Assembly: GCA_028714235.1 (NCBI GenBank)
Contig: JAQTMQ010000006.1
Span: 1-44,236 of the forward strand
DNA from: Candidatus Iainarchaeum sp.
Lineage (GTDB): Archaea > Micrarchaeota > Micrarchaeia > Burarchaeales > Fermentimicrarchaeaceae
Direction of reading: 5' to 3'
Length of the DNA: 44,236 nt
Shown: in pieces, positions 1 to 44,236 of the stretch
How the letters are laid out: each line of letters opens with the position of its first letter
Position numbering within the stretch: position 1 is the first letter of the stretch
The notes under the pieces: model-generated
Database searches by the model: none
Told to the model about the DNA's origin: nothing
The model's input: only the letters and a program-made list of their open reading frames with translations
Translations under genes and position numbers: made by a program

Positions 1-470
1 TCCAGCACCTCGTTCGAGCGCGCGAGCATGAGCCCGCCCCCAATCTCCAGGCGCTCCGCGTTCGCGGCCTCGGCCAGGATTTTTCCGGGGTGGCCGGAGA
101 GAAGCGCGCTCCTCTTCGCGTCGGCGAGCATCCCGCGCGAGAAGTCGGCGAGAGGGTACGAGACCGAGGGCGCAAAAGCGGTTCCGCGCAGCGCGTCCAG
201 CCGCCTCACCCGCTCCAGGAAGCGGCGGGCGTTGTTCCCGTTCCCGCACCCGATTTCGGCGACGCGGATTTCCATTCCGGCCCGCTTCCCGAACCTCTCG
301 CGCAGCCGCCCGTGGAAATCGTCGGCTTCCGCGCGGGCGGGCATCGTCCCGCTCGACGCGTAGGTGGAAAAGTCGCGCGCGTAGCCCCCGCCCCTCGCGT
401 AATAAAGCGAGTTGAACGCGCGCTGCGCGGCATCGAACCGCAGCGTGGCAAGCAAGGCCAAGCTCAGCAC
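1..470 (-). CDS. class I SAM-dependent methyltransferase (partial, runs off left edge)
   Basis: Hand translation of the minus strand from GTG 470: LRFDAAQRAFNSLYYARGGGYARDFSTYASSGTMPARAEADDFHGRLRERFGKRAGMEIRVAEIGCGNGNNARRFLERV..., with motif I VAEIGCGNGN; start overlaps the NMD3 stop. Confidence 0.7.
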   Translation of the reverse strand, partial: MLSLALLATLRFDAAQRAFNSLYYARGGGYARDFSTYASSGTMPARAEADDFHGRLRERFGKRAGMEIRVAEIGCGNGNNARRFLERVRRLDALRGTAFAPSVSYPLADFSRGMLADAKRSALLSGHPGKILAEAANAERLEIGGGLMLARSNEVL

Positions 471-1111
471 CTGACGCAGTATGTGGTGCGGTAAATGCGC
501 TGCCCGTCCTTGAGCCCGTGGAGCTTGGCCGACTTTTCGGCGGCGAGGCCGAGGCGCTCGAGGGCCGCCATCGTCGCCTTGTTCGAGCCCGCGTACAAGT
601 CTATGCCGTGCCTTGACTCCTCCGACTTCGCGACGAACGTGGACTTGGAGAGGGCGCGCCTGATTTTTTCGGCAAGCCTTGCCGCGCGCGCCGCGTCCCT
701 GCACCGCACCTGGACTATGGACTCGAAGTATCCCGAGGACGAGCGCGAGCAGTCCGCGCAAATCGTTTCGCGCTTCCGGAGCAGGAAGGGCCTCACCGCC
801 TCGATGAAGCTCCCGCCCGCGCTCACCACGAAGACCGCACGCCCCTCGCCTTCGCAAGAGTCGGGCATCACGAAACGCACGTTCTCGAATTTTCCCTTCG
901 CGGCCCGCCGGAGCCGGGCCTCAACGTTCGCGCGGGACATGGGAACCCATTCCTTGCCGGCGCGCATTTTCCCGCAGCGCTTGCAGGCCTCAAGCTCCAC
1001 CGGCCCCTCCACGCAAACCCCGATTTTTTCGGCGCAGCAGTCCTCGCAGAAGAACCCAGCGAACCTTTTTTCGCCGCTCGTGGCGCCGCACCTCGGGCAG
1101 ATTTTCGCCAT
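464..1111 (-). CDS. nmd3: NMD3-like ribosome export/assembly protein (archaeal NMD3)
   Basis: N-terminal paired zinc motifs CPRCG...CEDC...CKRCG and overall NMD3-like architecture. Confidence 0.8.
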   Translation of the reverse strand: MAKICPRCGATSGEKRFAGFFCEDCCAEKIGVCVEGPVELEACKRCGKMRAGKEWVPMSRANVEARLRRAAKGKFENVRFVMPDSCEGEGRAVFVVSAGGSFIEAVRPFLLRKRETICADCSRSSSGYFESIVQVRCRDAARAARLAEKIRRALSKSTFVAKSEESRHGIDLYAGSNKATMAALERLGLAAEKSAKLHGLKDGQRIYRTTYCVRC

Positions 1112-1233
1112 CGCAACTGTTTCGGGAAAGCGGCTTTAATTGGTTTGCCCGGCGCGCCCCCCGGGAAAAAACGCTTTCCGCCAACCGAAACTGCTTTAAC
1201 ATGTTTCCCGCCAAAACAGCTCAAGGTGGTCCG

Positions 1234-1920
1234 ATGCGTTTCCCAGGCTTCGAGGTTCCCGACAAGAAGATGGCGTTCCTGCTCGTTTTCTCCCTCGTCT
1301 CGCTCGCCGCGGGCAGGCTCAACTTTTCGCCCCTCCTCGGGACGGAGAACGCGAGCTTCACCTTCTTCCAGTTCCTCGCGCCAATCGGCGGCGGGATAAT
1401 CGGGCCGTTTTACGGCGCGGCCGCCGCGCTTCTCGCCCAGGCGCTCAACTTCATCGCTTTCGGCGGCGGCACGGACCTCTTCAGCCTCCTCCGCTTCCTC
1501 CCCGCGGTCTTCGCCGCATGGTATTTCGGAAGCAGGTCGGGAAACGCGCTCATCGTTCCGGCCGCTTGCATGGCGCTCTTCTGGCTTCACCCGGTCGGGG
1601 CGCAGGCGCCGCTTTACGCGCTGTACTGGCTCATCCCGATCGCGGCCAAGCTGTTTTCGGGCAACCTGTTCGCGCGCTCGCTTGGCGCCACGTTCACCGC
1701 GCACGCCGTCGGCAGCGTGGCGTTCATTTACGCCATAGACTCCGCGCCCGCCCTCTGGACGGCGCTGATTCCCGTAGTCGCGTTCGAGCGCCTGCTGTTC
1801 GCCTCCGGGATAGCCGTCTCGTACGTTGCCGCGAACGCCTTGCTTGAAGCGCTTTCGGCCCGCGTGGACCTCTCGTTCCTCAACCTGGAAAAGAGGCGCG
1901 CGCCGCTGAAAGCCGAATGA
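1234..1920 (+). CDS. polytopic membrane protein, ECF transporter S-component-like
   Basis: Multiple hydrophobic helices with FLAPIGGGIIGPFYGAAAALLAQALNFIAFGG, resembling ECF-S folds; ATG 1234 preferred over 1201. Confidence 0.5.
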   Translation: MRFPGFEVPDKKMAFLLVFSLVSLAAGRLNFSPLLGTENASFTFFQFLAPIGGGIIGPFYGAAAALLAQALNFIAFGGGTDLFSLLRFLPAVFAAWYFGSRSGNALIVPAACMALFWLHPVGAQAPLYALYWLIPIAAKLFSGNLFARSLGATFTAHAVGSVAFIYAIDSAPALWTALIPVVAFERLLFASGIAVSYVAANALLEALSARVDLSFLNLEKRRAPLKAE

Positions 1921-1951
1921 GTTTTAAACACGGTTCCACCAATCCATCGCC

Positions 1952-2854
1952 ATGGCTGGCGGCCGGAAAACGCCCAAAAAGGGGGGTGCGCCCCCGGAAG
2001 GGCGGGAACCCGAGGACGAGACTTCGGACTCCGAGTTTGACGAGGAGGAGGAAGAGGCGCGCGCGCCCGACTCTCGCGGGGGGCAGGCCAAGCAGGCGCG
2101 GCAGGGAAAAGCCGATTTCGACCTCCAGGACCTGGTCGCCAAGCCCGCGTGGAAAGAGCTTCTTTTCGAGCTCGTCGTAAAGGAAGGGCTCGACCCGTGG
2201 AACATCGACGTGGGGCTGATTGCCGGGAAATACCTGGAGCAGGTCAAGGACCTGCAGATGCGCGACCTCCGCATCCCGGCAAACCTGATTCTCGCCGCAA
2301 GCATCCTTTTGAGGTTCAAGAGCGACGCCATCCGCCTGGAAGAGCAGGTGCAGGAAGCGGAAACCGAAACGTTCCTCGCCGAAGGCCAGCAGCCCGTGGA
2401 AATCCCGGTGCTCACCCTGCGGACCAGGATTCCGCCGAAAAGGAAGGTGTCGCTCGGGGAGCTCGTGCAGGCGCTTGAGGACGTCTTCTCCGACCAGAAG
2501 AAGCGCGAGGACTGGAAGAGCCGCCCGCCGGAACGCGAGGTGGTCGTCATCCAGCTCCCGGAATTCAACATCGAAAAGCAGATGGAGGAAGTCTTCGGCC
2601 GCGTGAAGTCGTCCTCGGACTCGGAGGGGCTCGCGACCTTCTCCTCCCTCCTGAAAGAGGATTCGGGAAAGGAAAAGGTTTACACGCTTCTCCCGCTCCT
2701 CTTCCTCTCGCAGTCCGGGAAAATCAACATCTTCCAGGAAAAGTTTTTCGGCGAAATATTCATCCAGCTCAAGGACGGGGAAGGCTCCGCCAACCCGGAG
2801 GGCGCGCAGGCGGCAAAGGGCGGGGGGAAGCGCAAGCCCAAGGGAACCCCCTGA
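1952..2854 (+). CDS. scpA: segregation and condensation protein A (kleisin)
   Basis: FELVVKEGLDPWNIDVGLIAGKYLEQVKDLQMRDLRIPANLILAASILLRFKSD is typical ScpA; charged N-terminal extension. Confidence 0.9.
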   Translation: MAGGRKTPKKGGAPPEGREPEDETSDSEFDEEEEEARAPDSRGGQAKQARQGKADFDLQDLVAKPAWKELLFELVVKEGLDPWNIDVGLIAGKYLEQVKDLQMRDLRIPANLILAASILLRFKSDAIRLEEQVQEAETETFLAEGQQPVEIPVLTLRTRIPPKRKVSLGELVQALEDVFSDQKKREDWKSRPPEREVVVIQLPEFNIEKQMEEVFGRVKSSSDSEGLATFSSLLKEDSGKEKVYTLLPLLFLSQSGKINIFQEKFFGEIFIQLKDGEGSANPEGAQAAKGGGKRKPKGTP

Positions 2855-2929
2855 ACTGTGGGGCTGGAGACCGTAGCCTTATTATTGCTGGATTCCGCGG
2901 GAATAGCGGGCGCGCGAGCTCCCGCCGGG

Positions 2930-3592
2930 GTGGTGGCAGTGGAAAAGACGAAAGACTTGCCCGTCAACGTGAGAGATTCTTTGGTTCGCGACGCGAAAGC
3001 GATTTTTGCAATTCAAGGCGCTTCCCCGGTTTGCTCCCTTTACCCGAAATCCGGCGCCGTCAACCCGAAAAAAGAAAGCGACGCATTAACGCTAATCGAG
3101 GCGGCCGAAATTGATTCCAGGGGATTGGGCTGGAAGGACTCCGGGAAAGTTTACGAGGCGGTCGGCAGGCTGGTCAAAACGGCTTTGGCGGACGGCCTCG
3201 CGGAAGACGAGGAGGCGAACAATCGCGCGCTCGGCTTCTTCAAGACGGTCGGGGACAACTCGGGCCAGGGCTGCAAAGCGTATGAAATACTGCGGCGGGC
3301 CGCCCAGGAAGAGGCCGGAACCTTGTTTCTTGCCTCCTCCGCTTCCTTGCTCAATGACCCCGACTCGCTCGAAGACCGCGACAAAACCTTGAAGGCGGCA
3401 GGCATCCTGGCCGCTGTCGGCAGGTACCCCGTCCCGTACTGGCTTATCGGCGCAGGCTTCGCCCTTGGGCACATGGAAGGCCCTTGGAAAAAGGAAGGCA
3501 AAACACCCGACTCGCTGTCCTCGCTGTCCGCACGGCTTTTCGAGCTCGCGGAAAGCGTCGCGATGCGGAATGCCGCAAATCGCGAAGAATGA
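2930..3592 (+). CDS. uncharacterised helical-repeat protein, related to the next two ORFs
   Basis: ORF 2858..3592; GTG 2930/2933/2939 preferred because a TTATTATT element lies at ~2880. Contains CSLYPKSG...VGRLVKTALADGLAEDEEANNRALGFF, similar to the downstream ORFs. Confidence 0.65.
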   Translation: MVAVEKTKDLPVNVRDSLVRDAKAIFAIQGASPVCSLYPKSGAVNPKKESDALTLIEAAEIDSRGLGWKDSGKVYEAVGRLVKTALADGLAEDEEANNRALGFFKTVGDNSGQGCKAYEILRRAAQEEAGTLFLASSASLLNDPDSLEDRDKTLKAAGILAAVGRYPVPYWLIGAGFALGHMEGPWKKEGKTPDSLSSLSARLFELAESVAMRNAANREE

Positions 3593-3637
3593 CCGCAAGC
3601 ATTATTATTGCCGAAATGAGCGTTATGCAAACGGTGA

Positions 3638-4249
3638 GTGGGTTTGGCTTTGACTGCCGTTAAGCCGGTTCAGGACAGGAACGAGTTAATCGCCGCTGAA
3701 ATAGCGAAGATTTACCCGAAAGGCTCGGACTCGCACTATGAAGAAGCGGCAGCGAGCGTTGCGAGGGCGAAACTCAGGCAATGCCTCTCCCGCGCGACTG
3801 ACGACGAGCGCGCCCTTGCGCGGAAGAGGTTCGCGGATACGGCGATGCGCGCTGCCGAGGAGGGGATGGCTTACGCCAACATGCTCAATGCGCTGAAATA
3901 CTTCAAGGGCGTCAAGGCGGAAGGGCTGCCCGAAGAAACCGAGGCCGCGCTCGAAGTCTTGTTCGGCGAGAAGCCGATTGCGCCGGGGACAGACGGTGCC
4001 GCGGAGAGCAAGAAGTCCGTGCTCGAATTCGTGAAAAGCGTGATTCCCAAATCGCCTGACGGAAAGTGGGACGATAAAAGCGCGCATGCCGTGATGCGTT
4101 TCGCAATGCTTGTGAGCGCGCTTGGCGCGGCCAAGGGACTCGAGGAGCTTGAAAAAATCCGTTGCATGGAGCCGTTTCCCCCAGTGAACGTCCGTCAAAA
4201 GATTGACCGCGTGCTTGAGGATTCCAAGCCGAAAACGCCGGCGGACTGA
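3638..4249 (+). CDS. uncharacterised helical-repeat protein (same family)
   Basis: IAKIYPKGSDSHYEEAAASVARAKLRQCL...AMRAAEEGMAYANMLNALKYFKGV aligns with the repeat unit in 4271..5428; start GTG 3638 or TTG 3650. Confidence 0.65.
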   Translation: MGLALTAVKPVQDRNELIAAEIAKIYPKGSDSHYEEAAASVARAKLRQCLSRATDDERALARKRFADTAMRAAEEGMAYANMLNALKYFKGVKAEGLPEETEAALEVLFGEKPIAPGTDGAAESKKSVLEFVKSVIPKSPDGKWDDKSAHAVMRFAMLVSALGAAKGLEELEKIRCMEPFPPVNVRQKIDRVLEDSKPKTPAD

Positions 4250-4270
4250 TTTTTCAAGGTGGTTGCAGGC

Positions 4271-5428
4271 ATGGCTACGAAACAGTTGCAACGGAGCGGA
4301 ACCCTCCGCGACGAATTCGAAAACCTTTATCCGGCGGGCAGGCGCGGGTACAGCGAGCAGGAGACGCAGGCCGCGCGAAAAAGGATTGCCAATGAGTTCA
4401 TTGAAGGCAACGAGTCCAAGAAAGGCGTCATCCGGCAGCACGCGCGCGAAACCGCGAGGCGCGCGGCCGTTGACGGCATCTGCGGGGACGAGGCGCTGAA
4501 CCGGCGCGCGATGGATTACGCTAAGGACGTCCGGCGCCTCGGGATGCCGGCCCTGGAAAAGGACGAGCTTTTTTTGGCGCTCGCGGAAGTCCTGCAGAGC
4601 GCCGCGGAAAGGGGGTACCACACGCCGGATTTCGACAAGGTCGCGAAGATGGCGGCCAAGGCGGCAGCCGTGCTCGGGGAGCTCGGCGACGCGCGCGCCC
4701 TCCCGCTCCTCCGCGCGGCGAGCACGAGGCTGGGCTCGCATGCGCCGTTCCAGGCGGAAGCGTTGTGCATGGACAACGTCATCGCCGCGCTGAAGCATTC
4801 CGCAACGCGCCCGGAGCAGGCGTTTTGCGTCGCCGCCCACGCTAACGCCCAGGAAAAGAGGGAGGTTTCCATAACGCAGGTGGCGAGCGACTCCTTCGGC
4901 GTCGAGGCGGTGCTTGACGCCGTCCAGAAAATGTACCCCGAAGGCGGCGGGTTTGACGCCAGGGAGGCCGGGCGCGCGAGGCGAATCGTGAAACAGTTTT
5001 TCGTGAATGCCTCGCGCGAGGACAAGCCGCGGGTGATGGAGGCGATGGAGTCGGCCGCTTCCCGCGCGTTGAGCGACGCGCTTTCGGCTGACAAGGCCCG
5101 GAATACGGCCGCGAAAGGATATTATCTCGACGTGCGGTTTCGCGGCACCGGGGCCGAGCGCAGCGCCGCGCTCAACCTGGCCGCCCGCGCACTGGAAAAA
5201 ACGCTGGCCGCGGAGCCGATGCGCCAGGAGGGCGTGACCGCGGCACTCAAGTGCTCCGGGATGATTGTGTTGCTGGGAGACAGGCGCGGGCTCCCGCTCC
5301 TGCAGCGCGCGCTTGACGAGCTTGCGGGAAGGCTGGGCAAGGACAATGAATCGGTTGCCAAGCTCGGCGATTTAATCAACGACTTCGCCGGGTCCGGGAA
5401 CTCGCTTGCGCCCGGCGCGCCGAAGTGA
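4271..5428 (+). CDS. uncharacterised two-repeat helical protein with HEAT-like motifs
   Basis: Internal duplication: ENLYPAGRRGYSEQETQAARKRI... and QKMYPEGGGFDAREAGRARRI...; each half ends in a HEAT-like motif (AAAVLGELGDARALPLLRAA / CSGMIVLLGDRRGLPLLQRAL). GGTGG SD before ATG 4271. Confidence 0.8.
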   Translation: MATKQLQRSGTLRDEFENLYPAGRRGYSEQETQAARKRIANEFIEGNESKKGVIRQHARETARRAAVDGICGDEALNRRAMDYAKDVRRLGMPALEKDELFLALAEVLQSAAERGYHTPDFDKVAKMAAKAAAVLGELGDARALPLLRAASTRLGSHAPFQAEALCMDNVIAALKHSATRPEQAFCVAAHANAQEKREVSITQVASDSFGVEAVLDAVQKMYPEGGGFDAREAGRARRIVKQFFVNASREDKPRVMEAMESAASRALSDALSADKARNTAAKGYYLDVRFRGTGAERSAALNLAARALEKTLAAEPMRQEGVTAALKCSGMIVLLGDRRGLPLLQRALDELAGRLGKDNESVAKLGDLINDFAGSGNSLAPGAPK

Positions 5429-5467
5429 GCCTCCGGGAAACGTGCTCCATGGGCCGGAAAGCGGGAG

Positions 5468-5491
5468 CGGAAACGGTTTAAAAGGTTTCCG
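5468..5491. promoter_or_regulatory. perfect 7-bp inverted repeat CGGAAAC-N10-GTTTCCG upstream of scpB
   Basis: Read directly; followed by CTATATACTATTAATT (5501-5516), a TATA-like stretch. Confidence 0.5.
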
Positions 5492-5550
5492 GTAATAACA
5501 CTATATACTATTAATTGGCAGGCGGGAGAAAAGCGGTGAAGGCGACCTTG

Positions 5551-6201
5551 ATGGGCGACAACGAGGACGAATTCGAGGAAATGCACGCAGAAGGCGAATG
5601 CGCGGGCTGCGGGGAGGCCGTGAAGGAAGGCGAGTTCGAGGCAGCCGCGGCGAAGGGCGAGAGGACGGTCCCGAAACTGATTGAAGGCGAGAAGGCGCCC
5701 TTCGAGGCGTCCTCCCCCGCCCCGCAGAAAGGGCAGGCGTCCCTCGGAACCCTTGAGCCGAAGCGCGTAATCGAGGCCGCGCTCTTCATGTCCTCAAAGC
5801 CGCTCACCCTCGAGGAGCTGGGCAGGTTCGCCGGAGTCGCCGCGCCCGGCTTCATCGAGGGCCTCGTGAAGGAGCTCGCCAAAGGCTACTCCGAATCCGG
5901 CTCGTCCATCACCATCGCGCTCGAGCCCGGAGGCTACATCATGCGCCTTAGGGCGGAATACGCGGCAAAAGTGGCTCCGTTGGCGCAGGAATCGGAGATT
6001 AGCCGTGGCGCGCTCAAATTGCTGGCTTATGTGAGCCAGAATGAAGGAATAGAGCAAAGCATGGTTGCCAATACGCTTGGAAGCACCGTTTATGACCGAG
6101 TTCAGGAATTGGTCGAAAAGGGCTTCTTGGACAAGCAAAAGAAGGGCAGAACAAGCGTTTTGCGCACAACGCAGAAGTTCCGGGACTATTTTGGCGCCTG
6201 A
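5551..6201 (+). CDS. scpB: segregation and condensation protein B (ScpB)
   Basis: PKRVIEAALFMSSKPLTLEELGRFAGV...LKLLAYVSQNEGIEQSMVANTLGSTVYDRVQELVEKGFLDKQKKGRTSVLRTTQKFRDYFG; typical ScpB winged helices. ORF opens at 5515; ATG 5551 preferred. Confidence 0.85.
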   Translation: MGDNEDEFEEMHAEGECAGCGEAVKEGEFEAAAAKGERTVPKLIEGEKAPFEASSPAPQKGQASLGTLEPKRVIEAALFMSSKPLTLEELGRFAGVAAPGFIEGLVKELAKGYSESGSSITIALEPGGYIMRLRAEYAAKVAPLAQESEISRGALKLLAYVSQNEGIEQSMVANTLGSTVYDRVQELVEKGFLDKQKKGRTSVLRTTQKFRDYFGA

Positions 6202-6227
6202 AGCGCGCCGCGCCCGTTGCGGCGACG

Positions 6228-6401
6228 GAAAGCTTTTTAAAGCGCTGTTGCAAAATACTCCCACCCTTTTTTACTGAGCAGGTAAGAAGGATTCAGGGAG
6301 AGGCCGCGACCGCTTTTTCGGCGTTGGCGGCAGGTCTTCGTTTCAAGCCGTGAGTTTATTCCACCGCGATTTTGCGTGCGGTGGCGCTCGAGGGTTCAAG
6401 G
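6228..6401 (+). promoter_or_regulatory. promoter and long structured 5' leader of the ribosomal operon
   Basis: TATA-like CTTTTTAAAG at ~6232; perfect hairpin CCACCGC-N10-GCGGTGG at 6361-6384; about 130 nt from the inferred TSS to the L3 ATG. Confidence 0.45.
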
Positions 6402-7400
6402 ATGGGAAAGATTAACAGGCCAAGGCATGGCTCGATGGCGTTTCGCCCGAGGAAGAGGGCAGGCTCGCAGACGCCCGGCATAAGGAACTGGCCGGCGCTC
6501 GCGGACGCGTGCCTCGAGGGCTTCGCCGGGTACAAGGCGGGGATGACGCACGTCAAGCTCGTTGACGACACCCCGGGCTCGGTGACGAAGGGGCACGAAA
6601 TCGGCGTCCCGGTCACGGTCATCGAAACCCCGCCGATTTTCGTCTTCTGCCTGCGCGCGTACAAGAAAACCGCGTATGGGAGCGGGGTCGCGCTCGACGT
6701 TTTCGCGGAGAAAATCGGCGCGAAGGTCGCGAAGGCGCTCACGCTCCCCAAAAAATTCGACCACGCCGCCGCCATGAAAAAGCTCGAAGAAATCTCCGGT
6801 TCTGTTTCTGATGTCCGCGTTCTGGCTTTCACTTCCCCTTCCCTCTGCGGTTTCGGGAAAAAATCCGTTGACGTGATGGAAATCGCCGTCGGCGGGAAGG
6901 ACGCGAAGGAGAAGCTCGAGTTCGCGAAAGGCGTTCTCGGGAAGGAGGTGAAGGTCGGCGACTTCGTGAAAGACGGCGAGTTCGTGGACCTGGCGGCGGT
7001 CACGACCGGCAGGGGCTGGCAGGGCGCGGTGAAGCGGTTCGGGATAAGCATGCAGAGGCGGAAGGCGACGAACAAGTACCGCCACGTCGGCACCCTGGGC
7101 CCGTGGCACCCGGCGCGCGTCATGTACACCGTCCCGATGGCAGGGCAGACGGGCTACCACAACCGCGTGGAAGTCAACAAGCGCGTGCTCAAAATCGGCG
7201 CGGCGAAGGAAAGGATTACGCCGGACGGGGGCTTCCCCCAGTACGGCGTGGTGAAGAACGATTACGTCTTGATTAAGGGCTCGGTCGCGGGGCCGAAGAA
7301 GCGGCTCATCCGCCTGAGGAAGGCGATTCGGATGCAGGGCGCGAAGCCCGCGAAGCCCGAGATAAGGTTCGTGTCCCTCGACTCTAAGCAGGGCATTTGA
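6402..7400 (+). CDS. rpl3: ribosomal protein L3
   Basis: MGKINRPRHGSMAFRPRKRAGSQ...; archaeal L3. Confidence 0.95.
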   Translation: MGKINRPRHGSMAFRPRKRAGSQTPGIRNWPALADACLEGFAGYKAGMTHVKLVDDTPGSVTKGHEIGVPVTVIETPPIFVFCLRAYKKTAYGSGVALDVFAEKIGAKVAKALTLPKKFDHAAAMKKLEEISGSVSDVRVLAFTSPSLCGFGKKSVDVMEIAVGGKDAKEKLEFAKGVLGKEVKVGDFVKDGEFVDLAAVTTGRGWQGAVKRFGISMQRRKATNKYRHVGTLGPWHPARVMYTVPMAGQTGYHNRVEVNKRVLKIGAAKERITPDGGFPQYGVVKNDYVLIKGSVAGPKKRLIRLRKAIRMQGAKPAKPEIRFVSLDSKQGI

Positions 7401-7411
7401 GGATGGTTGCG

Positions 7412-8197
7412 ATGAAGGCTCAGGTTTACTCTGCCGGCGGCGCGAAATCGCGCGAAGTGGAATTGCCCAAGGTGTTCGATTCGGTGGTCAGGACGGACCT
7501 CATATCGCGCGCGGTCCTGCACGAGGCGAGCCTCGCGAGGCAGCCGAAGGGCTCGTACAAGCTCGCGGGAATGCAGACGACCGCGGGAATGAGGGGAAGG
7601 AAGGAGGCGTACCGCGCAATCAAGAACAAGGGCATTTCCCGCGTTCCCAGGGAAAAGCTTCCCAAGGGAAGGTTCGGCCGCGTGAGAATCGTGCCGTTCG
7701 CGGTCGGCGGAAGGCGCGCGCACCCGCCCAACCCCGAAAAGATTCTCGTCGAGAAAATGAACGGGAAGGAGTACGGGTTGGCGCTGAGGAGCGCGATTGC
7801 GGCGACCGCCTCGGCCGGATTGTCCAAGGCGCGCGGCTACGCCAGCATCTCTCCCGTAGTTCTTGAGGACGCGTTCGAGGCGATTGCGAAGACGGGCGAG
7901 CTCGAGGTCCTGTTCGGGAAAATCGGGCTCGGCCCGGAAATAGAGCGCGTCGTCCGCGGGACGAGAACCAGGAGCGGCGTGCGCGCGAAGAGGAGCGGCT
8001 CGAAAAAGGTGCCGCGCGGAATCCTCGTCGTGGTCTCGGTCCCTGAGGCGAAGGCGGCGCGCGCGGCAAGGAACCTTCCGGGCGTTGACGTCTGCACTCC
8101 CAAGAGCCTGACGGTTTCGCTTCTTGCGCCGGGCTGCGCCCCGGGCCGCCTCACGGTGTGGAGCGAGGGCGCGCTCAAGGAGGTTTCGGGCTGGTAA
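7412..8197 (+). CDS. rpl4: ribosomal protein L4
   Basis: MKAQVYSAGGAKSREVELPKVFDSVVRTDLISRAVLHEASLARQPKGS; position after L3. Confidence 0.95.
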   Translation: MKAQVYSAGGAKSREVELPKVFDSVVRTDLISRAVLHEASLARQPKGSYKLAGMQTTAGMRGRKEAYRAIKNKGISRVPREKLPKGRFGRVRIVPFAVGGRRAHPPNPEKILVEKMNGKEYGLALRSAIAATASAGLSKARGYASISPVVLEDAFEAIAKTGELEVLFGKIGLGPEIERVVRGTRTRSGVRAKRSGSKKVPRGILVVVSVPEAKAARAARNLPGVDVCTPKSLTVSLLAPGCAPGRLTVWSEGALKEVSGW

Positions 8198-8209
8198 CCG
8201 GTGGTTTTG

Positions 8210-8458
8210 ATGGTGCTGCTTTACCCTGTAACGACCGAGAAGGCGATTGGGCTGATTGAGAAGGAGAACAAAATCATTTTCGTAGTCGAGCCGAAGGCGA
8301 CGCGCGCGGAAGTGAGGCGCGAAGTCGAGGGAAGGTTCGGCGTCAAGGTCGCGAAGGTGAACATCATGCGCTCGCTTGACGGGAAGAAGAAGGCGTACGT
8401 GAAGCTCACGAAGGATTTCAAGGCGGACGACGTGGCGGCGAAGCTGAAGGTCGCCTGA
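8210..8458 (+). CDS. rpl23: ribosomal protein L23
   Basis: MVLLYPVTTEKAIGLIEKENKIIFVV...; GGTGGTTTTG SD before ATG. Confidence 0.95.
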   Translation: MVLLYPVTTEKAIGLIEKENKIIFVVEPKATRAEVRREVEGRFGVKVAKVNIMRSLDGKKKAYVKLTKDFKADDVAAKLKVA

Positions 8459-8485
8459 GTCGCGTCCGGTTTGCGGTGGTATGTG

Positions 8486-9235
8486 ATGGGCAAGGCATTG
8501 AGGCAGCAGAAAGCGGGCAAGGGCTCCCCCGCGTACCGGAGGCCGTCGCACCGCTTCAGGAGCGAGGCGAAGTTCAGGCCGCTTGACGAAATCGAGAAGG
8601 CCGGGCGGCTTGACGGCGAGGTCGTCGGCTTCGTTGACGCGCCGGAGCGCTCGTCCATCCTCATGGACATCGTTTTCAGCGACAGGACGAGGCTCACGCT
8701 CATCGCGCCCGAGGGCGCCGAGGTCGGCGGAAGGGTTTCGGTCGGCTCCAAGGCGGACATAGAATTCGGGAACGTCCTTCCGCTTGGCGCGATTCCGGAG
8801 GGCCTGCCCGTCTACAACATAGAGGTGGCTCCCGGAGACGGCGGAAAGCTCGTGAGGGCGTCCGGCGGCAGCGGGACCATCGTTTCGCGCGAGAAGGGCC
8901 TGGTTTACGTAAAGCTGCCTTCCAAGAAGGTGGTCACGTTCGACCCGCGCTGCAGGGCGCAGGTGGGCGTGGTCTGCGGGGGCGGGAGGCTTGACGCGCC
9001 CATGCTCAAGGCGGGGACCGCTTTTTACAAGCACCACGCGCTGAACCGCAGGTGGCCGCACAGCAGGGGAGTGAAGATGAACGCCTACAACCACCCGTTC
9101 GGCGGCAAGCAGCACCACAAGGGCAAGTCCTCGTGCGTCTCGCACGGCACGCCTCCGGGCAGGAAGGTCGGCCACATCGGCGCGAGGAGCACCGGAAGGA
9201 GGAGCGCGAAGATGGAGGAAGCGAAGCTCGCTTGA
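8486..9235 (+). CDS. rpl2: ribosomal protein L2
   Basis: MGKALRQQKAGKGSPAYRRPSHRF...; HHKGKSSCVSHGTPPGRKVGHIGARSTGRR. Confidence 0.95.
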   Translation: MGKALRQQKAGKGSPAYRRPSHRFRSEAKFRPLDEIEKAGRLDGEVVGFVDAPERSSILMDIVFSDRTRLTLIAPEGAEVGGRVSVGSKADIEFGNVLPLGAIPEGLPVYNIEVAPGDGGKLVRASGGSGTIVSREKGLVYVKLPSKKVVTFDPRCRAQVGVVCGGGRLDAPMLKAGTAFYKHHALNRRWPHSRGVKMNAYNHPFGGKQHHKGKSSCVSHGTPPGRKVGHIGARSTGRRSAKMEEAKLA

Positions 9236-9250
9236 AATCGGTGATCGATT

Positions 9251-9643
9251 ATGGCTCGCAAGTTTAACTATCGCGGAAGGGCGCCGGAGGATTTGCGCAG
9301 GATGACCTCGGAGGAGGCGCTGCCCCTCCTGACGTCGAGGGCGCGCAGGTTCATAAAGAGGGGGAACAAGCGCTACCGTGGGCTCGTCGAGAAGGTCAAG
9401 GCGGCGGGCGCCGCGGGCGGGCAGGACGTCATCAAGACGCACATCCGCGAGGCGGTCATCCTTCCCGACTGGGTGGGGCTCAAGTTCGGGGTCCACAACG
9501 GGAAGGAGTTCAAGACGGTCGAGATTACCCCAGAAAAGATTGGGAAACGGCTTGGCGAATTCGCGCACACGACCGGCCCGGTGAAGCACAGCGGCCCGGG
9601 CGTCGGCGCGACAAGGGGCTCCAAGTTCATCCCGCTGAAGTGA
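9251..9643 (+). CDS. rps19: ribosomal protein S19
   Basis: MARKFNYRGRAPEDLRRM...GVHNGKEFKTVEITPEKIGKRLGEFAHTTGPVKHSGPGVGATRGSKFIPLK. Confidence 0.95.
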   Translation: MARKFNYRGRAPEDLRRMTSEEALPLLTSRARRFIKRGNKRYRGLVEKVKAAGAAGGQDVIKTHIREAVILPDWVGLKFGVHNGKEFKTVEITPEKIGKRLGEFAHTTGPVKHSGPGVGATRGSKFIPLK

Positions 9644-9654
9644 GCGTGGTCTGC

Positions 9655-10344
9655 ATGCCTGAATTCGGCTATTCGATGGATGTTCCGGCGGGAAAGGATT
9701 CCAAGTTCGCGCGCGCCCAGGTCTACGGGATTGACGCGTCGTGGAAGGACCTCGGCGCGGTTTGCGCGAACCTCGTGGGCCTGACCGCGGAGGAGGCGGA
9801 CGCGCTGCTCGTGAAGGCGGGCAGGGGCGAGTTCCCCATCCGCTTCAGGAAGCACAACAAGAAGATGGGGCACCGCGGCGAGCTCGGCGGAAAGAAGGGA
9901 AGGTACCCGGAGAAATGCGCGAGGATTGCGCTCAAGGTGCTCCGGAACGCGGTCGCGAACGCGAACGCGCGCGGGCTTTTCGGCGAGCTGGTCGTCGTCC
10001 AGTCCTCGGCGAACAAGCAGGGCTCGTTCCCCCGGGTCGCGCCGAGGGGGAGGTGGCGCAGGGCGAACTACGAGACTGCGCGCATGGAAATCGTGCTCAA
10101 GGAGGCGGCCGAGGCGAAGCCGGACGTGAAGGCGAAGAGGAAGAAGGAGTTCGAGGCGCGCGCCGAGCGGAAGAGGAAGGCGCGCGAAGAGGCGGAGAAG
10201 GCGCTCGAGAAGGAGCTCGCCGCGCACGAGGGCCACGCCCACGCGCACGAGGGCGAGGGGGCGGAGGAGAAGAAGCTGACTCCCGAGGAAAAGGAGGCGG
10301 AGAAGGCGCTCGAGAGGGCGCAGATGTCGCAGGGGCAGGGATGA
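9655..10344 (+). CDS. rpl22: ribosomal protein L22 with charged C-terminal extension
   Basis: MPEFGYSMDVPAGKDSKFARAQVYGIDASWKDLGAVCANLVGLTAEEADALLVKA; K/E/A-rich tail. Confidence 0.93.
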   Translation: MPEFGYSMDVPAGKDSKFARAQVYGIDASWKDLGAVCANLVGLTAEEADALLVKAGRGEFPIRFRKHNKKMGHRGELGGKKGRYPEKCARIALKVLRNAVANANARGLFGELVVVQSSANKQGSFPRVAPRGRWRRANYETARMEIVLKEAAEAKPDVKAKRKKEFEARAERKRKAREEAEKALEKELAAHEGHAHAHEGEGAEEKKLTPEEKEAEKALERAQMSQGQG

Positions 10345-11027
10345 GTCGAGGTGAGCGGTTGGCAGTCGAACGCAAATTCATCGAGGATTCAATTGCGCGG
10401 TTCAGGATAGCGGAGTTCCTTGAGCGCGAGCTTGACCGCGCCGGCTTTTCGCGCGTGGAAATCCAGAGGACGCCGATGGTCACGCGCATAGCGGTGGAGG
10501 TCACGAAGCCGGGAAAAGTCATCGGGAAGCGCGGCGGCTCTATACGCGACCTCACGGAAACGATTACCACGAAGTTCGGAATCCAGAACCCGCACATCTC
10601 GATTGCCGAGGTGCAGAACATAGACCTCGAGCCGAGAATCATGGCGAAGTCCGTGGTCCGGCAGGTGGAGACGGGGAAGAACGTGCGCAGGGTGCTCCAC
10701 TTTTCGCTCAAGAAGGTGATGGACGCGGGCGCGCTTGGCGCGGAAATCGTCGCGAGCGGGAAGATTGCGGCGAAAGGCGGGCGCGCGAAATGCATGAGGG
10801 TGATTGCCGGCTACCTTCCGAAGGCCGGGGAGCCGACGCGCCTCGTCCGCGAGGCGCACGTGACCGCGTACCCTAAGTCGGGCGCGATTGGCGTGCTCGT
10901 GAGGATAGTGCCGCCCGGGACGCAGTTCCCGGACAAGAAGGAGATGAAGCCGATAAGCCTGCCGAAAGTGATTACCGCGGCCGAGGACGTTGACGCGCCC
11001 GCCGCGGGCGAGGACGTCGTCGCGTGA
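10341..11027 (+). CDS. rps3: ribosomal protein S3
   Basis: ERKFIEDSIARFRIAEFLERELDRAGFSRVEIQRTPMVTRIAVEVTKPGKVIGKRGGSIRDLTE (KH domain). ATG 10341, or TTG 10359 after a GGTGAG SD. Confidence 0.93.
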   Translation: MSRGERLAVERKFIEDSIARFRIAEFLERELDRAGFSRVEIQRTPMVTRIAVEVTKPGKVIGKRGGSIRDLTETITTKFGIQNPHISIAEVQNIDLEPRIMAKSVVRQVETGKNVRRVLHFSLKKVMDAGALGAEIVASGKIAAKGGRAKCMRVIAGYLPKAGEPTRLVREAHVTAYPKSGAIGVLVRIVPPGTQFPDKKEMKPISLPKVITAAEDVDAPAAGEDVVA

Positions 11028-11051
11028 GCGCGGCGTTTTCTGGTGGTTTTG

Positions 11052-11273
11052 ATGGCGATTTTGAAGCTCAAGGAAATCAGGGAGATGGAGGATGCGGCGC
11101 TCGACAAGCGGGTCGGCGAGCTCCGCGACCAGCTCAACGCCGAGCTCGGCTCGATTGCGGCCGGGGGAAAGGCGAGCAACCCGGGAAGGATAAGGGAAAT
11201 CAGGAGGACGATTGCGAGGATTCTGACCGTGAAGAACGAGCGCGCCGGGCTGGCGCGGGGGAAGGTATCGTAA
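11052..11273 (+). CDS. rpl29: ribosomal protein L29
   Basis: MAILKLKEIREMEDAALDKRVGELRDQLNAEL...RREIRRTIARILTVKNER-type sequence. Confidence 0.92.
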   Translation: MAILKLKEIREMEDAALDKRVGELRDQLNAELGSIAAGGKASNPGRIREIRRTIARILTVKNERAGLARGKVS

Positions 11274-11579
11274 ATGGCCGACATATGCCCGAAGTGCGGG
11301 CTTCCGACCGAGATTTGCGCCTGCGAGGCGCTCGTCAAGGAGGAGGCGGTCCGCATAAAGGTTTACACGACTAGGAAGAGGTTCGGCAAGCTTGTCACCA
11401 TCGTGGAGGGGCTGAGCGCGTCCGACCTCAACGGCGCGGCGAAGGAGCTGAAGAGGAAGCTCGCCTGCGGCGGCTCGGCGAAGGACGACTACATCGTGCT
11501 CCAGGGGGACCACAAGCGCAAGGTCCGCCAAATCCTGGTCGGGATGGGCTACAACGAGAACAGCATCGACGTGAGGTGA
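11274..11579 (+). CDS. translation initiation factor aIF1 (SUI1)
   Basis: MADICPKCGLPTEICACE...RFGKLVTIVEGL...KELKRKLACGGSAKDDYIVLQGDHKRKVRQILVGMGY. Confidence 0.95.
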   Translation: MADICPKCGLPTEICACEALVKEEAVRIKVYTTRKRFGKLVTIVEGLSASDLNGAAKELKRKLACGGSAKDDYIVLQGDHKRKVRQILVGMGYNENSIDVR

Positions 11580-11872
11580 AGCGCGTGATTACGCCGGACA
11601 ACGTCCTCATCCATGAGCTCATCGGGCTCGAGGCCGAGGTCGTCCGGTGCGCTGACAGGGGAATGGAGGGAGCCAAGGGGAAAGTGGTTGACGAGACGAG
11701 GAACACCCTCGTCATGGAGACCGGGGCTAAGGAGAAGACGGTTCCGAAAAAGCCATGCCTCTTCCGCTTCACGCTCCCGGACGGGAGGAAGGTCGAGGTC
11801 GAGGGGAAAATGATTGCGTTTGACCCGGTTGAAAGAAGCAAGAAGCTTGCCCAGCATTGCAGGGTGATTTGA
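11576..11872 (+). CDS. rnp1: ribonuclease P protein component 1 (Rpp29/Pop4)
   Basis: Standard position between aIF1 and S17; LIHELIGLEAEVVRCADRGMEGAKGKVVDETRNTLVMETG. Confidence 0.88.
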   Translation: MKRVITPDNVLIHELIGLEAEVVRCADRGMEGAKGKVVDETRNTLVMETGAKEKTVPKKPCLFRFTLPDGRKVEVEGKMIAFDPVERSKKLAQHCRVI

Positions 11873-12159
11873 TGGTTGACGAGAAAAGCGGCGGGAAAAG
11901 CATCAGGACGCGCGGCGCCGTCATGGAGGGGAGGGTAGTGAAGGACCGGGCCAAGAAGACGGTCATCGTGCAGCGCGACCTGGTCCGCCCCGTCCCGAAA
12001 TACGAGAGGTCAATCCGCGTCCGCTCCAAGGTGCCCGCGCACAACCCCGACGGAATCGGGGCGAAGGCGGGCGACTGGGTGCAGATTGAGGAGTGCAGGA
12101 AGCTTTCGAAGACGAAGGCATGGGTTGTCACCAAGGTGTTGAGGAAGGCTGGTGAATAA
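11872..12159 (+). CDS. rps17: ribosomal protein S17
   Basis: GRVVKDRAKKTVIVQRDLVRPVPKYERSIRVRSKVPAHNPDGIGAKAGDWVQIEECRKLSKTKAWVV. Confidence 0.94.
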   Translation: MVDEKSGGKSIRTRGAVMEGRVVKDRAKKTVIVQRDLVRPVPKYERSIRVRSKVPAHNPDGIGAKAGDWVQIEECRKLSKTKAWVVTKVLRKAGE

Positions 12160-12161
12160 TC

Positions 12162-12560
12162 ATGATGGGTCTAAGCAGCCGCGTGGTGCGCGGCCTACAG
12201 GTCGGCTCATTCGTCAACGTGGACGACAACAGCGGCGCCAAGTACGCGCAGATTATCGGGGTGCTCGGCTGGAAGGCGCGCAGGGGCAGGGTCCCGAAAG
12301 TCGGCGTCGGCGACCTCGTGATTATCGCGGTGAAGAGGGGCACGCCGCAGATGAAGAAGAAGGTTGAGCGCGGCGTGGTAGTCAGGCAGAGGAAGGAGTT
12401 CAGGCGCGCGAGCGGCGGCCGCGTCATGTTCGAGGACAACGCGGTGGTCCTCGTTGACGACCAGGGGCTCCCGAAGGGGACGGAAATCAAGGGCGCGATT
12501 GCGAGGGAAGTCGCCGAAAGGTACCCGAAAGTCGCGGGAATCGCGGCCGCGGTCGTGTAA
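12162..12560 (+). CDS. rpl14: ribosomal protein L14
   Basis: VGSFVNVDDNSGAKYAQIIGVLGWKARRGRVPKVGVGDLVIIAVKRGTPQMKKKV. Confidence 0.95.
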   Translation: MMGLSSRVVRGLQVGSFVNVDDNSGAKYAQIIGVLGWKARRGRVPKVGVGDLVIIAVKRGTPQMKKKVERGVVVRQRKEFRRASGGRVMFEDNAVVLVDDQGLPKGTEIKGAIAREVAERYPKVAGIAAAVV

Positions 12561-12580
12561 TTCGTTTGCCGGTGATGTTG

Positions 12581-12997
12581 ATGGCTTTGAGCGATTCGGT
12601 GCAACCGAGGAAGCAGAGGAGGGCGCGCAGGGAGGCGCCGCTGCACGCGAGGCAGAAGCTCGTGCACGCGCACGTTTCAAAGGACGCGCGCGAGAGGAAC
12701 AGGATTGAGAGGAGGAGCGCGGCAGTGCGCGAGGGGGACAAGGTCAGGATAATGCGCGGCAAGTTCAGGGGGCACACCGGAAAGGTGACCGAAGTGGACT
12801 TGAAGTCGCTCAAGGTTTATGTTGAGGGAGCCGTTGCGCGGAAGGCGAAGGGGCAAGAGGTCCCCGCCGCCATCGAGCCGTCAAACCTGTGCATCACGGA
12901 GTTTGACTTTTCGGACAAGCGGCGCAAGGCGATTTTGGAGCGCAAGGGGATGCCGGGAAGCGGCGCGGCGAATGCGGGCGCGCCGGCTTCCGGATAA
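12581..12997 (+). CDS. rpl24: ribosomal protein L24
   Basis: MALSDSVQPRKQRRARREAPLHARQKLVHAHVSKDARERN...VREGDKVRIMRGKFRGHTGKVTEVD (KOW). Confidence 0.94.
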   Translation: MALSDSVQPRKQRRARREAPLHARQKLVHAHVSKDARERNRIERRSAAVREGDKVRIMRGKFRGHTGKVTEVDLKSLKVYVEGAVARKAKGQEVPAAIEPSNLCITEFDFSDKRRKAILERKGMPGSGAANAGAPASG

Positions 12998-13008
12998 GGT
13001 GATAGGTT

Positions 13009-13710
13009 ATGGCAGGGAAAGGGGGCTCACCGCACTTGAAGCGCCTTGCGGCGCCGAGGTACGTTCACGTTCCAAGGAAGAGGTTCGTGTGGCTGGCCAA
13101 GCCCATGCCGGGAACGCATTCGGCGGGCGAGTCGGTCGCATTGGTGACGCTCGTGCGCGACATCCTCGGGTTTTCCGACAACGCGCGCGAGGCGAGGAAA
13201 ATCATCCGCGAGGGCGGGGTGCTCGTTGACGGCAGGGCCGTGAAGCGCGAGCGCTTCCCCGTCGGGCTCATGGACGTCGTGAGCCTTCCGTCGGTGAAAA
13301 AGTTTTACCGCGTTTCGGTGGACAGGCAGGGGAGGATGAAGCTCGTGGAGGCAAGCGAGGCGGGCTCGGACTACAAGCTTTGCGTCGTGAAGAGGAAGGG
13401 CAACGTGAGGGGAAGCCTGACGCAAATCGGCCTGCACGACGGCAGGAACCTCGTTTACGGCGAGGACGTGCGCGTGGGCGACACGGTGAAGCTTTCCGTG
13501 CCGGCGCAGAAGGTGCTCGGCGTAATCCAGCTCAAGGAGTCCGCGAAATGCCTCGTCACGAAGGGCAAGCACGCGGGCGTTCTCGCGACGGTCGAGAGGC
13601 TGCACCCGAGGAGGAGCAGGCGCGACGCCGAGGCGACGCTCAAGAGCGGCGAGGAGGAGTTCACCACCGTGAAGAAATACCTGTTTCCGGTGGGCGGGGA
13701 GCTCGACTGA
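13009..13710 (+). CDS. rps4e: ribosomal protein S4e
   Basis: GGSPHLKRLAAPRYVHVPRKRFVWLAKPMPGTHSAGESVALVTLVRDILGF. Confidence 0.95.
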   Translation: MAGKGGSPHLKRLAAPRYVHVPRKRFVWLAKPMPGTHSAGESVALVTLVRDILGFSDNAREARKIIREGGVLVDGRAVKRERFPVGLMDVVSLPSVKKFYRVSVDRQGRMKLVEASEAGSDYKLCVVKRKGNVRGSLTQIGLHDGRNLVYGEDVRVGDTVKLSVPAQKVLGVIQLKESAKCLVTKGKHAGVLATVERLHPRRSRRDAEATLKSGEEEFTTVKKYLFPVGGELD

Positions 13711-13726
13711 GCGCAGGTGAATGTTT

Positions 13727-14269
13727 ATGGCTGAAGCTGGCAAGGGGAACCCGATGAGGGACATCCGCGTGGAGAAGGTCACGCTCAACATCGGAGTGGG
13801 CGAATCCGGGCAGAAGCTCGAGAACGCGAAGGCGCTCCTCACGAAGGTTTGCGGGAAGAAGCCGATGACCACGCTCGCGAAGGTGAGGAGCCCCACGTGG
13901 AGAATCAAGCCGGGCGACCCAATCGGCGCGAAGGTCACGCTGCGGGGGGGCGACGCGGTCGGCGTGCTGAAGCGCGCGCTCGAGGCGGTCGACAAGCGGC
14001 TTGAAGAGTCCTCGTTCGACCGGCGCGGGAACTTCTCGTTCGGGGTGCGCGAGTACATAGACTTCCCGGGCGTGAAGTACGACCCGAAAATCGGGATTCT
14101 GGGCTTTGACGTCTGCGTGACGCTCTCAAGGAAGGGCGCGCGCGTGACGAGGAGGAGGCGCATGAAGGCGCGCAGGCTGGGCGCGGGGCACGTCGTGACC
14201 GCGGACGAGGCGCGCGCTTTCGCCGCCAGGGATTTCGGGGTCGAGTTTGCGGAGGCTGCGGCCAAGTGA
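13727..14269 (+). CDS. rpl5: ribosomal protein L5
   Basis: [67 protein letters not shown]. Confidence 0.95.
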
Positions 14270-14288
14270 TTGGCTTCGGGGGATGTTC

Positions 14289-14477
14289 ATGACCGAGCGA
14301 AAAAGGAAGAGGAAGGCTGCCGCGGAGAAGAAGTCGGTTTCGAGGCTGAAGGGAAGGGGGAACCGGGTGTGCAGGTTCTGCGGCAACGCGCGCGGGCTCG
14401 TCAGGAAGTACGGCCTGAACGCATGCAGGCGCTGCTTCCGCGAGCGCGCCGAGCACATAGGCTTCAGGAAGTTTTGA
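14289..14477 (+). CDS. rps14: ribosomal protein S14 (zinc-type)
   Basis: [41 protein letters not shown], CxxC...CxxC; N-terminal [11 protein letters not shown]. Confidence 0.92.
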
Positions 14478-14488
14478 AGGGTGTTTGA

Positions 14489-14884
14489 ATGGTGCTTTGC
14501 AACGATCCGCTGGCTAACGCGCTCAACACTATCCGGACGCATGAGAGGGCCGGGAAGCGCGAGTGCGACATAGTGCCGGTCTCGAATTTCGTGAAGGAGG
14601 TGCTCCTGCTTTTCCAGAAGCACAACTACATCGGCGAATTCGAGTTCGTGGACGAGGGGAAGGACGGGCACTTCAAGGTGAAGCTGCTCGGCAACATCAA
14701 CGACACGAACATCGTGAAGCCGCGCTTCTCCGTGAAGAAGGCGGATTGGAACAAGTGGGAGCAGCGGTTCATCCCGAGCAAGGACTTCGGCATGCTCATC
14801 GTCTCCACCCCGTACGGCCTGATGACGAACGCGGACGCGAAGAAGAAGGGGACCGGCGGCAAGCTCGTCGCATACGTTTATTAG
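14489..14884 (+). CDS. rps8: ribosomal protein S8
   Basis: CNDPLANALNTIRTHERAGKRECDIVPVSNFVKEVLLLFQKHNYIGEFEFVDEGKDGHFKVKL. Confidence 0.95.
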   Translation: MVLCNDPLANALNTIRTHERAGKRECDIVPVSNFVKEVLLLFQKHNYIGEFEFVDEGKDGHFKVKLLGNINDTNIVKPRFSVKKADWNKWEQRFIPSKDFGMLIVSTPYGLMTNADAKKKGTGGKLVAYVY

Positions 14885-14893
14885 GTGATTCCA

Positions 14894-15397
14894 GTGGTTG
14901 CAATTCCGCAAGGCGTAACGGTTGCCGTTTCAGGCCAGAAGGTCTCGGTGAAGGGGCCAAAGGGCGCATCGGAGCGCGAGTTCAAGGTGAAGGGCCTCGT
15001 GATAAAAAGCGACGGCGCAAGCGTCGCGGTTTCGGAAAAGGATGGCGCGAAGCTCGGGCCGGCAATCCTGAACACGGTCGAGTCGCACATAACCAACATG
15101 GTGAAGGGCGCGGCCGAGGGCTACGAGAAGAAGATGCGGGTCGTTTACGCGCACTTCCCGATTTCGCTCGAGACGAAGGGCAACAAGTTCGTGATAAAGA
15201 ACTTCATCGGCGAAAAGAAGAGCCGCGAGGCGGTCATCGTCGGCGCGACGAAGATTGCGGTTAAGGGCCAGGACGTAACCGTTTCCGGGCCGAGCAAGGA
15301 GGACGTGGGGCAAACCGTTTCCAACATCCGCGCGGCAGTGAAAATCAGGAACCGCGACCCGAGGATGTTTCAGGACGGGCTTTACTTGGTGGCGTGA
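14894..15397 (+). CDS. rpl6: ribosomal protein L6
   Basis: VAIPQGVTVAVSGQKVSVKGPKGASEREF...VYAHFPISLETKGNKFVIKNFIGEKKSREAVIVG; GTG start after GGTGAT. Confidence 0.94.
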   Translation: MVAIPQGVTVAVSGQKVSVKGPKGASEREFKVKGLVIKSDGASVAVSEKDGAKLGPAILNTVESHITNMVKGAAEGYEKKMRVVYAHFPISLETKGNKFVIKNFIGEKKSREAVIVGATKIAVKGQDVTVSGPSKEDVGQTVSNIRAAVKIRNRDPRMFQDGLYLVA

Positions 15398-15408
15398 CGG
15401 TGGTGTTC

Positions 15409-15792
15409 ATGGCTGAAACGACTCAAATTTCGCCGAAGAAGCTAAGGAAGCTCAGGCTCGCGAGAAAGCACCCGAGGTTCTTCCGCCAGAACCAGGGCAG
15501 GGGGACCCGCAAGCGCGTCAAGGACAACTGGAGGAAGCCGCGCGGCATCGACAACAAGAAGCGGGAAAAGGTTTCCACTTTCGGCGCGGAGCCCAACATC
15601 GGCTGGAGGAGCGCGAAGGCAATCCGCGGCCTGCACCCGAGCGGCCTGGCCGAGGTCAGGGTCGAAAACGTGGAAATGGTCGCCGCGGCCCCGGCGAAAT
15701 CCGCCGTGAGGATAGGAGGCTCGGTCGGGAAAAGGAAGCGCGAACTGATTTGCGCGAAGGCGCGGGAGCGCGGGCTCAAGGTTTTGAATTAA
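15409..15792 (+). CDS. rpl32e: ribosomal protein L32e
   Basis: LARKHPRFFRQNQGRGTRKRVKDNWRKPRGIDNKKREK...NIGWRSAKAIRGLHPSG. Confidence 0.94.
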   Translation: MAETTQISPKKLRKLRLARKHPRFFRQNQGRGTRKRVKDNWRKPRGIDNKKREKVSTFGAEPNIGWRSAKAIRGLHPSGLAEVRVENVEMVAAAPAKSAVRIGGSVGKRKRELICAKARERGLKVLN

Positions 15793-15802
15793 GGTGATAT
15801 TG

Positions 15803-16321
15803 ATGTCGGTCAAGACCGTTCGCAGGGTTGCTGCAAGGCTCCTCGGAGTCGGCGAGAGCAGGGTCTTCATCAGGCCCGACAGCGTGAAGGAGGCCGAGGA
15901 GGCCCTGACCGCGGACGACATCCGCACGCTCATAACGGAGGGAGCCGTCTACGCGGGGAGAATAAAGGGCGTGCCGAGAATCCGCGCCCGCATCCTCCAC
16001 AGGAAGAAGAGGAAGGGGAGGCGCGGGGGCGCGGGCTCGCGGAAGGGCGCGAGGTACGCGAGCGTCCCGAAAAAGGAATTGTGGAAGGCGAAGACCCGCC
16101 TCCAGCGCGCAACCCTGAAGGAGCTGCGCGCGGGCGGCCGCCTCAAGGAAGGCGTCTACAGGAAGGCGTACCGCATGGTCAAGGGCAACGCGTGGAGGAG
16201 CAGGGGCGCGATGATGGCGCACTTCGAGGACGCGAAATGGCTCGCCCCCAAGGCGGAAGGCGCCCCGGCGCGCGCGAAGGCGCAGGATTCGCCCGCGGCC
16301 CAGGCCGAGGAGACGAAGTGA
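15803..16321 (+). CDS. rpl19e: ribosomal protein L19e
   Basis: MSVKTVRRVAARLLGVGESRVFIRPD...RRGGAGSRKGARYASVPKKELWKAKTRLQR; Ala/Pro/Glu-rich C-tail. Confidence 0.94.
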   Translation: MSVKTVRRVAARLLGVGESRVFIRPDSVKEAEEALTADDIRTLITEGAVYAGRIKGVPRIRARILHRKKRKGRRGGAGSRKGARYASVPKKELWKAKTRLQRATLKELRAGGRLKEGVYRKAYRMVKGNAWRSRGAMMAHFEDAKWLAPKAEGAPARAKAQDSPAAQAEETK

Positions 16322-16354
16322 TTGGATTGCGTTTGCGCAAGAGGTTGATGGTTT

Positions 16355-16939
16355 ATGCCTAAAGCAACTGGCCCGGTTTACCGCGTCCCCTTCAGGAGGA
16401 GGAGGGACTCGCTCACGAATTACGCGAAGAGGCTCGCGCTCGTGAAGTCCGGGAAGCCGAGGATGGTAGTCCGGAAAAGCCTGAAGCGCGTGAGCGTCCA
16501 GTTCATGGGTTTCGCGGGCGCTGGCGACGAGGTAATCGCGGCCGCGGACTCGCGCGAGCTCGCCGGGCTCGGCTGGGTTCCGAGGAGGAACCTCCCGACC
16601 GCGTACCTGGTGGGCGCGCTCGCGGGAAGGCGCGCTCGGGAAAAAGGCGTTTCCGGCTTCGTGCTCGACATCGGGCTCGGCGCGGCCTCCAAGGGCGCGC
16701 TTCCCTTCGCCGCGGCGAAGGGGGCGGTTGACGCCGGCCTCGAGGGCGGCTCGGGCGAAGGCAAGGTTGACGAGGCCCGGATTTCGGGCGCGCACGTCGC
16801 AAAGTACGCGGAGTCCATCAAGGGCTCGCCGCAATACGGGAAGCAGTTCGGCGCGTTCGTCAAGGCGGGCGGCGTCCCGGAAAAGCTTCCCGAGCTGTTT
16901 GCCGCGGCGAAGGCGAAGGTTTTGAAGGGAGGGGCATGA
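16355..16939 (+). CDS. rpl18: ribosomal protein L18
   Basis: MPKATGPVYRVPFRRRRDSLTNYAKRLALVKSGKPRMVVRKSLKRVSVQFMGF. Confidence 0.94.
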   Translation: MPKATGPVYRVPFRRRRDSLTNYAKRLALVKSGKPRMVVRKSLKRVSVQFMGFAGAGDEVIAAADSRELAGLGWVPRRNLPTAYLVGALAGRRAREKGVSGFVLDIGLGAASKGALPFAAAKGAVDAGLEGGSGEGKVDEARISGAHVAKYAESIKGSPQYGKQFGAFVKAGGVPEKLPELFAAAKAKVLKGGA

Positions 16940-16941
16940 TT

Positions 16942-17676
16942 ATGGCGGGGAAGCGCAGGTACACGAGGAGGCAGGAGGAGAGGCCTCCGTTCAACCCGGA
17001 CGCATGGACGCCGAGGACGGAGCTCGGGCGCAGGGTCAAGGGGAAGGAAGTCGTCAGCATAGACGAAATCTTCGAGCAGGGGAAGCCCGTCCTCGAGTCG
17101 GAGATAGTGGAAATGCTTTTGCCCAACCTCACCGACACGGTTCTCGAAATCAAGATGACGCAGAGGATGACGGACTGCGGCAGGAAATCAACCTACCGCG
17201 TAGTCGCGCTCGTGGGCGACGGGGCGGGCCACGTGGGGATCGGCGTGGGGAAGGCCGCGGAAGTGAAGCCGTCCATAGAGCAGGCGGTGAAGTACGCGAA
17301 GAGGAACGTGACCACGATTCCGCTCGGCTGCGGCTCGTGGGAATGCGACTGCAAGACGAAGCACACTGTCCCCATCACTGTGAAGGGGAGCAACGGCTCG
17401 GTCCACGTGACCGTGAAGCCGGCGCCGAAAGGGCTCGGCATCGCGGCAAGCGAGGTCGTGAAGAAGGTGCTGCGCGCGGCGGGCGTGCGCGACGCGTGGT
17501 CATTCACGCGCGGCAGGACGAGCTCCATCTACAACACCTCGATGGCGGCGCTTGACGCGCTCGAAAGCCTCAACGGGATGAAGGTGAAGGGGACGTGGGA
17601 GTCCCAGTTCGGGGGCGGGCCCGCGCCCGAGGCCCCCGCGGCGGCCCCAGAGGCGGCCGCCGGGGCGAAGGCGTGA
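16942..17676 (+). CDS. rps5: ribosomal protein S5
   Basis: MTDCGRKSTYRVVALVGDGAGHVGIGVGKAAEVKPSIEQAVKYAKRNVTTIPLGCGSWECDC; Ala/Pro-rich C-tail. Confidence 0.95.
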   Translation: MAGKRRYTRRQEERPPFNPDAWTPRTELGRRVKGKEVVSIDEIFEQGKPVLESEIVEMLLPNLTDTVLEIKMTQRMTDCGRKSTYRVVALVGDGAGHVGIGVGKAAEVKPSIEQAVKYAKRNVTTIPLGCGSWECDCKTKHTVPITVKGSNGSVHVTVKPAPKGLGIAASEVVKKVLRAAGVRDAWSFTRGRTSSIYNTSMAALDALESLNGMKVKGTWESQFGGGPAPEAPAAAPEAAAGAKA

Positions 17677-17705
17677 GCGGATCTTCCGTGAATCTGGTGA
17701 TGGTT

Positions 17706-18176
17706 ATGAACGACGGCAAGGCGATTGCGATTGTGCGCGTGCGCGGAACCACGGGCGTCTCGCCAGAGGTGCGCGACGGCATGGCGTTCCTCGGGCTTAC
17801 GCGCGTCAACCACTGCGTCGTGGTGAGGAGGACGCCGAGCGTTTCCGGCACCCTTGACGCGGTGAAGGACTACGTGACGTGGGGAGAGGTTGACGCGGGA
17901 ACGCTTGCGCAGATGATTGAGCGCAAGGGGCGGCTCGAGGGCGACAGGAAGGTGAGCGACGCGTACGTGAAGGCGTCCGGCTTCGCCTCGTTTGCCGCGC
18001 TCTCCGAGAAGGTGGTTTCCGGGGAGGCAGAGCTGTCCTCGGTCAGGGGGATGAAGAAGCCGTTCAGGCTTCACCCGCCGAGGAAGGGCTACCGCTCCGT
18101 GAAGAGAAAGTTTCCGTCGGGCGCGCTCGGCAACCGCGGCGCGGAAATCGGCGAGCTGCTGAAAAGGATGATTTGA
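17706..18176 (+). CDS. rpl30: ribosomal protein L30
   Basis: MNDGKAIAIVRVRGTTGVSPEVRDGMAFLGLTRVNHCVVVRRTPSVSGTLDAVKDYVTWGEVD. Confidence 0.94.
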   Translation: MNDGKAIAIVRVRGTTGVSPEVRDGMAFLGLTRVNHCVVVRRTPSVSGTLDAVKDYVTWGEVDAGTLAQMIERKGRLEGDRKVSDAYVKASGFASFAALSEKVVSGEAELSSVRGMKKPFRLHPPRKGYRSVKRKFPSGALGNRGAEIGELLKRMI

Positions 18177-18189
18177 CCTGGTGATGTTC

Positions 18190-18612
18190 ATGGCGGTCAG
18201 GCACAGGAAACGGAGCAGGCACAAGTACCCGGGCACCCGCAAATGGGGCCGCGGGAACATAAAGCACGGCAGGGGCAAGGGGTCGCGCGGAGGCAAGGGC
18301 TTCGCGGGCTCAAGCAAGCACAAGTGGATACAGATAATCACGAAGTACCCCGGCCACTTCGGCCGCGAATCCATGAGGTCGCTCAAGCCGAAGCGGAAGG
18401 CTTTAAACCTTTGGGAAATCAACAGGATGGCGCTTGCGGGAAAATTCGGCGCGCCGGAAGGCGGCAGGTACAAGGCGGAACTCGCCGGCTACAAGGTTCT
18501 CGGCTGCGGCGACATCGGAGTTGCGGCGGTAGTCACCGCGGACGCGTTCTCCGGCCGCGCCGCCGAGAAAATCGCGAAGGCGGGCGGGGAGGCGAAGGCC
18601 GCCCCGCAGTGA
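18190..18612 (+). CDS. rpl15: ribosomal protein L15
   Basis: MAVRHRKRSRHKYPGTRKWGRGNIKHGRGKGSRGGKGFAGSSKHKW. Confidence 0.92.
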   Translation: MAVRHRKRSRHKYPGTRKWGRGNIKHGRGKGSRGGKGFAGSSKHKWIQIITKYPGHFGRESMRSLKPKRKALNLWEINRMALAGKFGAPEGGRYKAELAGYKVLGCGDIGVAAVVTADAFSGRAAEKIAKAGGEAKAAPQ

Positions 18613-18652
18613 AGCGCGGCCAAGGCGGAAGCCGAGGAAGGCTGGTGGGATT

Positions 18653-20116
18653 ATGAGCACGTGCACCCTTGAATTCATGCGCCCGGTCATCCGCCTCCTT
18701 CCCGAGGTCAGGAAGCCCCCGCGCATCCCGACGCTCAACGAGAAGCTCCTCTGGACGCTCGTGGGGCTGGTCATATTCTTCGTCATGTACCACGTCTACC
18801 CGGTGGGCGTGCAGAGGATTACGAGCTCCCAGTACGAGTTCATGCAGATAATCTTCGCAAGCAAGATAGGCTCGCTCATAACCGCGGGAATCGGCCCCAT
18901 CGTGCTCGCGTCAATCTTCCTGCAGCTTTTCGCGGGCGCGAAGCTCATCAACGTGGACATGCGCGACACGAAGCACAAGGAGCTTTTCTCAGGAACGCAG
19001 AAAATGCTCGCGATACTGCTGTCCTTCTTCGAGGCCGGCGTCTACGTCTACACCGGCGCGGTTCCGGTCCTTGCGGGCGGAAACCCGCTGCTCACGCAGG
19101 CAATCGTCGCACTCCAGCTCGCGATGGGCTCCATAATCCTCCTTTACATGGACGAGGTGCTCTCCAAGTACGGCATCGGCTCCGGGATAAGCCTGTTCAT
19201 CGCGGCCGGGGTCTCGCTCGCGGTGGTCCAGGGAACGCTCGGCATGGGCGGGCAAGGCCTGCTCCCGATGGCAATCGACGCGATAAACAGCGGGGGGGCG
19301 GACGCGATACCCAAGGCGCTCCTCGCATTCCTGCCGCTCATCTTCACGCTCGTCGTGTTCGCGGCGTCGGTTTACGCGGAAGGCATGAAAGTCGAGATTC
19401 CGCTCGCTTTCGAGCGGGCGCGCGGGTTCGGGGGAAGGTTCCCGATAAAGTTCCTGTACGTCTCAAACCTCCCGGTCATCCTCGCGTCCGCGCTCATGAT
19501 GAACATGAGCTTCTTCACCGGAAGCGTGCTCGCCCCGATGAAATTCGAAATCGGCGGCGTGAACGTCTTCAACACCATCGTCACGGTTGACCAGAACAGG
19601 CAGGTCACGGGCGGGCTCGTCTACCTCTTCACGCACACGTTCTACAACCCCCTCCTCATCGGCGGCTACGAGACCTACGTCAACCTGATACTGACCGGCT
19701 CGTCCAGCCTCGTGGTGCCGTTCGTAGGCACGCTGGCCGTGCCCGAAATCGCGCACATGGCTGTATACGTCCTGTTCTACGTGGCGCTTTGCATCGTGTT
19801 CGGGAGGTTCTGGATTGAGACGACCGGTATGGACTCGCAAAGCGTCGCCGAGCAGTTGCAGCAGTCCGGGCTTTCCATTCCCGGCTACAGGCGCGACCCC
19901 CGCATAGTCAAGGGCAGGCTGGATTTCTACATTCCGACCATCACGATTCTCGGAAGCATGTTCGTCGGGCTCCTCGCCGCGTTCGCCGACCTCACGGGCG
20001 CGCTCGGCACCGGGACCGGAATCCTCCTGACAGTCGGCATCCTCTACAAGTTTTACGAGCAGCTTTCCACCGCGAGGATATTCGACCTCTACCCGGACCT
20101 GAAGAAGCTGATGTGA
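18653..20116 (+). CDS. secY: preprotein translocase subunit SecY
   Basis: 487 aa polytopic; KLLWTLVGLVIFFVMYHVYPVGV...SKIGSLITAGIGPIVLASIFLQLFAGAKLINVDM...IGSGISLFIAAGV. Confidence 0.95.
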   Translation: MSTCTLEFMRPVIRLLPEVRKPPRIPTLNEKLLWTLVGLVIFFVMYHVYPVGVQRITSSQYEFMQIIFASKIGSLITAGIGPIVLASIFLQLFAGAKLINVDMRDTKHKELFSGTQKMLAILLSFFEAGVYVYTGAVPVLAGGNPLLTQAIVALQLAMGSIILLYMDEVLSKYGIGSGISLFIAAGVSLAVVQGTLGMGGQGLLPMAIDAINSGGADAIPKALLAFLPLIFTLVVFAASVYAEGMKVEIPLAFERARGFGGRFPIKFLYVSNLPVILASALMMNMSFFTGSVLAPMKFEIGGVNVFNTIVTVDQNRQVTGGLVYLFTHTFYNPLLIGGYETYVNLILTGSSSLVVPFVGTLAVPEIAHMAVYVLFYVALCIVFGRFWIETTGMDSQSVAEQLQQSGLSIPGYRRDPRIVKGRLDFYIPTITILGSMFVGLLAAFADLTGALGTGTGILLTVGILYKFYEQLSTARIFDLYPDLKKLM

Positions 20117-20121
20117 TCCGC

Positions 20122-20670
20122 ATGATTATCGTGATGGGAATCCCGGGCGCGGGAAAAACGACCGTCCTCTCCGAAACCCTCAGGCAGGCGAAGGGGTGGC
20201 GGGCAATCAACTGGGGCGACAGGATGCTCGAGCTCGCCGCGGCGAAAGGGTTCGCGAAAGGGCGCGACGAAATCAGGAAGCTTCCCGTCGAAAGGCAGGC
20301 CGAGCTGCAGGCCGCGGTCGCGGACTCGCTCGCGCGCGAGGAAGGGAAATTCGTTCTCGACACGCACTGCTCAATCAACACGCCGAAAGGCTACCTTCCC
20401 GGCCTCCCGTACGGCGTCCTCGGAAAGCTTCCAGTGGAGCGCTTCGTCCTCATCGAGGCCCCGGCCGAAAGCATCATCGCGCGCAGGCGGAAGGACGCGA
20501 CGCGCGCAAGGGACGCGCAGGCCGCTGAAGCGGTGGCCGAGCAGCTGTTCGTCAACAAGGCGCTCGTCTGCGCGTATGCGGCATTCAAGGGCGCGCCCGT
20601 CGCCTTCGTGAAAAACGAGGACGGGAAGCTTTCCGCCGCGGTGGAAGCGCTGAGGGCGCTTTTGGGGTGA
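20122..20670 (+). CDS. adkA: archaeal adenylate kinase
   Basis: MIIVMGIPGAGKTTVLSETLRQAKGWRAINWGDRMLELA...VLDTHCSINTPKGYLPGLP. Confidence 0.92.
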   Translation: MIIVMGIPGAGKTTVLSETLRQAKGWRAINWGDRMLELAAAKGFAKGRDEIRKLPVERQAELQAAVADSLAREEGKFVLDTHCSINTPKGYLPGLPYGVLGKLPVERFVLIEAPAESIIARRRKDATRARDAQAAEAVAEQLFVNKALVCAYAAFKGAPVAFVKNEDGKLSAAVEALRALLG

Positions 20671-20674
20671 ACGG

Positions 20675-21190
20675 ATGTCCTTCTCAAGCGACCCGACTTT
20701 CGCGTTCTTCGCAATCACGCTCACGGCGCTGGCCTACGCCTCGCTTTCCAACTTCCTTTTGAGGAGGTTCGGGAACAGGAGGCGGCAGAAGGAAATCCAG
20801 GCCGAAATAAACCGGATTAACAGGGCGGCGCAGGAGGCCTCGCGCAAGGGCAAGGCGGCGCCCCACCCGGAAGGCGAAACCGAGCATGGGGAGCTGTTGA
20901 AGCTCGTCCAGGAGTCGCTCATGCTCCAGATGAAGCCGCTCGTCGGGACGCTCGCCGCCTTCTTCCTCATCAGCGCCGGGCTCAGGGCCGCGTTCCCCGA
21001 CTTCAAGGTGGTGCTCGCGTTCCACATCCCGGTCTTCATCCAGAACCTCCAGAATTTCCCGAACTGGAGGGACACGTTCGGCGTAATCGGCTGGTTCCTG
21101 ATTGCCGCTATCGTCAGCGGGCTCGTGATACAGTTCGTCGCCGACAGGTTCCTGCCCGACGGGGCGGAAAAGGCGAAGCAGGCGAAATGA
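20675..21190 (+). CDS. EMC3/TMCO1-family (DUF106) membrane insertase
   Basis: Position between adk and L34e/cmk; N-terminal TM plus coiled linker plus TMs; LQMKPLVGTLAAFFLI. Confidence 0.82.
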   Translation: MSFSSDPTFAFFAITLTALAYASLSNFLLRRFGNRRRQKEIQAEINRINRAAQEASRKGKAAPHPEGETEHGELLKLVQESLMLQMKPLVGTLAAFFLISAGLRAAFPDFKVVLAFHIPVFIQNLQNFPNWRDTFGVIGWFLIAAIVSGLVIQFVADRFLPDGAEKAKQAK

Positions 21191-21217
21191 GGAACTCGGT
21201 TTTGGCAGGTGTTTGCA

Positions 21218-21541
21218 ATGGTGTCGCGGAAAAACAGGTCGCAGTCGAAAAAGCTCGTGTACAGGCGCGCGCCATCCGGAAGGGTCGCCTCAATCTACAA
21301 GGGCGGCCGCGCCAAGCCGGCGAAATGCGGGGCCTGCGGCGCGCTTCTCGGCGGAATCAAGTCCGCCCGCCGCGCGTCCAAGAGCGAGCGCGTCCCGTCG
21401 CGCCCGTTCGCGGGCCAGCTTTGCGGCGCATGCGTCCGCGGGCTCGTGAAGGCGAAGGCGCGCGTCCGCGCGGGCGCCGCGAAGCCGGAGGACTACCGCT
21501 TCGCGCAGCGCGAGATGATGAAGTCGGTGAAAAAGATATGA
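21218..21541 (+). CDS. rpl34e: ribosomal protein L34e
   Basis: KLVYRRAPSGRVASIYKGGRAKPAKCGACGALLGGI...RPFAGQLCGACVRGLVK. Confidence 0.9.
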   Translation: MVSRKNRSQSKKLVYRRAPSGRVASIYKGGRAKPAKCGACGALLGGIKSARRASKSERVPSRPFAGQLCGACVRGLVKAKARVRAGAAKPEDYRFAQREMMKSVKKI

Positions 21542-22068
21542 TTGTCTCGGTTTCAGGGCTCTCGGGGTGCGGCAAGAACTCGGTAGGCGAAGCCGTGGCG
21601 AGGAAGCTCGGGCTCCGCGCCGTGCAGGCGTCCTTCAAGGACGAGGCGAAAAGGCTCGGCGTAACGCTGATGGAGCTCCAGGAGATGGCGGAAAAGGACA
21701 AGGAGTTCGACCTCAAGCTCGACAGGCACGTCGTGGACGAGGCATCCAAGGGCGGCTGCGTCGTGATGACCTGGCTCGGCCCCTGGATGGTGAAGGGCGC
21801 GGACCTCCGGGTATGGCTGAACGCGGGCGAGGAGGAGCGCGCGGCGCGCATCTCGAAGCGCGACGGGATGGGCCCGCAGGAGGCGCTGAGGCACGTGCGC
21901 GAAAGGGACGGCGAGAACCGGGCGCGCTACAAGAAATATTACGGGATAGACATCCTCGACCACTCCATTTTCGACCTCGAGATAAACACGGCCGCGTTTT
22001 CGCCGGAGGCGTCCGCGGAGATAATCGCGTGCGCGGCGAGGCAGCAGAAGAATCAGGGCAGGCAGTGA
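21538..22068 (+). CDS. cmk: cytidylate kinase
   Basis: MIVSVSGLSGCGKNSVGEAVARKLGLRAVQASFKDEAKRLGV...RKRDG-like lid; ATGA overlap with L34e. Confidence 0.88.
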   Translation: MIVSVSGLSGCGKNSVGEAVARKLGLRAVQASFKDEAKRLGVTLMELQEMAEKDKEFDLKLDRHVVDEASKGGCVVMTWLGPWMVKGADLRVWLNAGEEERAARISKRDGMGPQEALRHVRERDGENRARYKKYYGIDILDHSIFDLEINTAAFSPEASAEIIACAARQQKNQGRQ

Positions 22069-22085
22069 CGTTCGCAGGTGGTGTC

Positions 22086-22328
22086 ATGGTTTCAATCGAG
22101 AACGGAAGGGTGTGCGTCAAGACGGCCGGAAGGGACGCGGGGCGCATTTGCGTGATAACGAGCGTCGTCGACGAGAATTTCGCCAAGGTGCTTTGCGCGG
22201 GAAGGAAGGCGAAGCGCAAGGTCAACGTCCGCCACATAGAGCCCCTCCCGCAGAAAATGGACGTGAAGGGAAGCGACGAGGAGACCGTGAAGGCGCTCGC
22301 CGCGATGGAGGCGGAGATGAAGGCGTGA
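22086..22328 (+). CDS. rpl14e: ribosomal protein L14e
   Basis: MVSIENGRVCVKTAGRDAGRICVITSVVDENFAKVLCAGRKAKRKVNVRHIEPLP. Confidence 0.92.
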   Translation: MVSIENGRVCVKTAGRDAGRICVITSVVDENFAKVLCAGRKAKRKVNVRHIEPLPQKMDVKGSDEETVKALAAMEAEMKA

Positions 22329-23305
22329 AGCTCAAGGTGGAAGAGGAAACGGACCCCGCTTGCGGGAAGCCGCCCAAGGAGAGGACGGTCGAGGAGCTCG
22401 TCGAGCTCGGCTTCGCGGTGATGGACAAGCCCGCCGGCCCGTCCTCGCACGAGGTGGACGCGTTCGCGCGCAAAATCCTGGGCGCGAGGAAAAGCGGCCA
22501 CGCGGGAACGCTTGACCCGAACGTCACCGGCGTCCTCCCGGTCGCCTTCAACTCGGCGACCAAGGCGCTCGGCTTCCTCCTCGCACGCTCGCAAAAGGAA
22601 TACGTCGGGATAATCCAGTTCCACCGGGAAGTGGCCGGGGAGGACGTGCGGAAAGCCTTCAAATGCTTCACGGGCGACATAACGCAGCTGCCGCCGCTGA
22701 GGAGCGCGGTCCGCCGACGGGAAAGGAAGAGAAAGGTTTATTACCTAGAACCCTTAGAATATTTAGGCTCTGAGGTTCTCTTCCTCGTCGGATGCGAAGC
22801 AGGCACTTACGTGCGAAAGCTGTGTTTTGACATGGGGCGATTCCTCGGGTGCGGGGCGAACATGCTCGAGCTCCGCCGGACGAGGGTGGGGCCAATCACG
22901 GAGCAGTCGGCCGTGACGCTCCAGGACCTGACGGATGCCGTGTGGCTCTGGAAGGAGAGAGGCGACGAACGCGAGATGCGGCGCTGCCTGCATCCCATCG
23001 AGGACGCGGTCGCCCTGAAAAGGATTGCGCTCCGCGATTCCGCGGTCGACGCCGTCTGCATGGGCGCGCAGCTGAGGATGCCCGGAATCGCGCGGCTCGA
23101 CGAAGGGATTTCGGCGGGCGAGACGGTGGCGTTGATGACGCTCAAGGGCGAGCTCGTCGCCGTGGCGGAGGCCGCGGCGGGCTCGGGCGCGCTTTTGCGC
23201 GAAGGGAAAGGCGAGGCGGCGAAGACGCTTCGCGTAATAATGAAGGCGGGGACGTATCCCCGGATGTGGAAGACGAAGGCGGATGAACCGGCTAAGGTTT
23301 CTTAG
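22325..23305 (+). CDS. cbf5: H/ACA RNP pseudouridine synthase Cbf5 (TruB family)
   Basis: VMDKPAGPSSHEVDAFARKILGARKSGHAGTLDPNVTGVLPVAFNSATKAL...; C-terminal PUA. GTG start overlaps L14e stop. Confidence 0.94.
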   Translation: MKLKVEEETDPACGKPPKERTVEELVELGFAVMDKPAGPSSHEVDAFARKILGARKSGHAGTLDPNVTGVLPVAFNSATKALGFLLARSQKEYVGIIQFHREVAGEDVRKAFKCFTGDITQLPPLRSAVRRRERKRKVYYLEPLEYLGSEVLFLVGCEAGTYVRKLCFDMGRFLGCGANMLELRRTRVGPITEQSAVTLQDLTDAVWLWKERGDEREMRRCLHPIEDAVALKRIALRDSAVDAVCMGAQLRMPGIARLDEGISAGETVALMTLKGELVAVAEAAAGSGALLREGKGEAAKTLRVIMKAGTYPRMWKTKADEPAKVS

Positions 23306-23421
23306 CCGGGGTGGCAGAACCTGGTAACGCGCACGCCTGGAATGAAGGACCGGCGGTCCTTTCAAAACCCCAGTAAGCGTGTTCCCGCGAGGGATTATGG
23401 GTTCAAATCCCATCCCCGGCG
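23305..23421 (+). tRNA. tRNA-Ser(GGA), class II, with ~33-nt anticodon-loop intron (~23343-23375)
   Basis: GCCGGGG...CCCCGGC acceptor, G73; anticodon stem CACGC/GCGTG, loop C-T-GGA-A|intron|A; long variable arm TTCCCGCGAGGGA; T-arm ATGGG-TTCAAAT-CCCAT. Intron contains perfect hairpin AAGGACC-GGC-GGTCCTT. Mature 84 nt. Confidence 0.88.
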
Positions 23422-23457
23422 TCCACCTCGGTCAGTCCAGCAGGAAGGTGAAGTTTC

Positions 23458-24081
23458 ATGGCGAAGACGGAAAAAAAGCCGGCCGGAAAGGACGCGGGCG
23501 CGCCCAGCGCAGCCCAGCGCAAGGTCGTTTCGAAAACCGGAGCGGAAATCAGGGGCATCGTGCGCATTGCCGGGAAAGACATGGCGGGCGAAATGCCGCT
23601 CTCGCGCGCCCTCGTGCGCGTGAAAGGGGTCGGCGAAAGGCTCGCCCCGGTCTGCAACGCCGTGATATCGCGCGAGCTAAAGATTCCCGGCGACATTTAC
23701 GTGGGGGAACTTTCCGAGGAGCAGATTGACAGGATTGAAGGAATCCTCTCGACCCCCCAGAAATACGGCGTGCCGGTCTGGATGACGAACAGGCGCAAGG
23801 ACGTGGAGACCGGCCTTGACAAGCACCTCATCGGCACCGACTTGACGTTCACAGTGAGGCAGGACATCGACCGCGAGAAAAACATGAACTCGTGGATAGG
23901 CTACAGGCACAACTACGGGCAGAAAGTCCGCGGGCAGCACACGAGGACGACCGGCCGCGCGGGCATGACCGTCGGGGTGCTGAGGAAGGCAATCCTCGCA
24001 AAGCAGGGAGCAGCCGCCGCGGCGCCGGCATCGGGCGCGCCGGCAGCAGCCGCGCCCGCGAAGAAGGAGGAGAAAAAGTAG
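23458..24081 (+). CDS. rps13: ribosomal protein S13
   Basis: RGIVRIAGKDMAGEMPLSRALVRVKGVGERLAPVCNAVI...YRHNYGQKVRGQHTRTTGRAGMTVGV; Ala/Pro-rich tail. Confidence 0.95.
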   Translation: MAKTEKKPAGKDAGAPSAAQRKVVSKTGAEIRGIVRIAGKDMAGEMPLSRALVRVKGVGERLAPVCNAVISRELKIPGDIYVGELSEEQIDRIEGILSTPQKYGVPVWMTNRRKDVETGLDKHLIGTDLTFTVRQDIDREKNMNSWIGYRHNYGQKVRGQHTRTTGRAGMTVGVLRKAILAKQGAAAAAPASGAPAAAAPAKKEEKK

Positions 24082-24092
24082 GGTGATGGTTG

Positions 24093-24695
24093 ATGGGGGA
24101 TCCTAGGAGGCTGAAGCCCAAATACGAGACGCCGAAAAAGGTCTGGAGCAAGGAACGCATAGAGGAGGAAAGCAAGCTCATCGAGGAATACGGGCTCAAG
24201 AACATGCGCGAAGTCTGGATTGCGCAGAAAGAGGTCCGCAAAATCAGGCGCGAGGCGAGGAAGCTTCTCTCGCTCGGAGAAAAAGGCGCAGAGGAGGCGC
24301 GCCCCCTCATCGCGAAATGTGCGCGCCTCGGATACGTGAAGGACGGGAGCGCGGGCCTCGACGCGCTTCTCGCGCTCGGCGTCCGCGACGTGCTCGACAG
24401 GAGGCTTGAGACGCGCGTCATAAAGCGGGGCCTCGCCCGCAGCATCGCGCAGGGCAGGCAGCTCATCGCGCACGGCTTCATCTCGGTTGCCGGAAGGAAG
24501 GTGAGCGCGCCCGGCTACATCGTCCCGGTTTCCGAAGAGCAGACGGTAACGTACTTCAAGGCGATAGACCTGAACGCGCCGGTCATGGCGCAGAAGCGCG
24601 CGGCAGGCGCGGAAGCAAAGACCCCCGAAGCGGAGGCGGCAGCGCAGGCGCCCACGGCGCCCGAGGCGGCCGCGCCCGCGGAAGCGGCGAGCTGA
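24093..24695 (+). CDS. rps4: ribosomal protein S4
   Basis: MGDPRRLKPKYETPKKVWSKERIEEESKLIEEYGLKNMREVWIAQKEVRKIRREARKLLSLG; Ala/Pro/Glu-rich tail. Confidence 0.95.
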   Translation: MGDPRRLKPKYETPKKVWSKERIEEESKLIEEYGLKNMREVWIAQKEVRKIRREARKLLSLGEKGAEEARPLIAKCARLGYVKDGSAGLDALLALGVRDVLDRRLETRVIKRGLARSIAQGRQLIAHGFISVAGRKVSAPGYIVPVSEEQTVTYFKAIDLNAPVMAQKRAAGAEAKTPEAEAAAQAPTAPEAAAPAEAAS

Positions 24696-24709
24696 AAAGG
24701 TGATTGAAA

Positions 24710-25219
24710 GTGGCAGAAGAGGAAGCAAAGGAAGTGAAGCAGGCCGCCGAACCGGCCGCCGAGCCGGCGAAGGCGCCGGAGGCGGAACAGGCCCCGGCGC
24801 CCACGGTCGCGGAGCTGCAGGAGAAGAGGCGCAGGAGCGACAGGTGGGGCGTCGCGCACATCTACTCGTCGAAAAACAACACCATCATCACGATAACCGA
24901 CTTGAGCGGGGCGGAAACGATCGCCAAGGCGAGCGGCGGCATGATAGTGAAGGCCGACCGCGAGGAGGGCTCCCCGTACGCGGCGATGCAGGCCGCGTTC
25001 AGGGCGTCCTCGCGCGCGAAAGAACTCGGGGTAACCGCGCTCCACGTGCGCATCCGCGCGCCCGGCGGGCACGGCGCGAAGACGCCCGGCCCCGGCGCGC
25101 AGGCAGTCGTCCGCGCGCTCGCGCGCTCAGGCATACGCATAGGCAAGATTGAGGACGTCACCCCGATTCCGACGGACACCACGAAGAGGCCTGGCGGAAG
25201 GAGGGGCAGGAGGGTGTAA
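24710..25219 (+). CDS. rps11: ribosomal protein S11 with acidic Ala/Pro N-terminal extension
   Basis: [52 protein letters not shown]...[35 protein letters not shown] start. Confidence 0.94.
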
Positions 25220-25220
25220 A

Positions 25221-25796
25221 ATGCAGCTTGAGGTTTCCAAGAGCACGGACAAGGAGCTTTCGTTCGCCGCGAGCGGCGTATCCGTCGCCCTCATGAACGC
25301 GCTCCGCCGCCTGGGCATGAGCTCCATTCCCGTTTTCGGGATAGACAAGGTGACGTTCTACGAGAACGACACGTCCCTCTTCGACGAATACGTCGCGAAC
25401 AGGATAGGGCTCGTCCCGATAAAGACGCCGGAAGGCTACAAGGCGGGCGAATCCATCCTGTTCTCGCTGGACAAGAGCACCCCTGGAACCGTCAACTCCA
25501 AGGCGCTGAAAAGCAGCGACGCGAAAGTGGCCGTCGCGAACAACGACATCCCGATAATCAAGCTCTCGGAAGGCCAGCAGCTCAGGCTTGAGGCGCAGGC
25601 GCGCCTCGGCACGGCGAAAGAGCACGCGCGCTTCCAGCCAGGCCTCATCGCCTACGGGAAAGAGGGCGACGGGTTCGCGGTCACGGTGGAATCCTTCGGC
25701 CAGATGAAGGCCAAGGAGATGGTAGTCCGCGCGGCGGAAATGATTGGGGAAAAGCTCGGGGAGCTGAAGGAGGCGGTGAAGAAGGAGAAGGAGTGA
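25221..25796 (+). CDS. rpoD: RNA polymerase subunit D (compact)
   Basis: VSVALMNALRRLGMSSIPVFGIDKVTFYENDTSLFDEYVANRIGLVPIKTP; alpha-like subunit. Confidence 0.92.
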   Translation: MQLEVSKSTDKELSFAASGVSVALMNALRRLGMSSIPVFGIDKVTFYENDTSLFDEYVANRIGLVPIKTPEGYKAGESILFSLDKSTPGTVNSKALKSSDAKVAVANNDIPIIKLSEGQQLRLEAQARLGTAKEHARFQPGLIAYGKEGDGFAVTVESFGQMKAKEMVVRAAEMIGEKLGELKEAVKKEKE

Positions 25797-25806
25797 CGCG
25801 TCATTC

Positions 25807-25965
25807 GCGGGGGTGCCGGAGCTAGGCCAAACGGGCAGGACTGAGGAGGCCCTTTTCTTTCCTCTGAAATCGGCGCAAAGAAAAGCGCCTGCGGAAAAGA
25901 AAGGAAAGGAAGCCTCGGAACTCCTGTGCCTTAGGGCTGCGCGAGTTCAAATCTCGTCCCCCGCA
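25807..25965 (+). tRNA. tRNA-Leu(GAG), class II, with ~74-nt anticodon-loop intron (~25847-25920)
   Basis: GCGGGGG/CCCCCGC acceptor, A73; anticodon stem CAGGA/TCCTG, loop C-T-GAG-G; variable arm TGCC..GGCT; T-arm GCGAG-TTCAAAT-CTCGT; intron holds GGCGC...GCGCC hairpin. Confidence 0.87.
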
Positions 25966-25997
25966 TTAAAGGTTCATGGTTTATTGACGGTGATTTG

Positions 25998-26357
25998 ATG
26001 AAGAGAGGCCCTGAAAGCAAGCCAACGCGGGAACTGGTCATCTTCCTTGAGAAGGCGGCGAAGAAAAGCGGCGCGCCAATCTGGATGTCGGTAGCCGAAA
26101 AGATTTCCGGCCCGCGCAGGAACCGCGCCGCGGTCAACGTCGGGAAAATCGGGAAAATCGTCAACGGCGGCGAAACGGTCGTCGTCCCGGGAAAGCTCTT
26201 GTCCGGGGGCGCAATCGCGAAGCCCGTGACGGTGGCCGCGTTCTCGGCGTCCAAGGCCGCGGCGGACAAGCTCGCGCAGGCGGGCGGAAAATACGTTACG
26301 CTCAGGCAGCTCGTGGAATCCAACCCGAAGGGGTCAAGAGTCGTGATTATCCAGTAA
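25998..26357 (+). CDS. rpl18e: ribosomal protein L18e
   Basis: LVIFLEKAAKKSGAPIWMSVAEKISGPRRNRAAVNVGKIGKIVNGGETVVVPGKLLSGG. Confidence 0.93.
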   Translation: MKRGPESKPTRELVIFLEKAAKKSGAPIWMSVAEKISGPRRNRAAVNVGKIGKIVNGGETVVVPGKLLSGGAIAKPVTVAAFSASKAAADKLAQAGGKYVTLRQLVESNPKGSRVVIIQ

Positions 26358-26367
26358 GGTGATGTTG

Positions 26368-26793
26368 ATGAAGGTCGTGGACGGCGAAAACCTGATACTC
26401 GGCCGCGCCGCGTCGGGCGTGGCGAAGCTCCTGCTCAACGGCGAGGAGGTCGCGGTCGTGAACGCTGACAAGATGGTGATAAGCGGCCGGATGCCCTACC
26501 TCCTGGAAAAATACAGGCACAGGAGGGACATGAAGAACAAGGCGAACCCGGACAACTCGCCGAAATGGCCGCGCAGGCCCGACCTTTTCGTGAGGAGGAT
26601 AATCCGCGGCATGCTGCCGTTCGACAAGCCGCGCGGGAGGGCCGCGTTCAAGCGCCTCTCCGTGTTCCCGGACGTTCCGGGCGAGGTGAAGGCGGCCGAG
26701 CGCGTCACGCTCCCGGGGGCCAACGCCGAAAAGCTCGAAACGGGGTACCACACCGTCGCCGCGCTGTGCAGGGGGCTCGGCTTCAATTATTAG
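26368..26793 (+). CDS. rpl13: ribosomal protein L13
   Basis: MKVVDGENLILGRAASGVAKLLLNGEEVAVVNADKMVISGRMPYLLEKY. Confidence 0.94.
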   Translation: MKVVDGENLILGRAASGVAKLLLNGEEVAVVNADKMVISGRMPYLLEKYRHRRDMKNKANPDNSPKWPRRPDLFVRRIIRGMLPFDKPRGRAAFKRLSVFPDVPGEVKAAERVTLPGANAEKLETGYHTVAALCRGLGFNY

Positions 26794-26809
26794 GGATTCA
26801 GGGTGATTC

Positions 26810-27352
26810 ATGATGACTGCCAAAAAGCGCGAAGCGAAGGACGCGAAGGAGCCGAGGGAGGCGAAGCCGAAGGAGGAGGCGGCCGAAGCGGCCGAAACCC
26901 CGTCCCCGGCGCCGGAAAAGAAGGCGAGGGCTTCCCGCAAAAAGGCGCCCTCCGAAAAAGTCGTGTTCACCAGGGGCAAGAGGAAGGAGGCGGTCGCCCG
27001 CGCGTCGGTCAAGAAAGGCAGCGGGCGCGTGGCAATAAACAAGTTCGCGCTCGAGACTTACGGGAACAAGTACCTGAAAAGCATGATTTACGAGCCCCTC
27101 GTCCTCGCGGGCCCGGTCGCGCGCGAGGTTGACATCCGCGTAACCGTTTACGGCGGCGGGGAAACGGGCCAGGCCGAGGCGGCGAGGCAGGCGATAGCGC
27201 GCGGAATCGTCGAGTTCACGGGCGACGAGGCCCTCAGGAAGAAGATGCTCGGGTACGACAGGCACCTTCTCGCCGAGGATTCGCGCCGCGTCGAGCCCAA
27301 GAAGTACAAGGGCCCGAAGGCGAGGGCGCGCTTCCAGAAATCGTACAGGTGA
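26810..27352 (+). CDS. rps9: ribosomal protein S9 with ~45-aa charged N-terminal extension
   Basis: VVFTRGKRKEAVARASVKKGSGRVAINKFALETYGNKY...PKKYKGPKARARFQKSYR. Confidence 0.94.
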   Translation: MMTAKKREAKDAKEPREAKPKEEAAEAAETPSPAPEKKARASRKKAPSEKVVFTRGKRKEAVARASVKKGSGRVAINKFALETYGNKYLKSMIYEPLVLAGPVAREVDIRVTVYGGGETGQAEAARQAIARGIVEFTGDEALRKKMLGYDRHLLAEDSRRVEPKKYKGPKARARFQKSYR

Positions 27353-27362
27353 AGGTGGTTGC

Positions 27363-27557
27363 ATGATGCCGGTTCGCTGTTTCACGTGCGGCGCAGTCGT
27401 TGCCGACAGGCAGGAGAAGTACGAGCAGGCGACGAAGAAGGGCGAGAAGCCCGCGGCGGTTCTCGACAAGCTCGGCGTGAAGCGTTACTGCTGCAGGCGG
27501 ATGTTCGTGTCGCACGTCCGGATAGTGGACGAGCTCGTGAAGTACGGGAGGTTTTGA
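27363..27557 (+). CDS. rpoN: RNA polymerase subunit N
   Basis: MMPVRCFTCGAVVADRQEKYEQ...LGVKRYCCRRMFVSHVRIVDELVKYGRF. Confidence 0.95.
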   Translation: MMPVRCFTCGAVVADRQEKYEQATKKGEKPAAVLDKLGVKRYCCRRMFVSHVRIVDELVKYGRF

Positions 27558-27587
27558 GCCTCAGCCAAGTCATGGGTTGGGTTTGAG

Positions 27588-27715
27588 GGGCCGTGTGCTA
27601 ACCTGGCATGCTTCCGGCTTGGGGTGCCGGCGATCCGAGTTCAAGGGCTTTTCTTCCTGGAAAGCGGGTGAAAGAAAACCCCGGAAAAGAAGCCAAACAA
27701 ATCTCGGCGGCCCCA
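27588..27715 (+). tRNA. tRNA-Pro(GGG) with T-loop intron (~27643-27698)
   Basis: GGGGCCG/CGGCCCC acceptor, A73; anticodon arm CCGGC-TTGGGGT-GCCGG intact; T-stem CCGAG/CTCGG with loop TTC|56-nt insert|AAAT. Confidence 0.85.
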
Positions 27716-27743
27716 TTTTATGCTGAAGAATGGAGTGGATGGG

Positions 27744-28469
27744 ATGAGCGGTGAAATGTTGATTTCGCAGGAAAAGTATCTCGAGGCCGGAATACACATC
27801 GGCACGAAAATAAAGACGCCCGACATGGCGCCCTTCATCTACAAGGCGCGCCAGGACAAGCTTTACGTGCTCGACCTCAAGAAGGTTGACGAGCGCATCC
27901 GCGTGGCCGCGAAAATAATCGCGCGCTACGAGCCGGCGACCGTGATGGTCGTCGCCTCGAGGACCTACGCCGCGAACGCGGCATCCTCTTTCGCGAAGGC
28001 CACCGGCGTAAGCCTGAAGAAGGGCCGCGTGGTCCCCGGCGTGTTCACGAACCCGGCGCGCGAAGACTTCGTCGAGCCCAGGCTCCTCGTCGTCAGCGAC
28101 CCGAAGGGCGAGCGCCAGGCAATCAAGGAGGCCATAGCCTCCGGAATACCCGTCATCGGCCTGTGCGACACCGACAACTCCGCGAAATTCATCGACTGGG
28201 TCATCCCGTGCAACAACAAGGGGAAAAAGTCGCTCGCGCTCGTCTACTACCTGCTCGCGCGCGAAACCCTGAAGGCGGCGGGCAAAATCTCTTCCGACGA
28301 GGATTTCAAGGCGAGCGTCGAGGAGTTCGAGGAGCGCCCCGAGGAAACGGGCCCCGAGGAAGCGGCGGCCGGAGAAGCCGGCGGCGGGGAAGGGGAAGTC
28401 GAAGAGGGCGCCGGGGAGCAGCCCGAAGCCCCAGAAGCGGAGCCGGCCCAGCCCGCCCCATCCCAGTGA
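27744..28469 (+). CDS. rps2: ribosomal protein S2 with acidic C-terminal tail
   Basis: LEAGIHIGTKIKTPDMAPFIYKARQDKLYVLDLKKVDERIRVAAKIIARYEPATVMVVASRTYAA. ATG 27744 preferred over 27720. Confidence 0.94.
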   Translation: MSGEMLISQEKYLEAGIHIGTKIKTPDMAPFIYKARQDKLYVLDLKKVDERIRVAAKIIARYEPATVMVVASRTYAANAASSFAKATGVSLKKGRVVPGVFTNPAREDFVEPRLLVVSDPKGERQAIKEAIASGIPVIGLCDTDNSAKFIDWVIPCNNKGKKSLALVYYLLARETLKAAGKISSDEDFKASVEEFEERPEETGPEEAAAGEAGGGEGEVEEGAGEQPEAPEAEPAQPAPSQ

Positions 28470-28522
28470 GCGAATAGCGCGCGAAAAGGCGGGCTTTTCT
28501 TCTTTCCAGTTTTTCAGGACGC

Positions 28523-29890
28523 CTACTGGAATTGCTGCTGGCACTGCCTTCTCGTCACTTCGTAGATTATCTGCAGGCAGAACTGCGGGTTGCCGTAGCG
28601 CCTTGCCGCGCGCAAATAGCATTCGTCGGCATAGGTTCCCACGATGATGCTCCCGCATTTCATGTAGTCGTAAGTGTCCTTTTCGAGGATGGTGGAGTAG
28701 CACCTGTCCTTGAAATAGCTTGACTGGCTTGCCGTGCTGTTTATCGCGTTGCACAGCGCGGGGTCGTCGAGCTGGACTGCAACCGTGCTCTGGCAGGGCA
28801 TCTTGATGGACGGGAGCACGATGCTGTCGCAGGCGGACTGGAGGTTGTTCGCGACCGCCACCGCAGAATAGCATTTGTCCCTCTCAAGCTCCGGGATGAC
28901 GTTCGCGCAGAGGCCCGGGTCCGCGTTCCTGACCGAAATGTTCGTGTAGCAGTCGTTCCTGTACAGCGCAGTCGAAATCGGCCGGCAGAAGGACGCGTTG
29001 TTGAGGGTCCGCGCGACCTGGTCGTAGCACCTGTCCTTCACCAGGTAGTCGGCGACCTGCTGGCAGTATTGCGGCAATCGTTCCGCGCTCGCAAGGCATG
29101 CGAGCATGAGGTCAGGGCTCGCGATGGTCCTGCACATCTCGGTGGTCGCATCCCTCCCGAATTCGAGCACGCAGCTCGCGCGCAGGTTGTCTTCGTCAAT
29201 AAGGCTGCAGAACGTTATGTTGTTCACGGAGGCGGCAAGAGAGTTGTAGCACCCATTCCTCCTGTTCGGGACCGTGATGCTTTGGCACGCTTCAGGGTCC
29301 GAGGCGTTGAGGGCGTAGCGGGCGAGGCAATCGTCCTTGACTTCCATCGCCTGGCCGAGGCAGGGCGCAAGCGAGCCCGAAACCACGGCCTCGCAAAGCG
29401 ACCTGTTCGCGCCGACGGACTCGTTTTCGCAGAGCAAGGCGGGGTCGCGGAGCTCCATCCCGCAAGCGCGCACAAGCGAAGCGTCGGAAACCATTGCGCA
29501 AACCGAGTAATTCGCGGTGGCGCGCGCCACGCCCAGGTAGCACGCGTCCTTGTCGCCCGCAAGCCGCATCCTTCCGCAGAACTGCGGGTCCGACCTCTGC
29601 GCCGCGAAGTGGCCGTAGCACGCGTCGAGCCCGGAGTAATTGACAATCCGCGCGCATCCTTCGGGGTCGGAGTTCCCGATGGCGTCCGAGGCGTAGCATT
29701 GGTCGCGCGCGTACAATGTCGGCAGCGTTGCGCAGCCTTGAAGCGCCGGCGTCGGTTCGGCGGTCGGAGCGGGGGTGGGGGTCGGCGTGGCTTCCGGCCC
29801 GGGCCCGATGCAGCCCGGCAGGAAGGGAAGCAGCAGAACGGCTAAAGCAATCAGCAGGGCGCGAAAGCCCGTCTTGTCCATGAAGTTCAC
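28523..29890 (-). CDS. secreted lipoprotein with tandem two-cysteine repeats
   Basis: Hydrophobic signal then LPFLPGC lipobox, TPTPTPAPTAEPTP linker, then ~16 repeats like ..RDxCYxxxAxxxxDPxxCxxI; 32 Cys counted after the lipobox. GTG 29890 or ATG 29881. Confidence 0.8.
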   Translation of the reverse strand: MNFMDKTGFRALLIALAVLLLPFLPGCIGPGPEATPTPTPAPTAEPTPALQGCATLPTLYARDQCYASDAIGNSDPEGCARIVNYSGLDACYGHFAAQRSDPQFCGRMRLAGDKDACYLGVARATANYSVCAMVSDASLVRACGMELRDPALLCENESVGANRSLCEAVVSGSLAPCLGQAMEVKDDCLARYALNASDPEACQSITVPNRRNGCYNSLAASVNNITFCSLIDEDNLRASCVLEFGRDATTEMCRTIASPDLMLACLASAERLPQYCQQVADYLVKDRCYDQVARTLNNASFCRPISTALYRNDCYTNISVRNADPGLCANVIPELERDKCYSAVAVANNLQSACDSIVLPSIKMPCQSTVAVQLDDPALCNAINSTASQSSYFKDRCYSTILEKDTYDYMKCGSIIVGTYADECYLRAARRYGNPQFCLQIIYEVTRRQCQQQFQ

Positions 29891-29940
29891 GGTGTAGCTT
29901 TGCGGCAGGGTATATAAAAATGCTTATAGACGTGAGAGAG

Positions 29941-30013
29941 TAGCCCCGGGCTGATTCGAACAGCCGTATCCAGGTTCAAAGCCTGGCGTCCTTGGCCGCT
30001 AGACGACGGGGCT
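29941..30013 (-). tRNA. tRNA-Gln(TTG), intronless
   Basis: Minus strand AGCCCCG...CGGGGCTA; anticodon arm CCAGG-CTTTGAA-CCTGG; T-arm GGCTG-TTCGAAT-CAGCC. Confidence 0.93.
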
Positions 30014-30048
30014 ATCGCTGATAGATTGGAAATTGAGGTTATTAACCT

Positions 30049-31500
30049 TCAGTATTGGCGCGCCACCCAGGCGATGCAGGACGCCGGCTTCCCGCAAACC
30101 ACGCATTTCTCGCCCTGCCCCGGCTTCTCTTTTTCCGAGTGGAGCGTGCCGCGCACGTCTCCGTGCAGCTCCTCCTTTACCCTGTCCGCGCACGGCTTCC
30201 CGCCCATTTCAACGCAGCAGAACGGCACGGCGGTGAAGCCGCCGGCCTCCAGGCCCTTCTTCAGCTCCTGCATGGAAGCCGCCTTCCTTTTCATTCCGTT
30301 GAACCAGGCGTCGGCCTTGGAAACGAGGCTCGCGAGCAGCTCTTTTTCCGCGGAAGAAATCCAGGCCGCAAGCGAGGCCTCCACAACCTGCTCCCGCTTC
30401 CCCACGTCCCTTCTGACCACGGTGAGCCGGTCGGATTCGACTTCCCTTGCCCCCACTTCAATGCGGACGGGCACGCCCAGCATTTCCCAGCGGTTGTACT
30501 TGAAGCCGGGCGTCGCCTCGGAGAAATCCGCTTTCGCGCGCAAGCCGGCCGCCTTCAGCTTCCCCTCAAGCTCCCGGCACTTTTCCTCCACTTTTCCGCC
30601 CTTGCCTTCGCCTCCCTTGCCCAGAATCGGGACGATGGCCACCTGCACGGGCGCAAGCGCGAAAGGCAAAACAAGCCCCTTGTCGTCGCCGTGCACCGAG
30701 ATGACGGCAGCGAAACCGCGGGAAATCGCGGGCCCGTAGCACGTCTGCCATACGAACTCCTTTTCGCCTTTCTCGTTCTGGTATTTCACGTCAAAGGACT
30801 TGGCGAAATTCTGGCCGAGCAGGTGGGTTGAAGGAAGCTGCAGCACTTTCCCGTCAGGCATCAGCGTGTCCGCGGCGTACGTGTGGATTGCGCCCGGGAA
30901 CTTGTCCCATTCCGGCCTCTCAAAGAAAAGGAAGGGGACGCCGAGCTGGCGGTGGAGCACGTTTTCCGTCATTCGCATGTCCTCGAGCACCTGCTCCTCC
31001 GCCTCCTCCTTGGTCGCGAAAGCGTCGTGCGCCTCAATCCAGTAAAACTCGCGGCTGCGGATGAACGGGCGCGTCGCTTTCGTCTCATGGCGCCAGACCT
31101 GGCAGCTCTGGTAAATCTTGAGCGGCAGGTCCTTGAGGCCCTGAATCCAGAGCGAGTACATCTGGTACATCGCGGTCTCGCTCGTGGGCCGAAGCGCGAG
31201 CCTCTCATCGAATCTCGCGTCTCCGGCGCCGGTTACCCAGAACACTTCGGGAACGAAGCCCTGGACGTGCTCGCTTTCCTTCGTGAAGTTGGACTCCGGG
31301 ATGAGCGCCGGGAAAAGGGCGGGCAGATGGCCGTGCGCCTCGAGCTCCCGCTCCCACGCGCGGTACATCCCCTTCATCGCGATTGTCGCGTTCGGCCTGA
31401 AGACCACCATGCCCTTTACGTTGTAACGCAAATCGCACAATTCCGCCCCGGCCGTAATCTCGGTATACCACCCGGAGAAATCAGACTTCTTCGCCTTCAT
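30049..31500 (-). CDS. proS: prolyl-tRNA synthetase (archaeal/eukaryotic type)
   Basis: FSGWYTEITAGAELCDLRYNVKGMVVFRPNATIAMKGMYRAWERELEAHGHLPALFPALIPES...LRPTSETAMYQMYSLWIQ...; C-terminal CVVCGKPA...Y. True ATG at 31500, not 31719. Confidence 0.95.
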   Translation of the reverse strand: MKAKKSDFSGWYTEITAGAELCDLRYNVKGMVVFRPNATIAMKGMYRAWERELEAHGHLPALFPALIPESNFTKESEHVQGFVPEVFWVTGAGDARFDERLALRPTSETAMYQMYSLWIQGLKDLPLKIYQSCQVWRHETKATRPFIRSREFYWIEAHDAFATKEEAEEQVLEDMRMTENVLHRQLGVPFLFFERPEWDKFPGAIHTYAADTLMPDGKVLQLPSTHLLGQNFAKSFDVKYQNEKGEKEFVWQTCYGPAISRGFAAVISVHGDDKGLVLPFALAPVQVAIVPILGKGGEGKGGKVEEKCRELEGKLKAAGLRAKADFSEATPGFKYNRWEMLGVPVRIEVGAREVESDRLTVVRRDVGKREQVVEASLAAWISSAEKELLASLVSKADAWFNGMKRKAASMQELKKGLEAGGFTAVPFCCVEMGGKPCADRVKEELHGDVRGTLHSEKEKPGQGEKCVVCGKPASCIAWVARQY

Positions 31501-31531
31501 GTAACCACTCGACGGAATTCTGGACGACTGT

Positions 31532-31541
31532 CTATAAAAAG
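31532..31541. promoter_or_regulatory. divergent TATA-rich intergenic promoter between proS (-) and SelB-like gene (+)
   Basis: TCTATAAAAAGC between divergent genes. Confidence 0.45.
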
Positions 31542-31581
31542 CATAAACTCGAAAACTGACGGTGAAACGCATTCCGGGAAA

Positions 31582-32478
31582 GTGGTTCGTTTGGGCGTGA
31601 ACATCTGCGTTGCCGGCTCGAAATCCGGGCGCGAGGAGTTCTGCAGGTCGCTTGGCAAGAAGGGCTCTTCCGACGACTTCACGTTCTACAACACGAGCTA
31701 TTCGGGCAAGCGCATCCACCTGATAGAGCCCACCGCATACCCCGGAAAAATCGATTCCCTCATCGACTCCGTCGCCCTCTCCGACTTCACCGTCCTCGTC
31801 GTCGGCGAAATAAACGCGGAATTCGGCGAAACCGTCCTAATCCTCGACCTCATGTCTCCAAAGGGCTTCTTCGTGACGGACGCGGACATCTCCCAATACG
31901 TGAAAGGGACGTCGCTTGAAAACTGGAAGCGGCTCGGAATGGAAGCCGCAAGGCGCGCGGTCCTCGAGGAATTGAAGCCGGAGGAAAAAACCGGCGAGCC
32001 CCTCGTACTCGTCGACCACTCGTTCGAGGTGAAGGGCGTCGGAAGCGTCCTCCTCGGCGTTGTCAAGTCCGGCGGCCTCTGCGTCCACGACCGCCTCATC
32101 TCAAACCCCGGCGGGCAGGCGCTCGAAGTCCGGAGCATCCAGAAGAACGACGTCGAGGAAAAAGAGGCGGGCTCGTCCGACCGGATAGGGCTCGCGATAA
32201 AGGGCCTCACTTCCAAAGAGGTGCACAGGGGCGCCGTCCTCTCGAAATCCCCCCTGCCCTCGGCATCGGAGATTCCCCAAAGCTCGGTAATCTACTCGAA
32301 ATTCGCCGCGAAGGACTCAAAAACCCTGCACGCCTACCACTGCCTCCAGTCGTCTCCTTGCAGGGTTGAAGGCGGCAAAATCGTTTTCGAGAAGCCGATT
32401 GCCCTGGTTCCCGGGCAGCCGCTCATCCTCTGCGACCTGAACCGCAAAATGCGCGCGGTCGGGAAAGCCGCCTTTTGA
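31582..32478 (+). CDS. SelB/EF-Tu-like protein with degenerate GTPase domain (aSelBL-like)
   Basis: VNICVAGSKSGREEF in the P-loop position, then EF-Tu-like region and beta-barrel (GEPLVLVDHSFEVKGVGSVLLGVVKSGGLCVHDRLI...GQALEVRSIQKNDVEEKEAGSSDRIGLAIKG). Start GTG 31582, TTG 31591 or GTG 31597. Confidence 0.65.
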   Translation: MVRLGVNICVAGSKSGREEFCRSLGKKGSSDDFTFYNTSYSGKRIHLIEPTAYPGKIDSLIDSVALSDFTVLVVGEINAEFGETVLILDLMSPKGFFVTDADISQYVKGTSLENWKRLGMEAARRAVLEELKPEEKTGEPLVLVDHSFEVKGVGSVLLGVVKSGGLCVHDRLISNPGGQALEVRSIQKNDVEEKEAGSSDRIGLAIKGLTSKEVHRGAVLSKSPLPSASEIPQSSVIYSKFAAKDSKTLHAYHCLQSSPCRVEGGKIVFEKPIALVPGQPLILCDLNRKMRAVGKAAF

Positions 32479-32553
32479 AGGGCGCCCTGCAGCGCTTATT
32501 ATTAACTTCCCCGGCAAAACCAGTTGCGTTCCGCATTCGGCGGGCGTGATAGG

Positions 32554-33210
32554 ATGTTGCGCGACTACAGAAGCATCCCGGGCATACTCCTGTCAAAAAC
32601 CCTTTTCTTCGCCTTGTTCCTGCTCCTGCTCCTGCTCGCGAACGCGCTAATCCCCGTGTTCAACGACCAAACCTACCAGGCGCTGGTCGGCTTCATGCTG
32701 GACAGGAACAACCTGGCGTTCATCGCCGTAACCTGGCTCCTCCTTCTGGTCGGCGAGGTTTTCAACGCGCTCCCGTTCCCGTACAGCCTTCCGTCCCCGC
32801 TGTTCAGCGCCACCGGCGCCCTGCTTCTCATCGTCTTCGTCTACGCCTTCATCTCCAAGGCGGGCGACTCCATGGGCGCCGACCTCCGCACCGCTTTCGC
32901 CTTCGTGCCCGTCTTCGTCTACCCGCTCGTTTTCGCGCTCGTCCTCTTCCTCGGCTACCTCGTCATAATGCTGCGCGCCGCAGCCGAAGCTGCCGGCGAC
33001 GCGGGCTTCGAGACGGCATTCGATCGCCGCAGGAAGAAGTGGAGCGAGGTATGGTCAAAGGAAGACGAGCGCAAAAGGCGCGCCAAGCCGCTCGGGCAGG
33101 TGGCAGGCGAGTTCCGCGAAACCGTCCTGGACGCGATGCGCCGCGCGAGAAGGGAGCTCAACAAGGACGAGTGCGGGGAAACGGGCGGCCCCAAGGAAGG
33201 CGAAAAGTAA
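32554..33210 (+). CDS. uncharacterised polytopic membrane protein
   Basis: Several TM segments then a charged tail; TTATTATTAA element at ~32496. Confidence 0.6.
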   Translation: MLRDYRSIPGILLSKTLFFALFLLLLLLANALIPVFNDQTYQALVGFMLDRNNLAFIAVTWLLLLVGEVFNALPFPYSLPSPLFSATGALLLIVFVYAFISKAGDSMGADLRTAFAFVPVFVYPLVFALVLFLGYLVIMLRAAAEAAGDAGFETAFDRRRKKWSEVWSKEDERKRRAKPLGQVAGEFRETVLDAMRRARRELNKDECGETGGPKEGEK

Positions 33211-33262
33211 ACAAAATTCTTCCGCCCCGCCATCAAGACTTACTGCGGTAAAACACCGATTT

Positions 33263-33328
33263 TGGCTCAGAAGCTACTCCGCCAATCATTGCCTCTCGGC
33301 TCATCCTGGGACGGTGTCGTCATCGCCA
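33263..33328 (-). ncRNA. candidate C/D box sRNA
   Basis: Minus strand TGGC-GATGACG...CTGA-GCCA: terminal stem TGGC/GCCA, C-like box GCGATGA, D box CTGA, internal C'-like ATGATTG 12 nt before D, and a TATA-like TTTTTATAC ~25 nt upstream of the 5' end. Confidence 0.5.
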
Positions 33329-33436
33329 CGCACTCCTTGAATTTGAAAGTATAAAAACGGGATGCGCGCCGCTAACCGCACGCCTGGAAAAAAAGAAAAA
33401 AGGAGGAACCTGGGAAAAGATGCGCCGGCTTCCCCG

Positions 33437-34165
33437 TCAGGAGGCCGAATAGGCCGCGAGCACCATCGTCACGCCATCCGACGTGATTTTCACCGGCACG
33501 GTTATGCCCGGCGCGCGCCAGATGTCCGCGGCGTATGCGGCGCCTGCACCGGTCTCGCTCGTGACCCGGTACTTCGTCGCGAGCCCGCTGTACGCGGGAA
33601 CACTCACGGTTTCAGTGCCCTGCGACGTGATTGACGTCTGCGCCCCTTCCGCCTCGCCGCTGCCTTGTCCAGGGACCGGGCACTGGCCTGGGATGGTCTG
33701 GCCCGCGATGGACGACTCGATTTTCACGCACCTGCAGCCGTCCTTCGAGTCCCATTCCCGCGTGGTAATCTCCATGCCTCCCGAACTCATCGTGTAGGTC
33801 TTGAGCACGGTGTCGACCCCGTTGACGCTTCCCCCGTCGCTTGCGACGTACGCCATGTCCATCGAGGTCTCGTTCACCGTTATCGTGTAGGTATACGAAA
33901 TGCCGGTCTGCGCGCAGCCGAAAAGCGACGCCCAGTCTTCCTCCTGCCCGGGAGTCGGCTGTGCGGCGGCCTCCGGCGTCGGGGTTGCCGCGGCCGTCGC
34001 CTCGGGCGTCGGGGTTGCGGCCGCAACCGGCGTCGGCGTGGCCTGCGGGGGCGCGGTGGGCGCCTCGGTGGGGGCGGGAGTCGGGGCCGGCGTCGCGTTG
34101 GTGCCGCCCGTGCATCCGAGCATCAGCATCGCCACGAGGCCGACGATGGCAAACAATTTCCTCAT
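33437..34165 (-). CDS. secreted lipoprotein with Thr/Pro-rich linker
   Basis: MRKLFAIVGLVAMLMLGCTGG (lipobox) followed by (A)TPTPE-rich linker and a globular domain. Confidence 0.75.
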   Translation of the reverse strand: MRKLFAIVGLVAMLMLGCTGGTNATPAPTPAPTEAPTAPPQATPTPVAAATPTPEATAAATPTPEAAAQPTPGQEEDWASLFGCAQTGISYTYTITVNETSMDMAYVASDGGSVNGVDTVLKTYTMSSGGMEITTREWDSKDGCRCVKIESSIAGQTIPGQCPVPGQGSGEAEGAQTSITSQGTETVSVPAYSGLATKYRVTSETGAGAAYAADIWRAPGITVPVKITSDGVTMVLAAYSAS

Positions 34166-34219
34166 TACGAATCACCTTCGCAAAATTTCTCGGCCGCATC
34201 CTTTTAAAACCCGCTTGCC

Positions 34220-34687
34220 TCACAGGCGCGCGCGGTCGCCGAGAAAGTCAACGAGGAGGTGGAACGCGTAGCCGCACGCAACCATCACGGCGACGGGAGC
34301 CGAGCCGAAAGCCGCGAACGCGAGCGCGCCCGCGCAAACCGCGGCGGCGGGCGAATGCATGGCGCCCCTGTGCCTCGGCACGAGCGACTCCAATGCAACG
34401 AAGCCGAGCACCGGGAGGGCGAACGGCGCAGCAGGGTGGATTGCCGAAAGCTCGGGGTAAAGCGCGATTGCGGCGGCGAGGAGGAAGGCGGCCGAGGCCG
34501 CCCTGAAATACCTCCTCGGCTTCGACGAGGGCGCGTCAATGTCGGGCAGGAGGGAGGAGGCGACGAATGCGGCGAGGGGCAGCGGCAATTCCGTTGCCGG
34601 CCAGCCAGCATGGGCGAGCAGGGCGTAGCCGATTGCCGCGGACGCGGCGAGCGCGGCGTAAAGGTGCTCCCGGAACCCGGTTTCCAC
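34220..34687 (-). CDS. YdjM/DUF457-like membrane-bound metal-dependent hydrolase
   Basis: SSLLPDIDAPSS...HRGAMHSPAAAVCAG...GYAFHLLVDFLGDRARL; Asp/His pattern of DUF457. GTG 34687 start preferred. Confidence 0.65.
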   Translation of the reverse strand: METGFREHLYAALAASAAIGYALLAHAGWPATELPLPLAAFVASSLLPDIDAPSSKPRRYFRAASAAFLLAAAIALYPELSAIHPAAPFALPVLGFVALESLVPRHRGAMHSPAAAVCAGALAFAAFGSAPVAVMVACGYAFHLLVDFLGDRARL

Positions 34688-34710
34688 GGAAACCTTTGCG
34701 GGCCGCCTGT

Positions 34711-35691
34711 TTAACTTTTTTTGCCGGCCTTCCTGTGCGCGGCTTCCAGCGGGTGGCGGGATTCGGCGCGCTTCATTTCCCTGAACCGCTTTCCGCCCCG
34801 GGCGTGCTCGGAAAGCCATTCCTCCGCGAACCTTCCGTCCTCTATTTCCGAAAATATTTCGCGCATCTCCTTTTTCACGGCCTCGCCCACGACCCTCTTG
34901 CCGCGCGAAAGCCCGCCGTACGCAGCGGTTTCCGACACCCCGAACACGGTGCCCTTCAGCCCGCGGGCGTAAAGCAGGTCAACAACGAGCTTCGTGACCG
35001 CGACGCATTCGTGGTACGCGAGCTCCGGCGGTATCCCGCGCTCAACCATCGTTTCGAAGCCCGCCTTCGCGATTTGCATCGCGCCGCCGAGCGTGACCGC
35101 CTGCTCCCCGAACACGTTCGCCACCGCCTCCTGCGCGAAAGTGCAGCGGAAGGCTTTACGCGCGCCTTTGGCGGGGCCGAGCGCGCGCGCGAACGCTTCC
35201 GCGGTCGCGCCCGCGTTTCCGGTGGCGTCCTGCCAGACGGAAACGAACAGCGGCACGTTTTCCCCGTTGAGGTACGCTTCCCTGAGCCTGCTCCCGGTCG
35301 CCTTCGGCGCGACGAGGATGACGTCAACGCCCTTTGGCGGCTTCACGATTCCGAAGGCGACGTTGAAGCCGTGCGAAAAATAAAGCGTTTTCCCGGGCTT
35401 GAGGGACGGCAGTATCTCGTCGCGGAACACCTTCCCCTGCGCCATGTCGGAAATCAGGACGCATGCCGCGTCCGCCCTGCGGACCGCCTCGCCAATCGGC
35501 ATGACGGGAAAGCCGTCGCGCTCCGCCTCGCGGAAAGACCTGCCCCGCTTCCTCGCCCCGACTATTACGGAAACTCCTGAGTCGCGCATGCATTGCGCTT
35601 GCGCCCTGCCCTGGTTCCCGTAGCCGAGCACGGCGACCGTTTTACCTTCAAGGCTTCTTGGGCAGGCCCTGACGACAGCGCCCGGTTTCAT
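34711..35691 (-). CDS. ketol-acid reductoisomerase-like protein with altered metal site
   Basis: GKTVAVLGYGNQGRAQAQCMRDSGVSVIVGARKRG...FSHGFNVAFG...VAPKATGS...NVFGEQAVTLGG...AYHECVAVTKLVVDLLYARGL. Confidence 0.8.
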   Translation of the reverse strand: MKPGAVVRACPRSLEGKTVAVLGYGNQGRAQAQCMRDSGVSVIVGARKRGRSFREAERDGFPVMPIGEAVRRADAACVLISDMAQGKVFRDEILPSLKPGKTLYFSHGFNVAFGIVKPPKGVDVILVAPKATGSRLREAYLNGENVPLFVSVWQDATGNAGATAEAFARALGPAKGARKAFRCTFAQEAVANVFGEQAVTLGGAMQIAKAGFETMVERGIPPELAYHECVAVTKLVVDLLYARGLKGTVFGVSETAAYGGLSRGKRVVGEAVKKEMREIFSEIEDGRFAEEWLSEHARGGKRFREMKRAESRHPLEAAHRKAGKKS

Positions 35692-35699
35692 AAGAAAGC

Positions 35700-36893
35700 C
35701 TACGAAATCGTGATTATTTTCGCGCCCTTCACCGTGACCGTGAAGACGCGGGCGGCCGAGTCCCCGATTGACGCGTTCCCCGGGAGGTACGCGGGGACGC
35801 TGGCCCCGCCAGGTAGCGCGTACGTGCGCCCGCCGATGGGGATGGAGTCGTTAAGCCGCAGGGTCCCCTTTCTCGCGACGAGCAGCCACGGGACGCCGAC
35901 AAGCTCCCTGATGCCGGACTCGCTCGCGTTCGCCGCGGTCACGTTGACGGACAGGTCGGACGGCGGGAACTCGATTTGCGTGCTGCGGTTGAGCGCCGCC
36001 TGGAAGTCCGCCTCGGCCCGCGTCCTGTCCACGAATCCGTCCTCCACGAGCGTCGTGTTCCCGACGACGAAGAGCACGTACGAAATGTTCTCTATTGCCG
36101 CCTTCTCCGCCTCGCTCACGTTGCCGGTGATGACGAAATTCCATTCCGAGTATTCCACAGACGAATCAGGGTAAACGGCGCGCAGCGCGGAGCCCATTTC
36201 CGACTCGTTCAACCGCGCCCTCTCCTCCCACGGCACTTCCGCGGAGCCGAACCACGAGTCTGAAAGCGCGGAAACGGTTCCCTCGAGCGCGACGGTGGCG
36301 GCGCGCTGCGCGATTTCCACCTGGAGCTCGGTTATCGCGTCGCCCGAAAGCATCGCGGTGAGCAAGACCGTCACGTTTTCGCCCGCCGGGACCAGCGGCT
36401 CCATGAGCACCCTGCCGCGGTAGCGGATCGGCGCGGTGACGTTGCCCCCGCGCGTCGCGAAGACCGCTTCGCCCGGAAGCTCAAGCTGCGCCCTCGCGGA
36501 AAGCCCGTACGCCGGAAAATCGCTGGAAAGGTTCCACCCGATTTCCGACGCGTCGGCGCCCGGGTCAAGGACGAGGCTCACCCCGTCCGGGTCCGCGGAA
36601 TTGTAGTACGCCGCCTTGCCCGAGGCCACGAACGAGTCGAGCCTTTGCCGGAGCGCATCGTCGCCCGCCGCCCCGTCCCCTGAAATGGAGAGCACGCCGT
36701 CAGGGTAGGCGGAAAGGGTCGCCTCCACCTGCGCGTACCCGAGCACCTGCGACGACGCGGGCGTCGGCGTGGGGGTTGCCCCGCCATCGCCTGGAACCTG
36801 GTTTTTCGCGCCCTGAATCGCGAAAGCCTCGAACATGAACACGAGCGCTATTACGACCACTGCTATCTTGATTACGTCATCCTTTGACAGCAA
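35700..36893 (-). CDS. membrane-anchored extracellular protein, TPTPTP linker, unknown domain
   Basis: N-terminal TM (IKIAVVVIALVFMFEAFAI), PTPTPAS linker, many N-x-S/T sequons. Confidence 0.6.
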   Translation of the reverse strand: MLSKDDVIKIAVVVIALVFMFEAFAIQGAKNQVPGDGGATPTPTPASSQVLGYAQVEATLSAYPDGVLSISGDGAAGDDALRQRLDSFVASGKAAYYNSADPDGVSLVLDPGADASEIGWNLSSDFPAYGLSARAQLELPGEAVFATRGGNVTAPIRYRGRVLMEPLVPAGENVTVLLTAMLSGDAITELQVEIAQRAATVALEGTVSALSDSWFGSAEVPWEERARLNESEMGSALRAVYPDSSVEYSEWNFVITGNVSEAEKAAIENISYVLFVVGNTTLVEDGFVDRTRAEADFQAALNRSTQIEFPPSDLSVNVTAANASESGIRELVGVPWLLVARKGTLRLNDSIPIGGRTYALPGGASVPAYLPGNASIGDSAARVFTVTVKGAKIITIS

Positions 36894-36980
36894 ATAGCCT
36901 CACCTTCGGGATAGGCATTATTATATGGCAGCATTTATAAAAACAAGAGAGTTTTTTCTCGCGAGATGGGAGGTTTTTTG

Positions 36981-37688
36981 ATGCCAGAATCAGTCGCGAA
37001 AGGCGATTTCGTTAAAATCGAGTTCACGGGAACCAGGCAATCGGACGGAAGCGTGTTCGACACCACCGACGCGGCGAAGGCGAAGGAGGCGGGCGTCTTC
37101 AGCGAGAAGGCGAAATACGCGCCGAAGCTGGTCGCGGTGGGCAAGGGGATGGTCGTGCCCGGCCTCGACGAGGCGCTCGAGGGCATGGCGCCCGGGGAGG
37201 AGAAAAGCGTGGAGGCCGCGCCCGAAAAGGCGTACGGGCCGAGGAGCCCGTCAAGGGTGCGCATCGTCCCCATCTCCGAATTCAGGAAGCAGGGCCTGTC
37301 GCCCGAGCCCGGCATGATGTTCGAGCTCGACGGCACGCCTGCGCTCGTGAGAAGCGTGACTTCGGGCAGGGTGATGGTGGACCTCAACCACCCCCTTGCG
37401 GGCGAAACCCTCGCGTTCAAGGTGAAACTCGTCGAAAAGATTTCGGGGACGGAGAACCGGGCGAAAGCGCTCCTTGAGGACTGCGGCCTCAAATTCGAGT
37501 CCGCAAGGCTTGCCGGGTCCTCGCTCGAGGTGTCCTTCCCCAAGTCGGGGAAGCCGGACGCCGAAACCTTCGTCTCCAAAGTAGGCTTCATCCGCGCCGC
37601 AAAAGAGCTGCTCCCCGAAATAACCTCCTTCGAGACAAGGGAAACCTACCTCCTCGCGGAAAGCGGCGGCAAAAAGGCGGAGGATTGA
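36981..37688 (+). CDS. FKBP-type peptidyl-prolyl isomerase (SlyD-like)
   Basis: GDFVKIEFTGTRQSDGSVFDTT...VVPGLDEALEGMAPGEEKSVEAAPEKAYG...VDLNHPLAGETLAFKVKLVEK. Confidence 0.9.
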   Translation: MPESVAKGDFVKIEFTGTRQSDGSVFDTTDAAKAKEAGVFSEKAKYAPKLVAVGKGMVVPGLDEALEGMAPGEEKSVEAAPEKAYGPRSPSRVRIVPISEFRKQGLSPEPGMMFELDGTPALVRSVTSGRVMVDLNHPLAGETLAFKVKLVEKISGTENRAKALLEDCGLKFESARLAGSSLEVSFPKSGKPDAETFVSKVGFIRAAKELLPEITSFETRETYLLAESGGKKAED

Positions 37689-37690
37689 AA

Positions 37691-38518
37691 ATGTGCAGGC
37701 TCTGCGATTTCGCGCACGCAAGCACGGACTACCAGGAGCTCATGGAGCGCGCGTTCGTTTCCGACCTGGACCGCATGATTGCGTCCAAGAAGGACTGGCC
37801 CGACAACCGCTTCGTCTTCACGAACCTCGCGAAATGGGACAAAATCCGCTTTGACTTCGCCCTGTTCGAGCCCCTCGCCGCGATACCCAACCCCGAAAAC
37901 TATTACCAGGGCGTATGGGTTGACTCCGAAAAGCGCGGCTCGTCATGGGAAAGCGGCTGGGGGAGGAGCTTCGGCTTCACCCGCGACGGCAAGCTCCTGC
38001 TCTACACGAAGGCGACGATGCACACCAAGTTCCGCCCCGAGGACGAATGGTTCAAGTACTTCTTTCTCGTCGAATTCGAGCCCGCGCAGCTGAGCCTCGT
38101 GATGAACCCGCCCAAATTCATCATCCGCGCCGACGAGGTCAAGCTGAAGGGGCAAAACCTCCTCACGAACGAGGAATCCGAGCACTCCTTCAGCTTCATC
38201 TTCTCGCACCTCGCGACCGAAAAAAGCGCGATGCTCCCGGAAGCCGTCAAGCAAAGCGCGTTCTACAGGAAAGTCCTGCGCCGCGGGAAGCCGAAGAAAG
38301 ACGACGGAGAGCAAAGAAGCGATTTCGAGCGCTACACCGTCACCACGCCATACTACGCCCCCCACCCGTTCCTCATGCAGTTCTTCCAGGAGCTCGGATA
38401 CGAAACCCGCTTCGACTTCCAGGTCGCCATCCCGAAATTCGTGGAGGAGCACTTCTCCGCGCTCGGCGCGAGGCCCGCCCCGTCCGACGACGCGCTGAAC
38501 CCCGGCCCCTCCCCCTAG
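37691..38518 (+). CDS. uncharacterised protein
   Basis: 275 aa, N-terminal MCRLCDFAH, aromatic-rich; directly downstream of FKBP. Confidence 0.65.
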   Translation: MCRLCDFAHASTDYQELMERAFVSDLDRMIASKKDWPDNRFVFTNLAKWDKIRFDFALFEPLAAIPNPENYYQGVWVDSEKRGSSWESGWGRSFGFTRDGKLLLYTKATMHTKFRPEDEWFKYFFLVEFEPAQLSLVMNPPKFIIRADEVKLKGQNLLTNEESEHSFSFIFSHLATEKSAMLPEAVKQSAFYRKVLRRGKPKKDDGEQRSDFERYTVTTPYYAPHPFLMQFFQELGYETRFDFQVAIPKFVEEHFSALGARPAPSDDALNPGPSP

Positions 38519-38552
38519 CTATAAAAACCGCAAGCGCGCAATTCCCACCCGT

Positions 38553-38768
38553 GCCGAGGTGGCAGAACCTGGTATCGCGCCAGACAAACCCTTTTTCCCG
38601 AAAAAGGGTTTTTCCTCGATTTCCCAAAAAGGGCGAAACTTGAGCCAGGCAACAGGCTGCCTGCCCGAAATCTGGTTCCCGCAAGGGATTAGGAGTTCAA
38701 ATGAACCCCTTTCCGGTTGCCGCGCAAAAGCGTTCACGGAAAAGGTTCGGAAAATCTCCTCCTCGGCG
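38553..38768 (+). tRNA. tRNA-Ser, probably CGA, with anticodon-loop intron(s) (79 nt total) plus a 53-nt T-loop intron
   Basis: GCCGAGG/CCTCGGC acceptor, G73; 5' half nearly identical to tRNA-Ser(GGA) at 23305; anticodon stem CCAGA (38580-38584)/TCTGG (38671-38675); variable arm TTCCCGCAAGGGATT; T-stem AGGAG/CTCCT with loop TTC...AAAT split by insert (~38699-38751). Removing 79+53 nt gives 84 nt, same as tRNA-Ser(GGA). Confidence 0.8.
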
Positions 38769-38807
38769 TCTTCTTTTTATATTGCCGGAACGGTAAAACC
38801 TACTTGA

Positions 38808-39806
38808 ATGTTTCTCGACAAGACCGACCTTTGCGTGATGGAGGAGCTGTGCGAGAACAGCCGCACGCTCCTCAAGAACATCGCCGGGAAGTCGGGCGTC
38901 AGCATACAGACGGTTTCCAGCAGGATGAGGCGCCTGGAGTCCGCGCTCGGCCTCCGGTACGCGCTCGAGCTCGACCTGGAAGCACTCGGTCTCCGCTCCG
39001 AGCACGTGGTGCGCGTCAAGCTCAAGCCGGAAGCGCAGCCGGATGACGCCGCGCTTGCCGAGCTCCTGTCCTCGCCTTTCGTCCAGCTCGCGTGCAAGAC
39101 GAAAGGGGACTTCGACATGTTCTTCTGGGTGGTCACGCCGTCGATGCAGTTCTTTTCCTCGGAAGTCGAGCCCAAGCTCCGCGAAGCGCTCGGGGACGTC
39201 GTGGAGGACTGGGCCGCCTACCCCCTCGTCTCCCACCTTGCGGGCTTCCTTCCCGTCGGGCCCGAGCTCGCCGACCAGTTCCGCGAGCAGAAGCCGCGCG
39301 CGAAAACCATCCGGCTGATGGTCGGAAACGCGCGCATAAGCGTCACGGATTTGGCGGAGCAGCTGGGCGTCACCGAGCCGACCGCGGAATACCACCTGAA
39401 GAAGGCGCGGCCCTTCGTCCGGCGCTTCACCGCGTTTTTCACCGGCAGGGGGGAATTCACGCACGTCATCCGCTTCCTCCAGCTCCGGGGGAAAAAGCAG
39501 GACCTGGAATCCGAGGGCAGGAGGATTACCGAGGTTTACCTGAACTCGGACCCGCGGCTTTTCAACCGGCTCGCTTTCGCCGCAAAGCCTTCGGGAGGGA
39601 TGGACGCCCTCCTGATTGAGACGAATTCGTCGCTTGAGGACTCGTCTTCCGCGACCGAAGAGCTCTTGTCCGGCACGAAAATCGTGGGCAAGCACGTTTC
39701 CGCCGTGGTTTCAAGCGTGCAGAAGGGAGCGATACCCATCCGGAAAGTCGGGCTCGCGAAAACCTGCCAGTCGGTAGTCTTCCCCCAGCGGCCGGCAGCG
39801 GAGTGA
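38808..39806 (+). CDS. Lrp/AsnC-like regulator with two HTH modules
   Basis: DKTDLCVMEELCENSRTLLKNIAGKSGVSIQTVSSRMRRLE and IRLMVGNARISVTDLAEQLGVTEPTAEYHLKKA. Confidence 0.7.
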   Translation: MFLDKTDLCVMEELCENSRTLLKNIAGKSGVSIQTVSSRMRRLESALGLRYALELDLEALGLRSEHVVRVKLKPEAQPDDAALAELLSSPFVQLACKTKGDFDMFFWVVTPSMQFFSSEVEPKLREALGDVVEDWAAYPLVSHLAGFLPVGPELADQFREQKPRAKTIRLMVGNARISVTDLAEQLGVTEPTAEYHLKKARPFVRRFTAFFTGRGEFTHVIRFLQLRGKKQDLESEGRRITEVYLNSDPRLFNRLAFAAKPSGGMDALLIETNSSLEDSSSATEELLSGTKIVGKHVSAVVSSVQKGAIPIRKVGLAKTCQSVVFPQRPAAE

Positions 39807-39879
39807 GCCGTTCCCGCGCCCCGGTTATGCGGCTTTATAACCTCTTTTCGGCAAAAATGCTTCGTTCAGGTGGTCTTTC

Positions 39880-41436
39880 GTGAAAGAAGAAATCATGGAC
39901 GTCGCGCTCAAGCGCGGCTTCCTCATCCCGTCAAACGAGGCCTACGGGCAGGTTTCCGGCTTCTACGATTACGGTTCGGTCGGGGCGCCCATGAAGCGCA
40001 AGATTGAGGACGCGTGGAGGAAGTCCTTCATCTGGCGGGACGGCAACCTCGAAGTGGAAACCGTCATGATTCTTCCCGAGATAGTCCTGAAGGCGTCCGG
40101 CCACGTCGGCCACTTCGGCGACCCGCTCGTCGGTTGCGAGAAATGCAAGAAAAAGTTCCGCGCGGACACGCTCGTCGCGGACGCGATTGGCGAGAAGGCG
40201 GGGGAAGGCGGGCAAGGCGAGCACGTCAAGCGGCTGAAAGAGCATTTGGCGCGCCTGCCCGGCATGAATCCCGAGGAGCTCACGGAAAAGATGAGGGAGC
40301 TCGGGATAGGGTGCCCGGAATGCGGCGGCGGATTCGGGGAAGTGGGCTGGTTCAACCTGATGTTCAAGACGAACATCGGGCCGGTTGAAGGCAACCCCGG
40401 CTACGCGAGGCCGGAGACCGCGCAAGGAATTTTCCTCGCATTCCCCCGGGTTTTCAGGGCGCACGGCTCGCGCCTCCCGCTGGGCATCGGGCAGATAGGG
40501 AAATCGTTCAGGAACGAGATTTCGCCGAGGCAGGGGCTCATCCGCCTGCGCGAATTCACCCAGATGGAGCTCGAATACTTTTTCAACCCGGAATCCGCGC
40601 TCCACCCGCGCTTCGGAGAGGTGGAGGGCCGGAAGGTGCGCGTCCTCACCCGCGAAGCGCAGGTTTCCGGAAGCGATGAGGCCCAGGAATTCACCGCGAA
40701 AGAGCTCGTGGAAAAGAAAATCGCGCCAAACCAGATTATGGCCTACTTCCTCGCGCGCGAAACCGAGTTTTACGAGTCGCTGGGCGTGCCGTCCGGCGAT
40801 TTCCGGTTCAGGCACATGCTGAAGGAGGAGACGCCGCACTATTCCGGAGGCAACTTCGACCTCGAGGTCTCGACTTCGTACGGCTGGGTGGAGACCATCG
40901 GCACCGCATACAGGACCGACTTCGACCTCTCAAGCCACGCGAAAACGAGCGGGCAGGACCTCTCCGTGTTCATCGAGGAAGAGAAAAAGAAAATCATCCC
41001 GCACGTCGTCGAGCCGTCGTTCGGGGTGGACCGCCTATTCTGGGCGGTGCTCGAGAAATGCTACCGGAGCGGCGGGGGCGCGGAAGGCAGGGACTGGAGC
41101 TGGTTCGATTTCCCGCCCCGCATCGCGCCCTTCGGCTGCGCGGTTTTGCCCCTCATGAAGAAGGACGGGCTCAAGGAGTACGCGGAAGGCCTCGTGCGCG
41201 CGCTGAGGGAGGAGGGCGTGAACGCGCTGTTCGACGTTTCGGGCTCCATCGGCAAGCGGTACGCGAGGCAGGATGAAATCGGCACGCCTTACTGCGTGAC
41301 CGCGGATTACGAGTCCCTGGAAAAGGGGACCGTGACGGTACGCTTCAGGAACGACGGCAAGCAGGTGCGCGTGCCGGCGGGCGAGCTTCCGGCGCGGCTG
41401 CGCGAGTTCGCGAAGGCCGGGAAAGTGACGGCATAA
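39880..41436 (+). CDS. glyS: glycyl-tRNA synthetase
   Basis: MDVALKRGFLIPSNEAYGQVSGFYDYGSVGAPMKRKIEDAWRKSF...RPETAQGIFLAFPRVF...FRNEISPRQGLIRLREFTQMELEYFF. Confidence 0.95.
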   Translation: MKEEIMDVALKRGFLIPSNEAYGQVSGFYDYGSVGAPMKRKIEDAWRKSFIWRDGNLEVETVMILPEIVLKASGHVGHFGDPLVGCEKCKKKFRADTLVADAIGEKAGEGGQGEHVKRLKEHLARLPGMNPEELTEKMRELGIGCPECGGGFGEVGWFNLMFKTNIGPVEGNPGYARPETAQGIFLAFPRVFRAHGSRLPLGIGQIGKSFRNEISPRQGLIRLREFTQMELEYFFNPESALHPRFGEVEGRKVRVLTREAQVSGSDEAQEFTAKELVEKKIAPNQIMAYFLARETEFYESLGVPSGDFRFRHMLKEETPHYSGGNFDLEVSTSYGWVETIGTAYRTDFDLSSHAKTSGQDLSVFIEEEKKKIIPHVVEPSFGVDRLFWAVLEKCYRSGGGAEGRDWSWFDFPPRIAPFGCAVLPLMKKDGLKEYAEGLVRALREEGVNALFDVSGSIGKRYARQDEIGTPYCVTADYESLEKGTVTVRFRNDGKQVRVPAGELPARLREFAKAGKVTA

Positions 41437-41470
41437 CGGTTAAATACACCCTGCCCGCCACAACTCCGTC

Positions 41471-42406
41471 ATGAACCCGGGCGCAAAGGCAGTTTTTTTC
41501 GTTCTCGCTTTCTCGATTGCCGCCATCGCCGCCGCGATGGACACGCGCGAATTCAATTTCACCGTGTCGCAGGTTCCGGGCCTGATTTCGGTTTCGTCGG
41601 ACGCGAACACCACCGGCCTCCTCCCGGGCTTCGAATACAATTACACCCTTGAAGTCAGGTGGGCGGTTCCCGGCGAATCGCTGCGCGCGATAAGCGCGAG
41701 CGAGGTTTCCGTCTACATACTCGCCGAGCCCGCGAACGACAGCCGCCAGTTCTATTTCAGGAAAGGCAGCGTGAAAGTGGGCCGGCACTACGCCAAGTTC
41801 ACGTGCCTGATAGAAAACTCCTCCTGCTCCGGCGCATCGGTGCTCTCGAAAAGCATTCCCGTTTACTACGTCATGGAGGCCGGCTCCAACCGCACGAGCG
41901 ACAGGATAGTGGTGCAGGGCTCGCTCGAGCCCTTCGCCAACGAAAGCGTTGTGCGCGAAGCGAACTCGCTTGCGGCGGAACTCCTGTCAAAAAGCCTGGC
42001 GCCCTCCCAGTACTCGCAGCTTTACGGCGCACTCGCCGAAATGGACCAGGGCGACTACGACTCGGCGCTCTCGCGCCTGGGGGAGCTGCTCGCCGCGGTC
42101 CAGGCCCAGCAGTCCATCCCCTCGGCCGCCGCGCAGGACTCAAGCCAGGACAACTGGCTCCTGCTGTTCGCGGTGCTTGCCGCGTTCGCAATACTGCTCG
42201 CCTACTACCTTCTTTCCAGGAGGAAAGGAGGGGACCGCGGCGGCTTCCACAGCCTTGAAGACGACGAGATCCGGGGCAGCGACTACGGGGAGGAAGCGCC
42301 CGCTCCCCCCGACGAGGCGCCGTCCCCTCCCACGGAAAAGGAGGATGAAGGGAAGGGCGGGGGCGGAGAGCCGCCCGTCGTAGTGCGCATTCCCGACTGG
42401 ATGTAG
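41471..42406 (+). CDS. single-pass type I membrane protein, unknown
   Basis: Signal-like N-terminus, glycosylation-type sequons, C-terminal TM (WLLLFAVLAAFAILLAYYLL) and acidic/Pro tail ending IPDWM. Confidence 0.65.
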   Translation: MNPGAKAVFFVLAFSIAAIAAAMDTREFNFTVSQVPGLISVSSDANTTGLLPGFEYNYTLEVRWAVPGESLRAISASEVSVYILAEPANDSRQFYFRKGSVKVGRHYAKFTCLIENSSCSGASVLSKSIPVYYVMEAGSNRTSDRIVVQGSLEPFANESVVREANSLAAELLSKSLAPSQYSQLYGALAEMDQGDYDSALSRLGELLAAVQAQQSIPSAAAQDSSQDNWLLLFAVLAAFAILLAYYLLSRRKGGDRGGFHSLEDDEIRGSDYGEEAPAPPDEAPSPPTEKEDEGKGGGGEPPVVVRIPDWM

Positions 42407-42414
42407 GAAAAGGG

Positions 42415-42915
42415 CTATGCTTCCCCTTTTGCCCTTGCCTTGGCGACAAAGAATTCCGCGGCTTGCCTGCGTCCCATCTCCTGGACCTCCCCGGCTTTGG
42501 CAAGGAATTCGGGGGACGTCAGCCTCCCGACCGCTCCGCCTCTGAAGAGCCTCACGAAACTGCCCAACGCACCTCGCACCCTGCCCGCCTCTGCGGGAAA
42601 ATGCCCTCCCAACACGTCAAAATAGTCTTTCGCCTTCTCGGGGCCGATGGCGTGGGCGAATTCTATGATGCCATGGACCGTTTCGGAAATCCTCTCGGGC
42701 TCCACCCCGCTTGAATCGAAATAATCCGCGATTCTTTCCCGGGTCGGCTTCGGGCAGCCAACAACCGAAAGCTTGCCGACGCTTGCTATGGCGCCATGGT
42801 CCCGAAACCTGCGGACAATCGGGGGTCCGTGCTCCCTCAAATGCCTTAGCGCCCGTGAAATCTCGTCATTGTCCCACACTGCCGCCGGCGGCTTAGTCGC
42901 GTGCATTCTTTCCAA
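42415..42915 (-). CDS. uncharacterised helical protein
   Basis: 166 aa; ISETVHGIIEFAHAIGPEKAKDYFDVLGG; TATA-like CTATAAA upstream on the opposite side (~42946). Confidence 0.5.
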   Translation of the reverse strand: MERMHATKPPAAVWDNDEISRALRHLREHGPPIVRRFRDHGAIASVGKLSVVGCPKPTRERIADYFDSSGVEPERISETVHGIIEFAHAIGPEKAKDYFDVLGGHFPAEAGRVRGALGSFVRLFRGGAVGRLTSPEFLAKAGEVQEMGRRQAAEFFVAKARAKGEA

Positions 42916-42975
42916 ACCCCCCTCAATGGTCGGTTGCCCATTTCAGCTATAAAACATTAACCTTTGGCGAAGAAC

Positions 42976-44236
42976 CTACATGAACTGGCCCAGCGAAAAC
43001 TGCTTTTCGGTCTCGTCCTCGAAAACCGAGTTGATGTCCTGCTCTATCAGCATGAGCCGCTGCTTGAGGTAGGTGGGCAGCCCGTATTTTTCCGCAAGCC
43101 GCTGCGAGATTTTCAGGTATTTGGTTATGCCCCCCTTGGAAATGGTGAGCACGAGCTTTCCGCCGCAGCGCAGGCATTTGCCCGAAAGCGGGACGCGCCG
43201 GTATTTCGAGTTGCAGTCAACGCAGCGCAGCTCCTGGCGCGAAAACGAGCGGAGGTTGCCGTACAGGTCGGGAAGGAAATGGCTGAGGATGACGCGCTCA
43301 ACCGAGTCCGGCACGTTCACCGCCCGGATTTTCTCGCTTAACGCGAACTGCGACGCCACTTTTTCCGACATGGACTTGAACTGGACGTACCTCGTCTCTA
43401 TGGGCCCGTCGTTGATGCTTGAGGCCCGGTGCGTGAAATTCAGCCCAGAATACTGGTTCTCCTTCCCGAGCCGCGCCTTGACGGACTCGATTTCCACCTC
43501 GCCGGAGGGCGCGAGCTTTTCCGCCGCCTCGTAAAGCTGGAGCGGGTACGCGGAGCACGTCTCCATCGCGTGCACCTCGTCGTCAACCTCGCTCGGGTCG
43601 ATAATCTTGGTCAGGACGAGGGACGCGTCCATGTGGCCCCCCCTCTTCGCCGGCAGGAACGCCTTGGAAAAATTGATTAATGCGTCCAGGAGAAGCATGG
43701 CCGAGTCCTCGTCGCCGTCGCAGTTCCTCCTGCGCGCCGCAATCATGTACGGGTGCGCGTAGCCCACGCGCGCGCGGCTGAACCCCGCAATCCTGCCGAG
43801 CACGCCGCACGAGGTGTGCGGCGAAAGCGTGATCACCATGTGGCCGACCAGGTCGTCCCGCGTCTTCGCGTTGTAAAACGGCGGGAGCCCGTAAACGTAG
43901 ACGAGGAGGTCGTCAATGAACTTCGTCGCCTTCAGGAAATACTCGCCCCCGCGGTCCGACACCAGGATGTCCTGCGGCTTCAGCTCAAGCAGCTGCTCCT
44001 GCGAAACCAGCTCGGCCCCCGAAGCGTCCCTCGCGTACCCGATTTCCCTCAGCTTTTCAACCGGAACGCCGACTTCCCGGGGATAAAAATGGGTGAGCGG
44101 CACGTCCGTCGCGTCGAAGCGGATGGTTCCGTCCCTGAAAACGAACACGCCGTATTTCGCGCGCAGGAGCCCTTTTTCGAGCGGCTCCGGCATCTTCGTG
44201 TCGCTGATGAGGCCCTGCACCCCCTTCACCTCGTCA
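42976..44236 (-). CDS. polC: DNA polymerase D large subunit (DP2), C-terminal part, runs off right edge
   Basis: SPHTSCGVLGRIAGFSRARVGYAHPYMIAARRRNCDGDEDSAMLLLDALINFSKAFLPAKRGGHMDASLVL; C-terminal CVDC...CLRCGG. Confidence 0.93.
   Translation of the reverse strand, partial: DEVKGVQGLISDTKMPEPLEKGLLRAKYGVFVFRDGTIRFDATDVPLTHFYPREVGVPVEKLREIGYARDASGAELVSQEQLLELKPQDILVSDRGGEYFLKATKFIDDLLVYVYGLPPFYNAKTRDDLVGHMVITLSPHTSCGVLGRIAGFSRARVGYAHPYMIAARRRNCDGDEDSAMLLLDALINFSKAFLPAKRGGHMDASLVLTKIIDPSEVDDEVHAMETCSAYPLQLYEAAEKLAPSGEVEIESVKARLGKENQYSGLNFTHRASSINDGPIETRYVQFKSMSEKVASQFALSEKIRAVNVPDSVERVILSHFLPDLYGNLRSFSRQELRCVDCNSKYRRVPLSGKCLRCGGKLVLTISKGGITKYLKISQRLAEKYGLPTYLKQRLMLIEQDINSVFEDETEKQFSLGQFM

Follow-up and report, generated by a model that had tools for sequence, protein, structure and literature searches.

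Three genes that lie between scpA and scpB in a Micrarchaeota genome encode four copies of one unit of about 190 amino acids, and related units occupy the same gap in two other genera. We consider the chances slightly better than even that these units form a lineage-restricted family of soluble, all-helical, HEAT/ARM-like modules, which act as general adaptors and lie beside the scp genes as a result of their insertion history. The analysis was based on a contig stretch of 44,236 nucleotides (hereafter, the window), for which a first-pass annotation made from the sequence alone had suggested an archaeal host. This was borne out, as the host belongs to the Micrarchaeota; among named records, the one nearest to it is an uncultured Candidatus Micrarchaeota bin.

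Three genes separate scpA from scpB

As first annotated, three ORFs on the same strand split scpA from scpB, and both flanking genes were confirmed by Pfam matches. The kleisin gene scpA (1952-2854, + strand) matches PF02616 (E 3.3e-13), and alignment of its product with those of 15 relatives shows an acidic N-terminal extension, encoded in the region 1952-2100. The KITE gene scpB (5515-6201, + strand) matches PF04079 (E 4.3e-24) and is followed by genes for ribosomal proteins L3, L4, L23 and L2. The genes in between, all on the + strand, were named U1 (2858-3592), U2 (3638-4249) and U3 (4259-5428). Based on the N-termini of their relatives, their true starts are placed inside these ORFs, probably at GTG 2939, TTG 3650 and ATG 4271, respectively. 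U1 and U2 contain one unit each, with U1 being the most diverged copy, and U3 contains two, located at 4259-4873 and 4874-5428 (+ strand; unit profile matches at 4265-4870 and 4874-5419).

The GC content at the codon positions of U1, U2 and U3 follows the coding pattern of the genome, with the third-position GC being lower in U1 and U2 (0.71) than in the other genes compared (0.76-0.88). An antisense ORF at 3686-4840 (- strand) was rejected as a real gene because its codon-position GC does not fit the genome pattern and because the relatives back the sense strand.

The three genes encode copies of one unit

According to the first-pass annotation, the three genes share a unit of about 100 residues. 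The sharing was confirmed, but the size was not: the unit spans about 190 residues (180-200). It starts with a YP motif (LYP in most units), continues with an alanine-rich helix (RA..D....D......A..YF..V) and ends in a C-terminal HEAT-like hairpin. To establish mutual homology, we used a profile built exclusively from five homologous units of two other genomes. When this profile was compared with the 432 six-frame ORFs of the window, exactly these three ORFs ranked first, with E-values of 1.1e-21, 1.7e-9 (U2) and 7.3e-5 (U1), and the next ORF had an E-value of 2.1. The best E-value obtained with 2,000 shuffled unit copies, which served as a control, was 0.02. Moreover, alignment of the window units with the outside units using hhalign gave a probability of 98.5 (E 4e-15). 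U1 matched the complete unit profile, of which the window units themselves are part, with an E-value of 1.7e-49, and a self-search of the host genome linked U1, U2 and U3 weakly.

Scans of U1, U2 and U3 against Pfam, NCBIfam, PHROGs and PADLOC gave no convincing family, the conserved LYP-containing N-terminal half of the unit matched no family in Pfam, NCBIfam or PADLOC, and a sequence search of the PDB with U3 alone gave nothing useful. The unit family is thus undescribed in the libraries searched, and structurally it is of a known general kind.

The unit is an alpha-helical, probably solenoid-like module

Resemblance to HEAT repeats had been noted for the last of the three genes. In the first unit of U3, residues 134-154 (4658-4720, + strand) form a HEAT_PBS-like motif, whose Pfam match (E 0.057; 14.4 bits versus the 20.9 required) is below the curated cut-off; in a scan of the genome, the same residues matched HEAT_PBS with an E-value of 0.0019. 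The unit alignment places the HEAT-like motif SGMIVLLGDRRGLPLLQRALDEL of the second unit (5255-5326, + strand) as its counterpart. Matches to Pfam HEAT_PBS or HEAT_2 were obtained for two of the nine units of the family (best E 0.024). Comparison of the family profile with solved structures gave designed alpha-Rep HEAT proteins as the leading matches, at profile positions 142-172, with E-values that sum many repeats and hence overstate the likeness. Nearly all of the top 21 entries are alpha-Rep designs, and the remainder are one natural HEAT protein and fusions.

Structure models took in U3 and the unit protein of G003, one of the two other carriers, with the proteins of the second, G002, left aside. 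AlphaFold predicted U3 to be entirely helical. Its second unit was modelled as eight helices with pLDDT values of mostly 83-94, and the helices of the first unit were of low confidence. The model of the G003 protein is confident mainly for residues 20-110, with low confidence for much of the remainder. The Foldseek neighbours are PUF, designed ARM and importin-alpha solenoids (PDB 3k49, 5mfd and importin-alpha entries; best E 7e-4, with a TM score of about 0.3), whose general helical solenoid topology the units probably share, at TM scores of about 0.2-0.33 and identities of about 10-16%.

Given the helical model, the HEAT-like segment and the solenoid-type neighbours, the family is an alpha-helical, probably solenoid-like module. 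What stands of the proposed HEAT resemblance is the all-helical fold and the HEAT-like segment of U3, whereas the HEAT_PBS match stays below the cut-off and the solenoid likeness is weak; the HEAT label is plausible for the family. With the PBS-lyase-type HEAT proteins (HEAT_PBS PF03130, HEAT_2 PF13646, alpha-Rep), the units have in common a hairpin resembling AAxxLGxLGDxRALPLLxxA in their C-terminal part. They differ from them in having one such motif, below the Pfam cut-off, per approximately 190 residues, and in their unmatched LYP-containing N-terminal half.

The family is confined to the scpA-scpB gap of three related genera

The unit profile was then run against 301 Micrarchaeota genomes. 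Strong matches were found only in the host (G000), G002 and G003, which are three genera of one family, and the other 298 genomes lack the units. All nine units are located in the scpA-scpB gap, and the locus is indeed conserved in two relatives, as a synteny survey showed. The gap of G003 contains a single unit gene (L006:6898-7689). That of G002 contains seven ORFs in about 8.4 kb, of which four encode a unit (L023:7372-8016, 8053-9855 in its N-terminal part, 14123-14815 and 14828-15460) and three do not (L023:9867-11354, 11351-13096 and 13131-14108). The ORF at L023:9867-11354 resembles the C-terminal part of L023:8053-9855 and forms with it a second repeated family, with 36% identity between the copies. 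A possible short motif, FEYITVRHEWDNF / VRYMRVHHWEDDF, is common to the tail of the G003 unit protein and the start of L023:11351-13096. Directly upstream of scpA, all three carriers encode a membrane protein (window positions 1201-1920) with weak likeness to the substrate-binding component of ECF transporters (PF12822, E 0.0097).

Elsewhere in the same order, outside the family to which these genera belong, scpA and scpB lie next to each other, with no other gene between them, in all eight genomes. In the wider phylum, 40 more Micrarchaeota were tallied from coordinates. The two genes are adjacent on the same strand in 28 of these genomes, where the conserved cores are separated by no more than 514 bp. 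In 11 others they are located apart or on separate contigs, and the remaining genome gave no ScpB match. The two genes are also juxtaposed in the single Micrarchaeota species examined in a previous study (PMC7055376). Since scpA and scpB are usually adjacent in relatives, the insertion is most simply regarded as derived. In the sister genus, the gap can be occupied as well. That of G001 contains nikR (PF08753, E 9e-29) together with small ORFs, which probably encode membrane proteins and a regulator, and all of these are unrelated to the units. The gap of G004, in the same sister genus, contains an antisense gene for a HEAT_2 protein, without an orthologue in the sister genomes of G004; as a relative of the units it was rejected, because it scored no better than shuffled sequences.

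A probable single origin followed by tandem duplication

In a tree of ScpA and ScpB, the three carriers form a clade against all other genomes with a support of 100, which argues for a single origin of the units. The number of units differs by genus, being one in G003 and four in both G002 and the host. In the unit tree, support was 99 for G2f with G2g, 96 for G2b with G3, and 72 for U2 with the first unit of U3, and the deeper branching was not resolved. The sister copies G2f and G2g, and the grouping of U2 with the first U3 unit, point to tandem duplication within lineages. Between G002 and G003, the closest pair of units is 44% identical, versus 72-83% for the ECF-like protein, ScpA, ScpB, L3, L4 and L2. 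Hence, the units diverge faster than the neighbouring genes, and the array looks like the product of one origin, with subsequent tandem duplication and rapid divergence.

Promoter assignments were made visually, from consensus. The sequence TTATTATTG, a possible promoter element, is present at 2879-2887 and at 3602-3610 (both + strand), 5' of the putative starts of U1 (2939) and U2 (3650), respectively. A TATA-like element, TTTAAAA, is located at 5477-5483 (+ strand), approximately 32 nt before the start of scpB. By the same visual reading, AT-rich elements are also present 5' of scpB in G003 and G002, and in each of the three carriers scpB seems to be preceded by a TATA-like element of its own.

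We propose that a single founder gene was inserted, or originated, between scpA and the operon of scpB and ribosomal protein genes, which would be transcribed from its own promoter. This would have taken place in the ancestor of the three genera and would have been followed by tandem duplication. Each module would then be a short alpha-solenoid that accommodates a partner, either a protein or a peptide, in its groove. The duplicates may have diverged toward different partners and would serve as adaptors or scaffolds; it is the fold class that suggests such a protein-binding role.

Relation to the SMC-ScpAB complex

The first-pass annotation had proposed that the three genes encode accessory subunits of SMC-ScpAB, possibly a HAWK-like element. 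Such subunits would sit next to the KITE dimer of ScpB, bound to the kleisin or to the SMC heads, and would have a HAWK-like function and a clade-specific origin. The location of nine out of nine units, in three genera, between scpA and scpB favours this explanation, and the host does encode a full-length SMC-type protein (a 1,210-aa frame on C8). Moreover, the N-terminal extension of ScpA contains an acidic motif in the carriers (DSEFDE, DSEFDE and DAEFEV) that is missing in the sister genus, although a similar motif, LTDEEF, is present in G009, a non-carrier of the same order. In addition, a published study of two Thermococcales species showed that their ScpA does not bind their putative ScpB (PMC7055376), and therefore the partners of archaeal kleisins are open to revision.

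However, a ScpA was detected in each of the 55 relatives that were checked, and nearly all Micrarchaeota that possess ScpA and ScpB lack the family, which argues against a subunit of this complex. The alignment with 15 relatives revealed no enlargement of the central region of the carrier ScpA proteins, whose length is unchanged. ScpB is intact and conserved in the three carriers (about 70% identical), so that the KITE subunit has not been replaced. The separate TATA-like element of scpB and the unrelated genes that fill the slot in the sister genus also speak against this role. U1, U2 and U3 are not KITE proteins themselves, as they do not match PF04079 and U3 is modelled as all-helical. Finally, no kinship to Scc2, Scc3, Pds5 or the condensin HEAT subunits appeared among the sequence matches to solved structures or the top 50 fold matches listed. 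Like the HAWKs of cohesin and condensin (PMC5228436), the unit proteins are of the helical-repeat type, and they are encoded beside a kleisin gene. They are much smaller than HAWKs, occur in a single archaeal clade that has kept its KITE, and gave no sequence or fold match to HAWKs.

An SMC or HAWK role, for which location is the sole direct argument, with the acidic motif of ScpA in addition, is possible but unlikely, and we consider accessory subunits of SMC-ScpAB an unlikely explanation of the units. It is highly doubtful that SMC-ScpA-ScpB gained extra kleisin-binding helical-repeat subunits that constitute an independent prokaryotic counterpart of HAWKs alongside KITEs. If the unit proteins do bind ScpA or Smc, HEAT-type regulators would have been invented separately here, alongside KITEs. 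General adaptors placed by insertion history are more likely than obligate SMC subunits, although a functional link would also explain why the position has been kept in all carriers. The position rule is drawn from few independent cases, because only three genomes carry the family. The locus provides a record of a helical-repeat family that is undescribed, evolves fast and keeps an unusually fixed position. It also serves as a warning that adjacency to scpA and scpB in one clade is weak evidence for an SMC role.

Other possible functions

The variable copy number, the low identity of the copies and the other ORFs interleaved in G002 would also fit conflict or host-interaction genes, that is, diversifying protein-binding modules for defence or host-cell contact, housed in a tolerant intergenic site. 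G002 moreover possesses separate large arrays of HEAT proteins. Such a function is quite improbable, given that the PADLOC library gave no match, the library searches showed no phage or viral relatives, no clear secretion signal was seen in the unit sequences, and no integrase was noticed at the locus.

Eukaryotic ribosomal-protein chaperones with helical repeats exist. The L3-L4-L23-L2 genes that follow scpB in the carriers, together with the importin-like ARM folds among the structural neighbours, raise the idea of dedicated chaperones or assembly factors for L3 and L4. Yet scpB sits between the unit genes and the ribosomal protein genes, G009 has the same scpB-L3 order without the family, and the similarity is not specific beyond a generic solenoid, which makes this function extremely improbable. 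The preferred reading is that of general adaptors beside the scp genes.

Other HEAT-like proteins in the genomes screened

Weak profile matches on other contigs of G002 proved to be ordinary HEAT_PBS arrays that match mainly the HEAT-like segment. Matches in G011, G112, G130 and G296 (E 0.002-0.01) involve this segment only and were not counted. The host encodes a 341-aa HEAT_2 protein (E 1.4e-13) at L074:2624-3649 (G000:C1), separate from the scp locus. In the G002 genome, 144 HEAT_PBS matches were detected, and large HEAT_PBS/HEAT_2 arrays are located on L052 (C22), L053 (C27), L054 (C25) and L055 (C30). Many of these array proteins end in an HDFG-x-R...EFxRL or RPSGVREVSERP tail, and the genes next to them encode MoxR-type AAA_5 ATPases as well as VWA-domain proteins.
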